From Maritimibacter dapengensis (lineage in GTDB: Bacteria > Pseudomonadota > Alphaproteobacteria > Rhodobacterales > Rhodobacteraceae), in the NCBI RefSeq assembly GCF_019218265.1, contig NZ_JAHUZE010000002.1, positions 744,001-808,000 of the forward strand: a stretch of DNA of 64,000 nt, given 5' to 3'. The notes under the pieces are model-generated. The model was not told where the DNA came from. It worked only from the letters and a program-made list of their open reading frames with translations, and did no database searches. Position 1 is the first letter of the stretch; each line of letters starts with the position of its first letter. This document shows, piece by piece, positions 1-64,000 of this stretch. Both the position numbers and the translations under genes were made by a program.

Positions 1-223
1 ACGACAACAGGTCGAGCCCCAGCCCTTCGAGCACGAGTTGCCCGACGACGATGAACGCCAGCAACACGACAAAGGCGACGAGCACCGCGCGGATCGCGGC
101 ATGACGCCGGGCACGCGCATCGAGCCCTGCCGTGACGGCAAGGAATACGGGCAGGGTGCCAATTGGGTCGATCACCACCCAAAGGGTGATGAACTCCTGA
201 AGCAGGATTGAGAAATCGGGCAA
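1..223 (-). CDS. MarC family integral membrane protein (N-terminal part)
   Basis: Only the first 74 codons are inside the window; the gene continues beyond base 1. The frame begins at a TTG at 221-223 with a GAGG ribosome-binding site five bases upstream; I see no ATG in frame upstream. The peptide has a hydrophobic first helix ending in WVVIDPIGTLPVFLAVTAG, which resembles the conserved N-terminal segment of MarC (UPF0056) proteins, followed by an Arg-rich cytoplasmic loop and a second hydrophobic helix. MarC proteins are multi-pass inner-membrane proteins without an established substrate. The family call rests on this one motif and on hydropathy. Confidence 0.7.
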   Translation of the reverse strand, partial: MPDFSILLQEFITLWVVIDPIGTLPVFLAVTAGLDARARRHAAIRAVLVAFVVLLAFIVVGQLVLEGLGLDLLS

Positions 224-309
224 GATGGCCTCGGACTTGGATCTGTTCGCAAGCCACCGCGTATCGCGTGGCAGCGATTTGGGCAAGCGCCTGTCGCCGC
301 CGCACCGAA

Positions 310-403
310 GATTCCGGGATTCTGGAATTCTAGCATCCCGGAATCTGATTAAACATGTAATTTCAATGTGTTGCGCGTTCGATTTTCGTCAAAAGGTTAA
401 CAG
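310..403. repeat. Dispersed imperfect repeat, copy 1 (hairpin plus tail)
   Basis: A quasi-palindrome at 310-345 has ATTCCGGGAT/ATCCCGGAAT arms around a GAATTC centre. It is followed by a tail containing TTTCAAT, TTGC, GATTTTC and AAGGTTAAC. The same hairpin and the same ordered tail words occur at 4782-4867. The copy lies between the hydrolase gene ending at 420 and the MarC gene. It has no T-run, so it is not a typical intrinsic terminator. Confidence 0.6.
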
Positions 404-419
404 GTGTCGAGATCGGGTG

Positions 420-1382
420 TTACGTTCCGGCCGCATCCGCCACATCCTCGATGACCTTGACCACCTCCTGAGGCGCGGTCAGCGGGATCATGTGCCCTTT
501 TCCCGGCAGCGTCGTCAGCTTGAAGTGTCGGTAACGTTCCGACACTTCCACGCCCTGTTCCTTGTAGTCGAGGATCCGGTCCTCCGTGCCGTAAATCACC
601 CGGACCGGGCAGACGATTTCATCGTACCGTTTCCATTGCGCGGGCATCACCTCTCCGACCGACACATAATCGCGCGACGTGTTGAAGAACGTGCGGGGCC
701 GCAACGACAGAAGCCCGCCGCCCGCTACCGTATAGTCGCGCGGGATCGGATCGGGGCCGAACACCTCGTCCCGCGTGACGTCCTGGTTCTTCGCGGTCGT
801 CGGCACCGCGAAGCTCTGCGCAATGAACCGGCGCATGCCGTCGCCTTTCACCCCGAGCGCGGCAAACGCCTTGGTTTGGGTCGTCGACGGGCGCAGAAGC
901 GGCGCGACCAGGGCAAGTCCCGCGATTTTCTCGGGACATCTGAGCGCCAGCGCGCAGGCGATGGCCCCGCCCAGCGAATGCCCGACCACGATGGTCCGAC
1001 CCAGATCGAGCGTGTCGATGACCTCTTCCATGTAGCCGGCCTGATCGTCGATCCGGGCCGAAGCACTGTCGGGTCGGTCGGAATATCCCATGCCAGGACG
1101 GTCCACGAAGACCACTCGGAACCGGCGCGACAGCGGCTCTGCCAGCCAATGCGACAGTGATCGAAGCTGACCGCCAAGCCCGTGGATCACCAGAACCGAC
1201 GGGCCTTGCCCCGCCTCGACATAATGCAGCCGTCCGGTGGATATTTTGACGAAGCGGCCGTTCGGCGGCACCGCGGTTTCCGCGGCGCGGGCAAGTTCGC
1301 GTGTCTTGCGCATCGCGATAAGAACGATCACCCCGAACGCCGCAGCGGCGAGCAGAAGAATGATGACGATGGCCTTGAGCAT
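420..1382 (-). CDS. Alpha/beta-fold hydrolase with N-terminal membrane anchor
   Basis: A 320-residue protein with an N-terminal hydrophobic helix (residues 3-24), probably an uncleaved anchor, followed by an alpha/beta hydrolase domain. Visible motifs are the oxyanion region VIHGLGG, the nucleophile elbow GHSLGG (Ser136), a likely acid Asp268 in YGTEDR and His297 in GKGHMIP, which together make a complete Ser-Asp-His triad. The substrate is unknown; the fold covers esterases, lipases and haloperoxidase-like enzymes. A GTG seven codons upstream is also open, but GGGAGG sits six bases before the ATG at 1382, which decides the start. It ends 196 bases before the MarC gene. Confidence 0.85.
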   Translation of the reverse strand: MLKAIVIILLLAAAAFGVIVLIAMRKTRELARAAETAVPPNGRFVKISTGRLHYVEAGQGPSVLVIHGLGGQLRSLSHWLAEPLSRRFRVVFVDRPGMGYSDRPDSASARIDDQAGYMEEVIDTLDLGRTIVVGHSLGGAIACALALRCPEKIAGLALVAPLLRPSTTQTKAFAALGVKGDGMRRFIAQSFAVPTTAKNQDVTRDEVFGPDPIPRDYTVAGGGLLSLRPRTFFNTSRDYVSVGEVMPAQWKRYDEIVCPVRVIYGTEDRILDYKEQGVEVSERYRHFKLTTLPGKGHMIPLTAPQEVVKVIEDVADAAGT

Positions 1383-1413
1383 GACACGCCTCCCTTGCGT
1401 CACCCTAACGACA

Positions 1414-1441
1414 ACGCCCCGCCTGAATCCAGACGGGGCGT
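1414..1441 (-). terminator. Intrinsic terminator of the first GAPDH gene
   Basis: An inverted repeat ACGCCCCG / CGGGGCGT with a 12-base loop, followed on the minus strand by TTGTCGTT. It lies 23 bases past the gap stop codon and just before the next minus-strand gene. Confidence 0.7.
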
Positions 1442-1464
1442 CTCGTTACGTGACGTATAGGGCG

Positions 1465-2463
1465 TCAGAGGTGTTTGCCGATCTCCGCCGCCGTGTCCAG
1501 CATCCGGTTCGAGAAGCCCCACTCGTTGTCGTACCAGCTCAGGACGCGCACGAAATTCCCGTCCATCACCTTTGTCTGGTCCGTGGCGAAGGTGGAACTG
1601 GCGGGCGCATGGTTGAAATCCATCGACACGAGCTTGAGGTCGGTCGTCGCGAGCACACCCTTAAGCGGGCCGTCTGCGGCGGCTTTCATGGCGGCGTTGA
1701 TTTCGTCCACGCTCACATCACGGTCGAGCTCGGCGGTCAGGTCGATGCAGGACACGTTGGGCGTCGGCACCCGCACCGCCACACCGTCAAGCTTCCCGTC
1801 GAGTTCCGGCAGCACCAGACCCACCGCCTTGGCGGCACCCGTCGAGGTCGGGATCATGCTCATCGCGGCGGCCCGCGCGCGGTAGAGGTCCTTGTGCATC
1901 GTGTCCAGCGTCGGCTGGTCGCCGGTATAGCTGTGGATCGTCGTCATGAAACCGCGTTTGATGCCGAAACTGTCCTGAAGGACTTTGGCGACGGGGGCGA
2001 GGCAGTTGGTCGTGCAGGACGCGTTCGAAACATGGACATCGTCCGAGGTCAGCGTCTCATGGTTCACGCCATAGACAATGGTCTTGTCCGCACCTGACGA
2101 CGGGGCAGACACCAGAACCCGGCTGGCCCCGTTCTCAAGATGCACCTTGGCCTTGTCGCCGGTGAAGATGCCCGTGCATTCGAGCACGACATCGACGTCG
2201 CCCCACGGAAGCTCCTTGGGGTCGCGGATCGCGGTCACTTCGATCGGGCCGCGACCGGCGTCGATGGTCGAGCCGTTCACCGTCACCTCGTTCATGAAGC
2301 GGCCATGAACCGAATCGAATTGAAGCAGGTGCGCGTTGGTTTCGACCGGGCCAAGATCGTTGATCGCGACGACCTCGATATCCGTGCGGCCTTGCTCATA
2401 GAGCGCGCGAAGCACATTGCGGCCGATACGTCCAAATCCGTTGATTGCGACTTTGAGGGTCAT
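1465..2463 (-). CDS. gap: Glyceraldehyde-3-phosphate dehydrogenase, NAD-type
   Basis: A full-length 332-residue GAPDH that interconverts glyceraldehyde 3-phosphate and 1,3-bisphosphoglycerate in the cytosol. The N-terminal Rossmann motif INGFGRIGRN is at residues 7-16. The catalytic cysteine is Cys150 in SNASCTTNC, with His177 in TTIHSYTGDQ as its base. The residue that contacts the NAD ribose in this family (Asp32 in Bacillus stearothermophilus numbering) is present in AINDLG (Asp36 here), pointing to NAD use. AAGGAG precedes the ATG at 2463. A LacI-type palindrome lies about 76 bases upstream of the start. A second GAPDH is encoded at 4952-5947. Confidence 0.95.
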   Translation of the reverse strand: MTLKVAINGFGRIGRNVLRALYEQGRTDIEVVAINDLGPVETNAHLLQFDSVHGRFMNEVTVNGSTIDAGRGPIEVTAIRDPKELPWGDVDVVLECTGIFTGDKAKVHLENGASRVLVSAPSSGADKTIVYGVNHETLTSDDVHVSNASCTTNCLAPVAKVLQDSFGIKRGFMTTIHSYTGDQPTLDTMHKDLYRARAAAMSMIPTSTGAAKAVGLVLPELDGKLDGVAVRVPTPNVSCIDLTAELDRDVSVDEINAAMKAAADGPLKGVLATTDLKLVSMDFNHAPASSTFATDQTKVMDGNFVRVLSWYDNEWGFSNRMLDTAAEIGKHL

Positions 2464-2537
2464 GAGAAGCTCCTTGAGGTCAGCGTTCGCGGCAACACGT
2501 GGCGACATCGTAACCAGCCAATGCCCCGCGCTGGCGG

Positions 2538-2552
2538 CGTTATCGCTAACAT
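2538..2552. promoter_or_regulatory. LacI-family-type operator upstream of gap
   Basis: Perfect palindrome GTTATCGCTAAC (2539-2550) with a central CG, typical of LacI-family regulators. On the minus strand a TTGACC box (2570-2575) lies 17 bases upstream of ATGTTA, which is inside the operator, so a bound protein would cover the probable -10. It resembles what I recall of the CceR carbon-metabolism operator of Rhodobacter; that assignment is inferred. Related sites precede the second gap gene. Confidence 0.55.
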
Positions 2553-2603
2553 CGACATGATGAGCCAAAGGTCAAGGGCAATCCGGGCGGGTTGCTCAAA
2601 AAA

Positions 2604-2747
2604 TCAGCGCCAGAAGGCGAGCCATTCGAGGAATTCGAACATTTCCTTGCCGAGGAACACGAGCGTCGCACCATTTCGCAGGAACAGGTCCAGCGCGATC
2701 AAAGCGGCAATGATCAGGCCGAGATAGATTGCGATGCGGTCGGTCAT
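2604..2747 (-). CDS. Small membrane protein of 47 residues
   Basis: The frame starts at the ATG at 2745-2747 and reads MTDRIAIYLG..., ending in EWLAFWR. One strongly hydrophobic helix (about residues 5-22) is followed by an amphipathic segment and an aromatic C-terminus. It lies between the AraC gene and gap, on the same strand as both. I recall similar small proteins in related genomes but know no function. Being short, it depends on hydropathy and position for support; a weak GGAC-like site is the only candidate ribosome-binding sequence. Confidence 0.6.
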   Translation of the reverse strand: MTDRIAIYLGLIIAALIALDLFLRNGATLVFLGKEMFEFLEWLAFWR

Positions 2748-2784
2748 GGCGGGTTTGTTGCCGATTGGTCCTTGCGGGGCAAGC

Positions 2785-3624
2785 TCAAAACCGCTCGCCC
2801 ATCAGCCGATAGGCCCAGAACGGTTCCTCTGTCTCGATCAGCCGGTTGATCTGCGCGGGCGAAAAGCCGGTGGTGCGTCGCAGCGCGCGGCCCATATGCG
2901 ACTGGTCAGAAAACCCGGCGTCGTGGGCAAGCGCGGCCAGCGGCGCGTCGCGGTCCCGGGTGACGCGGGCCTGAAGCGCCTCGATCCGGGCGAAATGGTC
3001 GAGCGTTCGGCGCGACGCGCCCGACAGCCGTTTCAGCCGCCGCTCGATCGCCCGGAGCGACGTGCCGGGTCCGCTGAGCGCGGCCCGCGTGGCCACATCC
3101 CGCGCCCAGTCGCCAATCCGCGCGGTCGCGCCCTCGGCCCGCGCGTCACGCTCTTGCGCCCATAGTGCCTGCAACGCATTCGCAGCCCGTAACCACCCCG
3201 CCGCAGGCTCGGCCACGCCAAGCACGGCCAAGGCGACGCGGTCGAGCGGGGCCGGGACGTCGGTCACAGTGCGGTCAGCCAGCGCGACCACATCCACACC
3301 GGTCAGCCGCGCCACCGCATCCGGATAAAGCCCGATCGACAGCGCGACGACCTCGCCCGGAGACCAGCTCGTCACCGGTGCCGATTGCGGCCCGGATAGC
3401 GTCACACGAGCGAGTACCGGTGCATCCTCGGGCCGTGTGCCGGACGCCACCATCCGCGTCTCGCCCTGCATCACGATATTCAGCGCACAGAGGGGCGAGG
3501 CCGGGAAGTGGTTGAACCGATCCGCGTGGCGGAGATTCAGGCCCCGCGTATCCCGCCCGATCGCCGCGAAAACGCAGCCCGACAGGGCGGGAGGCGGCAG
3601 GAAGAGCTGGGCGGGGTCAGGCAT
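2785..3624 (-). CDS. AraC-family transcriptional regulator
   Basis: A 279-residue protein with a variable N-terminal effector region and a C-terminal AraC-type double helix-turn-helix (about residues 185-262). The second helix region reads LAALAHDAGFSDQSHMGRALRR, followed by TTGFSPAQ, close to the family signature in which the Phe-Ser-Asp-Gln-Ser segment inserts into DNA. It is transcribed away from the hydrolase gene at 3705 with only 80 bases between the two starts, so it probably controls that gene, itself, or both. The effector is unknown. Confidence 0.85.
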   Translation of the reverse strand: MPDPAQLFLPPPALSGCVFAAIGRDTRGLNLRHADRFNHFPASPLCALNIVMQGETRMVASGTRPEDAPVLARVTLSGPQSAPVTSWSPGEVVALSIGLYPDAVARLTGVDVVALADRTVTDVPAPLDRVALAVLGVAEPAAGWLRAANALQALWAQERDARAEGATARIGDWARDVATRAALSGPGTSLRAIERRLKRLSGASRRTLDHFARIEALQARVTRDRDAPLAALAHDAGFSDQSHMGRALRRTTGFSPAQINRLIETEEPFWAYRLMGERF

Positions 3625-3704
3625 CGGAAGCTTTCGGTCGGTGTCGCAATCGTTCTATTCCCACGCGCCCCTCTGCGCCAGTCTCGCCGAAAAAAGGACC
3701 CAAC

Positions 3705-4769
3705 ATGACGGACATGAGATTTTCCGGCCCCATGGCCCTCAGGCTCGACGCGTTTCTCGCCCTGAACCGGATCGCCATCGCCACCTACATGCGCCATGCC
3801 ACCGGGCGACGCATGGCGCCCGACTGGGGCGCCGACATGGAGATCGGCGTGCGCTTCACGCGCCGCCAGTTCACCCGCGCCATGGTCCTCATCGAAGCGG
3901 GACAGGTACGGCGGGGTCGGCGGGTGCTCGACGCCCTGCAATTCGCGACCGACGACATCTATGACGTCAAAGTCGAAAAGGCGGCTGCAGGGTGCTGGTA
4001 TTGCCCGAACACGCCGCGCACCGACGGAACACTGCTCTATTTCCACGGCGGCGGATACACGTTCCACGGCGCGATGAGCGCCCGGTTCGCAGCCATGCTC
4101 GCCCATCACACCGGCACCGTGCTCTACGCGCCCGACTACCGCCTGACCCCGGAAAATCCCCATCCGGCCCAGGCCGAGGATGCGATGGCCGCCTGGGATC
4201 TCGTCACGCGGGATACGGACCCGGCCAAGGTCGCGGTCATCGGCGACAGTGCGGGTGGGCATATGGTGCTGATGCATCTCCTGGCCCTGCGCGACGCGGG
4301 CAAACCGCAACCGGCGCTCGCCATCGGGATGTGCCCCTGGACCGACATCGGAGCGCGAGGCGCGTCGCTCACGGGCAACGACCCGACCGATCTTGTGCAA
4401 GGTTGGATGGCGATCCGCTTCGGTGAATGGCTAGACCCGGACGGCACGTTCGGGCGCGAGGCCTTGTCGCCGATTTCACACGACTTCGCCGGCCTCGCGC
4501 CGCTCTACCTTCAGACGGGCGGGCGCGAAGTGCTGCGTGACATGATCCAGGACTTTGCCGATGTTCAGGCGGAGCAGGGGGCCGATGTCCGGCTCGACGA
4601 ATGGCCCGCCATGCCCCACGATTTCCAGCTCTACGATAGTTTTCAGGCCGACGCGACCGACGCGCTGGGGGCGATCCGGGACATGGTGAAATGGGCCTTG
4701 GGCGAGGGCGCGGTGCCTAACCCGACGCCGAACACACGGCAGGCAACCGGCCCCTTCGCCCCTTCGTGA
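3705..4769 (+). CDS. Alpha/beta hydrolase of the hormone-sensitive-lipase type
   Basis: A 354-residue esterase-like protein. It shows the HSL-family oxyanion motif HGGG (residues 114-117) and the nucleophile elbow GDSAGG (Ser182). A conserved acid is likely near Asp279, and the histidine is His305 in MPHDF. Members hydrolyse short-chain acyl esters; the physiological substrate cannot be read from the sequence. AAAGGA precedes the ATG at 3705, and a second in-frame ATG lies three codons in. The gene is divergent from the AraC regulator, and its 3' end is followed by the second copy of the dispersed repeat. Confidence 0.88.
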   Translation: MTDMRFSGPMALRLDAFLALNRIAIATYMRHATGRRMAPDWGADMEIGVRFTRRQFTRAMVLIEAGQVRRGRRVLDALQFATDDIYDVKVEKAAAGCWYCPNTPRTDGTLLYFHGGGYTFHGAMSARFAAMLAHHTGTVLYAPDYRLTPENPHPAQAEDAMAAWDLVTRDTDPAKVAVIGDSAGGHMVLMHLLALRDAGKPQPALAIGMCPWTDIGARGASLTGNDPTDLVQGWMAIRFGEWLDPDGTFGREALSPISHDFAGLAPLYLQTGGREVLRDMIQDFADVQAEQGADVRLDEWPAMPHDFQLYDSFQADATDALGAIRDMVKWALGEGAVPNPTPNTRQATGPFAPS

Positions 4770-4781
4770 CGCCCGGCGACG

Positions 4782-4867
4782 GATTCCGGGATTCCAGAAT
4801 TCTAGAATCCCGGAGTTACGCCTTTTCAATCACTTGCAGCGATTTTCTTTCCAGAAGGTAAACGAAA
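4782..4867. repeat. Dispersed imperfect repeat, copy 2 (hairpin plus tail)
   Basis: The hairpin at 4782-4814 has ATTCCGGGATTC / GAATCCCGGA arms around GAATTC. The tail then has TTTCAAT, CTTGC, GATTTTC and AAGGTAAAC in the same order as the copy at 310-403. It lies between the converging esterase gene and the second GAPDH gene. Confidence 0.6.
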
Positions 4868-4897
4868 ACACCGCCCGGACACGAAAATATCCGACAC

Positions 4898-4926
4898 GAA
4901 AAAGCCCCGGCGCAAGGGCCGGGGCG
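4898..4926 (-). terminator. Intrinsic terminator of the second GAPDH gene
   Basis: GC-rich stem GCCCCGGC / GCCGGGGC with a short CAAG-type loop, followed on the minus strand by TTTTTCG. It starts 26 bases past the gap stop codon. Confidence 0.85.
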
Positions 4927-4951
4927 TTTCGAAACAATACCAGGTTTTGCC

Positions 4952-5947
4952 TTACAGCCGGCCCATCGTGGCGGCCACGTCGGCCATCCGGGTCGAGAAG
5001 CCCCATTCGTTGTCGTACCAGGCCAGCACGCGCACGGTCCGCCCGATCACCTTGGTCTGGGCCGGGGCGAAGATCGAGCTCTGCTCCGTGTGGTTGAAGT
5101 CGATCGAGACCTTCGGCTCGTCGTCATAACCCAGCACCCGCGCCATCGGTCCGGCGGCGGCTTCGCGCATGATCTCGTTGACGTCTTCGACGGTCACGTC
5201 CTTGCCCGCCTCGAAGGTCAGGTCGATGCAGGACACGTTCGGCGTCGGCACGCGAAGCGCGGTTCCGTCGAGCTTGCCCTTGAGGTCCGGGAGCACTTCG
5301 CCAAGCGCCTTGGCCGCCCCGGTCGAGGTCGGGATCACGGCCATCGCCGCAGCGCGCGCGCGGTAAAGGTCGTCGTGCCGGCGGTCGAGCGTCGGCTGGT
5401 CGCCGGTGTAGCTGTGGATCGTCGTCATGATGCCGCGCTCGATTCCGATGGTATCGTTCAGCACTTTGGCGATCGGAGCCAGCCCGTTCGTCGTGCAGGA
5501 CCCGTTCGAAATCATGTAGTCCGAGCTTTCCAGCGTCTCGTCGTTCACGCCGAAGACGATGGTCTTCTGCACGTTCTTCGCCGGTGCCGAGATCAGCACC
5601 TTCTTCGCGCCGCGCTCGATGTGTTTCTTGGCCTTCTCGCCGTCGTTGAAATTGCCGGTGCATTCCAGCACGACGTCGCAGCCCGACCAATCCAGCTCGT
5701 CCATGTCGTAGGTCGACATCATCCGCATCGGGCCGCGGCCCACGTCCATGGTGCCGTCGCCCACGGCGATGTCCTGCGGATAACGGCCGTGTACGCTGTC
5801 GTATTTCAAAAGATGCGCTGCGGTTTCCAGCGGGCCGGTCGCGTTGACCTTCACCACCTGGATGTCGTTACGGCCCGATCCTGCGATCTGCGCCAAGGTG
5901 CAGCGCCCGATGCGCCCGAAGCCGTTGATTCCGACAGTAACCGTCAT
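4952..5947 (-). CDS. Glyceraldehyde-3-phosphate dehydrogenase, second paralogue (NADP-type residues)
   Basis: A 331-residue GAPDH with INGFGRIGRC at residues 7-16, catalytic Cys151 in NGSCTTNG and the base histidine in TTIHSYTGDQ. Two features differ from the paralogue at 1465. The NAD-ribose-binding Asp is replaced by Ala (VKVNATG), as in NADP-preferring GapB enzymes. The segment that contacts the adenosine phosphate side reads DRRHDDL instead of DTMHKDL, adding two arginines. I infer an NADP-preferring, possibly gluconeogenic enzyme. The second Cys of the usual CTTNC is Gly. The ATG at 5947 has GGGGGA six bases upstream; the longer open frame is not needed. Confidence 0.93.
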   Translation of the reverse strand: MTVTVGINGFGRIGRCTLAQIAGSGRNDIQVVKVNATGPLETAAHLLKYDSVHGRYPQDIAVGDGTMDVGRGPMRMMSTYDMDELDWSGCDVVLECTGNFNDGEKAKKHIERGAKKVLISAPAKNVQKTIVFGVNDETLESSDYMISNGSCTTNGLAPIAKVLNDTIGIERGIMTTIHSYTGDQPTLDRRHDDLYRARAAAMAVIPTSTGAAKALGEVLPDLKGKLDGTALRVPTPNVSCIDLTFEAGKDVTVEDVNEIMREAAAGPMARVLGYDDEPKVSIDFNHTEQSSIFAPAQTKVIGRTVRVLAWYDNEWGFSTRMADVAATMGRL

Positions 5948-6051
5948 GTCATGTCCCCCATCAGGGTTTGCAGTCATCTCGCGCATCCCCTCGCGCGCTT
6001 TTTCTCGGTCATCATATACGGGACGGGTCCGATCCGGGCCAAGGCAAAAAC

Positions 6052-6110
6052 ACGTTATCGGCCAATATGTTAGCGAAAACATGCCGTAAAAATGCACGTT
6101 AGCGCGAACG
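6052..6110. promoter_or_regulatory. Three LacI-type half or full operators upstream of the second gap gene
   Basis: Three copies of the GTTA-N-CG-N-TAAC pattern are present. They are GTTATCGGCCAA (6054), ATGTTAGCGAAAACAT (6067-6082, a near-perfect palindrome) and GTTAGCGCGAAC (6098, one mismatch). The first GAPDH gene carries a perfect copy at 2539. The region also drives the divergent DUF808 gene. Confidence 0.5.
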
Positions 6111-6126
6111 ATACCGCAAACGGTAT
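6111..6126. promoter_or_regulatory. Short inverted repeat in the gap/DUF808 divergent promoter
   Basis: ATACCG-CAAA-CGGTAT, a perfect 6-bp inverted repeat with a 4-base spacer, 112 bases before the DUF808 start. Either a protein-binding site or a small hairpin. Confidence 0.3.
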
Positions 6127-6237
6127 GCGATTGGATACCTGCCCGGACGCGTCCCCCTGACGCGCTGTCAGGGGGATTCGCATCTTGTCTTGTGCGGGGG
6201 GCGCAGTAGGGTGTTCCGAAACGGAAACGAGGGCAGG

Positions 6238-7215
6238 ATGAGCGGACTTCTCGCATTGCTGGACGACGTGGCGGGCATCGCCAAGGTGGCTGCGGCCTCC
6301 GTCGACGACGTGGCGGCGCAGGCACTCAAGGCGGGCTCGAAAGCCGCCGGCGCGGTGATCGACGACGCGGCGGTCACGCCGAAATACCTCATCGGCTTCG
6401 ATGCCAGCCGCGAATTGCCCATTGTTGGCAAGATCGCGCTCGGCTCGATCCGGAACAAGCTCCTGATCCTTCTGCCGGTCGGTCTGCTTCTGGCCAATTT
6501 CGCCCCTTGGGCGATACCGCCGCTTCTGATGCTGGGCGGGGCTTATTTGTGCTTCGAGGGGGCCGAGAAGATATGGCACGCGCTCTTTCCCCATGAACAC
6601 ACCGTCCACGACCCGAAACAGCATGAAAACCCGGACCCGATGCATCTCGAAGAGCAAAAGGTATCGGGCGCGATCAAGACCGATTTCATTCTGTCTGCGG
6701 AAATCATGACCATCGCCTTGTCGGCGCTTCCCGAAAGCAGCTTCTGGATGGAAGCCGGGGCGCTCGCGCTTGTCGCAATCGGCATCACCGCCGTTGTCTA
6801 TGGCTCTGTCGCGCTGATCGTCAAAGGCGACGACCTTGGGCTCGCCATGGCGGCCCAGGGGCGGCTGGGCGTGACCCGTGCGATCGGGCGCGGGCTGGTC
6901 AAGGGGATGCCCTATTTCATGAAGTTCCTGACCATCGTCGGTACGGCGGCGATGCTCTGGGTGGGGGGCAACATCATCGTGCACGGCCTGCACCAGATGG
7001 GGTGGGACCCGATCTACGATTTCATCCACCACAATGCCGAAGCGGTCGGGCATATGGTATCGGAAGGTCTGCGGCCTGCGGTCGAGTGGACAGCGGTGGC
7101 CGCGCAGGACGGCGTCTTCGGCTTTGCGCTCGGCCTGATCCTGATCCCCGTCGCCACGCGGATCATCAGCCCCGCCATTGCGGCGGTGACAGGAGGCAAG
7201 GCCGACGCGCATTGA
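6238..7215 (+). CDS. DUF808 (YedI-type) inner-membrane protein
   Basis: A 325-residue protein that begins SGLLALLDDVAGI, the hallmark of DUF808/YedI proteins. It continues with the family segments DDAAVTPKYL and ELPIVGKIALGS. Several hydrophobic helices follow (about 75-125, 165-205, 235-265, 290-315). The centre contains a His/Glu-rich stretch around CFEGAEKIWHALFPHEH, which could face solvent. The function of the family is not established. The start at 6238 has GAGGGCAGG just upstream; an ATG 16 codons earlier lacks a ribosome-binding site. It diverges from the second gap gene. Confidence 0.88.
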   Translation: MSGLLALLDDVAGIAKVAAASVDDVAAQALKAGSKAAGAVIDDAAVTPKYLIGFDASRELPIVGKIALGSIRNKLLILLPVGLLLANFAPWAIPPLLMLGGAYLCFEGAEKIWHALFPHEHTVHDPKQHENPDPMHLEEQKVSGAIKTDFILSAEIMTIALSALPESSFWMEAGALALVAIGITAVVYGSVALIVKGDDLGLAMAAQGRLGVTRAIGRGLVKGMPYFMKFLTIVGTAAMLWVGGNIIVHGLHQMGWDPIYDFIHHNAEAVGHMVSEGLRPAVEWTAVAAQDGVFGFALGLILIPVATRIISPAIAAVTGGKADAH

Positions 7216-7250
7216 TGTGCGCTGTGCACGGGGTCGACTTTCGGTCAAGC

Positions 7251-7305
7251 CGTATGTGAACCATACGCGTTACATACGTATTCCATACGTGTTCCATACG
7301 TATCG
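7251..7305. repeat. Five phased 11-bp tandem units (CATACG/CGTATG)
   Basis: CGTATG at 7251 and CATACG at 7262, 7273, 7284 and 7295 recur at exactly 11-bp intervals, separated by TATTC/TGTTC-like spacers. The array lies between the convergent DUF808 and transketolase genes, just before their shared terminator. Confidence 0.75.
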
Positions 7306-7313
7306 GATTGCAC

Positions 7314-7339
7314 AAAAACGGGGCCCGCAGGCCCCGTTT
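7314..7339. terminator. Bidirectional terminator between DUF808 and tkt
   Basis: Stem AAACGGGGCC / GGCCCCGTTT with a CGCA loop; A-run on one side and T-run on the other, so it can serve both converging genes. Confidence 0.85.
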
Positions 7340-7363
7340 GTGCATTCGTGAAGGTGTCCGGCG

Positions 7364-9385
7364 TCAGCCGATCAGGTCCCTGACCTTGCCCGCTACCGCC
7401 TCCGGCGTGATGCCGAATTCTTCGTAGAGCGTGGGGGCAGGCGCCGACGCCCCGAACCCTTCCATGCCGACGAATCCGGCCTTCTTCTCGGACCCGCGCT
7501 CGCCGAGAAGCCAGCGGTCCCAGCCGCCGTCGCGCAGTGCGGCTTCCACGGCCACGCGCACCGGGCCAGGGGGCAGGATCTTGCGCCGGTAGGCGTCGTC
7601 CTGTTCCGCGAAGAGTTCCATGCAAGGCATTGAAACCACACGCGTTCCGATGCCCGCTTCCTGAAGGATGTCGCGCGCTTTCATCGCGATCTCGACCTCC
7701 GACCCGGTGGCGATCAGCACGGCCTGCCGCTTGCCTTCTGCCTCGGCCAGCACATAGGCGCCTTTCGTGACGAGGTTGGAGTTCCTGTGCTCCGTGCGCA
7801 GGGTCGGAAGCCCCTGACGCGACAGGGCCAGAACGCTCGGCGTCTTCTGTGAGGTCAGCGCGATCTCCCATGCTTCCGCCGTCTCGATCGTGTCGCAGGG
7901 TCGGAAGGTGTAAGAGTTTGGAGTCGCACGACAAATCGCCAGATGCTCGACCGGCTGGTGGGTCGGCCCGTCCTCGCCAAGTCCGATGGAATCGTGGGTC
8001 ATGACATAGGTGACCGGGATACCCATGAGGCTCGAGAGCCGCATCGCGCCCCGCGCATAATCGACGAAAGCCATGAAGGTCCCGCCATAGGGGCGAATAC
8101 CGCCGTGAAGCACCAGACCATTCATGATCGCGGCCATGCCATGTTCGCGGATGCCGTAATGCACGTAACGGCCTTTACGGTTCTTCACATCGAAGATGCC
8201 AAGATCGGCCGTCAACGTGTTGTTCGATCCGGTAAGGTCCGCCGAACCGCCGATGTTTTCCGGCATGATCGGGTTCACGACTTCGAGCACCATTTCAGAC
8301 GATTTCCGGGTCGCAACCTTCGGAGCTTCCTCGGAAATCTGTTTTTTCAGCGCTTTGATGCGGGCCGACAGCTTTTTCGACGGTTCAAGATTGAAGACCC
8401 GGTTGAACTCTTTCTGGCGCTGGTCGGACAAGTCCGCGAACCGGCCTTCCCAGGCCTTGCGATCCTCGGCCCCGCGCTCGCCGATCGCTTTCCACTGGCT
8501 CGCGATCTCGTTGGGGATGGTGAAGGCGGGATGCGGCCAGTCGTAGATCTTGCGCAGCTTGACGATCTCGTCCTCGCCCAGCGGCGAGCCATGCGCCTTT
8601 GCCGTGTCCTGCTTGGACGAACCGAAGCCGATATGCGTCTTGCAGTCGATCATCGTCGGCTTCTTGGACTTTTTCGCCTCGGTCAGAACGCGGTCGATGT
8701 CGTCCGGGTCGTGGCCGTCACAGGCTAGCACCTGCCAACCTGCCGCCTGGAAGCGTTTACGCTGGTCGGTGATGTCCGAGAGCGTCACCTCACCGTCGAT
8801 GGAGATCGAGTTGTTGTCCCACAACACGATCAGTTTCGAGAGTTTCTGTTTGCCAGCAAAACCAATGGCTTCGTGGCTGATACCCTCCATTAGGCAACCG
8901 TCGCCCGCGATCACGTAGGTGTAGTGATCCTGCACCTTCTTGCCGAAGCGTGCGCGCAGCATTTCCTCGGCGGTGGCCATACCCACGGCTGTCGAGATCC
9001 CCTGACCCAGAGGCCCGGTCGTCGTCTCGATCCCCTGCGCATGCCCGTATTCCGGGTGGCCGGCGGTCTTTGCGCCCCATTGACGGAAATTCTTGATCTC
9101 CTCGATGGTCATGTCTTCGTAACCCGTAAGGTGCAGAAGCGCATAGATCAGCATCGAGCCATGGCCCGCCGACAGAACGAACCGGTCGCGGTCGGGCCAG
9201 TCGGGGCGGGACGGATCGAATTTCAGGTGTTTCTCGAAAAGCACCGTGGCGACATCCGCCATGCCCATCGGCATGCCGGGGTGGCCGGAATTGGCGGCCT
9301 GAACGGCGTCCACGGCCAACATGCGGATCGCGGCCGCTTTCATCCAATGGTCGGGGTGTTTTTCGCGAAGGGCGGGAATGTCCAC
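7364..9385 (-). CDS. tkt: Transketolase
   Basis: A 673-residue thiamine-diphosphate enzyme that transfers two-carbon ketol units between sugar phosphates (pentose phosphate pathway and Calvin-type interconversions). Visible motifs are [10 protein letters not shown] near residue 34, the ThDP/Mg site [13 protein letters not shown] near 160 running to WDNNS, and the second-domain signature [14 protein letters not shown] near residue 475. The open frame extends further upstream, but the family N-terminus matches the GTG at 9383-9385, preceded by AAAGGA. It is monocistronic as far as can be seen, with a strong terminator just downstream, and shares the minus strand with the two gap genes. Confidence 0.95.
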
Positions 9386-9608
9386 GGGGGCAATCCTTTT
9401 TGTGATGAGTGCGCTGTGCGGTCGGTTTAACAGCCAATTGGGCGAGATCAAGCGCGACCTCCAAGTGGTTGAGGCAAAAGGGGCGCATTCCCGCCGGGCA
9501 TGGGATAGGATCGCAACAGGGAGCGCCGCAATCCGATTCGTGGCCCGCTTGCATGCAGGCCCATGGCGCGGCAAACTCCCTCAAAGGTAGAAAAGGGACA
9601 GGCGGAGC

Positions 9609-10112
9609 ATGAGCGAGATTTCCGAGCTACAATCACGCATCGCGACTGCATTGGACAGGATCGGCGCGGGGGTCGAAAGGCTGGACAGCAGCGCAGGTGC
9701 CGAGCCGGGCGACACGTCCGAGGTCGATGCGTTGCGCGCGCAACTCGAAGAGGAGCGCACGGCGAACGCCCAACTCGAGGAGCGGGTTCGCACCATCAAG
9801 GATACGCAGGACGGCACCGTGGAGCGGCTGACGAGCGATGTCGAGAGGCTTTCTAACCTGTTGTCCACGCAGGAAGAAACCGTCGCGAGACTGGCGCGGG
9901 CCAACGAGGAACTACGCAAGAACAACGGTGAATTGCGCAAAGCGATCAGCGACGGCGTGGCGGAGCCGCATCTCGTGAACAAGGCGATGATGACGGAACT
10001 CGAGGCACTGCGCGTGGCGCAGAGCGCCGACCGGGCCGAGATCGACGCGGTTCTGGGCGAGTTGAACGCAATGATCGAAGCCGGACAGGGAAAGGAGGCC
10101 GAGGATGCCTGA
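9609..10112 (+). CDS. Coiled-coil protein encoded immediately before zapA
   Basis: A 167-residue acidic protein composed almost entirely of heptad-like sequence (about residues 38-118: long runs of Glu, Arg, Leu and Asn, no Cys), so a parallel coiled coil is expected. There is no signal peptide or membrane helix. It overlaps the zapA start by eight bases, which implies translational coupling and a linked role, perhaps in division-ring or envelope work, but no known family is recognisable to me. The start at 9609 follows AAAGGGA. The 223-base gap back to tkt shows no other gene. Confidence 0.75.
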   Translation: MSEISELQSRIATALDRIGAGVERLDSSAGAEPGDTSEVDALRAQLEEERTANAQLEERVRTIKDTQDGTVERLTSDVERLSNLLSTQEETVARLARANEELRKNNGELRKAISDGVAEPHLVNKAMMTELEALRVAQSADRAEIDAVLGELNAMIEAGQGKEAEDA

Positions 10113-10470
10113 GGTGACAATCGCCGTCGGTGGCCGGGACTTTCAGGTGGCCTGTGCAGAGGGCGAAGAGCATTACCTGAAATCCGCGGCCGCCATGCTG
10201 GATGCCGAGGCGCAGACCATGCTGAGCCAGATCCGGCACCTGACCGAAAGCCGCCTTCTTCTCATGGCCGGATTGATGCTTGCTGACAAAACGGCGGGAC
10301 TCGACGACACGTTGAAGCTTGCCGAGCGCAAGATCGCGTCTCTCGAGGCGGAACTGGCCGAGGCGCGGGCGGCGACCGGAGGTGTTCCCGAAGCCGTTAC
10401 CGATACGCTGTCCGAGCTTGCGGCGCGGGCCGAAGCGATTGCCGATCAGGTCGAGAGCAAAGCAAGCTGA
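10105..10470 (+). CDS. zapA: Cell division protein ZapA
   Basis: A 121-residue ZapA-family protein. It opens with the typical beta-hairpin PEVTIAVGGRDFQVAC and EEHYLKSAAAMLDAEA, then a long C-terminal helix (about residues 35-118) that forms the coiled-coil dimer/tetramer. ZapA binds FtsZ and bundles its filaments at midcell. Translation is coupled to the preceding coiled-coil gene by an eight-base overlap. A hairpin terminator follows within 25 bases. Confidence 0.88.
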   Translation: MPEVTIAVGGRDFQVACAEGEEHYLKSAAAMLDAEAQTMLSQIRHLTESRLLLMAGLMLADKTAGLDDTLKLAERKIASLEAELAEARAATGGVPEAVTDTLSELAARAEAIADQVESKAS

Positions 10471-10489
10471 TTGGACCAATAGACATGAA

Positions 10490-10523
10490 AAAAAGCGCGT
10501 GGGTGATGGCCCGCGCGCTTTTT
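10490..10523. terminator. Bidirectional terminator between zapA and grx
   Basis: Perfect 10-bp stem AAAAAGCGCG / CGCGCTTTTT with a 14-base loop, placed between two convergent genes. Confidence 0.85.
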
Positions 10524-10543
10524 CGTTTGGGTCGTTCCGACGG

Positions 10544-10903
10544 TCAGGCGTTCGCTTCGCGGATCTTGTCGGCGGCTTCCTTGGAATAGGTGATGCCCTT
10601 GTCTTCGAAAAGCTGGTCCAGCTCGCCCGACAGCGTCATCTCGGTGATGATGTCGCAGCCGCCGACGAACTCGCCCTTGACGTAAAGCTGCGGGATCGTC
10701 GGCCAGTCGGAATATTCCTTGATGCCCTGGCGGATTTCCTCGTCTGCCAGCACGTTCACGTCCTGAAAGTCGACGCCCATGAAGTTGAGAACGCCTGCAA
10801 CGCGGGACGAGAACCCGCATTGCGGCATGTCTTTCGTGCCCTTCATGTAGAGCACCACGTCGTTTGACGTGACGGTGGTCTGAATTGTGTCTTGTGCGGT
10901 CAT
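10544..10903 (-). CDS. grxD: Monothiol glutaredoxin (Grx4/GrxD type)
   Basis: A 119-residue monothiol glutaredoxin with the CGFS active site (residues 29-32, KDMPQCGFSSR). It also has the glutathione- and partner-binding segments WPTIPQLYVKGEFVGGCDI. These proteins carry a glutathione-ligated [2Fe-2S] cluster and pass it to targets, commonly as a heterocomplex with BolA. The BolA gene lies 16 bases upstream on the same strand, so the pair is probably one operon. The start at 10903 is the ATG of MTAQDTIQ; upstream reading through the BolA region is not a real extension. Confidence 0.95.
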   Translation of the reverse strand: MTAQDTIQTTVTSNDVVLYMKGTKDMPQCGFSSRVAGVLNFMGVDFQDVNVLADEEIRQGIKEYSDWPTIPQLYVKGEFVGGCDIITEMTLSGELDQLFEDKGITYSKEAADKIREANA

Positions 10904-10919
10904 ATCGGTCCTCGTCGGA

Positions 10920-11162
10920 TCAGTCGGGGGCTTTGGTGGTGAGCGCGAGCGCGTGCAGGTCGCCGTTGGGTCCGTCCATCTTGCCCTTGAGGGCGGCATA
11001 GACGGCGCGTTGCTGCTGAACGCGGTTCATGCCCTTGAAACTCGCGTCGATCACCTCGGCGGCCCAGTGGTTGCCGTCGCCGGCGAGGTCGGTGATGGTG
11101 ATTTTTGCGTCCGGAAATTCCGCGCGGATCAGCGCTTCGATTTCCGTTCCTTCCATGGCCAT
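10920..11162 (-). CDS. BolA family protein
   Basis: An 80-residue BolA/IbaG-type protein. It contains the family helix-turn elements ALIRAEFPDAKITITDLAGDG, NHWAAEVIDASFKGMNRVQQQ and the C-terminal DLHALALTTKAP with the conserved His. BolA proteins partner with CGFS glutaredoxins in iron-sulfur cluster handling and iron signalling. The grxD gene follows 16 bases downstream. Two ATGs, two codons apart, are possible; GGGGAG lies upstream of both. Confidence 0.9.
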   Translation of the reverse strand: MAMEGTEIEALIRAEFPDAKITITDLAGDGNHWAAEVIDASFKGMNRVQQQRAVYAALKGKMDGPNGDLHALALTTKAPD

Positions 11163-11230
11163 GAATGTATGTCTCCCCGGTTCTACCCTCAGATGTAGAG
11201 GGCGTGGAGACCGGCTGCAAGGGCGGGACG

Positions 11231-11740
11231 CTATACGAAGTCGCGCAGTTTCGGGAGAAATGTGGCGAGCCGTTGGGGTGCATCCGATTTGACGAAAGCG
11301 GCGAGGCTGTCTTCGGTCCAGCCGTCGTCGGGCGCATAGGCCTCGAGCAAGGCTTCGCGCTCGGCCTCATAGCTGTCGGGAAGGTCGAGCCGTTCGGCGA
11401 CGAGCAGGAGCTCGATCCCGTCATGGACCCGGCGCATCGCGGCGAAGGCATCGAGCATCGGGGCGGTGATCGCGGGCGTGTTGGCCCATGTGTCGCCCTC
11501 GAACAGCTCCTGCGTCACGCGCTGACCCGCCCCGCGGCATTCGTAGATCACGCATCCCTTGAACCCTTCGGCTTCGAGGTGTCCGTAATGCTTGCACCCG
11601 AGGCCGCCGTCGAGGTTCGGGCAGGGCAGGCCCGCAGGTTTGTCGATCGCGAAATCCTCACCCGCATCGAAGGCGAGCGCAATACAGCACAGGGCGGCGC
11701 AATTGGCGCAATCAGAGGTCATGTCGGGGATATGGGCCAT
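11231..11740 (-). CDS. Cysteine-rich protein, possible metal binding
   Basis: A 169-residue protein whose N-terminal half carries clustered cysteines: C-x2-C-x3-CC at the start (CANCAALCC), CPNL, GCKHYGH and GCVIYECRGAGQ. This spacing suggests a zinc or iron-sulfur site. The C-terminal half is helical and acidic and lacks cysteines. Similar sequences occur as stand-alone proteins or next to pentapeptide repeats in other bacteria, with no established role. It ends 68 bases before the BolA start on the same strand. The start is uncertain: ATGs at 11740 and 11722 are both possible and neither has a clear ribosome-binding site. Confidence 0.7.
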   Translation of the reverse strand: MAHIPDMTSDCANCAALCCIALAFDAGEDFAIDKPAGLPCPNLDGGLGCKHYGHLEAEGFKGCVIYECRGAGQRVTQELFEGDTWANTPAITAPMLDAFAAMRRVHDGIELLLVAERLDLPDSYEAEREALLEAYAPDDGWTEDSLAAFVKSDAPQRLATFLPKLRDFV

Positions 11741-11819
11741 GCGGCAGATTTGGACCGGCGCGGCGATCTGCGCAAGGGGTGTTGACCCTCACGCGGCGTG
11801 AGGGCGCATTGATCGGGCC

Positions 11820-12572
11820 ATGAGTGAGCGAATCGAAGACTACACGGTGGGCGAACTGGCCCGGATCGCAGGCGTAACGGTCAGGATGCTGCACCATTAC
11901 GACGAGATCGGGTTGCTGTCGCCGGCCTGGATCGCACCGAACGGCTATCGCTACTACGGGCGGGCCGAAGCGGAACGGCTGCAGGAAATCCTGGCGCTGA
12001 AGGCGGGTGGCGTGCCGTTGGCTGAGATCGGGGCCATGCTGGACGACGGTGACCGGCTGGCGCGGCTGATCGCCCACCGTGCGCGGCTGGAACGCGAAGC
12101 GTCGAAGGTCGCTGGAATGATCGAAACGCTCGATGCAACGATAGAGACCGAGAGGAAAGGACGCATCATGGCGACCGACAAACTTTATTGGCCACACGCG
12201 CCGGAACGACAGGCCGAGCACGAAGCCTGGTTGGTGGACACCTATGGCAACTGGATGGCCGAGGCGATTGCGGCCTCGAAAGCGCATCTGGAGAAGGCGC
12301 CGGAGGGCATGGAGGGCAAGATGGACGCGCTGCGTGACATCGAAGCGGCGTTGGTCGCGGCGTATGAAGGCGGCCTCGCTCCGGAAGATGCGGACGTGAC
12401 GGCGCACCGCGACTGGGTCGCGGGCATGTGGGGAAGGGATTGTTCGCCAGACGCCCATGCAGGTCTGGCCAACATGTACCTGTCGCATCCGGAGTTCGTC
12501 GCCCGATACGAGGCGTTGTCTCCGGGGTTCAGCCAGTGGTTGCCCGCAGCGATCAAGGCTGGGGCGCGCTGA
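11820..12572 (+). CDS. MerR-family regulator with TipAS-like effector domain
   Basis: A 250-residue protein. Residues 7-75 are a MerR winged helix (YTVGELARIAGVTVRMLHHYD, IGLLSPAWIAPNGYRYY), followed by a dimerisation helix to about 110. A TipAS-like alpha-helical domain fills residues 125-250. TipA-type regulators bind drugs or peptides and activate multidrug-tolerance genes, and a short-form product may start internally; MATDKLYW at about residue 116 is preceded by AGAGGAAAGG, consistent with that. No target gene is adjacent on the same strand. The start codon follows no strong ribosome-binding site, so expression may be low. Confidence 0.85.
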   Translation: MSERIEDYTVGELARIAGVTVRMLHHYDEIGLLSPAWIAPNGYRYYGRAEAERLQEILALKAGGVPLAEIGAMLDDGDRLARLIAHRARLEREASKVAGMIETLDATIETERKGRIMATDKLYWPHAPERQAEHEAWLVDTYGNWMAEAIAASKAHLEKAPEGMEGKMDALRDIEAALVAAYEGGLAPEDADVTAHRDWVAGMWGRDCSPDAHAGLANMYLSHPEFVARYEALSPGFSQWLPAAIKAGAR

Positions 12573-12578
12573 CGCGCG

Positions 12579-12625
12579 CGCAAGGGGCCAGCCCCTTGCG
12601 GTGGTCCCGTGTGACACGGGACCAC
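12579..12625. terminator. Tandem hairpins after the MerR gene
   Basis: Two adjacent perfect inverted repeats: GCAAGGGGC/GCCCCTTGC at 12580-12599 and GTGGTCCCGTGT/ACGGGACCAC at 12601-12625. They lie between the convergent MerR and dihydrofolate-reductase-like genes. Neither has a T-run directly after it, although TATTTTT follows 12 bases further on. Confidence 0.6.
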
Positions 12626-12660
12626 CTATCCCCGAAGTATTTTTCGAACAATGAAAGGGA

Positions 12661-13191
12661 TCAGGTCAGGCGGAAGGCCTGGTAGATGGTGCCTTCACCG
12701 TAGTCTTTCGTGTCGATCAGTCTTGTGCCGGGGCTGAAGGTGACGGAGGCGAAGAGCGGCGTGCCGGTGCCCAGAAGGATCGGCGCGCGTTTCAATCGGA
12801 TCTCGTCGATCAGCCCGTTGTCGAGCGCCCAGCCCGCGAAGGTGCCGCCACCGCAGATATAGAGCGGGGCGGTGGCCTCTTGTTTCAGGTGTTCGATCAG
12901 GGTCCGGGCGGAGTCGCGCGGCGTGATCGTGACCGCGTCGTCGGGGATGTCGAGGCCATCGGAGACCACGTGGCAGTCCATGGGGTCATATGGGTTCGCG
13001 CCCGGTTTCATGCCGAAACCGTAGCCGAATTCGTAGGTGGCGCGGCCCATGATGGCCGTGCCGTAGGTGGCGAGGCGTGCGCGGTAATCGTCGACCACCG
13101 GGCCCTCGAAAGGAAACCGCGAGGCGTCTGCGTTCGGCCCCGAGATGAAGCCGTCGGCGGAGACCGCCACGTCATAGATGAGAGGTTGCAT
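12661..13191 (-). CDS. Dihydrofolate reductase/RibD C-terminal-like protein
   Basis: A 176-residue protein of the DHFR-like RibD_C family. It has the N-terminal strand and loop YDVAVSADGFISGP and the cofactor-binding regions AIMGRATYEFG and LYICGGGTFAGW. A final segment, DEIRLKRAPILLGTGTPLF, matches the family. These proteins bind NADPH, but most stand-alone members have unknown substrates, and dedicated folate reduction is not implied. AGGAG is six bases upstream of the ATG at 13191. It follows purL on the same strand, but two hairpins lie in the 131 bases between them. Confidence 0.85.
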   Translation of the reverse strand: MQPLIYDVAVSADGFISGPNADASRFPFEGPVVDDYRARLATYGTAIMGRATYEFGYGFGMKPGANPYDPMDCHVVSDGLDIPDDAVTITPRDSARTLIEHLKQEATAPLYICGGGTFAGWALDNGLIDEIRLKRAPILLGTGTPLFASVTFSPGTRLIDTKDYGEGTIYQAFRLT

Positions 13192-13209
13192 GAATGCTCC
13201 TGCGTTCAG

Positions 13210-13255
13210 GTAAGTCCTTGGCCCCGGTCGGGGCCGATTATGCGAATGGACTTAC
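13210..13255. repeat. Nested inverted repeat upstream of the DHFR-like gene
   Basis: Outer arms GTAAGTCC (13210-13217) and GGACTTAC (13248-13255) enclose an inner palindrome GGCCCCGGTCGGGGCC (13220-13235). It lies 19 bases upstream of the DHFR-like start on the minus strand, so it would fold in that leader. Confidence 0.5.
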
Positions 13256-13280
13256 TTGATCACCGTCAGGGCACTCCTCT

Positions 13281-13312
13281 GGATGCGCGGACGTTAGCAC
13301 GGCCGCGCATCC
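13281..13312 (-). terminator. Hairpin after purL
   Basis: A 10-bp stem GGATGCGCGG / CCGCGCATCC with a 12-base loop, 10 bases past the purL stop. It lacks a T-run, so it may stabilise the 3' end rather than terminate. Confidence 0.55.
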
Positions 13313-13322
13313 CGCGACAGGG

Positions 13323-15488
13323 TCAGGTCGCTTTCTCGGCGAAGCTTGTGCGGAAGGTTTCCGCAAGGTCCGCGAGGGGCGCTTCGGATCCGCCGTATTT
13401 GACGGTGTCGCCGGTGAATTTGCCGACCGCTTCCATATGAACGCCAGCTTTGCCCGCCTCGATCATCAGCGCCTCGGCCTGATCGAAGTTGCAGGCGATC
13501 AGGTAGCGCGCCTGATCCTCGCCAAAGAGTGTCGCGGTGTCGTCCGAGTCGAGGTTGACGCCGACGCCCGCGGCCTCGGCCATCTCGAAGGCCGCAAGCG
13601 CGAGGCCGCCGTCGGAGAGATCGGTGCAGGCCTTTATCATTTCGCGGTTGGCGCGGATGAAATCGCCGTTCTTCTTTTCGGCTGCGAGGTCCACATGTGG
13701 CGCGTCACCGTCTTCGCGGTTGAACACTTCATAGAGCAGCGCGGATTGTCCGAGGTGCCCGGCGGTCGTGCCGACGACGAGAGCGACATGGCCTTCGCGG
13801 ACTTCGCCACCGATCAGATCGTTGTCGAGGTTTTTCAAAAGCCCCACGGCCCCGATGGTGGGGGTCGGCAGGATGCCTTTGCCATCGGTTTCGTTGTAGA
13901 GCGAGACGTTGCCGGAGACGATCGGCATGTCGAGGAAGGCGACGGCTTCACCGATCCCTTTCAGGGCACCCACGAACTGACCCATGATCTCGGGCTTTTC
14001 CGGGTTGCCGAAGTTGAGGTTGTCGGTGGTGGCGAGCGGTGTGGCACCCACGGCAGTGAGGTTGCGGTAGGCTTCCGCGACCGCCTGACGCCCGCCTTCG
14101 ACCGGGTTCGCCTTGACGTAGCGCGGGGTCACGTCCGAGGTGAAGGCGATCGCCTTGTCGGTGCCGTGGACGCGCACGATGCCGGCGCCCAGACCCGGAC
14201 GGCGCACCGTGTCGGCCATGACCATATGGTCATATTGCTCGTAGACCCACTGTTTGGCGGCGTAGTTCGGTGAGGCGATCAGCGCGCGCAGCCCGTCGAT
14301 CGGGTCGATGGAAGGCACGTCTTCGAGCGCGGCGGCGGGCGGTGTTTCCTCCCACGGGCGGTCGTATTCCGGGGCGTTGCCGGAGAGCGCGCGCAGCGGC
14401 AGGTCGGCGCGGCATTCGCCGCCGTGCATGATGAGGAAGCGGTCTTCGGGAATGGTTTCACCCACGATGGCGAAATCGAGGTCCCATTTGTCGAACACCG
14501 CGCGGGCGTCGGCTTCTTTTTCCGGGTTGAGGACCATGAGCATCCGCTCCTGGCTCTCGGACAGCATCATTTCGTAGGCTGTCATGTTTTCTTCGCGCTG
14601 GGGCACGTCGTCGAGGTTGAGCTTGATGCCCAGCTCGCCCTTGTCGCCCATCTCGACAGCAGAGCAGGTGAGACCGGCCGCGCCCATATCCTGGATCGAG
14701 ATGACGGCCCCGGTCTGCATGAGTTCCAGCGTCGCTTCCATCAGGCGTTTTTCGGTGAACGGGTCGCCGACCTGCACCGTGGGGCGTTTTTCCTCGATCG
14801 TGTCGTCAAATTCGGCGGAGGCCATGGTTGCCCCGCCGACGCCGTCGCGCCCGGTCTTGGCGCCGAGATAGACGACCGGCATCCCGATGCCCGACGCTGC
14901 GGAATAGAAGATCTTGTCGGTGTCGATCAGTCCCGCCGCGAACGCGTTCACAAGGCAGTTGCCGTTGTAGGCCGGGTGAAAGCGGACTTCGCCGCCCACC
15001 GTCGGCACGCCGAAGCAGTTGCCGTAGCCGCCGATCCCTTCGACCACACCATGCACGAGGCGTTTGGTCTTGGGGTGCTCGACTTCGCCGAACGACAGTG
15101 AGTTCATCGCCGCGATGGGCCGCGCGCCCATGGTGAACACGTCGCGCAGGATGCCGCCCACGCCGGTCGCCGCACCCTGGTAGGGTTCGATGTAGGACGG
15201 GTGGTTATGGCTCTCCATCTTGAAGACGATTGCTTGCCCGTCACCAATGTCGACGATGCCCGCGTTCTCGCCGGGTCCGCAAATGACCTGCGGGCCTTCG
15301 GTCGGAAGGGTGCGGAGCCATTTCTTGGAGGATTTGTAGGAACAATGCTCGTTCCACATGGCCGAGAAGATTCCGAGTTCGGTGAAGTTCGGTTCCCGAT
15401 TCAGGATACGCAGAATGTTCTGGTATTCATCGGGCTTGATCCCGTGGGCTTCGATGATCTCTTCGGTGATCTTGGGCTCTTCGGTCAC
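13323..15488 (-). CDS. purL: Phosphoribosylformylglycinamidine synthase subunit PurL
   Basis: A 721-residue small-type PurL that converts FGAR to FGAM with ATP and with ammonia supplied by PurQ via PurS (neither is in the window). Motifs include [20 protein letters not shown] near residue 35, the ATP/substrate segment [20 protein letters not shown] near 80, [16 protein letters not shown], and the second-half repeat [13 protein letters not shown]. The family N-terminus matches the GTG at 15486-15488. No strong ribosome-binding site precedes it beyond GGGACGGGAC. The upstream leader holds a terminator-like hairpin and a 19-codon frame. Confidence 0.95.
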
Positions 15489-15576
15489 GTCCCGTCCCCT
15501 GTGGCAGCTCGCGTTGCGTGCCTCATAAGGGATTGGCGGGTAAGGGGGAAGAGGATGCGCCTGACGTTTGGGCAAA

Positions 15577-15600
15577 AAAAAGACCGGGCGCGTAGCCCGG
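15577..15600 (-). terminator. Intrinsic terminator between the sulfotransferase-like gene and purL
   Basis: Stem CCGGGC / GCCCGG with a GCGTA loop, followed on the minus strand by TC and a run of eight T. Located in the purL leader. A second hairpin, CCGGTC/GACCGG, with a TTTT tail lies at 15624-15638. Confidence 0.8.
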
Positions 15601-15762
15601 CCATAGTCCAACAGGGAGGTAAAACCGGTCAGCGACCGGCTTCGATGGGGGAAATATGGGCGGGTTGCTCATCAAGCAAGCGTTTCATGCGCAATGCCGA
15701 TATGCGCGAGGCGCATAGCTTGTTGCGTGAGGCGCAAGTGTCTGAGTTGCCGCGTGTTCGGT

Positions 15763-16875
15763 TCAGCTCGACAGCATGGACGCCACGCGGGACCGGGCGA
15801 TGCTCCGCCGCCAGTTCGTTTTTCCGTCGTCGATGAAGCTGATCGTGCTGGCCAGCAGCTTGGCATCGCGAATCTCGGTCGGGGACAGCCAATCCTCGGG
15901 ATGGAGGGATTGGACTTCGGTCGGTGCTTCATCGACCGCACGGTCGATCTCGGATTCCAGGAGTTTTCGGTCGCCCAGAAAGGCGCGGTCGACATGGCGC
16001 GCGTCGTCAAGAAACGTGGCGCGCATCTTCTCGGCGAAGTCGCGATTGCCGGCGATCCGGTCGCCACGCGTTTCTTCGGGGACCTGTTTCGACATGACCT
16101 CGGCAAGTCCCCAGCCAAGCGCGTGATGACCCCATTTGTTGAGACGTGTCAGCGACATGTGCACGACGTGGAGGCGCATCAGGTCCTGCACAGACAACGA
16201 GGCGTTGGCGTCAGGGCCGGGGCGAATTTCAAATGTGTCTGACCCAAGGGTCGTCGTCAGGAAGTCTTCGAGGAGCGAGCCATTCGCCAGTTCTGAGCGG
16301 ATGACGGGGCGTACGACATAAGCGTCACCGAACGCCTTGCGCCAGCGGTCGAGTCGAGGACCATAGTGAAGCGGCCCGGTGAACCGGTCGAATTGGCGGG
16401 TGAGAAGGTGGGTCGGGTTGTCGGGGGCCCAGCCGATCTTAATCTGTTCGGCCAGACTGGACAGAGCACGGCCAACGTGGGGACGCAGGTAGGCGATGAC
16501 TGTGAGCGCATTGCTGTCCGGCGCGAGGCTGCGGGAGATATGGCCTCGCAGGCGCTCGGGGCTACACCATTCGAGTTCTTCGCCGGAGAGGATCGTGACA
16601 TCACCGTTTTCTTCGCGCACCAGTTGGCTCAACTCTCGAAAGCTTTGCGACGGCGCGCCGGTGATCCGTGCTGCGGGCCTGGGCTTTCGAAGGCTGTCGG
16701 AGAGGTAGTTCTGGTTCCAGCGCCCCTTGGTCAGTGGATAGCACAATCGGGCGTCGCGAAGGCTTACGTCGCCCCGGGCGAGGGCGGCCTGGATCGTCGA
16801 TGAGCCGGCTTTGTGGTCTCCGACATGGACGATCAGCTTGCCGTGCATCGGTTTTGGGCTCAGGGGCCAGGCCAT
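15763..16875 (-). CDS. Sulfotransferase-like P-loop protein of unknown role
   Basis: A 370-residue protein. Near the N-terminus it has IVHVGDHKAGSSTIQ, resembling the 5'-phosphosulfate-binding loop of sulfotransferases (the K-x-G-S-T type). A downstream segment, TVIAYLRPHVGRALSSLAEQ, resembles the 3'-phosphate region. The C-terminal half is helical and Arg-rich and not recognised. Such genes are common in Roseobacters and usually concern surface or exopolysaccharide modification, but here no glycan genes are adjacent. GGAA precedes the ATG at 16875. It lies 67 bases downstream of the LysR gene on the same strand. Confidence 0.65.
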   Translation of the reverse strand: MAWPLSPKPMHGKLIVHVGDHKAGSSTIQAALARGDVSLRDARLCYPLTKGRWNQNYLSDSLRKPRPAARITGAPSQSFRELSQLVREENGDVTILSGEELEWCSPERLRGHISRSLAPDSNALTVIAYLRPHVGRALSSLAEQIKIGWAPDNPTHLLTRQFDRFTGPLHYGPRLDRWRKAFGDAYVVRPVIRSELANGSLLEDFLTTTLGSDTFEIRPGPDANASLSVQDLMRLHVVHMSLTRLNKWGHHALGWGLAEVMSKQVPEETRGDRIAGNRDFAEKMRATFLDDARHVDRAFLGDRKLLESEIDRAVDEAPTEVQSLHPEDWLSPTEIRDAKLLASTISFIDDGKTNWRRSIARSRVASMLSS

Positions 16876-16942
16876 CGGAGTTTCCGTCGTTGATCCGCGC
16901 TTGTTTGGCCAATGGGCCGGGAGGCGTCAAGGGCGGGACGGT

Positions 16943-17848
16943 TCAGCTTTCGCCGCTTTCCATCGCGAGCTTGCGATGTTCCATGATCTCCTCGGTCACG
17001 AAATCGCGGAAGGCGGCGATGCGCTTGGAGGCGCGCAGTTCCTCGGGATAGGCGAGGAAGACCGGAATTTCGCGGCTTTCGATCTCCGGCAGGACGCGCT
17101 CGATCTCAGGGAAGTCCTGAAGGATGTAGTCAGGCAGGATGCCGATGCCGAGACCGTTCAGCACGGCCTGCAACACGCCGAAATAGTTGTTCACGGTCAG
17201 TAGCGACTCGATGTTGTAGGTCAAAAGCTCCTGCGTGAAGGTCGCGCCTGCGGTGACCTGCGTGGAGTTCGTGTTCTGACAGATCAGGCGGTGATGTGTG
17301 AGATCTTCGACCTTTTCAGGCCGGCCATGGGCATCGAGATAGGTCGGGCTGGCGTAGAGGCGCATGTTCACGCTCATGAGCCGCTTGCGGATCAGGTCGG
17401 CCTGCGACGGTTCTTTCAGACGGATCGCCACGTCGGCTTCGCGCATGGGGAGGTCGAGCACCCGTTCTTCGAGCATGAGGTCGATCTTCAGGTCCGGGTA
17501 TTTTTCGTAGAGCTTGGGAAGGCGCGGGGCGAGCCAGAGCGACCCGAAACCGGTCGTGGTCGTCACGCGCAATTCGCCGAACACCTCTTCCTTCGAATCC
17601 CGGATGCGGGCGACGGCGGCATCGAGGCGCTGGACCATCGCGCGGGTGGCATCGAACAGAAGTTCGCCCTGTTCGGTGAGAATCAGTCCGCGCGCATGGC
17701 GGTGGAACAGGGTGGCATTCAAGCTCTCTTCTAGTCCGCGAATCTGCCGTGAGACCGCGGATTGGCTCAGATTGAGCGTGTCGCCGGCATGTGTAAGGCT
17801 TCCCGCGTCGGCGACCGCGTGAAAGATTCTGAGCTTGTCCCAGTCCAT
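16943..17848 (-). CDS. LysR-family transcriptional regulator
   Basis: A 301-residue regulator. The winged helix-turn-helix spans residues 2-60 (DKLRIFHAVADAGSLTHAG, LNLSQSAVSRQIRGLEESL). A linker helix and a periplasmic-binding-protein-like effector domain (about 90-295) follow. It is divergent from the fused iorAB gene, with 157 bases between the two starts, the standard arrangement for a LysR regulator and its target. Control of amino-acid or aryl-pyruvate catabolism is therefore likely; the ligand is unknown. The sulfotransferase-like gene downstream could be cotranscribed. Confidence 0.9.
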   Translation of the reverse strand: MDWDKLRIFHAVADAGSLTHAGDTLNLSQSAVSRQIRGLEESLNATLFHRHARGLILTEQGELLFDATRAMVQRLDAAVARIRDSKEEVFGELRVTTTTGFGSLWLAPRLPKLYEKYPDLKIDLMLEERVLDLPMREADVAIRLKEPSQADLIRKRLMSVNMRLYASPTYLDAHGRPEKVEDLTHHRLICQNTNSTQVTAGATFTQELLTYNIESLLTVNNYFGVLQAVLNGLGIGILPDYILQDFPEIERVLPEIESREIPVFLAYPEELRASKRIAAFRDFVTEEIMEHRKLAMESGES

Positions 17849-18005
17849 AACGAAATGACTTACCCGATAATGAGCACGTTTGGGTTAAAGTCTTTCTCAA
17901 AACTTTTCGTGAATTGCCAGACTTCCGCTGCGGTTCTTTACAATTTTACACATCGTCACGCTTCCCCTAGCCTGATTGTGCTTATTCCATGATCGGAGGC
18001 GCGCG

Positions 18006-21000
18006 ATGACACGGCAGGATGTGTCCCTCAGGGATAGATTCGACCTGACGAAATCCCCGGTGTTGCTCAACGGCACCCAGGCGCTGGTGCGGCTGATGCT
18101 GATGCAATCGGCCCGCGATAGTGCAGCGGGGCTGAACACGGCCGGCTATGTTACCGGGTATCGAGGCTCGCCCCTGGGTGGTGTCGATAGCTGGATGATG
18201 CGCGCGGCAAAGGAATTGACCGCTTCGAACGTGCGGTTCGAACCCGGTCTGAACGAAGACCTCGCCGCGACGGCCCTGTGGGGGTCGCAGCAGGCCGAGT
18301 TGCGCGGTGAAGGCAAGTATGACGGCGTCTTCGGCCTGTGGTACGGCAAAGGGCCGGGCGTGGACCGGTCCGGCGACGTCATGCGCCACGCAAACATGGC
18401 TGGCTCCAGCGTAAACGGCGGCGTGCTCATGGCGATGGGCGATGACCATACCGGCGAAAGCTCGACCGTGCTGCACCAGTCCGACTGGGCGATGGTCGAT
18501 GCCTACATGCCGGTCCTGTCACCAGCGGGTGTTCAGGAAATCCTCGATCTCGGAATATACGGCTATGGTCTGTCACGCTTTTCCGGGCTTTGGGCCGGGC
18601 TGAAGCTGATGAAGGACACGGTGGAGGCGACGGCGGTCGTGGACGGGCGAGCTGATCGCATGTCGCTGGTCACGCCGGAATTCAAAATGCCCGACGGCGG
18701 GCTGAACATACGGCTGGTGGACGACCGTATCGTTCAGGAAGCGCGGATGATCGACTACAAGCGCTTCGCGGCCGAAGCCTATGCCCGCGCCAACCGTATC
18801 GACCGGCGCATGTGGGGCAAGGCGGGGGCCAAGATCGGTTTCGTCGCGGCGGGCAAGAACTGGCTCGATCTCGTTCATGCGTTGTCGCTTCTGGGGATCG
18901 ACGAGACTGAGGCGGAGCGCCTTGGCATCACGACCTACAAGGTTGCGCAGACCTGGCCGCTCGACATGGAATCCTTCCACGAATTCGCCGAAGGGCTCGA
19001 TCTGATCGTCGTGGTGGAAGAAAAGCGCAAGCTGATCGAGGTGCAGATCAAGGAAGCGATCTTCGACGATCGGCGCGGGCGCCGCGTCTATGGCTGGCAC
19101 AAGGGCGACACGTGGGAACACGGGCGACAGATCGAGATGTTCCCGACGCGCTACGCGCTCGACCCGATGTTCATCGCGGAGAAGATCGGCGGCGTGCTGA
19201 TCGAGGAGGGCCGCGAAACCGAAGCGATTCACGCCGGGCTTTCGCGCATCGCCGAGGCTCAGAAGGCGGACAATGCCGAGGCGATTGCCGCGCGGCTTCC
19301 GTATTACTGCGCCGGCTGTCCGCACAATACCTCGACCAAGGTGCCGGAGGGGAGCCGGGCTTATGCCGGGATCGGCTGTCACTACATGGTGCAGTGGATG
19401 GACCGCGAGACGCTGGGCTTCACCCATATGGGCGGCGAAGGCGTGAACTGGATCGGGGAAGCGCCGTTTTCCAATCGCGAGCATGTGTTTCAGAACCTCG
19501 GCGACGGGACATATAACCATTCGGGCATTCAGGCGGTGCGCGCGGCCATCGCGGCGGGCACGAACATCACGTTCAAGATCCTCTACAACGACGCGGTCGC
19601 GATGACCGGCGGTCAGGCCAACGAGGGTGGGTTGGACTCGCTTCGGATCGCACGCGAAATGCTGGCGGCGGGCGTGGAAAAGCTCGTGCTGGTCCATGAC
19701 CCGAAAGAAGAGTTGGACACCGGGGCTTTCCCGCGGGATGTCGAAATCCGGACCCGCGACGAAACCGACAACGTGCAGAAGGAATTGCGCGAAATCAAAG
19801 GGGTAACGGTCCTTCTGTATGTGCAGACCTGTGCTGCCGAAAAACGCCGTCGTCGCAAGCGGGGCACGTTCCCGGACCCGGACAAGCGGGTGCTCATCAA
19901 CACCGACATCTGCGAAGGCTGCGGCGATTGCGGGGTTCAGTCGAACTGCGTCGCGATCACGCCGGTCGAGACCGAACTTGGCCGCAAACGCGCCATCGAC
20001 CAATCGGCCTGCAATAAGGATTTCTCCTGTCTGAAGGGCTTTTGCCCCAGCTTCGTGACCGTTGAAGGCGGCACGCCGAAGAAACGCGTGGCGGCGGATT
20101 TCGATCTGCCGAAAGTGCCTGACCCAGCATTGCCGGAGATCGACGGCACCTGGAACTCGGTCATCACCGGGGTCGGCGGCACCGGCGTCGTGACCATCGG
20201 CGCGATCATGGCGCAGGCCGCGCATTTGGACGGCAAGGGCGCGGGCATGATGGAAATGGCTGGGCTCGCGCAGAAGGGCGGCGCGGTGACGGTCCACCTT
20301 CGCATCGCAAACGCGCCCGAGGATATCTCGGCGATCCGGGTTGCCACGGGTGAATGCGATGCCCTGATCGGCGGCGAACTCGTCGTCTCGGCCAGTCCGC
20401 AGGTGCTGGGTCTTACGCAAACGGGGCGCACGGGGGGAGTGGTGGACAGCCACGAGATCGTTACCGGCGATTTCACCCGCGATACCGATTTCACGATCCC
20501 GAGTGACCGGCTCGAGCTGTCGCTGGAGGCGCGGCTGAAGGATCGGCTTCAGCTTTTCGACGCGACCGAACTGGCCGAGGCGCTGATGGGAGATTCGATC
20601 TATTCGAACATGATGGTGCTGGGTGCGGCATGGCAGCGTGGGTTGGTCCCGATCAGCCATGAGGCGCTGATGCAGGCCATCGACCTGAACGGACAGGCCC
20701 CGGAGCGCAACAAACGGGCGTTCGAGACAGGGCGTTGGGTCGCGCATGATCCAGAGGCGGCGCATGACATGGCCGACACGGACAAGGTCGTGGAGAAACC
20801 GCGAACGCTCGATGAACGGATCGCCTACAGAGAAGGCCATCTGACGACCTATCAGAATGCGCGGCTTGCGACTCGGTATCGCGCGTTGGTGGATCGTGCG
20901 CCGGATGAGGCCATGCGCGAAGCCATCGCGCTCGGGTATCACAAGCTCCTGGCCTACAAGGACGAATACGAGGTGGCGCGGCTCTTGCAGGATACGCGCG

Positions 21001-21431
21001 CCAAGGCCGAGGACGCTTTCGACGGCGACCTGAAACTGTCGGTCCTGCTGGCGCCACCGATTTTTGGCGGGGAAGGCCCCGATGGTCGCCCCCTGAAGCG
21101 GCGCATGAGCGAGGGCGTGGTGAAGGCCATGTCGATCCTGCCAGCGTTCAAGGGCTTGCGCGGCACGCCGCTCGATCCGTTCGGTTATTCGGCGGAACGC
21201 AAGATGGAGCGTGCTCTGATCGCGCAATACGAAGCCGACATGGACGAGGTGCTTGGGGCTTGGGAGAGTGGCAATCCCGAGGCGGGGGTGGCGCTTGCGC
21301 GGCTTCCGCTCGACATCCGGGGCTTCGGGCCGGTGAAGGAAGCGAACCAGGCCAAGGCTGCGAAACGGCGCGAAGAATTGCTCGCGGCATTCCGGGCGGG
21401 TCCGGACCATGTCGCCGAGGCTGCCGAGTAG
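18006..21431 (+). CDS. Indolepyruvate ferredoxin oxidoreductase, fused alpha-beta
   Basis: A 1141-residue protein combining the IorA and IorB functions, which oxidise aryl-pyruvates (or a related 2-oxo acid) to acyl-CoA with ferredoxin reduction. The N-terminal pyrimidine-binding half contains GYRGSPLGGVDSW. The ThDP-binding half carries YCAGCPHNTSTK near residue 433 and GIGCHYM. A [4Fe-4S] ferredoxin-like cluster CEGCGDCGVQSNC lies near residue 635. The gamma-type Rossmann domain starts near 718 with ITGVGGTGVVTIGAI. GGAGG lies six bases before the ATG at 18006. It is opposite a LysR gene. Confidence 0.92.
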   Translation: MTRQDVSLRDRFDLTKSPVLLNGTQALVRLMLMQSARDSAAGLNTAGYVTGYRGSPLGGVDSWMMRAAKELTASNVRFEPGLNEDLAATALWGSQQAELRGEGKYDGVFGLWYGKGPGVDRSGDVMRHANMAGSSVNGGVLMAMGDDHTGESSTVLHQSDWAMVDAYMPVLSPAGVQEILDLGIYGYGLSRFSGLWAGLKLMKDTVEATAVVDGRADRMSLVTPEFKMPDGGLNIRLVDDRIVQEARMIDYKRFAAEAYARANRIDRRMWGKAGAKIGFVAAGKNWLDLVHALSLLGIDETEAERLGITTYKVAQTWPLDMESFHEFAEGLDLIVVVEEKRKLIEVQIKEAIFDDRRGRRVYGWHKGDTWEHGRQIEMFPTRYALDPMFIAEKIGGVLIEEGRETEAIHAGLSRIAEAQKADNAEAIAARLPYYCAGCPHNTSTKVPEGSRAYAGIGCHYMVQWMDRETLGFTHMGGEGVNWIGEAPFSNREHVFQNLGDGTYNHSGIQAVRAAIAAGTNITFKILYNDAVAMTGGQANEGGLDSLRIAREMLAAGVEKLVLVHDPKEELDTGAFPRDVEIRTRDETDNVQKELREIKGVTVLLYVQTCAAEKRRRRKRGTFPDPDKRVLINTDICEGCGDCGVQSNCVAITPVETELGRKRAIDQSACNKDFSCLKGFCPSFVTVEGGTPKKRVAADFDLPKVPDPALPEIDGTWNSVITGVGGTGVVTIGAIMAQAAHLDGKGAGMMEMAGLAQKGGAVTVHLRIANAPEDISAIRVATGECDALIGGELVVSASPQVLGLTQTGRTGGVVDSHEIVTGDFTRDTDFTIPSDRLELSLEARLKDRLQLFDATELAEALMGDSIYSNMMVLGAAWQRGLVPISHEALMQAIDLNGQAPERNKRAFETGRWVAHDPEAAHDMADTDKVVEKPRTLDERIAYREGHLTTYQNARLATRYRALVDRAPDEAMREAIALGYHKLLAYKDEYEVARLLQDTRAKAEDAFDGDLKLSVLLAPPIFGGEGPDGRPLKRRMSEGVVKAMSILPAFKGLRGTPLDPFGYSAERKMERALIAQYEADMDEVLGAWESGNPEAGVALARLPLDIRGFGPVKEANQAKAAKRREELLAAFRAGPDHVAEAAE

Positions 21432-21491
21432 CGTCACGCGGGCGTTACAGACGGAGGGCATATGGGCTGAAATCCAACGAGGATTCGGCCC

Positions 21492-22364
21492 ATGCCCGGC
21501 GTCGCACACGACATCTCCTATGCCCACACGATCGAAGGCCGCATGCTGCGTGCTCTTGTCCGTGGTCTGGAAAATTCCACGGGTCGCCGGCGGCTGATCC
21601 TGCGGGCTCGGGGGTATGAGAAAGACCTGGCGACCGGGGCCGACTTCTGGTCAGTCATGGCGGCGCGTTTCGGGATCGAGGCCAAGATCGGCGGGGCCGG
21701 GATCGACGCGCTGCGGCGCGAGGGGCCATTGGTGGTCGTGGCCAATCACCCCTACGGGATCCTCGACGGTCTGATGATGGGGCATCTCCTGCGCGAGGCG
21801 CGGGGGGCGAAGTTTCGCATTCTGGCGCATGAAGTGTTCTCGCGGGCCCCGGAACTGCGTGAGGTGATCCTGCCCATCGACTTTGCGGGCACGCCCGAGG
21901 CCACGCGGCGCAACATCGAGACGCGGCGAAACGCGCAGGCCTTTCTGGCCGACGGCGGCGCTGTGGGCGTGTTCCCCGGCGGCACGGTGTCGACCGCGCC
22001 CACGCCGTTCGGGCGCCCCATGGACCCGGCCTGGCGGCTCTTTACCGCCAAGATGGTCGCGCGTTCGGGCGCACACGTGGTGCCGGTTTTCTTCGAGGGG
22101 CAGAACTCGCGCCTGTTCCAGCTTGCCAGTCACGTCGCCGTGCCCATCAGAATGGGGCTCTTGATCCGGGAGTTCAGGGCGCGAGTGGACGGGCCGGTCG
22201 GCACGATCATCGGCGCACCCATCGCCCCGGAAACGCTCGCACAATTCCGCGCGTCGCCCAAATCCATGATGGATTTCCTGCGCGAACGGACCTATGCCTT
22301 GTCGCCAACGCCCGTGGACTGGCGCGCCACGGGGTTCGAATTCGAAGAGCGGCACAAGGCATGA
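21492..22364 (+). CDS. 1-acyl-glycerol-3-phosphate acyltransferase-like protein
   Basis: A 290-residue acyltransferase of the PlsC superfamily. The catalytic block reads [10 protein letters not shown] (His86, Asp92), with five rather than the classical four residues between His and Asp. The phosphate-binding block is FPGGT (161-165) in place of FPEGT. This variant subfamily occurs in alphaproteobacteria and probably acylates lysophospholipids or ornithine-lipid precursors; the substrate is inferred. There is no signal peptide and no obvious membrane helix. murI starts four bases past its stop codon, so the two are cotranscribed. Confidence 0.82.
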
Positions 22365-22368
22365 GGGC

Positions 22369-23181
22369 ATGGCGGTAGGGATATTCGACTCGGGGCTCGG
22401 TGGCCTCACGGTTCTGGACGCGGTCACGCAGCGCCTGCCGGAAGTTCCCGTGGTCTATTTCGGCGACAATGCGCATGCGCCCTATGGCGTGCGGGATGCC
22501 GAGGACATCTACCAACTCACCACCAAGGCTGTCGAACGGCTATGGGACGAGGGCTGCGACCTCGTCATCCTCGCCTGTAACACCGCCTCTGCCGCAGCAC
22601 TTCGCCGAATGCAGGAAAGCTGGCTGCCCGCCGACAAGCGGGTTCTGGGGGTGTTCGTGCCCCTGATCGAAGCGTTGACCGAACGCAAATGGGGCGACAA
22701 TTCCCCGCCGCGCGAAGTCGCCGTGAAACATGTGGCGCTGTTCGCCACGCCCGCGACCGTTGCAAGCCGGGCGTTCCAGCGTGAGCTTGCGTTTCGGGCC
22801 ATCGGGGTCGACGTCGAGGCGCAGGCCTGTGGTGGTGTCGTGGACGCGATCGAGGATGGCGACATGATCCTTGCGGATGCGCTCGTGCGCAGCCATGTCG
22901 ACGCGCTCAAGCGCAAGATGCCGGAACCCGAGGCCGCGATCCTTGGGTGCACGCATTACCCGATCATGCAGGAGGCGTTTCAGGAGGCGCTGGGCCCGGA
23001 GGTGACGGTTTATTCGCAGGCGAACCTGGTTGCGGCGAGCCTCGCCGATTACCTCGAACGCCACCCGAAAATGGTCGGCGCGGGGACCGAGTCCAAGTTC
23101 CTGACCACGGGTGATCCCGCGCGCGTCTCGAACGGTGCGACGCGCTTTCTGCGACGAAAGATCGCTTTCGAAGCCGCGTGA
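22369..23181 (+). CDS. murI: Glutamate racemase
   Basis: A 270-residue enzyme that makes D-glutamate for peptidoglycan. It has the three family signatures: [10 protein letters not shown] with Asp7/Ser8, ACNTAS with catalytic Cys70 and GCTHYP with catalytic Cys194. The second cysteine is flanked by His, as usual. The ATG at 22369 lies four bases after the acyltransferase stop codon, coupling envelope lipid and wall synthesis genes. The longer upstream open frame lies within the acyltransferase gene and is not coding. Confidence 0.95.
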
Positions 23182-23236
23182 TTTGCGCGCATCGCCCAAA
23201 CACCCTATTTACCCTGTCTGAACAGGACACGAGAGC

Positions 23237-24265
23237 ATGACACACAAGATCGCCATTCTGGGCGCGTCCGGCTATACCGGCGCGGAACTCGTCCGGATCA
23301 TCGCCACGCATCCGAGCTTCGAAATCGTCGCCCTTTCCGCGGATCGGAAAGCGGGGATGGAGATGTCCGAGGTCTATCCGCATCTGCGTGCGCTCGACCT
23401 GCCGAAGCTGGTGAAGATGGAGGAGATCGACTTCTCCGATGTCGATCTGGTGTTTGCCGCCCTGCCGCACGGGTTGAGCCAAGCCCTTGTGCGCGATCTG
23501 CCCGACACCGTGAAGGTCGTCGACCTCGGTGCGGATTTCCGGCTGCGCGATCCTCTTGAATACGAGAAATGGTATGGCGCGGAGCACGTGGCGGTCGAGC
23601 TTCAGAAAGAAGCGGTTTACGGGCTGACCGAGTTTTACCGCGACGAGATCCGGGATGCCAGGTTGGTCGCAGGCACTGGATGTAACGCCGCCACGGTGCA
23701 ATATGCGCTGCGGCCACTGATCGAGGACGCGTTGATCGACCTCGACCGGATCATCTGCGATCTCAAGAACGGGATTTCGGGGGCGGGGCGGTCGCTCAAG
23801 GAGAACATGCTGTTTGCGGAGCGTTCGACCGATGTGCTCGGGTATTCCCAAGGCGGCAAGCACCGGCATCTGGCGGAATTCGATCAGGAGTTCAGCGCCA
23901 TCGCGGGTCGAAAGGTCGAGATCGTCTTTACGCCGCACCTCGTGCCGATCAACCGGGGCATCATTGCGGATTGTTATGTCGAGGGTGACCCCAAGGCGAT
24001 TCACAACAGTCTGGTCGCACGTTACGAGACGGAACCGTTCGTGACGGTTCTGCCCTATGGGCAGGCGCCGGGGATGGGTCAGGTGACCGGGTCGAACCAA
24101 TGTCATATCGGGGTCATCGGCGACCGCGTGCCGGGGCGCGCATTGGTCGTGTCGACGCTGGACAACCTTGCGAAAGGGTCGAGCGGGCAGGCGGTTCAGA
24201 ACGCGAATTTGATGCTTGGTGAAGATGAGACGGCTGGGCTGATGCTCGCGCCGATGTTCCCTTGA
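23237..24265 (+). CDS. argC: N-acetyl-gamma-glutamyl-phosphate reductase
   Basis: A 342-residue NADPH-dependent enzyme of arginine biosynthesis. It has a Rossmann motif [14 protein letters not shown] at residues 7-20 and the active-site Cys149 in [10 protein letters not shown]. The C-terminal HLVPINRGI and GSNQCHIGV segments are also typical. Length and motifs match type 1 ArgC. It starts 55 bases after murI with AGGACACGAGAG upstream. ccmE follows 62 bases later on the same strand. Confidence 0.95.
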
Positions 24266-24327
24266 GTTATATCAAGGATCGGGTCACGCGCCCACGCTAG
24301 AAGCGTGCAGCTAAGGAGATTGTCGAT

Positions 24328-24780
24328 ATGTCGGGTATGAAGGGGCTGAAGAAGCGTCGCCGTATTCAGATTATCCTGTTCACGTTCCTCGCGCTCATCG
24401 TCGCGACGGGCTTGATCGGATTCGCCTTCCGCGACGGGATCAATTACTTCCGGTCGCCGAGCGAGATTCTGGCCGAGCCTCCGCAATCGACCGAGGTGTT
24501 CCGCATCGGCGGGCTTGTCGAAGAAGGCACGTTGCGCCGCGGGGAAAGCGAGACGGTGAGCTTCTCGGTGACGGACGGGGGGGCTTCAATCCCGGTGACG
24601 TTCACGGGCGTGTTGCCGGACCTTTTCGGTGAGAACCAGGGCATGATCGGCACCGGTTCCTATGTGGACGGTGTGTTCCTCGCCACCGACATCCTTGCCA
24701 AGCATGACGAGGAATACATGCCGAAAGAGGTGATGGACAGCCTCAAGGAACAGGGCGTGTATCAGGACCCGAACTCCTGA
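24328..24780 (+). CDS. ccmE: Cytochrome c-type biogenesis heme chaperone CcmE
   Basis: A 150-residue periplasmic heme chaperone anchored by an N-terminal helix (residues 13-33, after the positive KGLKKRRR stretch). The beta-barrel domain runs from about 48 to 130. The covalent heme-binding His126 and axial Tyr130 lie in LAKHDEEYMP. It receives heme from CcmC/D and passes it to the CcmF/H lyase, whose genes lie 3 kb further on. AAGGAG precedes the ATG. The intervening lysis genes split what is otherwise a cytochrome c maturation region. Confidence 0.93.
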   Translation: MSGMKGLKKRRRIQIILFTFLALIVATGLIGFAFRDGINYFRSPSEILAEPPQSTEVFRIGGLVEEGTLRRGESETVSFSVTDGGASIPVTFTGVLPDLFGENQGMIGTGSYVDGVFLATDILAKHDEEYMPKEVMDSLKEQGVYQDPNS

Positions 24781-24845
24781 TTTCTAAGGCGTTAACCATT
24801 TGATCGCACCCTGTGTCTCGCAGTCAGAACGCGAGGCACAGGCAG

Positions 24846-25457
24846 ATGATATCGGTTCGAGACATCGCGGAAGCGATCGTCGCACGCGAAGGCGGCTACG
24901 TGAACGATCCCGACGATCCGGGCGGGGCGACGAACCACGGCGTCACCATCGGAACGATGCGCCGTCTTGGCATGGACCTGACCGGCGACGGCCGCGTGAC
25001 GACCGAGGACGTGAGGGCGCTTTCGCGCGGGGACGCCGTCGATATTTTCATCCGGCATTATTTCGTCGACCCGGGGATCGCGCGCTTGCCTGAGGCTTTG
25101 CAACCCTCCGTGTTCGACATGTACGTCAACGCGGGTTCGAACGCGGTTCGCATTCTTCAGAAGCTCTTGTGCAAGATGGGCTTGTCCGTCGCCGTCGATG
25201 GCGTCATCGGGCCGCAGACCGCGGCGGCGGCAGAGACCGCGGCGCGCAAGGCTCCAGATCACATCGCCGACGCCTATGGGATCGAACGTCGGAATTATTA
25301 CTACAGCCTTGCTGACCGGCGCTCCGCCAGTCGCAAATACGCGCGCCGGCGAGACGGCGGCAAAGGGGGTTGGATCACGCGGGCAGAGGAGTTCATCTCT
25401 CCGAAATACCATCTCAGCGAGGCTGAGCATCGCGCGCGGGTGGCGAAATGGGGGTGA
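24846..25457 (+). CDS. GH108-type endolysin (N-acetylmuramidase), probably for gene-transfer-agent release
   Basis: A 203-residue lysozyme-like protein. The glycoside hydrolase 108 domain starts at residue 9, with EGGYVNDPDDPGGATNHGV at 15-33; Glu15 is the expected catalytic residue. A peptidoglycan-binding-type domain follows (about residues 100-175, SVAVDGVIGPQT). There is no signal peptide, so export needs the holin encoded by the next gene, which overlaps its end by ten bases. In Rhodobacter capsulatus an endolysin-holin pair outside the main particle cluster releases the gene transfer agent; gene type and order match, but the role here is inferred. Confidence 0.85.
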   Translation: MISVRDIAEAIVAREGGYVNDPDDPGGATNHGVTIGTMRRLGMDLTGDGRVTTEDVRALSRGDAVDIFIRHYFVDPGIARLPEALQPSVFDMYVNAGSNAVRILQKLLCKMGLSVAVDGVIGPQTAAAAETAARKAPDHIADAYGIERRNYYYSLADRRSASRKYARRRDGGKGGWITRAEEFISPKYHLSEAEHRARVAKWG

Positions 25458-25978
25458 TCGACGGTGCCATGAACCTCGTTTTCGGCGGGGGTCGGAACGT
25501 GGTCAGCGAAACGATGGGGGTGTTTCGCGAAAATGCGGAGGCTCAGGCGCAGCGGGAGGCGCAGTTGCAGGCGGCAGCGCTCGGGCAATTCGCGTCGGAA
25601 TTCCAGGTCGAGAGAAAGTCGGTCTGGGACCGATTCATTGACGGGGTCAACCGCATCCCGCGACCCGCTCTGGCACTCGGCACACTGGGGCTTTTCGTCT
25701 CGGCTATGGTGGACCCGGTGTGGTTCGCCGCGCGGATGAACGGGATCGCCCTGGTCCCGGAACCGCTCTGGTGGCTGCTGGGCGCGATCGTGAGTTTTTA
25801 CTTCGGCGCGCGCCATCAGGTGAAAAGCCAGGAATTCCAACGCTCTTTCGCAACGACGATCGCGTCGACGAGCAATGTCGTCCACAATCTTGGAGTGCTG
25901 GACGCGCTGGCCCGCGATCGGGACGGGGGCGATGACGCCAATCCCGCGTTGAACGAGTGGCTGCGCGATGAGCGCTGA
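25448..25978 (+). CDS. Holin family protein (3-TM, gene-transfer-release type)
   Basis: A 176-residue protein. An amphipathic, Gln/Ala-rich N-terminal segment (residues 15-58) is followed by hydrophobic helices at about 74-93 and 101-120. The tail is hydrophilic and acidic. Topology and sequence (VWDRFIDGVNRIPRPAL, VDPVWFAARM) match the GTA_holin_3TM family. It would form membrane lesions that let the upstream muramidase reach the wall. Overlaps of ten bases with the genes on both sides show tight translational coupling. Confidence 0.82.
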   Translation: MGVIDGAMNLVFGGGRNVVSETMGVFRENAEAQAQREAQLQAAALGQFASEFQVERKSVWDRFIDGVNRIPRPALALGTLGLFVSAMVDPVWFAARMNGIALVPEPLWWLLGAIVSFYFGARHQVKSQEFQRSFATTIASTSNVVHNLGVLDALARDRDGGDDANPALNEWLRDER

Positions 25979-26159
25979 CACGCTGATCAAGATCCTTTCG
26001 GATCACGGTCCGTGGGTGCTTCTGGTCTTCTACCTGCTTTGGCGGGACTTGCAGAAGGATCAGGCGACGCGCGCGGTGCTCGACAAGAACTCCGCCATCC
26101 TGATCGAGATCACGACAATCATCCGGGAACGGCTTCCGAGCCGGGGCAGGGACCTGTGA
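25968..26159 (+). CDS. Small membrane protein in the lysis operon
   Basis: A 63-residue protein with one hydrophobic helix (about residues 13-25, GPWVLLVFYLLWRDL). A helical segment rich in Ile, Thr and Arg follows. The start overlaps the holin end by eleven bases and its stop overlaps the next small frame, so all belong to one transcript. It could modulate the holin or act as a spanin-like or antiholin component, but nothing in the sequence proves this. Confidence 0.65.
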   Translation: MSADTLIKILSDHGPWVLLVFYLLWRDLQKDQATRAVLDKNSAILIEITTIIRERLPSRGRDL

Positions 26160-26335
26160 CCCGGTCGATGCGACAGTTCTTCCGCTCGACCTGGGCACTT
26201 CTGGCAGGCGTCAGGCTTACGCGTGCGTTGGAACGGCACCAATGCGCGTCCGAAACACTGGATCGTGCCGTGCGAGAGGTATTGGGGCATGAAACAGGCG
26301 ATATGGCTGGTCGCAATGACGGTGGCCGCACTTGA
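26156..26335 (+). CDS. Short overlapping frame of 59 residues
   Basis: A frame beginning with GTG in a GTGA overlap with the previous stop codon. It encodes a basic, helical, weakly amphipathic peptide (RSTWALLAGVRLTRALERH and similar) without a membrane helix of full length. Its last 47 bases overlap the next gene in another frame. Coupling favours expression, but the sequence gives no family, and the frame may be only a reading artefact next to the membrane-protein gene. Confidence 0.35.
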   Translation: MTRSMRQFFRSTWALLAGVRLTRALERHQCASETLDRAVREVLGHETGDMAGRNDGGRT

Positions 26336-26720
26336 ACTGGCCTTCCTGCGCTTGGGATTCGACGTGGTTGCGGATGTCGCATACGGCACGATCGCGATCA
26401 TGGCACTGCTGATCGCCTGCACGTTTCTCTGGCTCTGGTTCGAACGCACGACGCCTCTAGCGATTGGCATGGTCGTGTCCTGGCTCGGAATCTCGTGGAT
26501 GGCCGGCTGGTGGTGGGCCTACAACCTGATGGGAACGCCGACATGGGCGCAGGACCATCCCGCATTGTTCGCCGTCCTCGCGCTACCGATTGTCGGCGCG
26601 GTGCTCCATTTCGCGGTCATACAACGCAGTTTCGGCTTTCACGGATTGCATTTCCTGTGGCCGGTTCTTGGCGCCATCGCCGTATCTTGCGCCGTTCACG
26701 TGGTTCATATCGGTTTCTGA
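26289..26720 (+). CDS. Four-helix membrane protein of unknown function
   Basis: A 143-residue integral membrane protein with about four hydrophobic helices (residues 2-22, 30-52, 57-79, 90-112) and a fifth weaker one near 120-140. It is rich in Trp (WMAGWWWAY, WLWFER). The start at 26289 has GAGAGG nine bases upstream; the longer upstream frame is not needed. No family is recognised. It is the last plus-strand gene of the lysis-region run and faces the small secreted protein gene. Confidence 0.65.
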   Translation: MKQAIWLVAMTVAALELAFLRLGFDVVADVAYGTIAIMALLIACTFLWLWFERTTPLAIGMVVSWLGISWMAGWWWAYNLMGTPTWAQDHPALFAVLALPIVGAVLHFAVIQRSFGFHGLHFLWPVLGAIAVSCAVHVVHIGF

Positions 26721-26734
26721 CAAACCGGCGTCAA

Positions 26735-27001
26735 TCAGAACCTCACCGCGTAACCGGCCCATATATGGCCACCGATTTTCAGCTCGTTCTCAGCGTCTTT
26801 GTCGGAACTATCCGAGTAAGGCACATAATCGCGGGGTTTCGGTGTTTTCGGGAGTGCGGGTGGCTTCGACAGCGCCTCCGCCCGCGCGGCGCGCGCCGGA
26901 TCGGCTCTCCAGTCGAAGAGATCATTTCTTGCGGTCGTGCCGTCCTGCGCCCATGAGGGGCAGGCTGATGCGACAACGATAATGAACGCAAGCTTTCTCA
27001 T
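26735..27001 (-). CDS. Small secreted protein of 88 residues
   Basis: MRKLAFIIVVASACPSWA is a clear Sec signal peptide with cleavage after SWA-Q. The mature part of about 70 residues is hydrophilic, rich in Ala, Pro, Lys and Asp, and ends in YAVRF, a terminal aromatic of the kind found on beta-barrel proteins. No family is recognised. It follows the opacity-type porin gene on the same strand after 65 bases. Confidence 0.6.
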   Translation of the reverse strand: MRKLAFIIVVASACPSWAQDGTTARNDLFDWRADPARAARAEALSKPPALPKTPKPRDYVPYSDSSDKDAENELKIGGHIWAGYAVRF

Positions 27002-27066
27002 GCCGACATCATCTCACGATCTGCGCGGCAAGGCGAGCCTGCCGCGCAGTCTTGTCGTGTTCGGGG

Positions 27067-27540
27067 TCAGAACGTGTAGTTCAGACCGACCTTGCCGGCG
27101 TAATTGGCCGCGCCGCCGGCTGTTGGCTGATAACGATCGACGCCGGCGCGTACGGAGACGCCGTTGCCGACATCGTATTGACCGCCGCCGCCCACGGTCC
27201 AGACGCCTGCGCCCGTGCCGTCGACACCGGCCCCGGCCGAGACATAGGCCATGAAGGGTGAGCCGAAATCGTAACCCAGACGCGCGGCACCGGTGTAGAC
27301 CGTCGGGCCGCCCATTGGCCGGTAGACATCGACTTCGCCGCCGACGTAGCCACCGGGCGCGAATTCATACATGTAACCGGCCTGACCGCCGAAGCCGTAC
27401 GTGTTCGGCGTCGTCGAGAAATTGCCCGAACCATAGGCCCCGAGATAGAACCCGTCGAAATCACCTGCATAGGCGACACCGCCCATCGTGCCCAGCGTGA
27501 GGCCTGTCGCGAGAAGCGTTGTCTTGATCGGATATGCCAT
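27067..27540 (-). CDS. Small outer-membrane beta-barrel protein
   Basis: A 157-residue protein with a signal peptide (residues 1-25, cleavage after AYA). Short strands rich in Gly, Tyr and Thr follow (DGFYLGAYGSGNF, GQAGYMYEFAPGGYVGGEVD, AARLGYDFGSPFMAYV). The C-terminus is the classical barrel ending in YTF. Length and pattern fit an eight-stranded OmpA/Omp25-like barrel. GGAGG lies five bases before the ATG. Role unknown; it lies between the lysis region and ccmF. Confidence 0.8.
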   Translation of the reverse strand: MAYPIKTTLLATGLTLGTMGGVAYAGDFDGFYLGAYGSGNFSTTPNTYGFGGQAGYMYEFAPGGYVGGEVDVYRPMGGPTVYTGAARLGYDFGSPFMAYVSAGAGVDGTGAGVWTVGGGGQYDVGNGVSVRAGVDRYQPTAGGAANYAGKVGLNYTF

Positions 27541-27768
27541 AATACCTCCATTGATTTGGTACGGGCAGACTCACCTCGCACCATTTGCTCGTTGCGCTCA
27601 ATTTACCCAATGCGCGCCCGTGTCACGATGTTCCGAGACGCGGGCGCTCGTTTCGGCATATCGCCGCCAGATTTCGCTTCAGCCTTTGCGACAATCTGCC
27701 CATGACAAATCCGCGACATTCACGCACGGCCCATTGGCGAGAATGCGCAAAAGCACTAAAAGCCTCGC

Positions 27769-29745
27769 ATGATAGCTGAACTCGGACATATGGCACTTAT
27801 CCTCGCCTTCGGCGTGGCCATCGTGCAAACGATCGTGCCTTTCATCGGCGCGCAGAAAGGGTGGTCTGGCTGGATGGCCATCGCTGCACCTGCCGCGACG
27901 CTCCAATTCCTTCTCGTCGGAGCCGCCTTTGCCGCGTTGACCTACGCCTTTGTCGTTTCGGATTTCTCGCTCAGGGTGGTCGTGCTAAATTCGCACAGCG
28001 CCAAACCGATGCTCTACAAGGTGTCGGGCGTCTGGGGGAACCACGAAGGGTCGATGATGCTGTGGGTGCTGATCGTTACCCTGTTCGGCGCGATGGCAGC
28101 CTGGTTCGGGAGCGGGCTTCCGCCGCGCCTGAAAGCCAACGTTCTTTCCGTGCAAAGCGCGATTGGCGTGGCGTTCCTCGCCTTCATCCTGTTCACGTCG
28201 AACCCGTTCTTGCGGGTGGCGCAGCCGCCGTTTGACGGGCAGGACCTCAACCCGCTTCTGCAAGACCCCGGCCTCGCGTTTCATCCGCCGTTCCTCTACC
28301 TCGGCTATGTCGGCCTTTCGATGGCGTTTTCCTTCGCCGTCGCGGCACTGATAGAGGGCCGGGTCGATGCGGCCTGGGCGCGTTGGGTGCGGCCCTGGAC
28401 GCTGGCGGCCTGGGTCTTCCTGACCGTCGGCATCGCGCTCGGCTCGTGGTGGGCCTATTACGAGCTCGGCTGGGGCGGGTTCTGGTTCTGGGACCCGGTC
28501 GAAAACGCAAGCTTCATGCCGTGGCTTTTTGCCGCCGCGCTCCTGCATTCCGCGATCGTCGTGGAAAAACGCGAGGCGTTGAAAAGCTGGACCATCCTGC
28601 TTGCCATCCTCGCCTTCGGCTTCTCGCTGATCGGCACCTTCCTTGTGCGCTCCGGTGTCATCACCTCGGTGCATGCCTTCGCCAACGACCCTGAACGCGG
28701 GGTGTTCATCCTGATGATTCTCGCCGTTTTCACCGGAGGTGCACTGACGCTTTTCGCGGCTCGGGCGGGAACGATGGAGGCCAAAGGCGTCTTCGCGATG
28801 GTCAGCCGGGAAAGCGCGCTGGTCTTCAACAACATCCTGCTCGCCGTGTCCTCGATCGTGGTGTTCATCGGAACGATCTGGCCCCTGGTGGCCGAGATGT
28901 TCTTCGACCGCAAACTTTCGGTCGGCGCTCCGTTTTTCGAAGCGGCGTTCACGCCGTTCATGGTGGCGCTCGCACTTCTCCTGCCCGTTGGCGCAATGCT
29001 TCCATGGAAACGTGCGAAGCTCGGGCGCGTGGTCAAACCGCTCGTTCCGGCGGCGATCCTTGCCGTTGCGGTGTTCTTGCTTGTGTGGGCCATCCAGAGC
29101 CAACGCACTATTCTCGGCCCTGTGGGCTTCCTGCTTGGAGCGTGGCTGGTTGCCGGCGCGGCGACCGACCTGTGGAGCCGTCTCGGGCGCGGGGCGCTCT
29201 CGAACCGTTTCGGCCGCCTTGCACGCCTCCCCCGGGCCGATTGGGGGCGTGTCGTCGCGCACACCGGGCTCGGCGTCGTGTTCATGGGGATTTCCGGGCT
29301 GATGGCCTGGCAGGTGGAGGATATCCGTGTCGCGCGTTCGGCCGAACCTTTCGATGTGGCGGGATACGAGGTGATGATCCGCGAGGTCCGCGAAGAGCGG
29401 GGGCCGAACTACCTGTCCACCGTTGCGGATATCGAGGTCAGCCGGAACGGGCGGGACCTTGCGGTGCTGCAACCGGAGAAACGGGTTTACCCCGTGCAGG
29501 CCATGCCGACCACCGAGGCGGCCATTCTCAACGGGTTCTGGCGTGATATCTACGTGGTGATCGGTGACGCGCAATCCGACGGTGGATATGCGGTCAGGAC
29601 GTTCATCAAACCCTTCGCCAACTGGATCTGGGCCGGGGCGATCATCATGGCGCTCGGCGGACTTCTGAGCCTTTCGGACCGGCGCTATCGCGTCGCCGCC
29701 GGAGCGTCGCGCCAGATGCGCAGCACCGGGGTGCCTGCGGAATGA
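27769..29745 (+). CDS. ccmF: Cytochrome c heme lyase subunit CcmF
   Basis: A 658-residue multi-pass membrane protein (about 15 helices). It carries the heme-handling tryptophan-rich WWD segment GSWWAYYELGWGGFWFWDP near residue 225 and conserved periplasmic histidines such as GNHEGS and AFHPPFLYLGYVG. With CcmH/I it transfers heme from CcmE to apocytochrome c. MIAELGHMALIL is the usual family N-terminus, so the ATG at 27769 is used despite a weak ribosome-binding site. ccmH starts within an ATGA overlap at its end. Confidence 0.95.
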   Translation: MIAELGHMALILAFGVAIVQTIVPFIGAQKGWSGWMAIAAPAATLQFLLVGAAFAALTYAFVVSDFSLRVVVLNSHSAKPMLYKVSGVWGNHEGSMMLWVLIVTLFGAMAAWFGSGLPPRLKANVLSVQSAIGVAFLAFILFTSNPFLRVAQPPFDGQDLNPLLQDPGLAFHPPFLYLGYVGLSMAFSFAVAALIEGRVDAAWARWVRPWTLAAWVFLTVGIALGSWWAYYELGWGGFWFWDPVENASFMPWLFAAALLHSAIVVEKREALKSWTILLAILAFGFSLIGTFLVRSGVITSVHAFANDPERGVFILMILAVFTGGALTLFAARAGTMEAKGVFAMVSRESALVFNNILLAVSSIVVFIGTIWPLVAEMFFDRKLSVGAPFFEAAFTPFMVALALLLPVGAMLPWKRAKLGRVVKPLVPAAILAVAVFLLVWAIQSQRTILGPVGFLLGAWLVAGAATDLWSRLGRGALSNRFGRLARLPRADWGRVVAHTGLGVVFMGISGLMAWQVEDIRVARSAEPFDVAGYEVMIREVREERGPNYLSTVADIEVSRNGRDLAVLQPEKRVYPVQAMPTTEAAILNGFWRDIYVVIGDAQSDGGYAVRTFIKPFANWIWAGAIIMALGGLLSLSDRRYRVAAGASRQMRSTGVPAE

Positions 29746-30203
29746 AGCGGCTCTTGTTTCTCCTCGCTTTCATCGCGACCCCTGCGTTCGCCGTGAACCC
29801 GGACGAGGTTCTGGACGATCCGGCGCTGGAGGCGCGCGCCCGCGAGATTTCGGCAGGGCTGCGCTGCGTGGTCTGTCGGGGGGAGAATATCGACGAGAGC
29901 AACGCCTCGATCGCACGCGACTTGCGGCTTCTGGTGCGTGAACGCCTTGTCGCCGGCGACAGCAACGAAGAGGTGACGGAATTCGTCGTCGAGCGATATG
30001 GCGAATACGTCCTGATGAAACCGAACACCTCCGGGGCCAATCTGCTTTTGTGGCTGGCGGGGCCGGCGCTGTTCGTGGCCGCCGCGTTCGGTGCGCTCGT
30101 CTACCTTCGTGGACGTTCCACGGCGAAGGAGCCGGGTGAGACGGGACTATCCGCCGAAGAACGGGCGCGCATCGCGGAACTGACCGGCAAGAGCGGCGAG
30201 TGA
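29742..30203 (+). CDS. ccmH: Cytochrome c-type biogenesis protein CcmH
   Basis: A 153-residue periplasmic thiol protein with a signal peptide (residues 1-17, cleavage after AFA). The redox motif is LRCVVCRGENI with Cys42 and Cys45. The long helix continues with RDLRLLVRERL and ERYGEYVLMKP, and a C-terminal membrane helix lies at about 100-120. It reduces the apocytochrome CXXCH thiols for heme attachment. Translation is coupled to ccmF by a four-base overlap. No ccmI follows; an enoyl-CoA hydratase gene does. Confidence 0.93.
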   Translation: MKRLLFLLAFIATPAFAVNPDEVLDDPALEARAREISAGLRCVVCRGENIDESNASIARDLRLLVRERLVAGDSNEEVTEFVVERYGEYVLMKPNTSGANLLLWLAGPALFVAAAFGALVYLRGRSTAKEPGETGLSAEERARIAELTGKSGE

Positions 30204-30269
30204 CGGCGCGTCCGTCTTTCCTTCGGCGGTGCCTTGTCTAGGCTGACAGCGCAGCGAGAAGGAGGGCTC

Positions 30270-31049
30270 ATGGATTACGAGACGATTCTGTATGAGGTCA
30301 CGGCGGGTGTGGCGGTTGTCACGCTCAATCGGCCGGACAAGATGAATGCGCTGACCACTCAGATGCGCGCAGAACTGGCCGATGGCATCAAACGTGGCGC
30401 CGAAGCCGCGCGGGTCGTGGTGGTAACAGGGGCCGGGCGCGCCTTTTGTTCCGGGCAGGATCTTGGTCAGACCAACAGCGGGATCTCGGCGCTGGATCTC
30501 GAGCGCGTGTTGCGGGACGAATACGAGCCGATCGTGCGCGAGATGGCGGAGGCGAAAGTGCCGGTCATCGCGGCTGTCAACGGCCCAGCGGCGGGGGCTG
30601 GAGCCAATATCGCGCTCGGTGCGGACGTGGTCATCGCCGCCGAAAGCGCCTATTTCCTACAGGCTTTCTCGAAGATCGGCCTTATCCCTGACGCAGGAGG
30701 AACGCATGTCTTGCCGCGCACCATCGGGCTCGCCCGCGCGATGGGCTCCGCCCTGTTCGCCGAGCGGGTGACTGCGGCGCAGGCCGCCGACTGGGGCATG
30801 ATCTGGGAAGTGGTGGCCGATGTGGATTTCGAACATCACTGGCGGGCGCGGGCCGATTACCTCGCACAAGGACCGACGCTGGCTTTCGCCGGGATCAAGA
30901 AAGCCATGCGCGCGAGCCTCGGCAACGATCTTGACGCGCAACTGGAACTGGAGGCACGCACTCAGGGTGAATGCGGAACGTCCAGAGATGCGAAGGAGGG
31001 CATCCTCGCTTTCCTCGAAAAACGCCCTCCGCGTTTCGAAGGGCGCTGA
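30270..31049 (+). CDS. Enoyl-CoA hydratase/isomerase family protein
   Basis: A 259-residue crotonase-fold protein. The oxyanion-hole segments are GRAFCSGQDLG (near residues 53-63) and VNGPAAGAGANIALGADVVIA (near 100-120), and KIGLIPDAGGTHVLPR follows. It most resembles PaaG-type isomerases of the phenylacetate route, but a general beta-oxidation hydratase cannot be excluded; no paa genes are nearby. AAGGAGG precedes the ATG at 30270. It lies 66 bases after ccmH and ends at a bidirectional terminator. Confidence 0.85.
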   Translation: MDYETILYEVTAGVAVVTLNRPDKMNALTTQMRAELADGIKRGAEAARVVVVTGAGRAFCSGQDLGQTNSGISALDLERVLRDEYEPIVREMAEAKVPVIAAVNGPAAGAGANIALGADVVIAAESAYFLQAFSKIGLIPDAGGTHVLPRTIGLARAMGSALFAERVTAAQAADWGMIWEVVADVDFEHHWRARADYLAQGPTLAFAGIKKAMRASLGNDLDAQLELEARTQGECGTSRDAKEGILAFLEKRPPRFEGR

Positions 31050-31071
31050 TCCGCTGACTGGATGATACCGA

Positions 31072-31100
31072 AAAGGGCCGCCCAAAATGAGCGGCCCTTT
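31072..31100. terminator. Bidirectional terminator between the hydratase gene and gltA
   Basis: Perfect stem AAAGGGCCGC / GCGGCCCTTT with a 9-base loop. It serves the plus-strand hydratase and the minus-strand gltA. Confidence 0.85.
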
Positions 31101-31128
31101 CCTTGTTGGGTTGAACGTCGTCCGCTGA

Positions 31129-32424
31129 TCAGCGGTTCTCGACATCCACGTAATCGCGCAGCGTTTCGCCGATATAGAGCTGACGCGGACGACCGATTTT
31201 CTGTTTCGGGTCTCCGAGCATCTCTTTCCATTGGGAAATCCAGCCCACGGTGCGGGCAAGCGCGAAGATCGGTGTGAACATGGCGGTCGGGAAACCCATC
31301 GCTTCCAGAATGATGCCCGAGTAGAAATCCACGTTCGGGAAAAGTTTCTTGTCGGTGAAATAGGGGTCTTCGAGCGCCTGACGCTCGAGCTCCTTGGCGA
31401 CCTGCAGGATCGGGTTGTCTTCGATCCCCAACAGGTCCAGCACCTCGTCCGCCGATTGCTTCATCACCTTCGCGCGCGGGTCGAAGTTCTTGTAGACCCG
31501 GTGTCCGAAGCCCATCAGGCGGAACGGATCGTCCTTGTCCTTGGCCCGTGCGATGTATTCGGGGATTCGGTCGACCGTGCCGATTTCCTTCAGCATCTCG
31601 AGACAGGCCTGGTTGGCACCACCATGCGCCGGACCCCAGAGACAGGCGATGCCGGCGGCGATGCAGGCAAACGGGTTCGCGCCCGAGGAACCGGCCAGAC
31701 GCACGGTCGATGTCGAGGCGTTCTGTTCATGGTCGGCGTGGAGCGTAAAGATCCGGTCCATCGCGCGGCTCAGGATCGGGTTCACCTCGTAATTCTCGGC
31801 AGGCACCGAGAAACACATGTGCAGGAAGTTCGACGCATAATCGAGATCGTTGCGCGGATACACGAAGGGCTGGCCAATTGTGTATTTATAGGCCATCGCC
31901 GCAATCGTCGGCATTTTCGCGATCATGCGGATCGACGCCACTTCGCGCTGCCACGGGTCCGAAATGTCGGTCGAGTCGTGGTAGAAGGCCGACATCGCGC
32001 CGACCACGCCCACCATGATCGCCATCGGGTGCGCATCACGGCGGAAGCCCGAGTAGAACTTTGTCATCTGCTCGTGAACCATCGTGTGGCGGGTCACGCG
32101 GAATTCGAAGTCTTCTACCTCGGACGCGGTCGGCAGGTGGCCGTAGAGCAGAAGAAAACAGACTTCGAGGAAATGCGATTTCGACGCGAGCTGGTCGATC
32201 GGATAGCCCCGATGCAGAAGCACGCCTTCTTCACCATCGATGAAGGTGATGGTCGAGTCGCAGGCGGCCGTCGAGGTGAAGCCCGGGTCGAAGGTGAACA
32301 CGTCACCCTGCGCGTAGAGCTTGGAAATGTCGATCACGTCCGGCCCTGCGGTCGGCGTGTAGATGGGAAGTTCAAGTTCCTTGTCACCGAAGCTCAGCTT
32401 CGCGGTCCCCGTCTGTTCAGTCAT
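31129..32424 (-). CDS. gltA: Citrate synthase (type II)
   Basis: A 431-residue TCA-cycle enzyme that condenses oxaloacetate and acetyl-CoA. Catalytic regions are visible: [16 protein letters not shown], the histidine in [11 protein letters not shown], and [19 protein letters not shown] with the second histidine. An acidic stretch with Asp follows. The extended N-terminal domain ([15 protein letters not shown], then [10 protein letters not shown]) marks the Gram-negative NADH-sensitive type. It lies 45 bases downstream of gltX on the same strand, so the two may be cotranscribed. Confidence 0.96.
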
Positions 32425-32469
32425 ACTTGTCTTCCCTCTCTTGCGTCGGACCCGTATGGCCCAGTTGGA

Positions 32470-33873
32470 TTACGCGCTGACCTCGGAGAGCCGGGCGAGT
32501 GTTTCCTCCCGGCCGAGAACCAGCATCATGTCGAATACGCTCGGCGTCGCGGTGCGTCCTGCGAGCGCGGCGCGAAGCGGTGCCGCGAGCTTGCCGAACC
32601 CCATGTCATGGGCTTCGGCCGTCGCGTTCAGGATAGCCTCCAATTCTTCGCGTTTCCAGCTAACAGTTTGCAACTGCGGCGTCAATTCAGACAGTATACC
32701 ACGGGATACATCATCGAGGTTCTTTGCGGCTTTCTCTTCCACCTCCAGCGGACGCTGCGTCAGAATAAAGTGCGCCTTTTCCAAGAGTTGCGGGATGGTC
32801 TTGGCCCCCGATCGAACGAAAGGAAGCGCCTCGCGCAAACCTTCGATCTGACCTTCGGTCAGCGCATCAGCATCGGTCACGGCAAGAAAATCCTGCACCT
32901 GCGAAATAAGCGCATCTGCCTCCATCATGCCAATGTGCTGGCCGGAAACGTGGTCGAGTTTCTTGAAGTCGAACCGTGCTGCGCCCTTGCCTATCCCGCC
33001 AAGGTCGAACCAATCCTTCGCCTGGTCATCGGTGAACACCTCATCGTCGCCGTGGCTCCACCCCAGCCGTGCGAGATAGTTGCGCATTGCCGGCGCCGGA
33101 TACCCCATGGCCTGATATTCCTCGACTCTCAGTGCGCCGTGGCGCTTTGAGAGCTTTTTGCCATCGGGGCCGTGAATCAGCGGGATATGCGCGAACACGG
33201 GCACGTCCCAGTCCATCGCCTCGTACACGAGCTTCTGGCGGGCGGCGTTGTTCAGATGGTCGTCCCCCCGGATCACGTGGGTAACGCCCATATCGTGATC
33301 ATCTACGACAACAGCGAGCATGTAGGTCGGTGTGCCATCGGAACGTAAACAAATCATATCGTCGAGTTGGTCGTTCCGGAACGTGACCTTGCCCTGTACC
33401 GCATCCTCGATGACCGTCTCGCCGTCGCGCGGGGCCTTCAGGCGCACGACGAAGGGCGCGTCTGGATGGGTCGACGGATCGGTATCGCGCCAGGGCGATC
33501 TGAACAGCGTCGATTTCCCCTCGGCGCGGGCAGCTTCCCTGAATTCCGCGATTTCATCCTGCGTCGAAAAGCATTTGTAGGCGTGGCCCTTTGCCAGCAT
33601 CTCGTTCGCCACCTTGGTGTGGCGTCCGGCGCGTTCGAACTGGCTGACCACCTCGCCGTCGTGATCGAGCCCGAGCCAGGCCATGCCCTTGAGGATCGCC
33701 TCGGTCGCTTCCGGCGTGGACCGCGCCCGATCCGTGTCTTCGATGCGCAGTAGGAACTGGCCGCCACGGCCCCGCGCATAAAGCCAGTTGAACAGCGCCG
33801 TGCGTGCGCCGCCGATGTGCAGGTAGCCGGTGGGAGACGGCGCGAAACGGGTGACGACGGGACTGTCGGACAT
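32470..33873 (-). CDS. gltX: Glutamyl-tRNA synthetase
   Basis: A 467-residue class I synthetase with the HIGH-type motif HIGG (residues 19-22) in [20 protein letters not shown]. The KMSKS-type loop KKLSKRH is at 239-245. The anticodon-binding C-terminal half is alpha-helical. It charges tRNA-Glu, which also feeds tetrapyrrole synthesis. The start is the ATG at 33873 ([10 protein letters not shown]); the long open frame upstream overlaps comEC on the other strand and is not coding. It is divergent from comEC. Confidence 0.95.
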
Positions 33874-33951
33874 AGAGGCGTTAACCTTTCGGAAACCATG
33901 GCGGAATAGGCTCGGGGGAGGTCTAGACGGGTCGGAGAAGGAGGACAAGGC

Positions 33952-36105
33952 TTGGCCCCACTCGCCATGATGTCCGAACGGCTGGAGCGGTTGCGTGGTC
34001 GGCTCTTGCTGTTCGCTCCGGTCGGCCTCGGCGCGGGTATCGGCGCATACTTTTCGCTCAGATCCGAACCGGGCGTGCCGGGTTGGACATTCGTGGCGCT
34101 TCTGGCGCTTATCGCCGGATTGGTAGCCCGGGTTCTCGATCGCGGCAGGTTTCCGGGGTTCGCGATAGTTTTCATGGGGTTGGCAACGATACTCCTCGGC
34201 ATGATGCTTGCCGGTTTTCGTGCGCACAACGTCGCCTCGCCAGTTCTCGGGTTTCGCTATTATGGCCCGATCGAAGGTCGGGTGGTGACGATCGACAGGT
34301 CGCAATCGGATGCGATGCGGCTCACGCTTGATCACGTCCGGCTGGACAGGGTCGACCGGGACGAAATTCCGGGCCGGGTGCGTATATCGCTTCACGGCAG
34401 GCAGGGATATGTCGATCCAGTGCTGGGTATGCGCATCGCCGTGACGGGACATCTTTCGGCACCCGAAGGCCCGGTGGAGCCGGGAGGGTTCGATTTTCGG
34501 CGCATGTCGTGGTTTCGCGGAATCGGCGCCGTCGGATATGCCCGTATCCCCGCGCTGGTCGTTGCGCCGCCTGACCGCGACGTGCCGGTCGGACGATTGC
34601 GCCGCGCGATCTCGACCGCCGTGCAAGACGCCATGTCGGGCGAAGCCGGCGCCTTCGCGGCAGCAATCACGACCGGCGACCGCTCGGCCATGAGCCGCGA
34701 GACGCTCGAGGCGCTTCGTGCGTCGAACCTCGCGCATCTTCTGGCCATTTCAGGCCTTCACATGGGGCTTCTTGTCGGGTTCGTCTTCTCGACCCTGCGA
34801 GTCGCGCTCGCGGTGACGCCGGGGTTGGGGCAGGCGGTCGACGTGCGCCGGATCGCGGCCTTCGTCGCGTTGATCGCAGGGGCGTTCTACCTCGCCTTGT
34901 CGGGCGGCGCGGTCTCCACAAGCCGCGCCTTCGTCATGGTCGCGGTCATGATGGGCGCGATCATGACCGGCCGGAGGGCGTTGACCCTGCGGGCCGTGGC
35001 GATCGCGGCGCTGATCCTTCTGATCCTCAAGCCGGAGACGCTGGTCGAGGCGGGGTTCCAGATGTCCTTCGCCGCGACCACGGCTCTGGTCGCCGTGTTC
35101 GGGGCCCTCAGGGACTTTCAGGGGGCGCGGCTGCCACGTTGGGCGCGCCCGGTCTTTGCCGTGTTCCTGTCATCGCTGGTCGCAGGGCTCGCGACAGCGC
35201 CCTTCGCGGCAGCGATCTTCAACCGGGTCGCGCATTACGGTCTGATCGCCAATGTGCTCGCCGTTCCGGTCATGGGCACGCTGGTCATGCCGCTTGCCGT
35301 GCTCGCCGCGCTCCTGTCACCGCTCGGCCTCGGCTGGGTGGCGCTCGCGCTGATGCGCTGGCCGATCGAGTGGATTCTCGGTGTGGCGCGCTGGGTTGCG
35401 GCGCTGGACGGGTCGGTGGGGCATGTGATCGCCCCGCAGGCTTTCGTCTTCCCCGTGATCGCCCTCGGAGGGCTTGCCATGGTGCTGCTGCGCGGTGGCG
35501 GTCGCGTTCTCGGCGGACTGGCCTTGCTCATCGCGTTGGCCGCGTGGACGCAGGCAGGGCGCCCCGACGTGCTAATCGCGCCGTCCGGCGGGTTGGTGGG
35601 TGTGATCGGCCCCCAAGGGCGTGCTTTGAGCAAGCCACAGGGCGACGGTTTCGCCGCACAGAACTGGCTTGAGAACGACGGCGATGGCGGTGTGCAGGAG
35701 GCCGCCGCCGCGCGGGCCGGATATGCAGGATACAAAGGCGCGTTGCGCTATGAGCCTGGAGCTTTCTCGATGATCCACCTCAGCGGTCGTGGGATGCTGG
35801 ATCGGTTGCAGGACGCCTGTGAAAACGCAGGCCTCGTCGTGATCGGGACGAAATCAGTCGAAGGTCTGATGACGGACGATGCGCCCTGTCTCGTGATCGA
35901 CTCGGATGTTGTCAGGTCTACCGGCGCGGTGGCGATCTATCTGGACCCGGACGGGCCGCGATTCGTGACGGCCGAGGCGCGGGCAGGGCGGCGTTTATGG
36001 ACAGGACGCAAAGCGCCGATCCCGAATCTGGTGTATCCGATATCGAACGGGCGCAATGTTTCCAGCGCGCCCGAGAGAAACGTCGATCTGTCGACCGCTC
36101 AGTAA
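33952..36105 (+). CDS. ComEC/Rec2 family DNA-uptake channel protein
   Basis: A 717-residue membrane protein with an N-terminal DUF4131-like region (to about 190) and a ten-or-so helix competence core. The core contains the family motif [20 protein letters not shown] near residue 262 and [11 protein letters not shown] near 323. The C-terminal 150 residues occupy the place of the metallo-beta-lactamase-like domain, but no HxHxDH motif is visible, so that activity is probably lost. The start is TTG at 33952, because AAGGAGG lies eight bases before it; the ATG at 33967 is 21 bases from that site. It overlaps the 3' end of lexA by seven bases. Confidence 0.85.
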
Positions 36106-36797
36106 GTACGGATCAGCCCGACGAGCTTGCCCTGCACCTTCACCTGACCCTCGCGAAGAAGACGTGTCTCGAAAGCCGGGTTCGCCGCTTCGAGCGCGAT
36201 CATGTCGCCAGACCGGCGGAAGCGTTTGAGCGTCGCCTCGTAGCCATCGACCTGCGCCACGACGATATCGCCGTTGTCGGCGTGTGAGGTTTCCTTGATG
36301 ACCACGACATCGCCCGAATTGATCCCGGCGTTGATCATCGAGTCGCCCTTGACCTCGAGTGCATAGTGCTTGCCGCGACCTGCCAGCATGGCGCCGGGAA
36401 CCGCGACCTGCGTCTGTCCATCCTCGATCGCCTCGATGGGAGTGCCTGCCGCGATCCGGCCAAGGATCGGAAGCTCGGTCGCGCCCGCGCTTTCAAGCGA
36501 CATGGCCGCCGAGGGGCGAGCGTCGGGGCGGTCGCCGTCGATCACACGCGGCTCGAACCCGGCTTTGCCAGACGGGTCCAGCGCCTCGGGCAGGCGGGTG
36601 ATCTCGATGGCGCGGGCCCGGTGGGCGAGGCGGCGGATATAGCCGCGCTCTTCAAGCGCCGTGATCAGGCGGTGGATGCCGGACTTGGATCGCAGCTGTA
36701 GCGCGTCCTTCATCTCGTCGAAACTCGGGGGCACCCCGTCACGCTGAATGCGTTTGTGGATGAACTCCAATAGGTCCATTTGCTTGCGGGTCAGCAT
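36099..36797 (-). CDS. lexA: LexA repressor
   Basis: A 232-residue SOS repressor and self-cleaving serine protease. The winged helix is at residues 1-65 ([23 protein letters not shown]). The cleavage site is Ala117-Gly118 in GRIAAGTP. The catalytic dyad is Ser153 ([10 protein letters not shown]) and Lys191 (EATLKRF). GGAGGAA precedes the ATG at 36797. It is the last gene of the trpC-moaC-moeA-lexA run but has its own promoter, covered by three LexA half-boxes (36860-36885), so it is autoregulated. Its stop codon overlaps the converging comEC stop region. Confidence 0.97.
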
Positions 36798-36859
36798 TGC
36801 TCTTCCTCCGGCTTGTTCGGTTTGGCCGTCTGCTTTCGTTCCCGGTGTCTGACACACCT

Positions 36860-36885
36860 GTTCAGGTAATGTTCTAACCGTGTTC
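36860..36885. promoter_or_regulatory. Overlapping LexA (SOS) operators on the lexA promoter
   Basis: GTTC occurs at 36860, 36871 and 36882, each separated by exactly seven bases, giving two overlapping GTTC-N7-GTTC operators. This is the alphaproteobacterial LexA box. Confidence 0.9.
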
Positions 36886-36899
36886 CCGTTTCGTGTCAA
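36871..36899 (-). promoter_or_regulatory. Core promoter of lexA
   Basis: On the minus strand a perfect -35 TTGACA (36899-36894) is followed, after 17 bases, by TAGAAC as -10 (36876-36871). The middle and last LexA half-boxes lie on the -10 and spacer, so bound LexA blocks RNA polymerase. Confidence 0.75.
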
Positions 36900-36920
36900 C
36901 GGTTTGGAACATTCCGGGCG

Positions 36921-38092
36921 TCAGAGAGGCAGATAATCGACCGTTTCGCCGGCCTTGCGCGCCGAATCGGAGGGCGGTCGCACGATAAGCGCGTTGGCGT
37001 GGGCCAGGACCGACAGGAGCGCGCTGTCCTGAGACGACATTGCAGCGATGCCGCGCTCATCCAGGACAGCGCGCATGTAGTGCTGCCGCGGCCCGTTCGG
37101 GGCAAGATCCTCGCGCAAGGTGGCAGTCATATGGGTGATCGGTGCAGGCGGCAGTCCCAGCATCACGCGCAGGGCGGGAATGACGAAGACCGAACCGCAA
37201 ACCATTGCGGACACAGGGTTTCCCGGCAGACCAACCATCACGGCATTCCCCAGCCGACCGGCCATCAAAGGTTTGCCGGGCCGCATCGCGACCTTGTAGA
37301 ACGCCTGTTCCATGCCAAGCTCGGCGGCGACCGGCCCGACAAGGTCATGGTCCCCGACCGACGCGCCCCCGATCGTGATGACGAGGTCGGCACCTGCGGC
37401 AAGGCCGAAGACCATGCGCAGGCTTGCCTCGTTGTCGCGGGCAATGGGCAGGAGCCGCACGCGAGCGCCCTCGGCTTCCAGCATCGCCTTCAGCCCGAAG
37501 GAATTCGAGGCGATGATCTGGTCCGGCCCGGGCTCTTCGCCTGGCATCACCAATTCGTCGCCGGTGGCGATGATTGCCACGTCGGGGCGGCGGGACACTT
37601 CTACCTGCGGCTGGTTCATCGAGGCGATCAGCGCCACGTCGCGGGGGCTCAGACGGCGCGGGGCGTCGAGCGTGTCGCCCACGCGAAAATCGTTCCCCGC
37701 AGGGCGGATGTTGCGGCCATCCGGCACGTCCCGGTGCAGGGTGATGAGGTCGCCGCGCCTGTCCACGTCTTCCTGGATCACCACCATGTCCGCGCCTTCT
37801 GGCACCGGCGCACCAGTGAAGATCCGCACCGCTTGACCTGCTCCGACGTTTCCATCGAAACGCTGGCCCGCCTGCGCTTCGCCCACGACCTTGAACATGG
37901 CTTCAGGGTCCGCCTCGACCGACTTCAACGCGTATCCATCCATCGCCGAGGCTGCGAATGGCGGCTGGTCGCGCCGGGCTGTTACTGGGGTTGCGAGAAT
38001 ACGCCCGGCTGCGTCCGCCAATGGCACGGTTTCCGTTCCGACCGGCGCGACGAGGTCGAAAATACGGGACAGCGCGTCTTCGACCGTTATCA

Positions 38093-38093
<1 letters not shown>
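36921..38093 (-). CDS. moeA: Molybdopterin molybdenumtransferase
   Basis: A 390-residue MoeA that inserts molybdate into adenylated molybdopterin. Domain II/III motifs are RDQPPFAASAMDGYALKS near the start and TGAPVPEGADMVV. Motifs TIGGASVGDHDLVGPVAAELG, MRPGKPLMAGRLG and GLPGNPVSAMV are in the Mogg-like domain. The C-terminal domain IV is intact. The start is the ATG at 38093, which overlaps the moaC stop codon (TGATG); a GTG one codon earlier is also possible. Its product would serve the molybdenum hydroxylase encoded at 41545-45248. Confidence 0.94.
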
Positions 38094-38568
<475 letters not shown>

Positions 38569-38572
<4 letters not shown>

Positions 38573-39369
38573 GCCGGCACCGGGTCGGCGAGGATCGTTC
38601 GGGTCGCGGCCTCGACATCGTCCTGGCGCATCAGGCTTTCACCGATCAGGAAACTGCGCGCCCCGACCTCGGCCATGGCCGCGAGGTCAGCGGATGTGAA
38701 AAGCCCGGATTCGCAGACGAGGTGTCGGTCGGCGGGGGCGAGGCGCGAGAGTTCCCGCGTCGTGTCCAGCGTCGTCTCGAAGGTCTTGAGGTTGCGGTTG
38801 TTGATGCCGAGCAGGGGCGAAGTCAAAGCGGTCGCACGTTCGAGTTCTTCGGCGTCATGAACTTCGACCAATACGTCCATGCCCCAGTCGAACGCGGCGG
38901 CTTCAAGTTCCGCGGCCTGGCCGTCGGTCACGCTCGCCATAATGATCAGGATGCAATCCGCGCCCAACGCCCGCGCCTCAGTCACCTGATAGGTATCGTA
39001 CATGAAGTCTTTGCGCAGCGCGGGCAGGGCGGTCGCGTCCCGTGCGGCGACGAGAAACGCGTCGGCCCCCTGGAAGGACGGCGTGTCGGTCAGCACCGAC
39101 AGGCAGCTCGCGCCGCCAGCCTCGTATGCGCGGGCCAGCGCCGGCGGGTCGAAATCGGCGCGGATCAGGCCCTTCGACGGCGAGGCTTTCTTGACCTCGG
39201 CGATCAGCCCGTAGCCGGTCTTCGCATCCGCCATCAGCGCGTCCGCGAAGCCGCGCGGCGGGGTTGCGTCGCGGGCCGCCGCCTCGACCTCGGACAGGGG
39301 GCGCGCGGCTTTGCGGGCGGCCACGTCTTCGAGTTTATAGGCTTTGATCTTGTCGAGCACGTTGGTCAT
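38569..39369 (-). CDS. trpC: Indole-3-glycerol-phosphate synthase
   Basis: A 266-residue (beta/alpha)8 enzyme of tryptophan synthesis. The phosphate and catalytic segments are [18 protein letters not shown] near residues 57-74, [48 protein letters not shown] and ESGLFT. It is monofunctional. No trpD or trpG lies upstream within the window; the next gene upstream is divergent xdhC, so this is the promoter-proximal gene of the trpC-moaC-moeA set here. Confidence 0.95.
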
Positions 39370-39463
39370 GCAACTCGTTTAGTCAGGTGGCGCGGGCGGG
39401 GCAAGGTGGGATCACTTGCGAAAGGTCGGGAACGGTGCCAGCGTTGTCTTGATGGAGGAGCCC

Positions 39464-40435
39464 ATGAGCGAGAGATTTGACGACATCCCCGAAGTGGCGC
39501 TGGAATGGCACCGCGCGGGCAAGGGCGCGGTGCTCGCCACCGTCGTGCAGACATGGGGATCGGCGCCCCGGCCCGTGGGCAGCCAATTGGCGATTTCGGG
39601 GGCGGGCGAGATACAAGGGTCGGTTTCTGGCGGCTGCGTCGAAGGCGCGGTGATCGTCGAAGCCCAGGAGGTGCTCGAAACGGGCGGTTCGCGGCTCCTG
39701 ACCTTCGGCGTTTCGGATGACGAGGCTTATGCGGTCGGTCTTGCCTGCGGTGGCACGATCCGGGTGCTCGTGGAGCCGGTCGGCGACGAAATCCCTGAAG
39801 AGATGCTGGCCGAGATCGTCGCGAAACGCGCAGCGCGTGAGCCGATTGGCTATGTCGTGGACCTTGACGATTGGGCGCGGCGGTTAATCGGACCGGAGAC
39901 CGCGCCGGCGCGGTTTCGCGCAGATCGGTCTGGCGTCGAAGAGGACGAACGCACTTTCGTGGCGATCCACAACCCGCCACTGCGCATGGTCATCGTCGGC
40001 GCCGTCCACATCGCGCAGGCGCTGGTGCCGATGGCGCGGATCGCGGGCTATGACCCGCTCGTCATAGACCCGCGCGGGGCTTTCGCGCAGGATCACCGTT
40101 TCCCCGGCGAGGATATTCGTGAGGATTTTCCTGATGACGTCTTGCCGGATTACGGCCTCGACGCCCGTACCGCCGTCGTCACCCTGTCGCACGACCCCAA
40201 GATCGACGATCCGGCGATCGAGGCAGCGGTCGCCTCGAATTGCTTCTATCTCGGTTGTCTGGGCTCGACCCGCACCCATGCCAAGCGTGTGGACAGGCTG
40301 AAAGATCGCGGATTCACCGACGAACAGATCGCCCACATCCATGCGCCGGTTGGTCTTGACATAGGGTCCAAATCGCCCGCCGAGATCGCGATTTCCGTCA
40401 TGGCGCAGGTCACGCAGGCCTTGAGACAGGGCTGA
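39464..40435 (+). CDS. XdhC/CoxI family molybdenum-enzyme maturation factor
   Basis: A 323-residue protein of the XdhC-CoxI family. It has the N-terminal domain GSAPRPVGSQLAISG...GSVSGGCVEG (near residues 35-65) and a C-terminal Rossmann-like domain beginning VIVGAVHIAQALVPMA (near 180). The final segment GLDIGSKSPAEIAISVMAQV is typical. Such proteins bind molybdenum cofactor and insert it, often sulfurated, into xanthine/CO dehydrogenase-type enzymes. GGAGGAGC precedes the ATG. Its stop codon overlaps the next gene, and the likely client enzyme is encoded at 41545-45248. Confidence 0.88.
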   Translation: MSERFDDIPEVALEWHRAGKGAVLATVVQTWGSAPRPVGSQLAISGAGEIQGSVSGGCVEGAVIVEAQEVLETGGSRLLTFGVSDDEAYAVGLACGGTIRVLVEPVGDEIPEEMLAEIVAKRAAREPIGYVVDLDDWARRLIGPETAPARFRADRSGVEEDERTFVAIHNPPLRMVIVGAVHIAQALVPMARIAGYDPLVIDPRGAFAQDHRFPGEDIREDFPDDVLPDYGLDARTAVVTLSHDPKIDDPAIEAAVASNCFYLGCLGSTRTHAKRVDRLKDRGFTDEQIAHIHAPVGLDIGSKSPAEIAISVMAQVTQALRQG

Positions 40436-41427
40436 TGGAGTTCGGAGCGGTCCCCGTGCGCGAGGCGCTTGGTGCCGTGCTCGCCCATTCCGTGGCCCTG
40501 TCGGACGGTCGGCTGCGCAAGGGGCGCGTGGTGGGTGAAAAGGACGTGGCGGCACTCGAAGCCTCCGGCATCGAGCGCGTGACCATCGCGCGTCTCGGCC
40601 CCGGCGACATGGGCGAGGACGAAGCCGCCCGCATTCTGGCCGAAGCACTCGTGGAGGGATCCGGCCTGTCGCTCTCCAAGCCCTTTACGGGGCGGGTCAA
40701 CATACTGGCGGACGAGATCGGGTTGGCGATGCTGGATGTCGACAAACTCGACGCCGTGAATGCCGTGGACGACATGGTGACGCTCGCCACGGTGCCGCCG
40801 TGGCACCGGATGAGCGTGAAAGGCATGGTGGGAACCGTCAAGATCATCGCCTATGGCGCGCCGCGCGAGAGCGTGGAGCGGGCCGCGGAGATCGGGCGTG
40901 GGGCGATCCGTCTGGCTCCGATCAGGGCGCGTACCGCTGACTTGATCGTCACGCGGCACGATGCCGGGTCCAGCGAGGAAAAAGGGAAGGGGCTGAAGGC
41001 GATCGAGGGCCGTCTGGACGGCCTCGGCATGACGCTCGCGTCAAGCGTCGCTTGTGAGCATGAAACGGCCGCGGTGGCCGACGCGCTCGGCGCGACCGAG
41101 GCGGACATGGTTCTGATCCTCACCGCCTCCGCCACGTCCGACCCCCGCGACGTCGGGCCAGAGGCCGTGCGCCGGGCCGGGGGTGAGGTCACGCGGTTCG
41201 GGATGCCGGTCGATCCCGGCAACCTGTTGTTCTACGGCACGCTCGCCGATGGCCGCCCGGTGATCGGACTACCCGGCTGCGCCCGCTCGCCCGCGCTAAA
41301 CGGTGCCGACTGGGTGCTGGAACGGCTCGCGGCCGGTCTTGCGCCCACGTCTGCCGAAATCGCGGCGATGGGTGTTGGCGGTTTGCTCAAGGAAGTGCCG
41401 ATGCGCAAGCAGCCGAGGGCAGGTTGA
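40435..41427 (+). CDS. Molybdopterin-binding protein, MoeA/MogA-like
   Basis: A 330-residue protein. Residues about 1-160 resemble the N-terminal part of MobA/MoeA fusions (PVREALGAVLAHSVALSDGRLRKG). Residues about 165-310 form a MoCF-type molybdopterin-binding domain (DLIVTRHDAGSSEEKG, ILTASATSDPRDVGPEA, GLPGCARSPALNGADW). The SGG-type motif is changed to TASATSD, so catalysis may differ from MogA. It starts on the base where the xdhC stop ends (TGATG). I infer cofactor storage or modification for the nearby hydroxylase. Confidence 0.78.
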   Translation: MEFGAVPVREALGAVLAHSVALSDGRLRKGRVVGEKDVAALEASGIERVTIARLGPGDMGEDEAARILAEALVEGSGLSLSKPFTGRVNILADEIGLAMLDVDKLDAVNAVDDMVTLATVPPWHRMSVKGMVGTVKIIAYGAPRESVERAAEIGRGAIRLAPIRARTADLIVTRHDAGSSEEKGKGLKAIEGRLDGLGMTLASSVACEHETAAVADALGATEADMVLILTASATSDPRDVGPEAVRRAGGEVTRFGMPVDPGNLLFYGTLADGRPVIGLPGCARSPALNGADWVLERLAAGLAPTSAEIAAMGVGGLLKEVPMRKQPRAG

Positions 41428-41544
41428 GGCGTGAAAATGCCTCTGCCGTGCAAACTGTTACAACTCATACCTAATTTGCCCTGTTCTCAAGCCGCTGTTT
41501 GGATGCTTAACTGAACCAAATCAAAAATCGTCAGGGAGGAAACA

Positions 41545-42030
41545 ATGACGAAGGTCACGATGACCGTGAACGGCAAGTCCGTTTCCGGCGAGGTGGAGGG
41601 CCGCACGTTGCTGTCCACGTTCGTGCGGGAAAACCTTGGCCTCACGGGAACCCATGTCGGCTGCGACACCGGGCAATGTGGTGCCTGCACGCTGCATGTG
41701 AACGGCAAATCCGTGAAAAGCTGCAACATGTTCGCGCTCGAAGCGGACGGGGCCGAGGTCGCCACGATCGAGAGCATGGCCGCCGCCGACGGCACGCTGA
41801 ACACGATCCAGCAGGCGTTTCAGGATCACCACGGGCTTCAATGCGGCTTCTGCACGCCGGGCATGGTGATGACCGCCGCGTCGCTTCTGGAGGAGAATCC
41901 GAAGCCCACCGAACAGGAAATCCGGACCTATCTCAGCGGAAATATCTGCCGTTGCACCGGTTACCACAACATTGTGAAGGCGATCATGGCGGCGTCCGGT
42001 CAGGACGTGAGCGCGGTCGCCGCGGAATAA
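41545..42030 (+). CDS. Molybdenum hydroxylase small subunit, two [2Fe-2S] clusters (CoxS-like)
   Basis: A 161-residue iron-sulfur subunit. The plant-type [2Fe-2S] cysteines are Cys40, 45, 48 and 60 ([13 protein letters not shown] ... SC). The second cluster uses Cys100, 103, 135 and 137 (QCGFCTPGM ... ICRCTGYHN). It shuttles electrons between the molybdenum site and the FAD subunit. The gene order small-large-medium is typical of form II CO-dehydrogenase-like operons. AGGGAGGAA precedes the ATG. Confidence 0.93.
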
Positions 42031-42089
42031 GTCCGGGCTTGGACCCGAGACAGGGCGGGACACCCGCCGTTATCCAGGGAGGATGAAAC

Positions 42090-44453
42090 ATGCCAGCTGA
42101 TGGAGGCATCGGCGCACCGACGAAGCGCCGCGAAGACCTTCGGTTCCTGAAAGGCACCGGACGTTACACAGACGATTTGAACCGGCCCGGACAGGCCTAT
42201 GTCTTTTTCCTGCGCTCGAACGTTGCGCATGGACGGATCAACGGGATCGACACCGGAGCGGCCGCCGGTATGCCTGGCGTTGTCCGCATCTTCACGGGTG
42301 CCGATTTCGAAGGCGTCGGGGGCATGCCCTGCGGCTGGCAGGTGACCGACAAACATGGCGAGCCGATGCAGGAACCGGGCCATCCGATCCTTGCACAAGG
42401 CAAGGTCCGGCATGTGGGCGACCCCATCGCGGCGGTCGTGGCCGATACGCTCGATCAAGCGCGCGACGCGGCCGAAGCCATCGAAGTCGATATCGAAGAT
42501 CTTCCCGCCGTGATCGACATGAAAAAGGCGATCGAGGACGGCGCGCCCAAGGTGCATGACGACCTGTCGAGCAACCTGTGCTACGACTGGGGCTTCGTCG
42601 AGGAAAACAAGGTTGCCGTGGAACAGGCGTTCAAGGACGCGGCGCATGTCACGACACTTGAACTCGTCAACAACCGGCTCGTCGCCAACCCGATGGAGCC
42701 GCGTGTGGCGATCGGGGATTACGACCAGGCGGGCGACAATTCCACGCTCTACACGACCAGCCAGAACCCGCATGTGATCCGGCTTCTGATGGGCGCGTTC
42801 GTGTTGGGTATCCCCGAGCACAAACTGCGCGTGGTCGCGCCTGACGTGGGCGGCGGTTTCGGCACCAAGATTTTCCACTACGCGGAAGAGGCCTTCTGCA
42901 CCTTTGCAGCCAAGGCGCTCAACCGCCCGGTCAAGTGGACGTCGAGCCGGTCCGAGGCGTTCATGTCGGACGCCCATGGGCGCGATCATGTGACGAAGAT
43001 CGAACTGGCGCTGGACGGTGACAACAACTTCACCGCGCTGCGCACCGAAACCTATGCGAATATGGGGGCCTATCTGTCCACCTTCGCTCCTTCGGTTCCG
43101 ACATGGCTTCATGGCACGCTGATGGCGGGCAACTACAAGACGCCGCTGATCTACGTGAACGTGAAGGCGGTGTTCACCAACACCGTCCCGGTCGACGCCT
43201 ACAGGGGCGCCGGGCGGCCCGAGGCGACCTACCAGCTCGAACGCGTCATCGACAAGGCGGCGCGCGAACTGGGCGTGGACCCGATCGCGCTCCGGCGTCA
43301 GAACTTCGTCACCGAATTCCCCTACGCGACCCCGGTCGCGGTGGAATACGACACCGGCGATTACGTGGCGACGATGGACAAGCTCGAGGAGATGATCGAC
43401 CTCGCGGGCTTCGACAAACGGGCCGAAGAGTCGAAGAAGCGCGGCAAGCTGCGTGGTGTCGGCGTGAACTGCTACATCGAGGCCTGCGGCATCGCGCCCA
43501 GTCACCTCGTCGGGCAACTCGGTGCACGCGCCGGGCTTTACGAAAGCGCCACGGTGCGGGTGAACGCCACCGGCGGTCTGGTCGTGATGACCGGTTCGCA
43601 CAGCCATGGGCAGGGGCACGAGACGTCGTTCCCGCAGGTTGTCGCGGAGATGATCGGCATCGACGCTTCCATGGTCGAGATCGTGCACGGCGACACCGCC
43701 AACACGCCGATGGGCATGGGCACCTACGGGTCGCGCTCGCTCGCGGTCGGAGGCAGCGCCATGGTCCGGGCGACCGAGAAGATCATCGCCAAGGCGAAAA
43801 AGATCGCCGCCCACCTGCTCGAGGCCGCCGAAGGCGACATCGAACTCAAGGACGGGCAATTCAGCGTGGCTGGCACCGACAAATCCGTGGCCTGGGGCGA
43901 TGTGACGCTCGCGGCCTACGTGCCGCACAACTACCCGCTCGAGGATATCGAACCGGGGCTTGAGGAAACGGCGTTCTACGACCCCAACAACTTCACCTAT
44001 CCTGCGGGCGCTTATGCCTGTGAGGTCGAAGTGGACCCCGAGACCGGAAAGGTCACGATCGAGAGCTTCGCGGCCGCCGACGATTTCGGCAATGTCGTGA
44101 ACCCGATGATCGTCGAGGGGCAGGTCCATGGCGGGCTCGCGCAAGGCATCGGGCAGGCGCTGCTGGAAGGCTGCGTCTATGACGAGGACGGACAGCTTCT
44201 GACCGGCTCCTACATGGACTACGCCATGCCGCGTGCTGGGGACGTGCCGAGCTTCGCGGTGGATCACTCCTGCCAGACGCCCTGCACCCACAACCCGCTC
44301 GGTGTCAAAGGCTGTGGCGAGGCCGGAGCCATCGGATCGCCGCCTGCCGTCGTCAACGCCGTGGTCGACGCGCTTCAGCGTGCCGGCAAGGACGTGACCC
44401 ATATCGACATGCCGCTCAGCCCGTCCCGGGTCTGGGCCGCGATGAACCAGTAA
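42090..44453 (+). CDS. Molybdenum hydroxylase large subunit (form II CoxL-like)
   Basis: A 787-residue molybdopterin subunit. The active-site loop reads AYRGAGR (residues 370-376), the form II signature, and lacks the AYxCSFR loop with the Cu-binding Cys of true aerobic CO dehydrogenase. [10 protein letters not shown] (near 251), PMEPR and GCGEAGAIG (Glu near 743) are also present. The substrate may therefore be a purine, aldehyde or other heterocycle, not CO. It sits 59 bases after the small subunit and 12 before the medium one. Confidence 0.93.
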
Positions 44454-44465
44454 GGAGGACGAACC

Positions 44466-45248
44466 ATGTATGCATTCGAATTGGAACGGCCGACCTCGCT
44501 GGCCGATGCGGTCAATGCCCTGAAAAGCGAAGAGGCGCAGGCGCTCGGAGGTGGGCAGACGCTCATCCCGACGCTGAAACAGCGGCTCGCCATGCCCGAG
44601 ACGCTCGTGTCGCTGACCGCGATCGACGAGTTGAAAGGGATCAGAAGGGAGGGCGACACGCTGATCATCGGTGGCGCGACCTGTCATGCCGATGTCGCAG
44701 CCGAAGGGTCTTATCCGGCCCTCTCGGACCTTGCCGGACTGATCGGTGATCCACATGTGCGCAACCGGGGCACCATCGGCGGCTCGCTCGCCAACAACGA
44801 CCCCTCGGCCTGCTACCCGGCGGCGGCACTTGCCTCGGGCGCAACCATCGTGACGAATGAACGCGAGATCGCGGCGGACGACTACTTTGTTGGCCTTTTC
44901 GAGACCGCGCTCAACGAGGGCGAGATCATCACGGCGGTGAAAATGCCGATCCCGCAGGCCGCCGCCTATGTGAAGTTCGAACAACCCGCGTCGCGCTTTG
45001 CCCTGGTTGGCGTGTTCGTCGTAAAAACGGCGAACGGCGTCCGCGTCGCGGTCACTGGGGCCTCCGAAGGCGGTGTCTTCCGGTGGTCCGAGGCTGAAAG
45101 CGCCTTGTCGTCGAATTTCGCCGCGGATGCGCTCGAAGGCCTTAAGGTGCCAAGTGACGGCATGATCGGCGATATTCATGGCTCGCCGGAATATCGCGCC
45201 CATCTGGTCGGCGTCCTGACCAAGCGGGCTGTTACCAAAGCGGGCTGA
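44466..45248 (+). CDS. Molybdenum hydroxylase FAD-binding medium subunit (CoxM-like)
   Basis: A 260-residue flavin subunit with the family FAD motifs ALGGGQTLIPTLKQRLA (near residues 30-46) and NRGTIGGSLANNDPSACYP (near 100-118). The C-terminal CO-dehydrogenase flavoprotein domain is complete. It passes electrons from the [2Fe-2S] subunit to an external acceptor. AAGGAGG precedes the ATG, and a terminator follows 26 bases after its stop, closing the operon. Confidence 0.93.
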   Translation: MYAFELERPTSLADAVNALKSEEAQALGGGQTLIPTLKQRLAMPETLVSLTAIDELKGIRREGDTLIIGGATCHADVAAEGSYPALSDLAGLIGDPHVRNRGTIGGSLANNDPSACYPAAALASGATIVTNEREIAADDYFVGLFETALNEGEIITAVKMPIPQAAAYVKFEQPASRFALVGVFVVKTANGVRVAVTGASEGGVFRWSEAESALSSNFAADALEGLKVPSDGMIGDIHGSPEYRAHLVGVLTKRAVTKAG

Positions 45249-45274
45249 GCCCCGACAAAAAACGAACCTTCTGG

Positions 45275-45301
45275 CCGCGTCCCCACGGGGGCGCGGTTTT
45301 T
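45275..45301 (+). terminator. Terminator of the cox-like operon
   Basis: CCGCGTCCC / GGGCGCGG stem with one G-T wobble and a short loop, followed by TTTTT. Confidence 0.8.
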
Positions 45302-45418
45302 CGCTTGTGGGTTTCGGGAATGGCCGATTGCGGGGTCGCGACGGAACACCCCAGCCGCCCGGCGCGTTCTGAACAGGAAGTTTGCCCGAAACATCGGGAA
45401 ACGAGAGGAGATATCACA

Positions 45419-47341
45419 ATGATGAAGAACGCCCTGAAATCCACCTCCGTCGTCGCGCTCTGCACCGCGCTGATGACGCCGGCGAGTTTCGCACAGGACG
45501 CGGAAGAGCAGTTGGAAGAATGCACCGTCACCGGTCCTTTTCCGTGCGTGACCGCTGATGGCGTGCGCGTCGAGAACGCTGTCGAACTGGCACGCGAAAG
45601 TCTGCTGCCCTCCGACCCTGAACCCGAAAGCGCCGAGACCGCGCCTGAGCCGCCCGCAGAACCGGAAACGGCGGAAACACCTCAGGAACCCGCAGCGCCC
45701 GGCGAAGAGCCTGCCCAGGCACAGCCGGACAACGCGGATGCACAGGGCGAGGCCGCCGAGACTGCGCCTGAACCCGCAGGCGAGGGTGAGGCCGGACAGA
45801 CCGCTGCCAGCGAACCCGAAACGCCGCCTGCAGAGGCGGAAGTAGAAGCCGAAGCTGAAGTCGAAACCGAGGTTCAGGAAGAGCCTCAGGCGGACGCCGC
45901 ACAGGAGCCGCAGGAACCGATGACCGATGAGGCGGCGCAATCCGCTGCAGATGAGGCTATCGCGGATCAGGAGCCGGCCGAAGAGGAAACGGCACAGGAC
46001 GACGCGGTCACCGAAGAGATGCCGGCCGAAGAACCGGCGGCCCAGGCCGACACCGAACAGCCTGCCGAAAGCACCGAAGCAGAAGCACAGGCCGAAGCCG
46101 AAGCCGAGGCTGGCGAAGACGACGGTTCGTTGGTCGAGAAGCTCGCCGACGAAATCGCGGACCGGGTTGCGCCCGAGCAGGACGAAAACATCGAGGCGCA
46201 AGCTGAAGAAGGCCCCGACGTCCCGGAAACGCCTGTCGAAGACGTGGCCCCCGAATCTGCTGCCGCAGCTGATGCGGAAGCCGATGACGAACTGCTCGAC
46301 GAACAGATGGTCGATGTAGAAGGCGTCGAGACGGAAACCGTGACCGAGGAACAGGCGCGGTCGTCTGGCGAGGAGTTCGAAACGCAGGTCGGAGCACGCG
46401 GCAATGCGCAAGCGAATGCTCAGGCCGAAGACAATCAGCAGGGTCAGGGTCTGAACCGTGAACTCACGAATTTCGAGAAAACCGTCCTCGCGGGTCTCGG
46501 CGGTATCGCTATCGGCACGATCCTGGCCAATGGCGACGAGATCGTATCGAATTCCGGGGATCGCATCGTGGTGCGCAATCCCGAAGGCGATCTTGAAGTG
46601 CTGAAGAACGACGACGAAATCCTGCGCCGTCCCGGCTCGACCATACGCACCCGGACCTATGACGACGGATCGACCAAGACGGTCGTTCGCCGCGAAAACG
46701 GCGTGCGTATCGTCACCGTGCGCGAGGCGGACGGCACGACCGTGCGTCGCGTTCGCCTGATGCCCGATGGCACGCGCTACGTGCTCTTTGACGACACGCA
46801 AGCGGCGGAACCGGTCGACCGGGACGATGTCGCCAACTCGGGACAGCGCCAGCAAACGAATGTTTCGGCGTCCGACGAAGCGGCACTGCGTGACGCGCTG
46901 ATGGCAACGATGAACCAGAACACTGGCCGTACTTTCTCGCTCCGTCAGGTGCGACAGTACGAAAGCGTACGTGACCTCGCCCCTGTCATCGAAGTCGACG
47001 CGATCACCTTCGACACGGGCTCGGCGGTCATCCGCGCGAGCCAGGCGGAGGAATTGGCCGATCTGGGCGTCGCGATTCGCGACGTGATCGAGGAGGTTCC
47101 GAATGCCGTGTTCCTGATCGAAGGCCATACGGACGCGGTGGGTAATGCAAGCTACAACCTTGCCCTGTCCGACCGTCGCGCCGAAAGTGTGGCCCTCGCA
47201 CTCACGGAATATTTCGATGTGCCGCCGGAAAACCTGATCACGCAGGGCTATGGTGAAAGCGAGTTGAAAATCGTGACCGCCGACGCAGAGCGCCAGAACC
47301 GGCGCGCGAACGTGCGCAACATCACGCCGCTGCTGCAATAA
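45419..47341 (+). CDS. OmpA-family protein with a long acidic low-complexity linker
   Basis: A 640-residue exported protein with a signal peptide (residues 1-26, cleavage after SFA). From about residue 50 to 350 it is an Ala/Glu/Pro-rich, highly acidic region without clear domain structure. A glycine-rich hydrophobic stretch, VLAGLGGIAIGTILAN (near 365-380), and a beta-rich segment follow. It ends with a complete OmpA peptidoglycan-binding domain (about 520-640: EGHTDAVGN, LSDRRAESV, GYGES). AGGAG lies eight bases before the ATG at 45419. It probably links wall and outer surface. Confidence 0.88.
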   Translation: MMKNALKSTSVVALCTALMTPASFAQDAEEQLEECTVTGPFPCVTADGVRVENAVELARESLLPSDPEPESAETAPEPPAEPETAETPQEPAAPGEEPAQAQPDNADAQGEAAETAPEPAGEGEAGQTAASEPETPPAEAEVEAEAEVETEVQEEPQADAAQEPQEPMTDEAAQSAADEAIADQEPAEEETAQDDAVTEEMPAEEPAAQADTEQPAESTEAEAQAEAEAEAGEDDGSLVEKLADEIADRVAPEQDENIEAQAEEGPDVPETPVEDVAPESAAAADAEADDELLDEQMVDVEGVETETVTEEQARSSGEEFETQVGARGNAQANAQAEDNQQGQGLNRELTNFEKTVLAGLGGIAIGTILANGDEIVSNSGDRIVVRNPEGDLEVLKNDDEILRRPGSTIRTRTYDDGSTKTVVRRENGVRIVTVREADGTTVRRVRLMPDGTRYVLFDDTQAAEPVDRDDVANSGQRQQTNVSASDEAALRDALMATMNQNTGRTFSLRQVRQYESVRDLAPVIEVDAITFDTGSAVIRASQAEELADLGVAIRDVIEEVPNAVFLIEGHTDAVGNASYNLALSDRRAESVALALTEYFDVPPENLITQGYGESELKIVTADAERQNRRANVRNITPLLQ

Positions 47342-47362
47342 GTCGGTTAGCGGACGAACCAA

Positions 47363-47397
47363 ACGGGCGCGGAGTTTCATCTTCGCGCCCGTTTTTG
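47363..47397 (+). terminator. Terminator of the OmpA gene
   Basis: Stem ACGGGCGCG / CGCGCCCGT with a 12-base loop and a TTTTT tail, 20 bases after the stop codon. Confidence 0.88.
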
Positions 47398-47438
47398 TCG
47401 TATCATCGAAAAGCCAGTTCAAGGGAGGAACGAGCCAC

Positions 47439-48986
47439 ATGCCGAACGACGACACAGATGCAGCGCCACTGATCGCCGCGAAATCCCCGGCAAAAGTCGA
47501 ACTCAAGAAGGGCGAGACGTATTTCTGGTGCCGATGCGGACGCTCGAAGAACCAGCCGTTCTGCGACGGATCGCACAAGGGGACGGGGCTCGCGCCGCTG
47601 GAGTTTACCGCGGACGAAGACGGCGATGCTTATTTGTGCCGGTGCAAGGGGACTTCGGACGCGCCGTTCTGCGATGGCACGCACAACAAGCTTCCCGAAG
47701 ATCTGGATGTGGGCGACCCGGTTCCTGAGGCTGACACGGACGATGGCCCACCAGAGCCGGAGCCGACGCCGGAGGAGCCGACTGTCGCGCGGATACACGA
47801 GATCGCGCGCAAAGGGATTTCGTCGGGCCATGGAGCGATGGACGCGATGGGGGTCCCGCGAGATCGCCTGCCGAAATGGGAGGATATACAGCTACTTCCC
47901 GCCCAGCTTGCGAAAAAGCCGCTCCTGGATGACGCCGAGGTCGCCACGGAAACCGTGATCGGCCCACGCGCGGACAAGCCGCTGACCCTGCAAATTCCGC
48001 TCTTCGTGACCGACATGAGCTTCGGAGCCCTGTCGCCCGAGGCCAAACTGGCCCTTGCCAAAGGTGCCGAAGCGGCCGGGACGGGAATCGCCTCCGGCGA
48101 GGGCGGCATGATGCCCGAGGAGCAGGAGGCCAATGGCCGGTATTTCTATGAATACGCATCTGCCGTTTTCGGCTGGACGCCTGACATTGCGCAAAAGGTT
48201 CAAGCTTTTCACTTCAAGGGCGGGCAGGCGGCCAAGACCGGTATCGGCGGCCATCTTCCGGCGTCGAAAGTCACCGACAAGATCGCCGAAGTGCGCGGGC
48301 TGGAAAAAGGCGAGGATGCCGTGTCGCCCGCGACGTTCGAGAACCTGCATACGCCCGCCGAATTCGCGCGTTTCGCTGACGAGGTGCGCGACATGTCCGG
48401 CGGTATCCCGGTCGGCTTCAAGATCTCCGCGAACCATATCGAGGATGACATCGACTTCGCGCTCGAAGCTGGGGCCGATTACGTCATTCTCGATGGACGG
48501 GGCGGGGGCACAGGCGCAGCACCCCTGCTGTTTCGCGACAATATCTCGATCCCGACCATTCCCGCCCTCGCACGTGCGCGCGCGCATCTCGACCGAAAAG
48601 CCGGGCGCGACGTCACACTTGTCATCACCGGCGGTCTCAGAATGCCCGAGGATTTCGCGAAAGCGTTGGCCTTGGGGGCCGACGCCGTCGCGCTGGGAAA
48701 TTCCGCGATACAGGCGGTCGGCTGCGTTGCGGCGCGAATGTGCCATACCAACAATTGCCCCACCGGCGTGGCGACACAGAAGCCGGAATTGCGCAAGCGG
48801 CTGGATGTCGAGGCAGGCGCAGATCGCCTTGCACGGTTCTTCGATGCATCGACGCAGATGATGTCAGCACTCGCCCGCGCCTGCGGCCATAGCGCGTTGT
48901 CAGAATTTCGTCCCTTCGACATTACCACCTTCGATCGCGACATGGCTGCGCTGACAGGGATTCGGTTCGCAGGCGTGGCCGGATGA
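47439..48986 (+). CDS. Tandem CDGSH iron-sulfur domains fused to a glutamate-synthase FMN domain
   Basis: A 515-residue fusion. Two CDGSH motifs each supply three Cys and one His for a [2Fe-2S] cluster: Cys31, 33, 42 with His46, and Cys67, 69, 78 with His82. An acidic proline linker (90-114) leads to a GltS-type FMN barrel (about 120-500: FGALSPEAKLALAKGA, GRGGGTGAAP, VITGGLRMPEDF). The barrel keeps the CX5CX4C motif (Cys429, 435, 440) for a [3Fe-4S] cluster. There is no glutaminase domain. I infer a flavin/Fe-S electron-transfer enzyme; substrate and partner are unknown. Confidence 0.88.
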   Translation: MPNDDTDAAPLIAAKSPAKVELKKGETYFWCRCGRSKNQPFCDGSHKGTGLAPLEFTADEDGDAYLCRCKGTSDAPFCDGTHNKLPEDLDVGDPVPEADTDDGPPEPEPTPEEPTVARIHEIARKGISSGHGAMDAMGVPRDRLPKWEDIQLLPAQLAKKPLLDDAEVATETVIGPRADKPLTLQIPLFVTDMSFGALSPEAKLALAKGAEAAGTGIASGEGGMMPEEQEANGRYFYEYASAVFGWTPDIAQKVQAFHFKGGQAAKTGIGGHLPASKVTDKIAEVRGLEKGEDAVSPATFENLHTPAEFARFADEVRDMSGGIPVGFKISANHIEDDIDFALEAGADYVILDGRGGGTGAAPLLFRDNISIPTIPALARARAHLDRKAGRDVTLVITGGLRMPEDFAKALALGADAVALGNSAIQAVGCVAARMCHTNNCPTGVATQKPELRKRLDVEAGADRLARFFDASTQMMSALARACGHSALSEFRPFDITTFDRDMAALTGIRFAGVAG

Positions 48987-49011
48987 AGTGTCCGACACGT
49001 TAGAATGGAAA

Positions 49012-49034
49012 AGCCCCGCCGGTGAGGCGGGGCT
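49012..49034 (-). terminator. Terminator of infC
   Basis: AGCCCCGCC / GGCGGGGCT stem with a GGTGA loop, followed on the minus strand by TTTT; 24 bases past the infC stop codon. Confidence 0.85.
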
Positions 49035-49058
49035 CGTCAAATCGCATGGTGCGTCGCG

Positions 49059-49604
49059 CTACTTGGACAGCGGTCCGATCATCATGATCATCTGCCGGCC
49101 TTCCATTTTCGGCATGTTCTCGACCTTGCCGATTTCCTTGACGTCCTCGGCCACCCGTTCGAGCAGCTCACGCCCAAGGTTCTGGTGCGCCATCTCGCGC
49201 CCACGGAAGCGCAGCGTGACTTTCACTTTGTCGCCCTTTTCCAGGAACTTCACCACATTGCGCATTTTCACGTCGTAGTCGTGAACATCGGTGTTGGGGC
49301 GGAATTTGACCTCTTTGACCTCGATGATCTTCTGCTTTTTCCGCGCCTCGGATTCCCGCTTCTGCTGTTCGTACTTGAACTTGCCGAAATCCATGATCTT
49401 GCAGACGGGCGGCGTTGCGTTCGGCGAAATCTCGACCAGGTCGAGACCGGCCTGTTCAGCAAGCTCCATGCCACGCTCAGGCGTGACAACGCCGACATTT
49501 TCGCCTTCGGCGCCGATAAGTCGGATTTCGGGGGCCTTGATCCGGTCGTTGACACGGGGGCCGGTTTCGCGCGTCGGCGGCGCGTTATGAGGTCTGCGGG
49601 CTAT
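49059..49604 (-). CDS. infC: Translation initiation factor IF-3, AUA start codon
   Basis: A 181-residue IF-3. The N-terminal domain contains [20 protein letters not shown] and [17 protein letters not shown] lysine-rich linker (about 85-95) and a C-terminal domain with [19 protein letters not shown] and [10 protein letters not shown] follow. The first in-frame ATG (49469) would delete the first 45 residues of the conserved domain. Reading upstream, the frame starts at ATA (49604-49602) with AAGGA eight bases before it and no ATG, GTG or TTG in between. A rare start codon is the hallmark of IF-3 autocontrol (Escherichia coli uses AUU). Confidence 0.92.
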
Positions 49605-49787
49605 GGTCCAAATCCTTCGATTGTTGCTTGGAGTTTCGGGCTGGGAAGGTATAGGCGCACTGGCCTGCTTTCAAGCCGATAAGTGCTGGTAATCGAGCGA
49701 AAACCTGTTGCCCTTGAAGTTGAACTTCGTGAAGCGCATCTCATGTGCATTGGGTCTGATTGCGACCCGTCCAAACGGAGAGGGATC

Positions 49788-50600
49788 ATGAACAGAGGGC
49801 TGATAGGAATTATCGTCGTCGCGATTTTGGCGGTTGGAGGGTATCTCTGGTACACCAACAGCGGCGATGTCGACGCGATGGGCGAACAGGTCGAAGACAT
49901 GGCGAATGACGCGGCCGAAAGTGTCGGCGAAGCGGCAGAAGACGCGGCGCAGGCCGTAGAGGATGCCGTAGATGCCGCAGGCGAGGCGACCGAAGGCGCC
50001 GGTGATGCCGCGTCTGACGCAGCGGATTCGGTCGAAGAAACGGCCAGTGAAGCTGCCGAAGCGGCAGAGGGCGCTGCGAACGAGGCGATGGACGCCGTGG
50101 AAGAAACGGCGAGCGACGCCGCGGAAAGCGCTGCCACCGCCGCGGAAGACGCCGCGAACGCGGCTCAGGACGCCGCCGAGTCCGCTTCGGACGCCATGTC
50201 GGAGGCAAGCGACGCGGCTGGGGATGCCGCCGAAGGCGCTGCCGATGCTGCGGAACAAGCAGCAGGAACCGCCGCAGAAGCCGCGGAAGAGGCGGCGGAC
50301 GCAGCAGCCCAGGGCGCGTCGGATGCGGCTGAAGCGGCTGCCGGCGCAGCCGAGAGCGCAGCGGAAACGGCGGAGAACGCAGCCGACACGGCACAAGCCG
50401 CTGCGATGGACGCCGCCGGTATCACGCAGTATCTGGAGCCGGAAACCTTCGATGCAGCTCAGATCACCGAATTCATCGAGGGATCGGACCTGCCGGACCC
50501 GGTCAAAACCACGCTCGTCGGCGCGGTCGAAAGTGCGGCGGACAACCCCGACATGGTCCCCGAGGTTATCGAACAGATCAAGACGGCGTTCGACATGTAA
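49788..50600 (+). CDS. Membrane-anchored alanine-rich acidic repeat protein
   Basis: A 270-residue protein with a short N-terminal membrane anchor (GLIGIIVVAILAVGGYLWY, residues 4-22). About 180 residues made almost only of Ala, Glu, Asp, Ser and Thr follow, in irregular heptad/11-mer-like steps (repeats of EAAEDAA, DAADSVEE, SDAAEAA type). The C-terminal 60 residues form a different, conserved-looking domain (ITQYLEPETFDAAQITEFIE). A long helical rod in the periplasm, LEA- or apolipoprotein-like, is predicted. GGAGAGGG precedes the ATG at 49788. Function unknown. Confidence 0.75.
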   Translation: MNRGLIGIIVVAILAVGGYLWYTNSGDVDAMGEQVEDMANDAAESVGEAAEDAAQAVEDAVDAAGEATEGAGDAASDAADSVEETASEAAEAAEGAANEAMDAVEETASDAAESAATAAEDAANAAQDAAESASDAMSEASDAAGDAAEGAADAAEQAAGTAAEAAEEAADAAAQGASDAAEAAAGAAESAAETAENAADTAQAAAMDAAGITQYLEPETFDAAQITEFIEGSDLPDPVKTTLVGAVESAADNPDMVPEVIEQIKTAFDM

Positions 50601-50630
50601 GCCGACCACACGCATCTCGCACCGAAACGA

Positions 50631-50664
50631 AAACCGCCGCCCGGAGCGTTCCGGGCGGCGGTTT
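50631..50664. terminator. Bidirectional terminator between the Ala-rich gene and fpr
   Basis: Perfect 14-bp stem AAACCGCCGCCCGG / CCGGGCGGCGGTTT with a 6-base loop, between convergent genes. Confidence 0.92.
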
Positions 50665-50683
50665 CAATGTGTGGCGCAGTGGT

Positions 50684-51517
50684 TCAATCGAGGAACGCTT
50701 TTTCCACCACGTAATGCTTCGGATCGGAATTCGCGCCCTCTTCCAGCCCGTATTCCTCGAGCATTTCCTTGAGTTCCAGGTTGAACGCGAGGTTGCCGCA
50801 GATCATCGCGCGGTCGCTCTGCGGGTTCAGCGGCTCGACACCGAGATCCTTGAACGCCTCACCGGACCGCATGAGATCCGTGATCCGGCCCATCTTGGCG
50901 CTTTCTTCGCGTGTCGTCGTTGGATAGTAGCGGATTTTCTCGTGAAATTCCGGGCCCATCAGCTCGTGCAGAAGCTCGTCGTTCTTGATGCTTTCGATCA
51001 GATCGCGACCGTACGTCAGCTCGCCCGCCTCGCGGCAAGTATGCGTGATGATGACCTCGTCGTAATCCTCGTAGGTCTGCGGCTCGCGCAGGAGCGAGGC
51101 GAAAGGCGCGAACCCGGTGCCGGTGGCAAAGAACCAGATGCGTTTTCCAGGCAGCAGCGCGTCATGCACGAGCGTGCCGACCGGCTTGGGCCGCACGATC
51201 AGCTCATCGCCCGGCTGGATGTGCTGAAGCTTCGAGGTCAACGGGCCGTCCTGCACCTTGATCGAATAGAACTCCAGCTCCTCGTCCCAGGCGGGCGAGG
51301 CGATCGAATAAGCACGCAAGAGCGGTTTGCCGTTGTCGCCCATGAGTCCGATCATCAGAAACTCGCCGGAGCGGAACCGCAAGGATGCCGGCCGCGTGCA
51401 TTTGAACGAGAACAGACGGTCGGTGTAATGCTGCACCTCCGTCACGGTCTGTGCATCGGGCAGGGTCGGAACGGGTTTGATTTTCTGTGCTTCGGTCACG
51501 GATGTCACTTCGTTCAT
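50684..51517 (-). CDS. fpr: Ferredoxin-NADP reductase
   Basis: A 277-residue FAD enzyme of the bacterial (Fpr) type. The FAD motif is RAYSIASP (near residues 69-76), followed by QDGPLTSKLQHIQPGD. The NADP domain begins with FFATGTGFAPFASLLRE and has TCREAGELTYG, and it ends in YVVEKAFLD, the usual terminal region. It can supply reduced ferredoxin to sulfite reductase encoded next to it. It lies about 66 bases downstream of the cys operon on the same strand. Confidence 0.95.
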   Translation of the reverse strand: MNEVTSVTEAQKIKPVPTLPDAQTVTEVQHYTDRLFSFKCTRPASLRFRSGEFLMIGLMGDNGKPLLRAYSIASPAWDEELEFYSIKVQDGPLTSKLQHIQPGDELIVRPKPVGTLVHDALLPGKRIWFFATGTGFAPFASLLREPQTYEDYDEVIITHTCREAGELTYGRDLIESIKNDELLHELMGPEFHEKIRYYPTTTREESAKMGRITDLMRSGEAFKDLGVEPLNPQSDRAMICGNLAFNLELKEMLEEYGLEEGANSDPKHYVVEKAFLD

Positions 51518-51583
51518 ATGGATCGCGGGGCCGCAATGACCCCGCCCTTTCGCGCGTCTAATAGGTGTATTTTCGGCTCGGGT

Positions 51584-52006
51584 CTACCCGCGCAGCCGCG
51601 ACTGATGGTCATAGGCCTGCCAGTCGGAGCGGAAGCGCCATTGCTCCTCCGGCTGACGTTCGGCGAGCTCTTCGGTGATCTCGACCTCGTCGAAACCTGC
51701 GCGCCGTGCCATGGCGTATTGATCGGCGATCAGGCCGGGACCGGCGCGCAGCCGACCCTTGTAGCCCATGAGCCGGAGCGATTTTGCGATGGTGAAACCG
51801 CGCCCGTCGGAAAAGCTCGCGAATGCGATGCGGATGACCGGCGCGCGCATGAGGCAGGCCTTCTGCGCATTGATGTCCGCACCGGGGTCGAGGTCGATGC
51901 CCGTCGTCTCGCAATCTCCTGCACCGGCTTCGACACCCTCGATGGCGAGGAAGCCGCCAGTCCAGTCCTCGGGCGCAAAGCCCGTATCCGTCACGATGAT
52001 GCTCAT
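51584..52006 (-). CDS. DUF934 family protein of the sulfate-reduction operon
   Basis: A 140-residue protein of the DUF934 family, found next to cysH/cysI in proteobacteria. The conserved core RIAFASFSDGRGFTIAKSLR and GYKGRLRAGPGLIADQYAMARR is present. The biochemical role is not known; electron transfer to CysH or CysI has been suggested by context only. Its ATG overlaps the cysH stop codon (ATGA), so it is translated with cysH. Confidence 0.88.
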   Translation of the reverse strand: MSIIVTDTGFAPEDWTGGFLAIEGVEAGAGDCETTGIDLDPGADINAQKACLMRAPVIRIAFASFSDGRGFTIAKSLRLMGYKGRLRAGPGLIADQYAMARRAGFDEVEITEELAERQPEEQWRFRSDWQAYDHQSRLRG

Positions 52007-52728
52007 GCCCGCACCGCCTTTCCGTCGATGAAGTGAATACCGCATTCGTCCTTGTCCTGACCGCGCCAGCGGCCCGCACGTGGGTCTTCGCCCGCCTTGG
52101 TGGGCGATGTGCAGGGCGCACAGCCGACCGAGGCATACCCTTGCGAGATCAGCGGATGTTTGGGGAGGCCCTTGGCTTCGATATAGCCACGCACCTCGTC
52201 GCCCGACCAATGCGCGAGCGGATTGAACTTGAGCCGGTCGCCTTCGACCTCGGCGAGGTCGAGCTGCTTGCGCTGGCCGCCATGCACGCGCTTGCGCCCG
52301 GTGATCCAGCCGTCGTACGGCGTCAGCGCACGTTCGAGCGGGAGAACCTTGCGGATGTCGCAGCAAGCATCGGTATCGCCCATATGCAGCCGGCCGAAGG
52401 GGTCTTTCGTCTTCAGGTCTTCGGCGGCCGGACGCACGACCTTCACGTTGGTCAAACCAAGCTGTTCAGCCACGTCCTGTTGATATTCCAGCGTCTGCGC
52501 AAAGAGCATGCCGGTTTCGAGGAACAGGACCGGGGCGTTCCGGTCAGCGCGGGCGACCAGGTCAAGAAGCACGATGCTCTCGGTCCCGAAAGACGATACC
52601 AGCGCCACATTGCCATGTTCCGTGAGCACATGCTCGACGAAGCTTTGCGCATCCGTCTCGGCGAACTGAAGGTTGATCGTCGCCGCGATGTCTTCGCGCA
52701 TCGGATAGGCTAGGGCTTCAAGCGGCAT
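52003..52728 (-). CDS. cysH: Adenylyl-sulfate (APS) reductase
   Basis: A 241-residue assimilatory reductase that reduces APS to sulfite with thioredoxin or glutathione. The [4Fe-4S] cysteines mark the APS-type rather than the PAPS-type enzyme: CC at 122-123 and Cys203/Cys206 (GCAPC). The catalytic C-terminal cysteine is Cys229 in ECGIH. The substrate loop VSSFGTESIVLLDLV is also present. The true start is the ATG at 52728; the longer frame lies over cysI. It overlaps cysI by 11 bases. Confidence 0.95.
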   Translation of the reverse strand: MPLEALAYPMREDIAATINLQFAETDAQSFVEHVLTEHGNVALVSSFGTESIVLLDLVARADRNAPVLFLETGMLFAQTLEYQQDVAEQLGLTNVKVVRPAAEDLKTKDPFGRLHMGDTDACCDIRKVLPLERALTPYDGWITGRKRVHGGQRKQLDLAEVEGDRLKFNPLAHWSGDEVRGYIEAKGLPKHPLISQGYASVGCAPCTSPTKAGEDPRAGRWRGQDKDECGIHFIDGKAVRA

Positions 52729-54376
52729 TGGCCTTTTCCTCGTCGTAGAGCGCAGATTTAAAAGGCTCGGGGCCGGTCCGCGAAATCGTGTCGCGGAACA
52801 ACTCGCCGTCGTGCCGAAGGTCGAGATAGGCATGCACCAGGCGCTCGACGGCGTCCGCGACTTCGTCGTAGGCGAAACCGGGGCCGGTCTTTTCACCGAT
52901 CTTCATGTCGGGACCGGCATCGCCGCCCAGCGTGATCTGGTAGTTTTCAACGCCGGCCCGGTCGAGGCCGAGGATTCCGATGTCACCGATGTGGTGATGC
53001 CCGCAGGCGTTGATGCAGCCCGAAATCTTGATCGCCATTTCGCCGACGTCGATTTCGTTCTCGGCCATGCGCTCGGCAATCTGCTGAGCGACCGGGATCG
53101 AGCGTGCCGTTGCCAGCGCGCAGTAATCCATGCCGGGGCAGGCGATGATATCCGAGGCGAGGCCGGCATTCGCGGTGGCCAGCCCGTGCGCCTTCAACTC
53201 TCCGAAGACGGCAGGGAGGTCGGCTTTGGCGACGTGGGGCAGGACGAGGTTCTGTTCCTGCGTCACCCGCACTTCGTTCTGGCCGTATTTGCGGGCAAGC
53301 TCAGCGACGACGCGCATCTGCTCGGCATTGGCATCGCCCGGCACGCCGCCATGCGGCTTGAGCGAAATCATCGCGATGGCGTAGCCCTCGGCGAAATGCT
53401 CACGCAGGTTCACGTCCGCCCAGCTTGCGAAGACCGGATCGGCAGCGCGGGCGGCGTGATAGGCCGCGTCGTCGCGCGGGGCAAGCTCGGGAGCGGCGAA
53501 GGCGGTCTGAAGCTCGGCCAGGAGGTCTTGGTCCGCGCCGGAGAATTCCGGCCGGATACGGGCAAACGCTTCGTCCACACGGGTCGAGAATTCCTCGAGC
53601 CCCATTTCGTTGACCGTGATCTTGATCCGGGCCTTGTATTTGTTGTCCCGGCGGCCGGCGAGGTTGTAGACGCTCAGCACCGCTTCGAGATACGGCAGCA
53701 GGTCGGCCTGCGGAAGGAACTCACGTATCACGCGGCCCACGACCGGAGTCCGGCCAAGCCCGCCGCCGACGAGGATCTGGTAGCCGATCTCGCCGTCCTT
53801 CTCGACAATCCGCACGGCAAGGTCATGCGCCTTCGTGACGGCGCGGTCGTTGGGCGAACCGGTGACGGCGATTTTGAACTTGCGGCCGAGGAACTGGTAT
53901 TCCGGGTGGTCCGTCGACCAGATGCGGATCAGTTCGGCCACCGGGCGAGGGTCCATCAGCTCGTCGGCATGGGCACCGGCCAGCGGATCGGCGGTCACGT
54001 TGCGGATCGTGTTGCCCGAGGTCTGGATCGCGTGAAGGTTCACGTCGGCGAGACGGGCGAGCATGTCCGGCACATCTGGCAGTTTGGGCCAGTTGTACTG
54101 GATGTTCTGGCGCGTGGTGAAATGGCCGTAGCTACGATCCCAGCGTTCGGAAATCTCGGCCAGCACGTCGAGCTGATCGGCGTTGAGCGTGCCGTAGGGA
54201 ATCGCGACGCGCAGCATGTAGGCGTGCAATTGCAGGTAAAGACCGTTCATCAGACGCAGCGGGCGAAACTCGTCTTCGGTGAGCGAGCCGTCGATGCGAC
54301 GGTTCACCTGAGCGCGGAACTCCTCGACACGGCGGTCGAGATAGGTGCGGGTCGGGTTGTTCTGTGCGTCAAGCAT
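52718..54376 (-). CDS. cysI: Sulfite reductase hemoprotein (nitrite/sulfite reductase family)
   Basis: A 552-residue siroheme/[4Fe-4S] enzyme that reduces sulfite to sulfide with ferredoxin or an NADPH-linked partner. Siroheme-cluster cysteines appear as ACPGMDYCALATA and SGCINACGHHHIG. The family repeats include TTRQNIQYNWPKL and RVTQEQNLVLPH. The ATG at 54376 has GGGGA seven bases upstream; an ATG two codons earlier is too close to it. Its start overlaps the DUF2849 stop codon. No separate flavoprotein cysJ is present; fpr downstream may feed it electrons. Confidence 0.93.
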   Translation of the reverse strand: MLDAQNNPTRTYLDRRVEEFRAQVNRRIDGSLTEDEFRPLRLMNGLYLQLHAYMLRVAIPYGTLNADQLDVLAEISERWDRSYGHFTTRQNIQYNWPKLPDVPDMLARLADVNLHAIQTSGNTIRNVTADPLAGAHADELMDPRPVAELIRIWSTDHPEYQFLGRKFKIAVTGSPNDRAVTKAHDLAVRIVEKDGEIGYQILVGGGLGRTPVVGRVIREFLPQADLLPYLEAVLSVYNLAGRRDNKYKARIKITVNEMGLEEFSTRVDEAFARIRPEFSGADQDLLAELQTAFAAPELAPRDDAAYHAARAADPVFASWADVNLREHFAEGYAIAMISLKPHGGVPGDANAEQMRVVAELARKYGQNEVRVTQEQNLVLPHVAKADLPAVFGELKAHGLATANAGLASDIIACPGMDYCALATARSIPVAQQIAERMAENEIDVGEMAIKISGCINACGHHHIGDIGILGLDRAGVENYQITLGGDAGPDMKIGEKTGPGFAYDEVADAVERLVHAYLDLRHDGELFRDTISRTGPEPFKSALYDEEKANAA

Positions 54377-54674
54377 TTGCATATCCCCAGGACTTGCGGG
54401 CAGGGGCGGAAGGGCCTTCTGCGCGGAAGCTTTCGCGGAAATGGTTCGGCACCGGACCCGCGTCGCTGTTGTCGGCAGGGGCAAGGTATGCGCCCACGGC
54501 GATCTCCGGCTGGGTTTCCGCCAGCGCGAGACGCTCATCGGCGCGTTCTGCATCGGTGATGAATTCTGCCTTGGACATGGTCGAAACCCATGTGCCATCG
54601 GCGGCAAGGTAGATGACGGCGCCCGACAAAAGGTCGTTCGCACTGACAATTCCGGGCTGGAAGCGCTTGGCCAT
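54369..54674 (-). CDS. DUF2849 family protein, first gene of the cys operon
   Basis: A 101-residue protein of DUF2849, typically found before cysI in alphaproteobacteria. Its N-terminal part reads KRFQPGIVSANDLLSGAVIYL with WVSTMSKAEFI. The Ala/Pro-rich C-terminus ends eight bases into cysI. The role is unknown. In many relatives cysG precedes it; here the next gene upstream is the divergent Lrp regulator 150 bases away, so cysG is elsewhere. Confidence 0.85.
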   Translation of the reverse strand: MAKRFQPGIVSANDLLSGAVIYLAADGTWVSTMSKAEFITDAERADERLALAETQPEIAVGAYLAPADNSDAGPVPNHFRESFRAEGPSAPARKSWGYANA

Positions 54675-54824
54675 GATGTTCGCCTCTTCGCGTCTTGGCT
54701 TGTGTTAGGTTTAGATATAGGACATTGTCCCGTTTCGAGGCCAGTAGGGGCGGCGAATAAGGATGATTGTTCCTCCCGGACGGCCTAAATGGATCATTTG
54801 TCTCGTTGCAGAGAGGTTCGCAGA

Positions 54825-55301
54825 ATGCCGTCACAGCTTGATGACATAGACCGAAAAATCCTTGGCGAATTGCAGGCGGATGCGAGCCAGTCGCTGGACG
54901 TGATCGCGGGAAAAGTGGGGTCGTCGAAGACCCCGGTCTGGAACCGGATTCGCAAAATGCGCGAAGCCGGCGTGATCGGACCGCAAACGGTCATCGTGGA
55001 TGCCGAGAAGTTGGGGCTGGAGGCCTGTTTTTTCGTGCTGATCCGCACGTCCGAGCACGAGGCGGATTGGCAGGACAAGTTCCTCGCCACGCTGCGCGCG
55101 CGCCCCGAAGTGATGGAAGCGCACCGGCTGGCGGGTGAGATCGACTATATCCTGAAGGTGCGTGTCGCGAATGCGCGGGCCTACGACACCTTCTATCAGG
55201 CGTTGATTTCAGAGGTGAAGATCTTCAACGTCACCGCGCTTCTGTCGATGGAAGAGATCAAGTTCACCACTGAATTGCCGCTCGACACCGCGCAGCGTTG
55301 A
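54825..55301 (+). CDS. Lrp/AsnC-family regulator, probable controller of the cys operon
   Basis: A 158-residue Lrp/AsnC protein. The N-terminal helix-turn-helix (residues 4-62) contains LDDIDRKILGELQADASQSL and SKTPVWNRIRKMREAGVI. The RAM/effector domain (about 65-155) includes VMEAHRLAGEIDYILKVRV. GAGAGG lies eight bases before the ATG. It is divergent from the DUF2849-cysI-cysH operon with 150 bases between them, a fixed arrangement in relatives as I recall. Sensing of a sulfur compound such as cysteine is inferred. Confidence 0.9.
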   Translation: MPSQLDDIDRKILGELQADASQSLDVIAGKVGSSKTPVWNRIRKMREAGVIGPQTVIVDAEKLGLEACFFVLIRTSEHEADWQDKFLATLRARPEVMEAHRLAGEIDYILKVRVANARAYDTFYQALISEVKIFNVTALLSMEEIKFTTELPLDTAQR

Positions 55302-55334
55302 CCGACACGACGCAACTAATCGGGCCAGATGCCG

Positions 55335-55850
55335 TCAGGCCTTTGAGGACGAAGCTTTTTTCGACGTCCGGGCAGAGGTGACCATCAAACCCTGATCGAG
55401 CTGGATCACGTGCTGACTGCCCTTGAAGTGGAGCTGGAACACCCGCATCGGCACATTGCCGTTCATCCGGGTGATATAGTCGCCATCCGCCAGCCGACAG
55501 GCTTCGACCAGAGCGGCGCGCTTGCCGAACAGCATCGGCGCGCGCCAGTCCCGGACCAAGAGCTTCTGACGCGCCGACATGACCACGTTGCGCCCGAACC
55601 CGTCCTCGTCCAGAACGGAGGGCCGGAGCCGCACGAGGTCGTCCATCGGAAGTGTCAAAACGTTCAGACTTTCAAGCGTTTGCGCGCCTGCGTCAAAGGT
55701 GATGATACGGTCGCCTGGGGTGAGGTATTCGACGGGCAGCGCCCCGTCTGTCGTCATTACGGATGTGCCGAGGCCGAGACCCGAACGGCACAGGGGGAGC
55801 GTGACGCGAACGGACTTGCCGGACGCGACCCGAGTCATGATCTGGGTCAT
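55335..55850 (-). CDS. Hint-domain (intein-like) protein
   Basis: A 171-residue stand-alone Hint-like protein. It has GTSVMTTDGALPVEYLTPGDRI (block A-like; the nucleophile position is Ser/Thr), then ITFDAGAQTLESLNVLTL and SARQKLLVRDWRAPMLFG (in place of the block B TxxH with its His-type residue). RLADGDYITRM also fits. Hint domains self-splice or self-process; the usual N-terminal Cys is absent here, so activity is doubtful. It is common as a short protein in Roseobacters and of unknown function. There is no signal peptide. Confidence 0.72.
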   Translation of the reverse strand: MTQIMTRVASGKSVRVTLPLCRSGLGLGTSVMTTDGALPVEYLTPGDRIITFDAGAQTLESLNVLTLPMDDLVRLRPSVLDEDGFGRNVVMSARQKLLVRDWRAPMLFGKRAALVEACRLADGDYITRMNGNVPMRVFQLHFKGSQHVIQLDQGLMVTSARTSKKASSSKA

Positions 55851-55999
55851 GGTTATACCTGCTCAATTTTGCCTGTTCTTTTTTTGATCATGCTAACCAA
55901 ACAAAGGGTTAACCGCCAAGAAAAATTGTCGAATATTGGCTCGATACACCGTCTTTGCCTCTCGCAAAGCTTGGCCGGTGGTGCTACATCGGCCCGCGT

Positions 56000-56084
56000 G
56001 CGGGTGTGGCGGAACTGGTAGACGCACCAGATTTAGGTTCTGGCGCCGCGAGGCGTGGGGGTTCGAGTCCCTTCACCCGCACCA
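56000..56084 (+). tRNA. tRNA-Leu (anticodon UAG)
   Basis: Eighty-five bases including the encoded CCA. The acceptor stem is GCGGGTG / CACCCGC and the anticodon stem is CCAGA / TCTGG around TTTAGGT. A variable arm (GCGCCGCGAGGCGT) follows, with T-loop GTTCGAGTC and discriminator A. The long variable arm is typical of tRNA-Leu. Confidence 0.97.
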
Positions 56085-56260
56085 CTTCATGCCAATTGCA
56101 TCCATCCCATTGCACTTCTGCGGCGCATGATGCGCGCCCCGGTTCTGATTCATGCGTTTTCGTGCCAATCGGCTTGCAACGCCCGGTGACGCTCAATAGA
56201 AGGGCGTGAAATTTCCGGGGGCGCGGTGCGCGCGCCCCATTTGCCTATGAAGGAACTGCT

Positions 56261-57592
56261 ATGAGCGTCACCGAGACCATGAACGAAGGCCTGAAGCGCG
56301 GTTACAAGATCGTCGTGCCTGCTGCCGATCTGGACGCGAAGGTCAACGAAAAGCTGGAAGAGGCCCGTCCCGAAGTGGAGATGAAGGGCTTTCGCAAGGG
56401 CAAGGTGCCGATGGCGCTTCTCAAGAAGCAGTTTGGCCAGCGCCTGATGGGCGAAGCCATGCAGGAAGCCGTCGACGGGGCGATGAACGATCACTTCGAA
56501 GCGTCCGGCGACCGCCCGGCCATGCAGCCCGAGGTCAAGATGACCAACGAGGACTGGAAAGAGGGCGACGACGTCGAAGTCGAAATGTCCTACGAGGCGC
56601 TGCCCGAGATCCCGGAAGTCGACCTGACCTCGCTCAAGCTGGAGCGTCTCGTGGTCAAGGCGTCGGATGAGGAAGTCGACGACGCGCTGAAATCGCTGGC
56701 CGAAAACGCGCAGAACTTCGAGGACCGCAAGAAAGGTTCCAAGGCCAAGGACGGCGACCAGGTCGTGCTCGACTTCGTGGGCAAGGTCGACGGCGAAGCG
56801 TTCGACGGCGGCTCGGCCGAGGATTTCCCGCTCGTGCTCGGTTCCGGCCAGTTCATCCCGGGCTTCGAGGAACAGCTCGTGGGCGTGAAGGCCGATGAGG
56901 AGAAGGACGTCACCGTGACATTCCCCGAGGAATACGGTGCCGAGAACCTGGCCGGCAAGGAAGCGGTTTTCTCCTGCACGATCAAAGCCGTAAAGGCACC
57001 TGCTGCCGCCGAGATCAATGACGAACTGGCTCAGAAATACGGAGCCGAAGACCTCGCCGCGCTCAAGGCGCAGGTGACCGAGCGCCTCGAAGCGGAATAT
57101 GCAGGTGCAGCCCGCGCCGTCATGAAGCGCGGGCTTCTGGACGCGCTCGACGGCAAGGTGTCGTTCGAACTGCCGCCGAGCCTTGTCGACGCGGAAGCCA
57201 AGCAGATCGCGCACCAGCTTTGGCACGAGGAAAACCCGGACGTCGAAGGCCACGATCACCCTGAGATCGAGGTGAGCGACGAGGCCCAGAAGCTGGCCGA
57301 ACGCCGTGTGCGCCTTGGCCTCGTCCTGGCCGAGATCGGACAGAAAGCCGAAGTCGAAGTGACCGACGCCGAATTTACCCAGGCCGTCATGAACCAGGCG
57401 CGTCAGTACCCGGGTCAGGAACGGGCCTTCTTCGATTTCGTTCAGCAGAACCCGCAGATGCGCCAGCAGATCCAGGCACCTTTGTTCGAGGACAAGGTCG
57501 TCGATCACATCGCGGAACAGGCTGATGTGAAAGAGAAAGAGGTCTCCAAGGACGACCTGCAAAAGGCCGTGGACGCGCTCGACGAAGAGTGA
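56261..57592 (+). CDS. tig: Trigger factor
   Basis: A 443-residue ribosome-associated folding chaperone and prolyl isomerase. The ribosome-binding domain carries the signature GFRKGKVP (residues 43-50). The FKBP-type PPIase domain is near 155-245 ([37 protein letters not shown]). The C-terminal helical cradle runs to the end, closing with [10 protein letters not shown]-like acidic residues. AAGGA precedes the ATG at 56261. It follows tRNA-Leu by about 180 bases and is closed by a strong terminator. Confidence 0.96.
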
Positions 57593-57618
57593 GCCACGTT
57601 CCATGACGTTGCGTTTCG

Positions 57619-57643
57619 GGCCGCCCTTCGGGGCGGCCTTTTT
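57619..57643 (+). terminator. Terminator of tig
   Basis: GGCCGCCC / GGGCGGCC stem with a TTCG tetraloop and TTTTT tail, 27 bases after the stop codon. Confidence 0.95.
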
Positions 57644-57681
57644 CGTCTCCGGTGTTAGGGTCGATCCGAGGAGGACCGACC

Positions 57682-58095
57682 ATGACCTACACAGGATTTG
57701 ACGGAGACAGCTTTCGCGCCTTTCGCGACGTGCCGCGCGAGGGACCGATCCAGATGCTCAATCTCGTGAAGTTCCGGGCGCAGGCCCGATACGAGGATGG
57801 ACGTGAAGCGACGGGCGCGCAGGCTTACGCCGCCTACGGCCGCGAAAGCGCGCCGGTCTTCAAACGCCTGGGCGGTCGGATCGTTTGGTCAGGGACGATG
57901 GAGCACATGCTCATCGGCCCGTCGGACGAGACATGGGATGCCTGTTTCATCGCCGAGTATCCGTCCGTCGATGCCTTCGTCGAGATGATCAAGGACCCGG
58001 ACTACCGCGCAGCGATGGTGCACCGGCAGGCGGCGGTGGAAACCTCACGGCTGATCCGCATGGAGCCGGGCAAGGCAGGCTCGGGTTTCGGCTGA
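57682..58095 (+). CDS. DUF1330 family protein
   Basis: A 137-residue protein of the DUF1330/dimeric alpha-beta barrel type. It contains GPIQMLNLVKFRAQARY, AYAAYGRESAPVFKRLGGRI, WDACFIAEYPSVDAFVEMIKDPDY and a C-terminal QAAVETSRLIRM. Related proteins are small dimers without a settled activity. GAGGAGG precedes the ATG at 57682. A short hairpin (58110-58125) and the methyltransferase terminator follow. Confidence 0.82.
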   Translation: MTYTGFDGDSFRAFRDVPREGPIQMLNLVKFRAQARYEDGREATGAQAYAAYGRESAPVFKRLGGRIVWSGTMEHMLIGPSDETWDACFIAEYPSVDAFVEMIKDPDYRAAMVHRQAAVETSRLIRMEPGKAGSGFG

Positions 58096-58109
58096 CGCAA
58101 CCAAAAGGA

Positions 58110-58125
58110 GCGGGCTGACGCCCGC
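58110..58125 (+). terminator. Short hairpin after the DUF1330 gene
   Basis: GCGGGC-TGAC-GCCCGC, followed by ACATAAAAA; weak as a terminator by itself. Confidence 0.4.
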
Positions 58126-58134
58126 ACATAAAAA

Positions 58135-58160
58135 GCAGGCCGCCCATGGGGGCGGCCTGC
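58135..58160 (-). terminator. Terminator of the methyltransferase gene
   Basis: GCAGGCCGCCC / GGGCGGCCTGC stem with an ATGG loop, followed on the minus strand by TTTTTATG. Confidence 0.9.
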
Positions 58161-58192
58161 GGGTTTGCATATTTGGGGCACGATGAAAGACA

Positions 58193-59248
58193 TCAGCCGC
58201 GGCGACGGCGTCCTCCGCGGCGACCACCTCTCGCGCCGCCTGCTGCGCTCTGATCGGCGGAGTTGAAGGCGATCCAGTCCGCGCCATGTGCATCGGCATC
58301 GAGCAGCAGGTTGGCCGCGCGGATGGCTTCCATCTCCTTGCCCGGCTTGTATTGGGTCGAGCCGAGGCCGAACATGGTGACGAAGGTCTCGTCGTCCATA
58401 CGTTCGGGCAGGACGATCCCGGCGGCTTCGACTTCGGCGCGCTTTTCCGCGATTTTCGAGGCCGGGACGGGCAGGGCGAGCGGGTTCATGATTGCCGAGG
58501 TCATGCCGGCGGCTGCGGCCATGGGCAGAAAGGCGTTGTTGATCCCGTGACGGTTGGGCAAGCCGAAGGAGATGTTGGACGCACCGCAGGTCGTGTTCAC
58601 GCCGAGTTCGTCTCGCAACCGGCGCACAAGCGTGAACACCTGCTTGCCCGCCGTCGCCATGGCGCCGATCGGCATGACCAACGGGTCGACGACGATGTCA
58701 TGGGCGGGAATGCCGAAATCGGCAGCGCGCTCGACGATCGACTTGGCCACCGCGAAACGGACATCCGGGTCTTCGGAAATTCCGGTGTCGTCGTTCGAGA
58801 TCGCCACCACGGGCACTTTGTATTTTGCGACGAGCGGGAGAACGAAATCCATCCGCTCCTCCTCGCCCGTCACGGAGTTGACCAGCGGGCGGCCCTGCGC
58901 GGCCTTTAGCCCCGCTTCCAATGCGGCGGGAACCGAGCTGTCGATACAGAGCGGCACATCCACGAGGCCCTGAACGAGATTGATAAGATCCGTCATGAGC
59001 GGCGGCTCGGTCTCGTTCGGGTTGGGGTTCGAGTTATAGACGACGCCCGCGTTCACATCGAGCACCGTGGCGCCGCAGGCGACCTGGGCGACCGCGTCCC
59101 GCTCGACCGTGGAGTAATCGCCCGCCTCGAGTTCCGCCGCCAGCTTCTTGCGGCCCGTGGGGTTGATCCGCTCGCCGATGACGCAGAATGGTTCGTCAAA
59201 GCCGATGGTGACGGTCTTGGAGGCGCTTTCCAGGATGGTGCGTGTCAT
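58193..59248 (-). CDS. Methyltetrahydrofolate:corrinoid methyltransferase-like protein with Arg/Gly tail
   Basis: A 351-residue pterin-binding barrel protein. It matches methyltetrahydrofolate methyltransferases (the AcsE/MtgA/DHPS-like family): CVIGERINPTGRKKL, LDVNAGV, CIDSSVPAALEAGL, NSVTGEEERMDF, DPLVMPIGAMATAGKQ and ASNISFGLP. It would move a methyl group between a corrinoid protein and tetrahydrofolate. The last 16 residues are an unusual basic Arg/Gly tail (ARGGRRGGRRRRG). The small virulence-factor-family gene starts ten bases upstream on the same strand. Confidence 0.85.
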   Translation of the reverse strand: MTRTILESASKTVTIGFDEPFCVIGERINPTGRKKLAAELEAGDYSTVERDAVAQVACGATVLDVNAGVVYNSNPNPNETEPPLMTDLINLVQGLVDVPLCIDSSVPAALEAGLKAAQGRPLVNSVTGEEERMDFVLPLVAKYKVPVVAISNDDTGISEDPDVRFAVAKSIVERAADFGIPAHDIVVDPLVMPIGAMATAGKQVFTLVRRLRDELGVNTTCGASNISFGLPNRHGINNAFLPMAAAAGMTSAIMNPLALPVPASKIAEKRAEVEAAGIVLPERMDDETFVTMFGLGSTQYKPGKEMEAIRAANLLLDADAHGADWIAFNSADQSAAGGARGGRRGGRRRRG

Positions 59249-59258
59249 TCTCTGTCCT

Positions 59259-59564
59259 TTATCCGGCGCTTTCGCGCCCTTTGTTTGAAATCAGCGTTTT
59301 CAGTCGCTCGGTGTCGTATTCGGCCTCGATCCGGGCGGCCTCGGCGGCGGCGACGTCCGCGTCTTCTCCGTCGATCTCGAAGGGCTCGGCGCGTCGCCAT
59401 TCCGAAAGATAATCGTCCGTTCCGGCCATGCCGGACACCATCGCAGCGCGGTCTATCGCCTGCTCGAACCGCTCGGGCAGGGGGTGTTTCGCCGCGCGGC
59501 GTCCGCGCCCGACGATGACCTGCGCGGGAATGTCGCGCCAATAGACGATTGTGACCTGAGCCAT
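59259..59564 (-). CDS. Small virulence-factor-family protein (PF13769-like)
   Basis: A 101-residue protein. It contains VTIVYWRDIPAQVIVGRGR and RFEQAIDRAAMVSGMAGTDDYLSEWRR, which match the alphaproteobacterial family annotated as virulence factor. That name is historical and no role is established. It lies ten bases before the methyltransferase gene on the same strand and is regularly found next to it in relatives, suggesting a one-carbon or corrinoid function rather than virulence. Confidence 0.8.
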   Translation of the reverse strand: MAQVTIVYWRDIPAQVIVGRGRRAAKHPLPERFEQAIDRAAMVSGMAGTDDYLSEWRRAEPFEIDGEDADVAAAEAARIEAEYDTERLKTLISNKGRESAG

Positions 59565-59772
59565 GACTTCTCCGTTTTGCCTTTGCTACCTGATCGCGCG
59601 CAGGCCGATATGCCATTTACGACCTCTGCAAACGTGATAACGGCGGAGCGGCTTCGGGGCCACCGGCGGGGGGATGAAAGTTCCTCACTATCTCCATGAG
59701 CGATCACGAAGCTTGCCACCATGCGGGGGGCGCATTACCCTGAGTGCAACTCGATATGGAAGGGCGATAGTC

Positions 59773-60885
59773 ATGGCGCCCAAGCGTCCCGAAGGTGCGG
59801 GCGCGTTCCCGAAAGCGGTCGAGCAGCCCGCGCCGGTCAAACCGGATCCAGACAGCCTCTATGCCGCGCTGGATCTAGGCACGAACAGTTGCCGCATGCT
59901 GATTGCCCAACCAAAGGGCAACCAGTTTCATGTCGTTGACAGCTTCTCCAAGTCAGTCCAACTCGGACAGGGCCTGTCCGGTTCCGGTCGCCTGTCTCGC
60001 GCATCCATGGCGCGCACCGTCCAGGCGCTGAAGATCTGCGAGCGGAAATTGCAGAAGCATGATGTAAGCCGGATGCGGCTGGTGGCGACCGAAGCCTGCC
60101 GGCGTGCGACCAATTCGCGCGATTTCATGCGGTTCGTGAGCCGGGAGACCGGGCTCAAGCTCGAAATCATCAAGCCGGAGGAAGAGGCGCGGCTCGCGGT
60201 GATCTCATGTGCGCCGCTCGTCAGCCAGAAAACCGAACAATTGCTGGTCGTCGATATCGGCGGCGGATCGACCGAGCTGGTCTGGATCGACGTCGCCCAG
60301 GTCGCGCCGCGCGACCGGCAAAAGGCGATCATGCGATTGCACAAGGGGTTCAAGGGCGACCCGGGCCCCTTTCCCGCTGCGAAGGTCGTGGATTGGATCT
60401 CGGTCCCGCTCGGCGTCGCGACGCTGCGTGAACAATTCGATGATGTCGACGACGATTCGGCGCGGTTCGCGCTCATGAGCTGGTTCTTCGAGGAACAGCT
60501 CGGGAATTTCTCGCCGTTTCATCAGGAGCAGGCGCGCGAAGGGTTCCAGATCATCGGCACCTCAGGCACCGTCACGACCGTTGCCGCGACCCATCTGGGT
60601 CTCAGGCGATATGATCGCAACAAGGTCGACGGTCTTCGCATGACATCCGACCAGATCGACAAGGTCATTCGCGGCTACCTCGCCGCCGGTCCCGAGGGCC
60701 GCCGCCGCGATCCGCGCATCGGCAAGGACCGTCAGGCGCTTATCATGTCCGGCGCGGCGATCCTTCAGGCGCTTCTGCGGGTGTGGCCCACCGACAGGCT
60801 TTCCGTGGCGGATCGGGGGTTGCGCGAAGGGTTGCTCTACGCGCAGATGTCGTCGGACGGCGTGCTGGAAGACGGACCTTACTGA
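59773..60885 (+). CDS. Exopolyphosphatase/guanosine pentaphosphatase family protein
   Basis: A 370-residue ASKHA-fold phosphatase of the Ppx/GppA family. The phosphate-1 motif is ALDLGTNSCRML (residues 32-43). The second phosphate motif is DIGGGSTELVW (near 162-172), and a GTSGTVTTVAA segment (near 278) follows. The C-terminal extension is short, so it is the single-domain type. It hydrolyses polyphosphate or pppGpp. The ATG at 59773 has GGAAGG nine bases upstream. rlmE follows three bases after the stop, so they form an operon. Confidence 0.92.
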   Translation: MAPKRPEGAGAFPKAVEQPAPVKPDPDSLYAALDLGTNSCRMLIAQPKGNQFHVVDSFSKSVQLGQGLSGSGRLSRASMARTVQALKICERKLQKHDVSRMRLVATEACRRATNSRDFMRFVSRETGLKLEIIKPEEEARLAVISCAPLVSQKTEQLLVVDIGGGSTELVWIDVAQVAPRDRQKAIMRLHKGFKGDPGPFPAAKVVDWISVPLGVATLREQFDDVDDDSARFALMSWFFEEQLGNFSPFHQEQAREGFQIIGTSGTVTTVAATHLGLRRYDRNKVDGLRMTSDQIDKVIRGYLAAGPEGRRRDPRIGKDRQALIMSGAAILQALLRVWPTDRLSVADRGLREGLLYAQMSSDGVLEDGPY

Positions 60886-60888
60886 AAG

Positions 60889-61602
60889 ATGGCGAAGAAA
60901 CCGGGAAAAAACACCTCCGGCCGGGGGCAGCGTGATTTGCGGGTGAAGGTGAAGACCGCCCGTGGAAGAAAGCTGTCATCGACCCGCTGGCTCGAACGGC
61001 AGTTGAACGACCCGTATGTGAAACGCGCCCGCGACGAAGGCTACCGTGGCCGGGCTGCGTTCAAAATCCTCGAGATTGACGACAAGTATCGCTTCCTCGT
61101 GCCCGGCGCGCGGGTCGTGGACCTGGGTTGTGCGCCCGGCGGCTGGCTTCAGGTTGCGGTCGAGCGGGTCAATGCGCTCGGCGAGAAAAAGGGCAAGGCG
61201 GTCGGCACCGTTCTGGGCGTCGACCTTCAGGAGGTCGAGCCTGTGGCCGGGGCCGAGGCGCACCAGCTGGACTTCATGGAAGACGGCGCGGACGACAAGG
61301 TGAAGGAATGGCTGGGCGGCAAGGCGGACGTGGTGATGTCCGACATGGCGGCGGCTTCGTCAGGCCACAAGCAGACCGACCACCTGCGGATCATCGCGCT
61401 CGGCGAAACCGCTGCGTATTTTGCCTTTGACGTGCTGGAAGAGGGCGGGACCTTCGTCGCCAAAGTGCTGGCAGGCGGCGCGGAGGGCGATCTTCAGAAG
61501 CTCCTGAAACAGAAGTTCGAGAAGGTCGCCAACGTCAAACCGCCCGCGAGCCGGTCGGATTCGTCCGAGAAATTCGTCGTTGCGACGGGCTTTCGCGGCT
61601 AG
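60889..61602 (+). CDS. rlmE: 23S rRNA (uridine-2'-O) methyltransferase RlmE
   Basis: A 237-residue FtsJ-type methyltransferase that modifies U2552 of 23S rRNA. A basic N-terminal tail precedes the SAM motif DLGCAPGGW (residues 78-86). The K-D-K catalytic residues are Lys59, the Asp in [17 protein letters not shown] and the Lys in FVAKVLAGG. The end [21 protein letters not shown] is the family C-terminus. It starts three bases after the ppx/gppA stop codon and converges on msrB with 13 bases between them. Confidence 0.95.
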
Positions 61603-61615
61603 TCGCCAGTCGGCC

Positions 61616-62056
61616 TCACCCAACCTGATCGACGTAGTCGCCATAGCCTTCGGCTTCCATATCTTCGATCGGAATGAAACGAAGCGCGGCCGAATTGATG
61701 CAATAGCGCAGCCCGCCGCGATCCTGCGGCCCGTCCGGGAACACATGGCCGAGGTGGCTGTCGCCATGGGTCGAACGAACTTCGGTGCGGATCATGCCGT
61801 GGCTCGTATCCTGAAGCTCGTTCACATGCGCAGGCTCGATCGGCTTGGTGAAACTGGGCCATCCACAACCGCTCTCGTATTTGTCGGACGATGCGAACAG
61901 CGGTTCTCCGGACACGATATCGACGTAGATCCCGCGCTCCTTGTTGTCGAGGTATTCGCCCGTGCCGGGGCGTTCCGTGCCCGATTGCTGGGTGACGAAG
62001 AATTGCATCTCGTCCAATGCGGCCACGACATCGGGGTTCTTTTCGTATTTCGTCAT
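61616..62056 (-). CDS. msrB: Peptide methionine-(R)-sulfoxide reductase
   Basis: A 146-residue MsrB that repairs methionine-R-sulfoxide. The resolving cysteine region is [12 protein letters not shown] (Cys64) and the catalytic Cys119 is in [14 protein letters not shown]. The substrate motif is [15 protein letters not shown]. The CxxC pairs that bind structural zinc in many MsrB are absent. GGAGGA precedes the ATG. It lies 84 bases downstream of a MarR gene on the same strand and may be controlled by it. Confidence 0.95.
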
Positions 62057-62140
62057 CCTGTCCTCCTTGGTCTGGGTCCAAGATGTGATGCGGGCGGAAA
62101 AAATGTAAGACCCGCCTCCGTCACGACACGGCGAGTTCGG

Positions 62141-62569
62141 TTACAGGTTCGCCCCACCGAGCGCCTTGCGTGACAGCGACAGGAACGTTTGGCGTTCGTC
62201 TTCTGACAATTGCTCGAGAATATCCGCCTGCAATGCCTCGACGACCGGGCGCATTCTCGCGTACAGGTCCGCGCCTTCCGGGGTCATGGCGAGCACTCGG
62301 GCGCGACGGTCCGTTTTGCTCACGTCCCGGCGCACGAGCCCCTTTCGCTCCAGCCGTTCCACGACCCCACCGATGGTTGCCCGATCATAAGCGATGATCT
62401 CTGCCAGACGCGCCTGGTCGATGCCTGGATTGTGGAAGAGCGCATCGAGGGCCGCGAATTGAACGGATGTGAGGTCGAATCCGGCCGCCTGACACTTCGA
62501 CTTGAACACTTGCGCCGAATGTTGCTGCATCCGTCGGATCAGATGGCCGGGCATCCCGAAGAGTTCCAT
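62141..62569 (-). CDS. MarR-family regulator
   Basis: A 142-residue MarR protein with the winged-helix core (about residues 50-110: LAEIIAYDRATIGGVVERL, KGLVRRDVSKTDRRARV) and flanking dimerisation helices. It has a single cysteine, Cys26 in the first helix (FKSKCQAAG), the position used for peroxide sensing in OhrR-type MarR proteins. With msrB downstream on the same strand, oxidative-stress control is a reasonable inference. It is not the multidrug type by any visible feature. Confidence 0.9.
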   Translation of the reverse strand: MELFGMPGHLIRRMQQHSAQVFKSKCQAAGFDLTSVQFAALDALFHNPGIDQARLAEIIAYDRATIGGVVERLERKGLVRRDVSKTDRRARVLAMTPEGADLYARMRPVVEALQADILEQLSEDERQTFLSLSRKALGGANL

Positions 62570-62679
62570 GCAACCTCCACCAGTCGCGTCATAAAATATG
62601 CATACATATCAAATGACCCGCTTGCAAGCTCGGGGCACAGGGGCTTCGAGCAAAAGAAAGCGCATATCCGGGGGGATAG

Positions 62680-62769
62680 TGGCGGAGAGACAGGGATTCG
62701 AACCCTGGGTGGGCTTGCACCCACAACGGTTTTCGAGACCGCCCCGTTCGACCACTCCGGCACCTCTCC
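62680..62769 (-). tRNA. tRNA-Ser (anticodon CGA)
   Basis: Ninety bases including encoded CCA. The acceptor stem is GGAGAGG / TCTCTCC with one G-T pair, and discriminator G. The anticodon stem is GCGGT / ACCGT around CTCGAAA. A long variable arm (TGTGGGTGCAAGCCCACC) follows, with T-loop GTTCGAATC. The long arm and discriminator G fit tRNA-Ser. Confidence 0.97.
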
Positions 62770-62955
62770 GCGGGGGTCTGTGACGGGCGATGTAATAAAG
62801 GGGGCGGGGGGACGCAACCTCTTTTTTGGAGCGAAGCGGAATACTGGCGCTACGCGAGGTGTCGCTCGCAAGCTTACATTCACGAGAGGTTTCCTTGAGG
62901 GCAGCGGTTATCGCGCTTAGGTTCGCCACAGATGCCAAACGACCTGGAGGCCAGA

Positions 62956-63789
62956 ATGAAGTTCGAACGCCTGATGACCGGTGCCGCCGTCGCTGTCGCT
63001 GCGCTTTGCTTCGGTGCCGCCGTCGCGGTCGCCGCAGATCGTGACCAGTCCCGTGAGTTCCTCGAAGTGACCGGATTCGATGTCGCGATCACGTCGATGC
63101 AGCAGGGGGCCATGAATGGCCCCTCCATCGCCGGGTCGGACCCGGACGCCTTTGGAAGCGAATGGGTGCGGCTCGCCGAAGACGTCTTCGAACCCGACGC
63201 GATGATCGAGCAGACGCTGGACATGATGGAAGCGATCATGCCGCAGGATCTGGTCGAACACGGGATCGAGTTTTACGACACGCCCCTTGGTGTGCGGTTG
63301 GTCGAGGCCGAGAATGCTGCGCAGACACGCGACGATCAGGAGCAGCTTGCCGAAGGTGAAATGATCGTGACGCGACTGGCGGAAGAAAACCCGGCACGGC
63401 TGGAGGAATTCCAACGCATGAATGAGGCGATCGGCGGGGCGGAAAGCTCGGTGAAGGCAATCGTCGAAATTCAGGTGCGCTATCTCATGGCGGCGATGGA
63501 CGCCGGGGCGGCCGATATCCAGTTTTCCGAGGCTGAGCTTCGCGAAATCCTCGAGGAGCAGGTGCCTCGCCTTCGCGAAACGGTCGAGGCGAGTTCCGTT
63601 CTGTCGGCGGCGGCAGTCTACAAGGACTTTTCCGACGAGGAGATCGTCGCATATCGCGAAGCGCTCGAAGACCCCGACATGCAGCAGGTCTATGAGATCC
63701 TGAACGGGATCCAGTTTCAGGTGATGGGCGATCGGTATGAGACGCTTGCAAGCCGTCTGGCCGAGTTGTCGCCACAGACCGACATCTAG
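62956..63789 (+). CDS. Exported DUF2059 family protein
   Basis: A 277-residue periplasmic protein with a signal peptide (residues 1-27, cleavage after AVA/A). Two acidic helical halves follow. The second contains the DUF2059-like pattern SVLSAAAVYKDFSDEEIVAYREAL and FQVMGDRYETLASRLAEL. The function of DUF2059 is unknown. It is strongly acidic throughout. TGGAGG is six bases before the ATG at 62956. Two upstream ATGs are open but lack ribosome-binding sites. Confidence 0.82.
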   Translation: MKFERLMTGAAVAVAALCFGAAVAVAADRDQSREFLEVTGFDVAITSMQQGAMNGPSIAGSDPDAFGSEWVRLAEDVFEPDAMIEQTLDMMEAIMPQDLVEHGIEFYDTPLGVRLVEAENAAQTRDDQEQLAEGEMIVTRLAEENPARLEEFQRMNEAIGGAESSVKAIVEIQVRYLMAAMDAGAADIQFSEAELREILEEQVPRLRETVEASSVLSAAAVYKDFSDEEIVAYREALEDPDMQQVYEILNGIQFQVMGDRYETLASRLAELSPQTDI

Positions 63790-63896
63790 GGCAGGGGACC
63801 GCGAGGTCGGTCATCGTCGCAATGGGCCTCTTCCCCCATCCCGACGCCTTGGAAAAAAGGCATATCACTGTCCCGTCAACGACGACATGGTTTTCC

Positions 63897-63925
63897 TTGA
63901 CTTGAAGCCGCTTTGCCGCGATACA
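63897..63925 (+). promoter_or_regulatory. Probable promoter before the last gene
   Basis: TTGACT (63897-63902) and GATACA (63920-63925) separated by 17 bases, a good housekeeping-type promoter, 43 bases upstream of an ATG at 63969. Confidence 0.45.
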
Positions 63926-63968
63926 CGCGGCTCTCGTGGCGGGAAGGCTCGCCTCGGGAAGAATCGCT

Positions 63969-64000
63969 ATGAAATCTCGCCCACACGAGGGCGCGCTGTT
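63969..64000 (+). CDS. Unidentified gene, first ten codons only
   Basis: An ATG at 63969 with GGGAAGA eight bases upstream and a good promoter before it starts the frame MKSRPHEGAL, which runs off the window end. It is too short to assign. Confidence 0.4.
   Translation, partial: MKSRPHEGAL

Follow-up and report, generated by a model that had tools for sequence, protein, structure and literature searches.

A tandem CDGSH protein with a glutamate synthase-type flavin barrel in Maritimibacter dapengensis, and a Rieske form of the same barrel

What does a glutamate synthase-type flavin barrel do when it carries a pair of CDGSH domains in place of most of glutamate synthase? The question is raised by one gene in a stretch of 64,000 nucleotides of Maritimibacter dapengensis, referred to here as the window. 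CDGSH (NEET) proteins are investigated in connection with human disease, and the role of their clusters is still disputed. A tandem CDGSH pair fused to a catalytic flavin domain, with a Rieske domain as the alternative, makes an electron-relay role testable in a soluble bacterial enzyme.

The fusion gene and its product

The gene occupies 47439..48986 (+), exactly as delimited in a first-pass annotation of the window, and is a single open reading frame without internal stops that encodes 515 amino acids. A Shine-Dalgarno-like sequence, AGGGAGGA (47422..47429, +), is followed by the ATG of the fusion gene 9 nt downstream. Between this gene and the upstream gene for an OmpA-like protein, which ends at 47341, lies a terminator-like hairpin with a T run (47361..47396, +; −25.8 kcal/mol, z −6.5), which comes from a folding energy calculation and is absent from the pattern-scan list. 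Because of this hairpin, the two genes are probably separate transcription units.

Neither neighbour was retained as a functional partner inside the window: the OmpA-like gene is cut off by the hairpin, and an IF-3-like gene, the first one downstream, runs on the opposite strand. Five neighbour clusters of the fusion gene are common to a Maritimibacter assembly (L033); the neighbourhood is conserved between the two and says little on function. The OmpA-like protein itself (45305–47341, +) has a very long acidic stretch rich in Glu, Ala and Pro, and a similar protein occurs in L033. Further downstream, the product of 49683–50600 (+) has an N-terminal hydrophobic stretch, beyond which Ala-rich DAA/EAA-like repeats make up most of the protein.

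Pfam assigns zf-CDGSH to two stretches of the fusion protein (3.8e-20). The first CDGSH motif, CRCGRSKNQPFCDGSH, spans residues 31–46 (47529..47576, +) with the ligands C31, C33, C42 and H46, and the second, CRCKGTSDAPFCDGTH, residues 67–82 (47637..47684, +) with C67, C69, C78 and H82; both are read from the sequence and from the ligand pattern in relatives. In a PDB sequence search, residues 9–84 matched the tandem CISD protein 3tbn (4.5e-28), and CISD3 was also matched. The two ligand sets are complete in the sequence, and the protein is predicted to bind a [2Fe–2S] cluster at each. The acidic, Pro-rich linker that follows (residues about 85–115; 47691..47783, +) differs among relatives in the alignment.

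The remainder is an FMN barrel of the Glu_synthase family (PF01645; 9.5e-90), residues 175–484 (47961..48890, +). It matched the glutamate synthase (GltS) structures 7mfm, 1ea0 and 1llw at 3e-31 to 6e-30. An AlphaFold model computed from a 56-sequence alignment reached a mean pLDDT of 88, and its best seven Foldseek matches were GltS, followed by other FMN barrels. The [3Fe–4S] motif CVAARMCHTNNC, of the form CX5CX4C, is found at C429, C435 and C440 (48723..48758, +). The first-pass annotation had described two complete CDGSH motifs, an acidic proline linker, a GltS-type barrel keeping CX5CX4C and no glutaminase domain, and this domain make-up is borne out at every point.

Relation to type 5 CISD proteins and to glutamate synthase

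The fusion of tandem CDGSH domains to a GltS FMN domain was named ‘type 5 CISD’ by Lin et al. (2011; PMC3174974), and the combination of CDGSH with Glu_synthase is listed again in PMC5859297. The window protein has two four-ligand CDGSH motifs with a spacing of about 20 residues and, by Pfam, PDB and Foldseek, a GltS FMN-binding domain at the C-terminus; the protein itself does not differ from type 5 CISD as described in the available text. That text places the type mainly in Proteobacteria, with Vibrio splendidus and Ca. Pelagibacter ubique given in a figure legend; one of our loci (L102) is from a V. splendidus. Type 6 CISD (MmCISD, 3tbn) and CISD3/Miner2 share the tandem CDGSH part with its two C-x-C-x8-C-x3-H ligand sets but, unlike the window protein, are without a flavin domain. 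An undescribed architecture, and with it the ‘undescribed system’ of the first-pass annotation, is ruled out, as the fusion is published and also common. The available text of PMC3174974 and PMC5859297 gives no function for type 5 CISD, and we found no paper on its function, Rieske form or gene context in the open-access literature, subscription papers being mostly outside the search.

The first-pass annotation had called for a survey of how widely the fusion occurs. It is widespread: at least 80 loci in named genomes were listed, from 553 candidates encoding a relative, and all of those listed are nearly full-length matches (query residue 12 or lower through 506 or higher). Their titles name Alpha-, Gamma- and Zetaproteobacteria, Bacteroidota, Planctomycetota, Verrucomicrobiota, Gemmatimonadota, Chloroflexota and Bdellovibrionota, though many are metagenome bins, so that the phylum may be mislabelled in some cases. 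Evenly sampled genomes gave barrel matches (E 1e-110 or better) in 62 cases out of 394 for the window's family, in 14 out of 385 for its class and, with a Rieske-type query, in 41 out of 398 for its phylum.

Since the 80 listed loci were found through barrel patterns and not through CDGSH, they are an unselected test of the CDGSH part. By script, C-x-C-x8-C-x3-H occurs twice in 78 of them and four times in L090; the barrel of L088 was missed by the script, and both of its CDGSH motifs were read by eye. As loci picked by the barrel only keep the ligand pattern, the pairing of CDGSH ligand sets with this barrel is more than chance. In the 56-row alignment, by comparison, invariance of the ligands is partly by choice, as its rows were drawn from loci already passing the CDGSH pattern. 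CX5CX4C is present in all 166 loci of one pattern-found set (repeats included).

Some loci depart from the common form. In Halomonas ventosae (L090, about 7862–9869) the tandem CISD unit is doubled, giving four CDGSH motifs ahead of the barrel. Three loci (L132, L153 and L165) have changed CDGSH motifs and an intact barrel, and a ligand Cys is lost in L165 only, the ligands of L132 and L153 being kept, which suggests that the full CDGSH pair is not always needed.

The window protein shares with GltB and ferredoxin-dependent glutamate synthase (Fd-GltS) the FMN barrel, the CX5CX4C [3Fe–4S] motif and the Lys and Arg of the substrate segment. It differs in what surrounds them: Pfam found no type II glutaminase domain up to E 1, no GXGXG beta-helix domain and the GltS central domain only at E 0.049, under the cut-off, and the protein has its own [2Fe–2S] module where GltS uses GltD or ferredoxin. 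The window genome has a separate GltB, in a frame of 1535 amino acids with FMN and GXGXG domains, which is the only place in that genome with a GXGXG match; two further barrels lie in frames of 505 and 582 amino acids. The only CDGSH match in the genome is the window protein. The lone barrel and the separate GltB support the earlier view that this is not an ordinary glutamate synthase.

The predicted substrate site points in the same direction. The GltS segment AKPGEGGQLPG aligns with KTGxGGHL of the window family, so that the K...Q...R of GltS corresponds to K266...H272...R286 (48234..48296, +), with the Lys and the later Arg kept and Gln replaced by His. We take K972, Q978 and R992 of Fd-GltS, at these positions, to bind 2-oxoglutarate. 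One set of 166 loci, counted with repeats, has KTGxGGHL throughout, and 78 of the 79 barrel-pattern loci listed have K.G.GGHL; in a 17-sequence alignment K266 and R286 are invariant and the barrel residues strongly conserved. The change from Gln to His argues against formation of glutamate from 2-oxoglutarate.

A Rieske form of the same barrel and its gene context

Some matches of the first search were without a CDGSH part yet had a longer open frame, and in the two that were read the N-terminus is a Rieske-type [2Fe–2S] domain. Pfam identified Rieske in three of three such proteins scanned (3e-11 to 1e-12). Among 165 distinct barrels, 124 are preceded by two CDGSH ligand sets, one by four, one by a single set, 36 by a Rieske pattern and three by neither. 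The pattern behind the 166-locus CX5CX4C set missed four Rieske loci (L117, L118, L119 and L179). Of the three barrels with neither pattern, one is truncated by a contig end (L032), one contains a stop (L122) and one, on a plasmid of Pseudoalteromonas sp. NC201 (L173), lies in a 717-aa frame. Three haloarchaeal plasmid genes also have the Rieske pattern. A predicted structure of the Rieske form had a mean pLDDT of only 67.7; Foldseek again returned GltS barrels, and the model adds little. Relative to the type 5 CISD description, the Rieske form on the same barrel is new here.

In a tree of 74 barrels (43 CDGSH, 31 Rieske), a single branch (support 97/94) separates the two types, and this split is independent of the root. 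For this reason we read the two types as the outcome of an exchange of the N-terminal [2Fe–2S] module, Rieske against CDGSH pair, on one barrel. When an outgroup is added, the CDGSH types nest within the Rieske types; the outgroup branch is very long and the root weak, so the Rieske type is at best weakly indicated as ancestral. The available text of PMC3174974 derives type 5 from fusion of a type 6 CISD to a GltS domain, whereas our trees fit an exchange between Rieske and CISD on one barrel.

One-electron transfer is shared by Rieske and CDGSH domains. The occurrence of two unrelated [2Fe–2S] modules on one barrel would therefore mark the N-terminal module as an electron relay; this is our strongest argument, and it also speaks against a sensor specific to CDGSH.

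Within six genes of 22 mapped Rieske-type loci we found a Rieske-TPP enzyme in 11, a Ferric_reduct plus Rieske membrane protein in eight and an Na+/H+ exchanger in seven, each neighbour family being identified by one to three representatives. In the sample of 394 family genomes, 18 of the 20 with a Rieske-TPP gene also have a CISD-less barrel, which occurs in 33 overall (Fisher 3e-20), and in 15 of these 18 the two genes are no more than 3 kb apart. This co-occurrence is new here as well. CISD-less here means a barrel match that starts at residue 105 or later (33 of the 62 barrel genomes); the DNA of 18 of the 33 was read and all were Rieske, and four partial matches were put in the non-Rieske class. 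In NCBIfam the TPP part comes closest to pyruvate oxidase, with a score under the cut-off of that family.

Among the Rieske operons, that of L176 (3653–9694) contains three different Rieske fusions: the Rieske-GltS barrel, a Ferric_reduct-Rieske membrane protein and a Rieske-TPP pyruvate-oxidase-like enzyme, together with one protein that has no match in Pfam and some small membrane proteins. Similar loci are L175, L177, L178, L180, L186, L187 and L191. In the gammaproteobacterial, CDGSH-type locus L098, a gene for a 748-aa protein with tandem CDGSH, Rieske and a complete TPP enzyme (5677–7923) lies directly upstream of the CISD-GltS gene.

This context raises the possibility of an amino- or imino-acid dehydrogenase, in which an amino acid would be oxidised at the barrel to give a 2-oxo acid, the electrons being handed on by the [2Fe–2S] module; for the Rieske branch, the Rieske-TPP enzyme would then oxidatively decarboxylate the 2-oxo acid and the membrane Rieske/ferric-reductase-like protein would take up the electrons. 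The close genomic association with Rieske-TPP genes, the pyruvate oxidase affinity and the Ferric_reduct plus Rieske protein within the operon all favour it, as do the invariant K266 and R286, which on alignment with GltS are a better fit for a 2-oxo or imino acid than for a quinone. The His in place of the GltS Gln in nearly all loci means that the substrate may not be 2-oxoglutarate. A TPP partner for the window protein was not retained, as the Rieske-TPP search gave no match in the window genome at E 1e-120 and 1e-110; nor did 50 of 52 CDGSH-type genomes give one at the limits used. The scheme may hold for the Rieske branch only, and as an account of the family we consider it unlikely.

Gene context of the CDGSH form and its proposed role

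A different neighbour accompanies the CDGSH form. A homologue of a glutathionyl-hydroquinone-reductase-like (GS-HQR) GST, first met beside one of the fusion genes, is encoded in 51 of 52 CDGSH-type genomes, and in 22 of the 52 it lies no more than 6 kb from the fusion gene, against 0.38 expected from uniform placement, an estimate whose Poisson value is not a true probability because the genomes are related. The 52 are those with a locus read and exclude unclassified matches that had none; links can also be concealed where a contig breaks off. In eight of the 22 linked genomes a GS-HQR-like copy is 38–82 bp from the fusion gene. PDB matches of the GS-HQR-like protein include 4fqu, YqjG (3r3e) and 4uss, ‘glutathionyl hydroquinone reductase’, and no NCBIfam family was assigned to it. 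None of the 22 Rieske-type loci has a GS-HQR cluster nearby. The GS-HQR link is also absent in the five genomes of the window's genus, the window genome included, where the GS-HQR-like gene is on a different contig from the fusion gene; among the window neighbours of the fusion gene, no GS-HQR, pirin, DoxX or hemerythrin gene was seen. The GS-HQR context of the CDGSH type is new here.

We inspected 20 linked loci, which were chosen for having the GS-HQR link, so that their gene orders are not rates. A hemerythrin gene is in the same gene run in 13, and in six the fusion gene and hemerythrin lie between two GS-HQR genes. In the five linked loci that belong to other classes of the phylum, pirin is also present, some with a free tandem CISD, a nitroreductase, YceI or cytochrome b561.

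Neighbours were also counted with a simple ORF script around 69 named loci (11 of the 80 listed lost their target and were dropped), comparing 380 genes at one to three genes' distance with 322 at four to six. GS-HQR was found 11 times at the nearer and once at the farther distance, and pirin nine times and once. LysR was not enriched near the fusion gene (12 versus 11), and one LysR protein searched in the PDB gave no match named YhaJ, so a LysR/YhaJ link was not retained. Any of six stress families was present within three genes in only 16 of the 69.

In E. coli, yqjF is presumably DoxX-like and yhhW pirin-like, and yqjG, we assume, adjoins yqjF. In the available text of PMC5031710, YhaJ mediates the induction of E. 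coli yhaK, yhhW and yqjF by hydroquinone. In part of the relatives, the CDGSH-type gene has recurrent neighbours from the pirin, DoxX-type and GS-HQR families. The E. coli system differs in that E. coli is not one of the five control genomes, out of 14, that gave a CDGSH match, and no YhaJ link is shown.

Taking contexts and architecture together, we propose that type 5 CISD is a single-chain flavin/Fe–S oxidoreductase, probably a dehydrogenase or a quinone-type reductase, that serves the response to quinones and hydroquinones or to electrophiles; we put the chances of this at about even. The ‘flavin-linked redox enzyme’ of the first-pass annotation is the best reading. The N-terminal [2Fe–2S] module would act as the outside electron relay, as GltD or ferredoxin does for GltS, in a chain running from substrate through FMN, [3Fe–4S] and the [2Fe–2S] module to an outside partner. 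In GltS the [3Fe–4S] cluster sits between FMN and the outside clusters (PMC8097209, available text), so that the N-terminal module would most likely dock there.

The direction of flow would probably be the reverse of that in GltS. Parts of the literature available to us give potentials, for other proteins than this one, near 0 mV for the CDGSH clusters of mitoNEET (PMC9737848) and near −280 mV for the GltS [3Fe–4S] cluster (PMC8097209). If these values carry over, electrons would leave FMN and [3Fe–4S] through the CDGSH pair to a quinone or other acceptor. MitoNEET is described in PMC9490426 (available text) as moving electrons from FMNH2 to O2 or ubiquinone. The proposed quinone/hydroquinone or electrophile role beside GS-HQR, in some cases with pirin, hemerythrin or DoxX, is drawn from part of the relatives; the window copy, which has none of these four as neighbours, is assumed by orthology to share it.

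More tentatively, and with considerable doubt, the two-branched family filed under glutamate synthase could be a new class of dehydrogenase feeding the quinone pool, with CDGSH as a catalytic electron relay. One FMN/[3Fe–4S] barrel would carry interchangeable [2Fe–2S] modules, the Rieske branch being partnered by Rieske-TPP, CISD-Rieske-TPP and the Rieske/ferric-reductase-like membrane protein and the CDGSH branch by quinone-stress enzymes. Genes with the type 5 CISD architecture that are labelled ‘glutamate synthase-related protein’ are probably outside nitrogen assimilation.

The first-pass annotation had also suggested a sensor. A redox, NO or oxygen sensor, or a store or donor of Fe–S clusters with the barrel as a flavin switch, would agree with the hemerythrin neighbours in some operons and with reports, in the available text, that the reduced mitoNEET cluster binds NO (PMC9490426) and that the oxidised cluster can be transferred to apo-proteins (PMC9737848). 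It loses ground because the same barrel also occurs with Rieske, a different cluster type, instead of the CDGSH pair; with the barrel residues strongly conserved and no output domain found by Pfam, we regard it as distinctly improbable. An ammonia- or amine-dependent glutamate-type synthase, with electrons entering through the CDGSH pair, has the family, fold and [3Fe–4S] motif of GltS and the glutamate biosynthesis annotation of five plasmid records (evidence code IEA) on its side, but is the least probable reading, given the missing domains, the separate GltB, the change from Gln to His and the poor match of a CDGSH pair at about 0 mV as an electron source for a [3Fe–4S] cluster at about −280 mV.

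The GS-HQR/CISD-barrel operons hold one further recurrent element. Upstream of those in L201, L204, L206, L208, L209 and L214, one or both of two unfamiliar proteins (405 and 356 aa in L208) are encoded, and both have signal-like N-termini.
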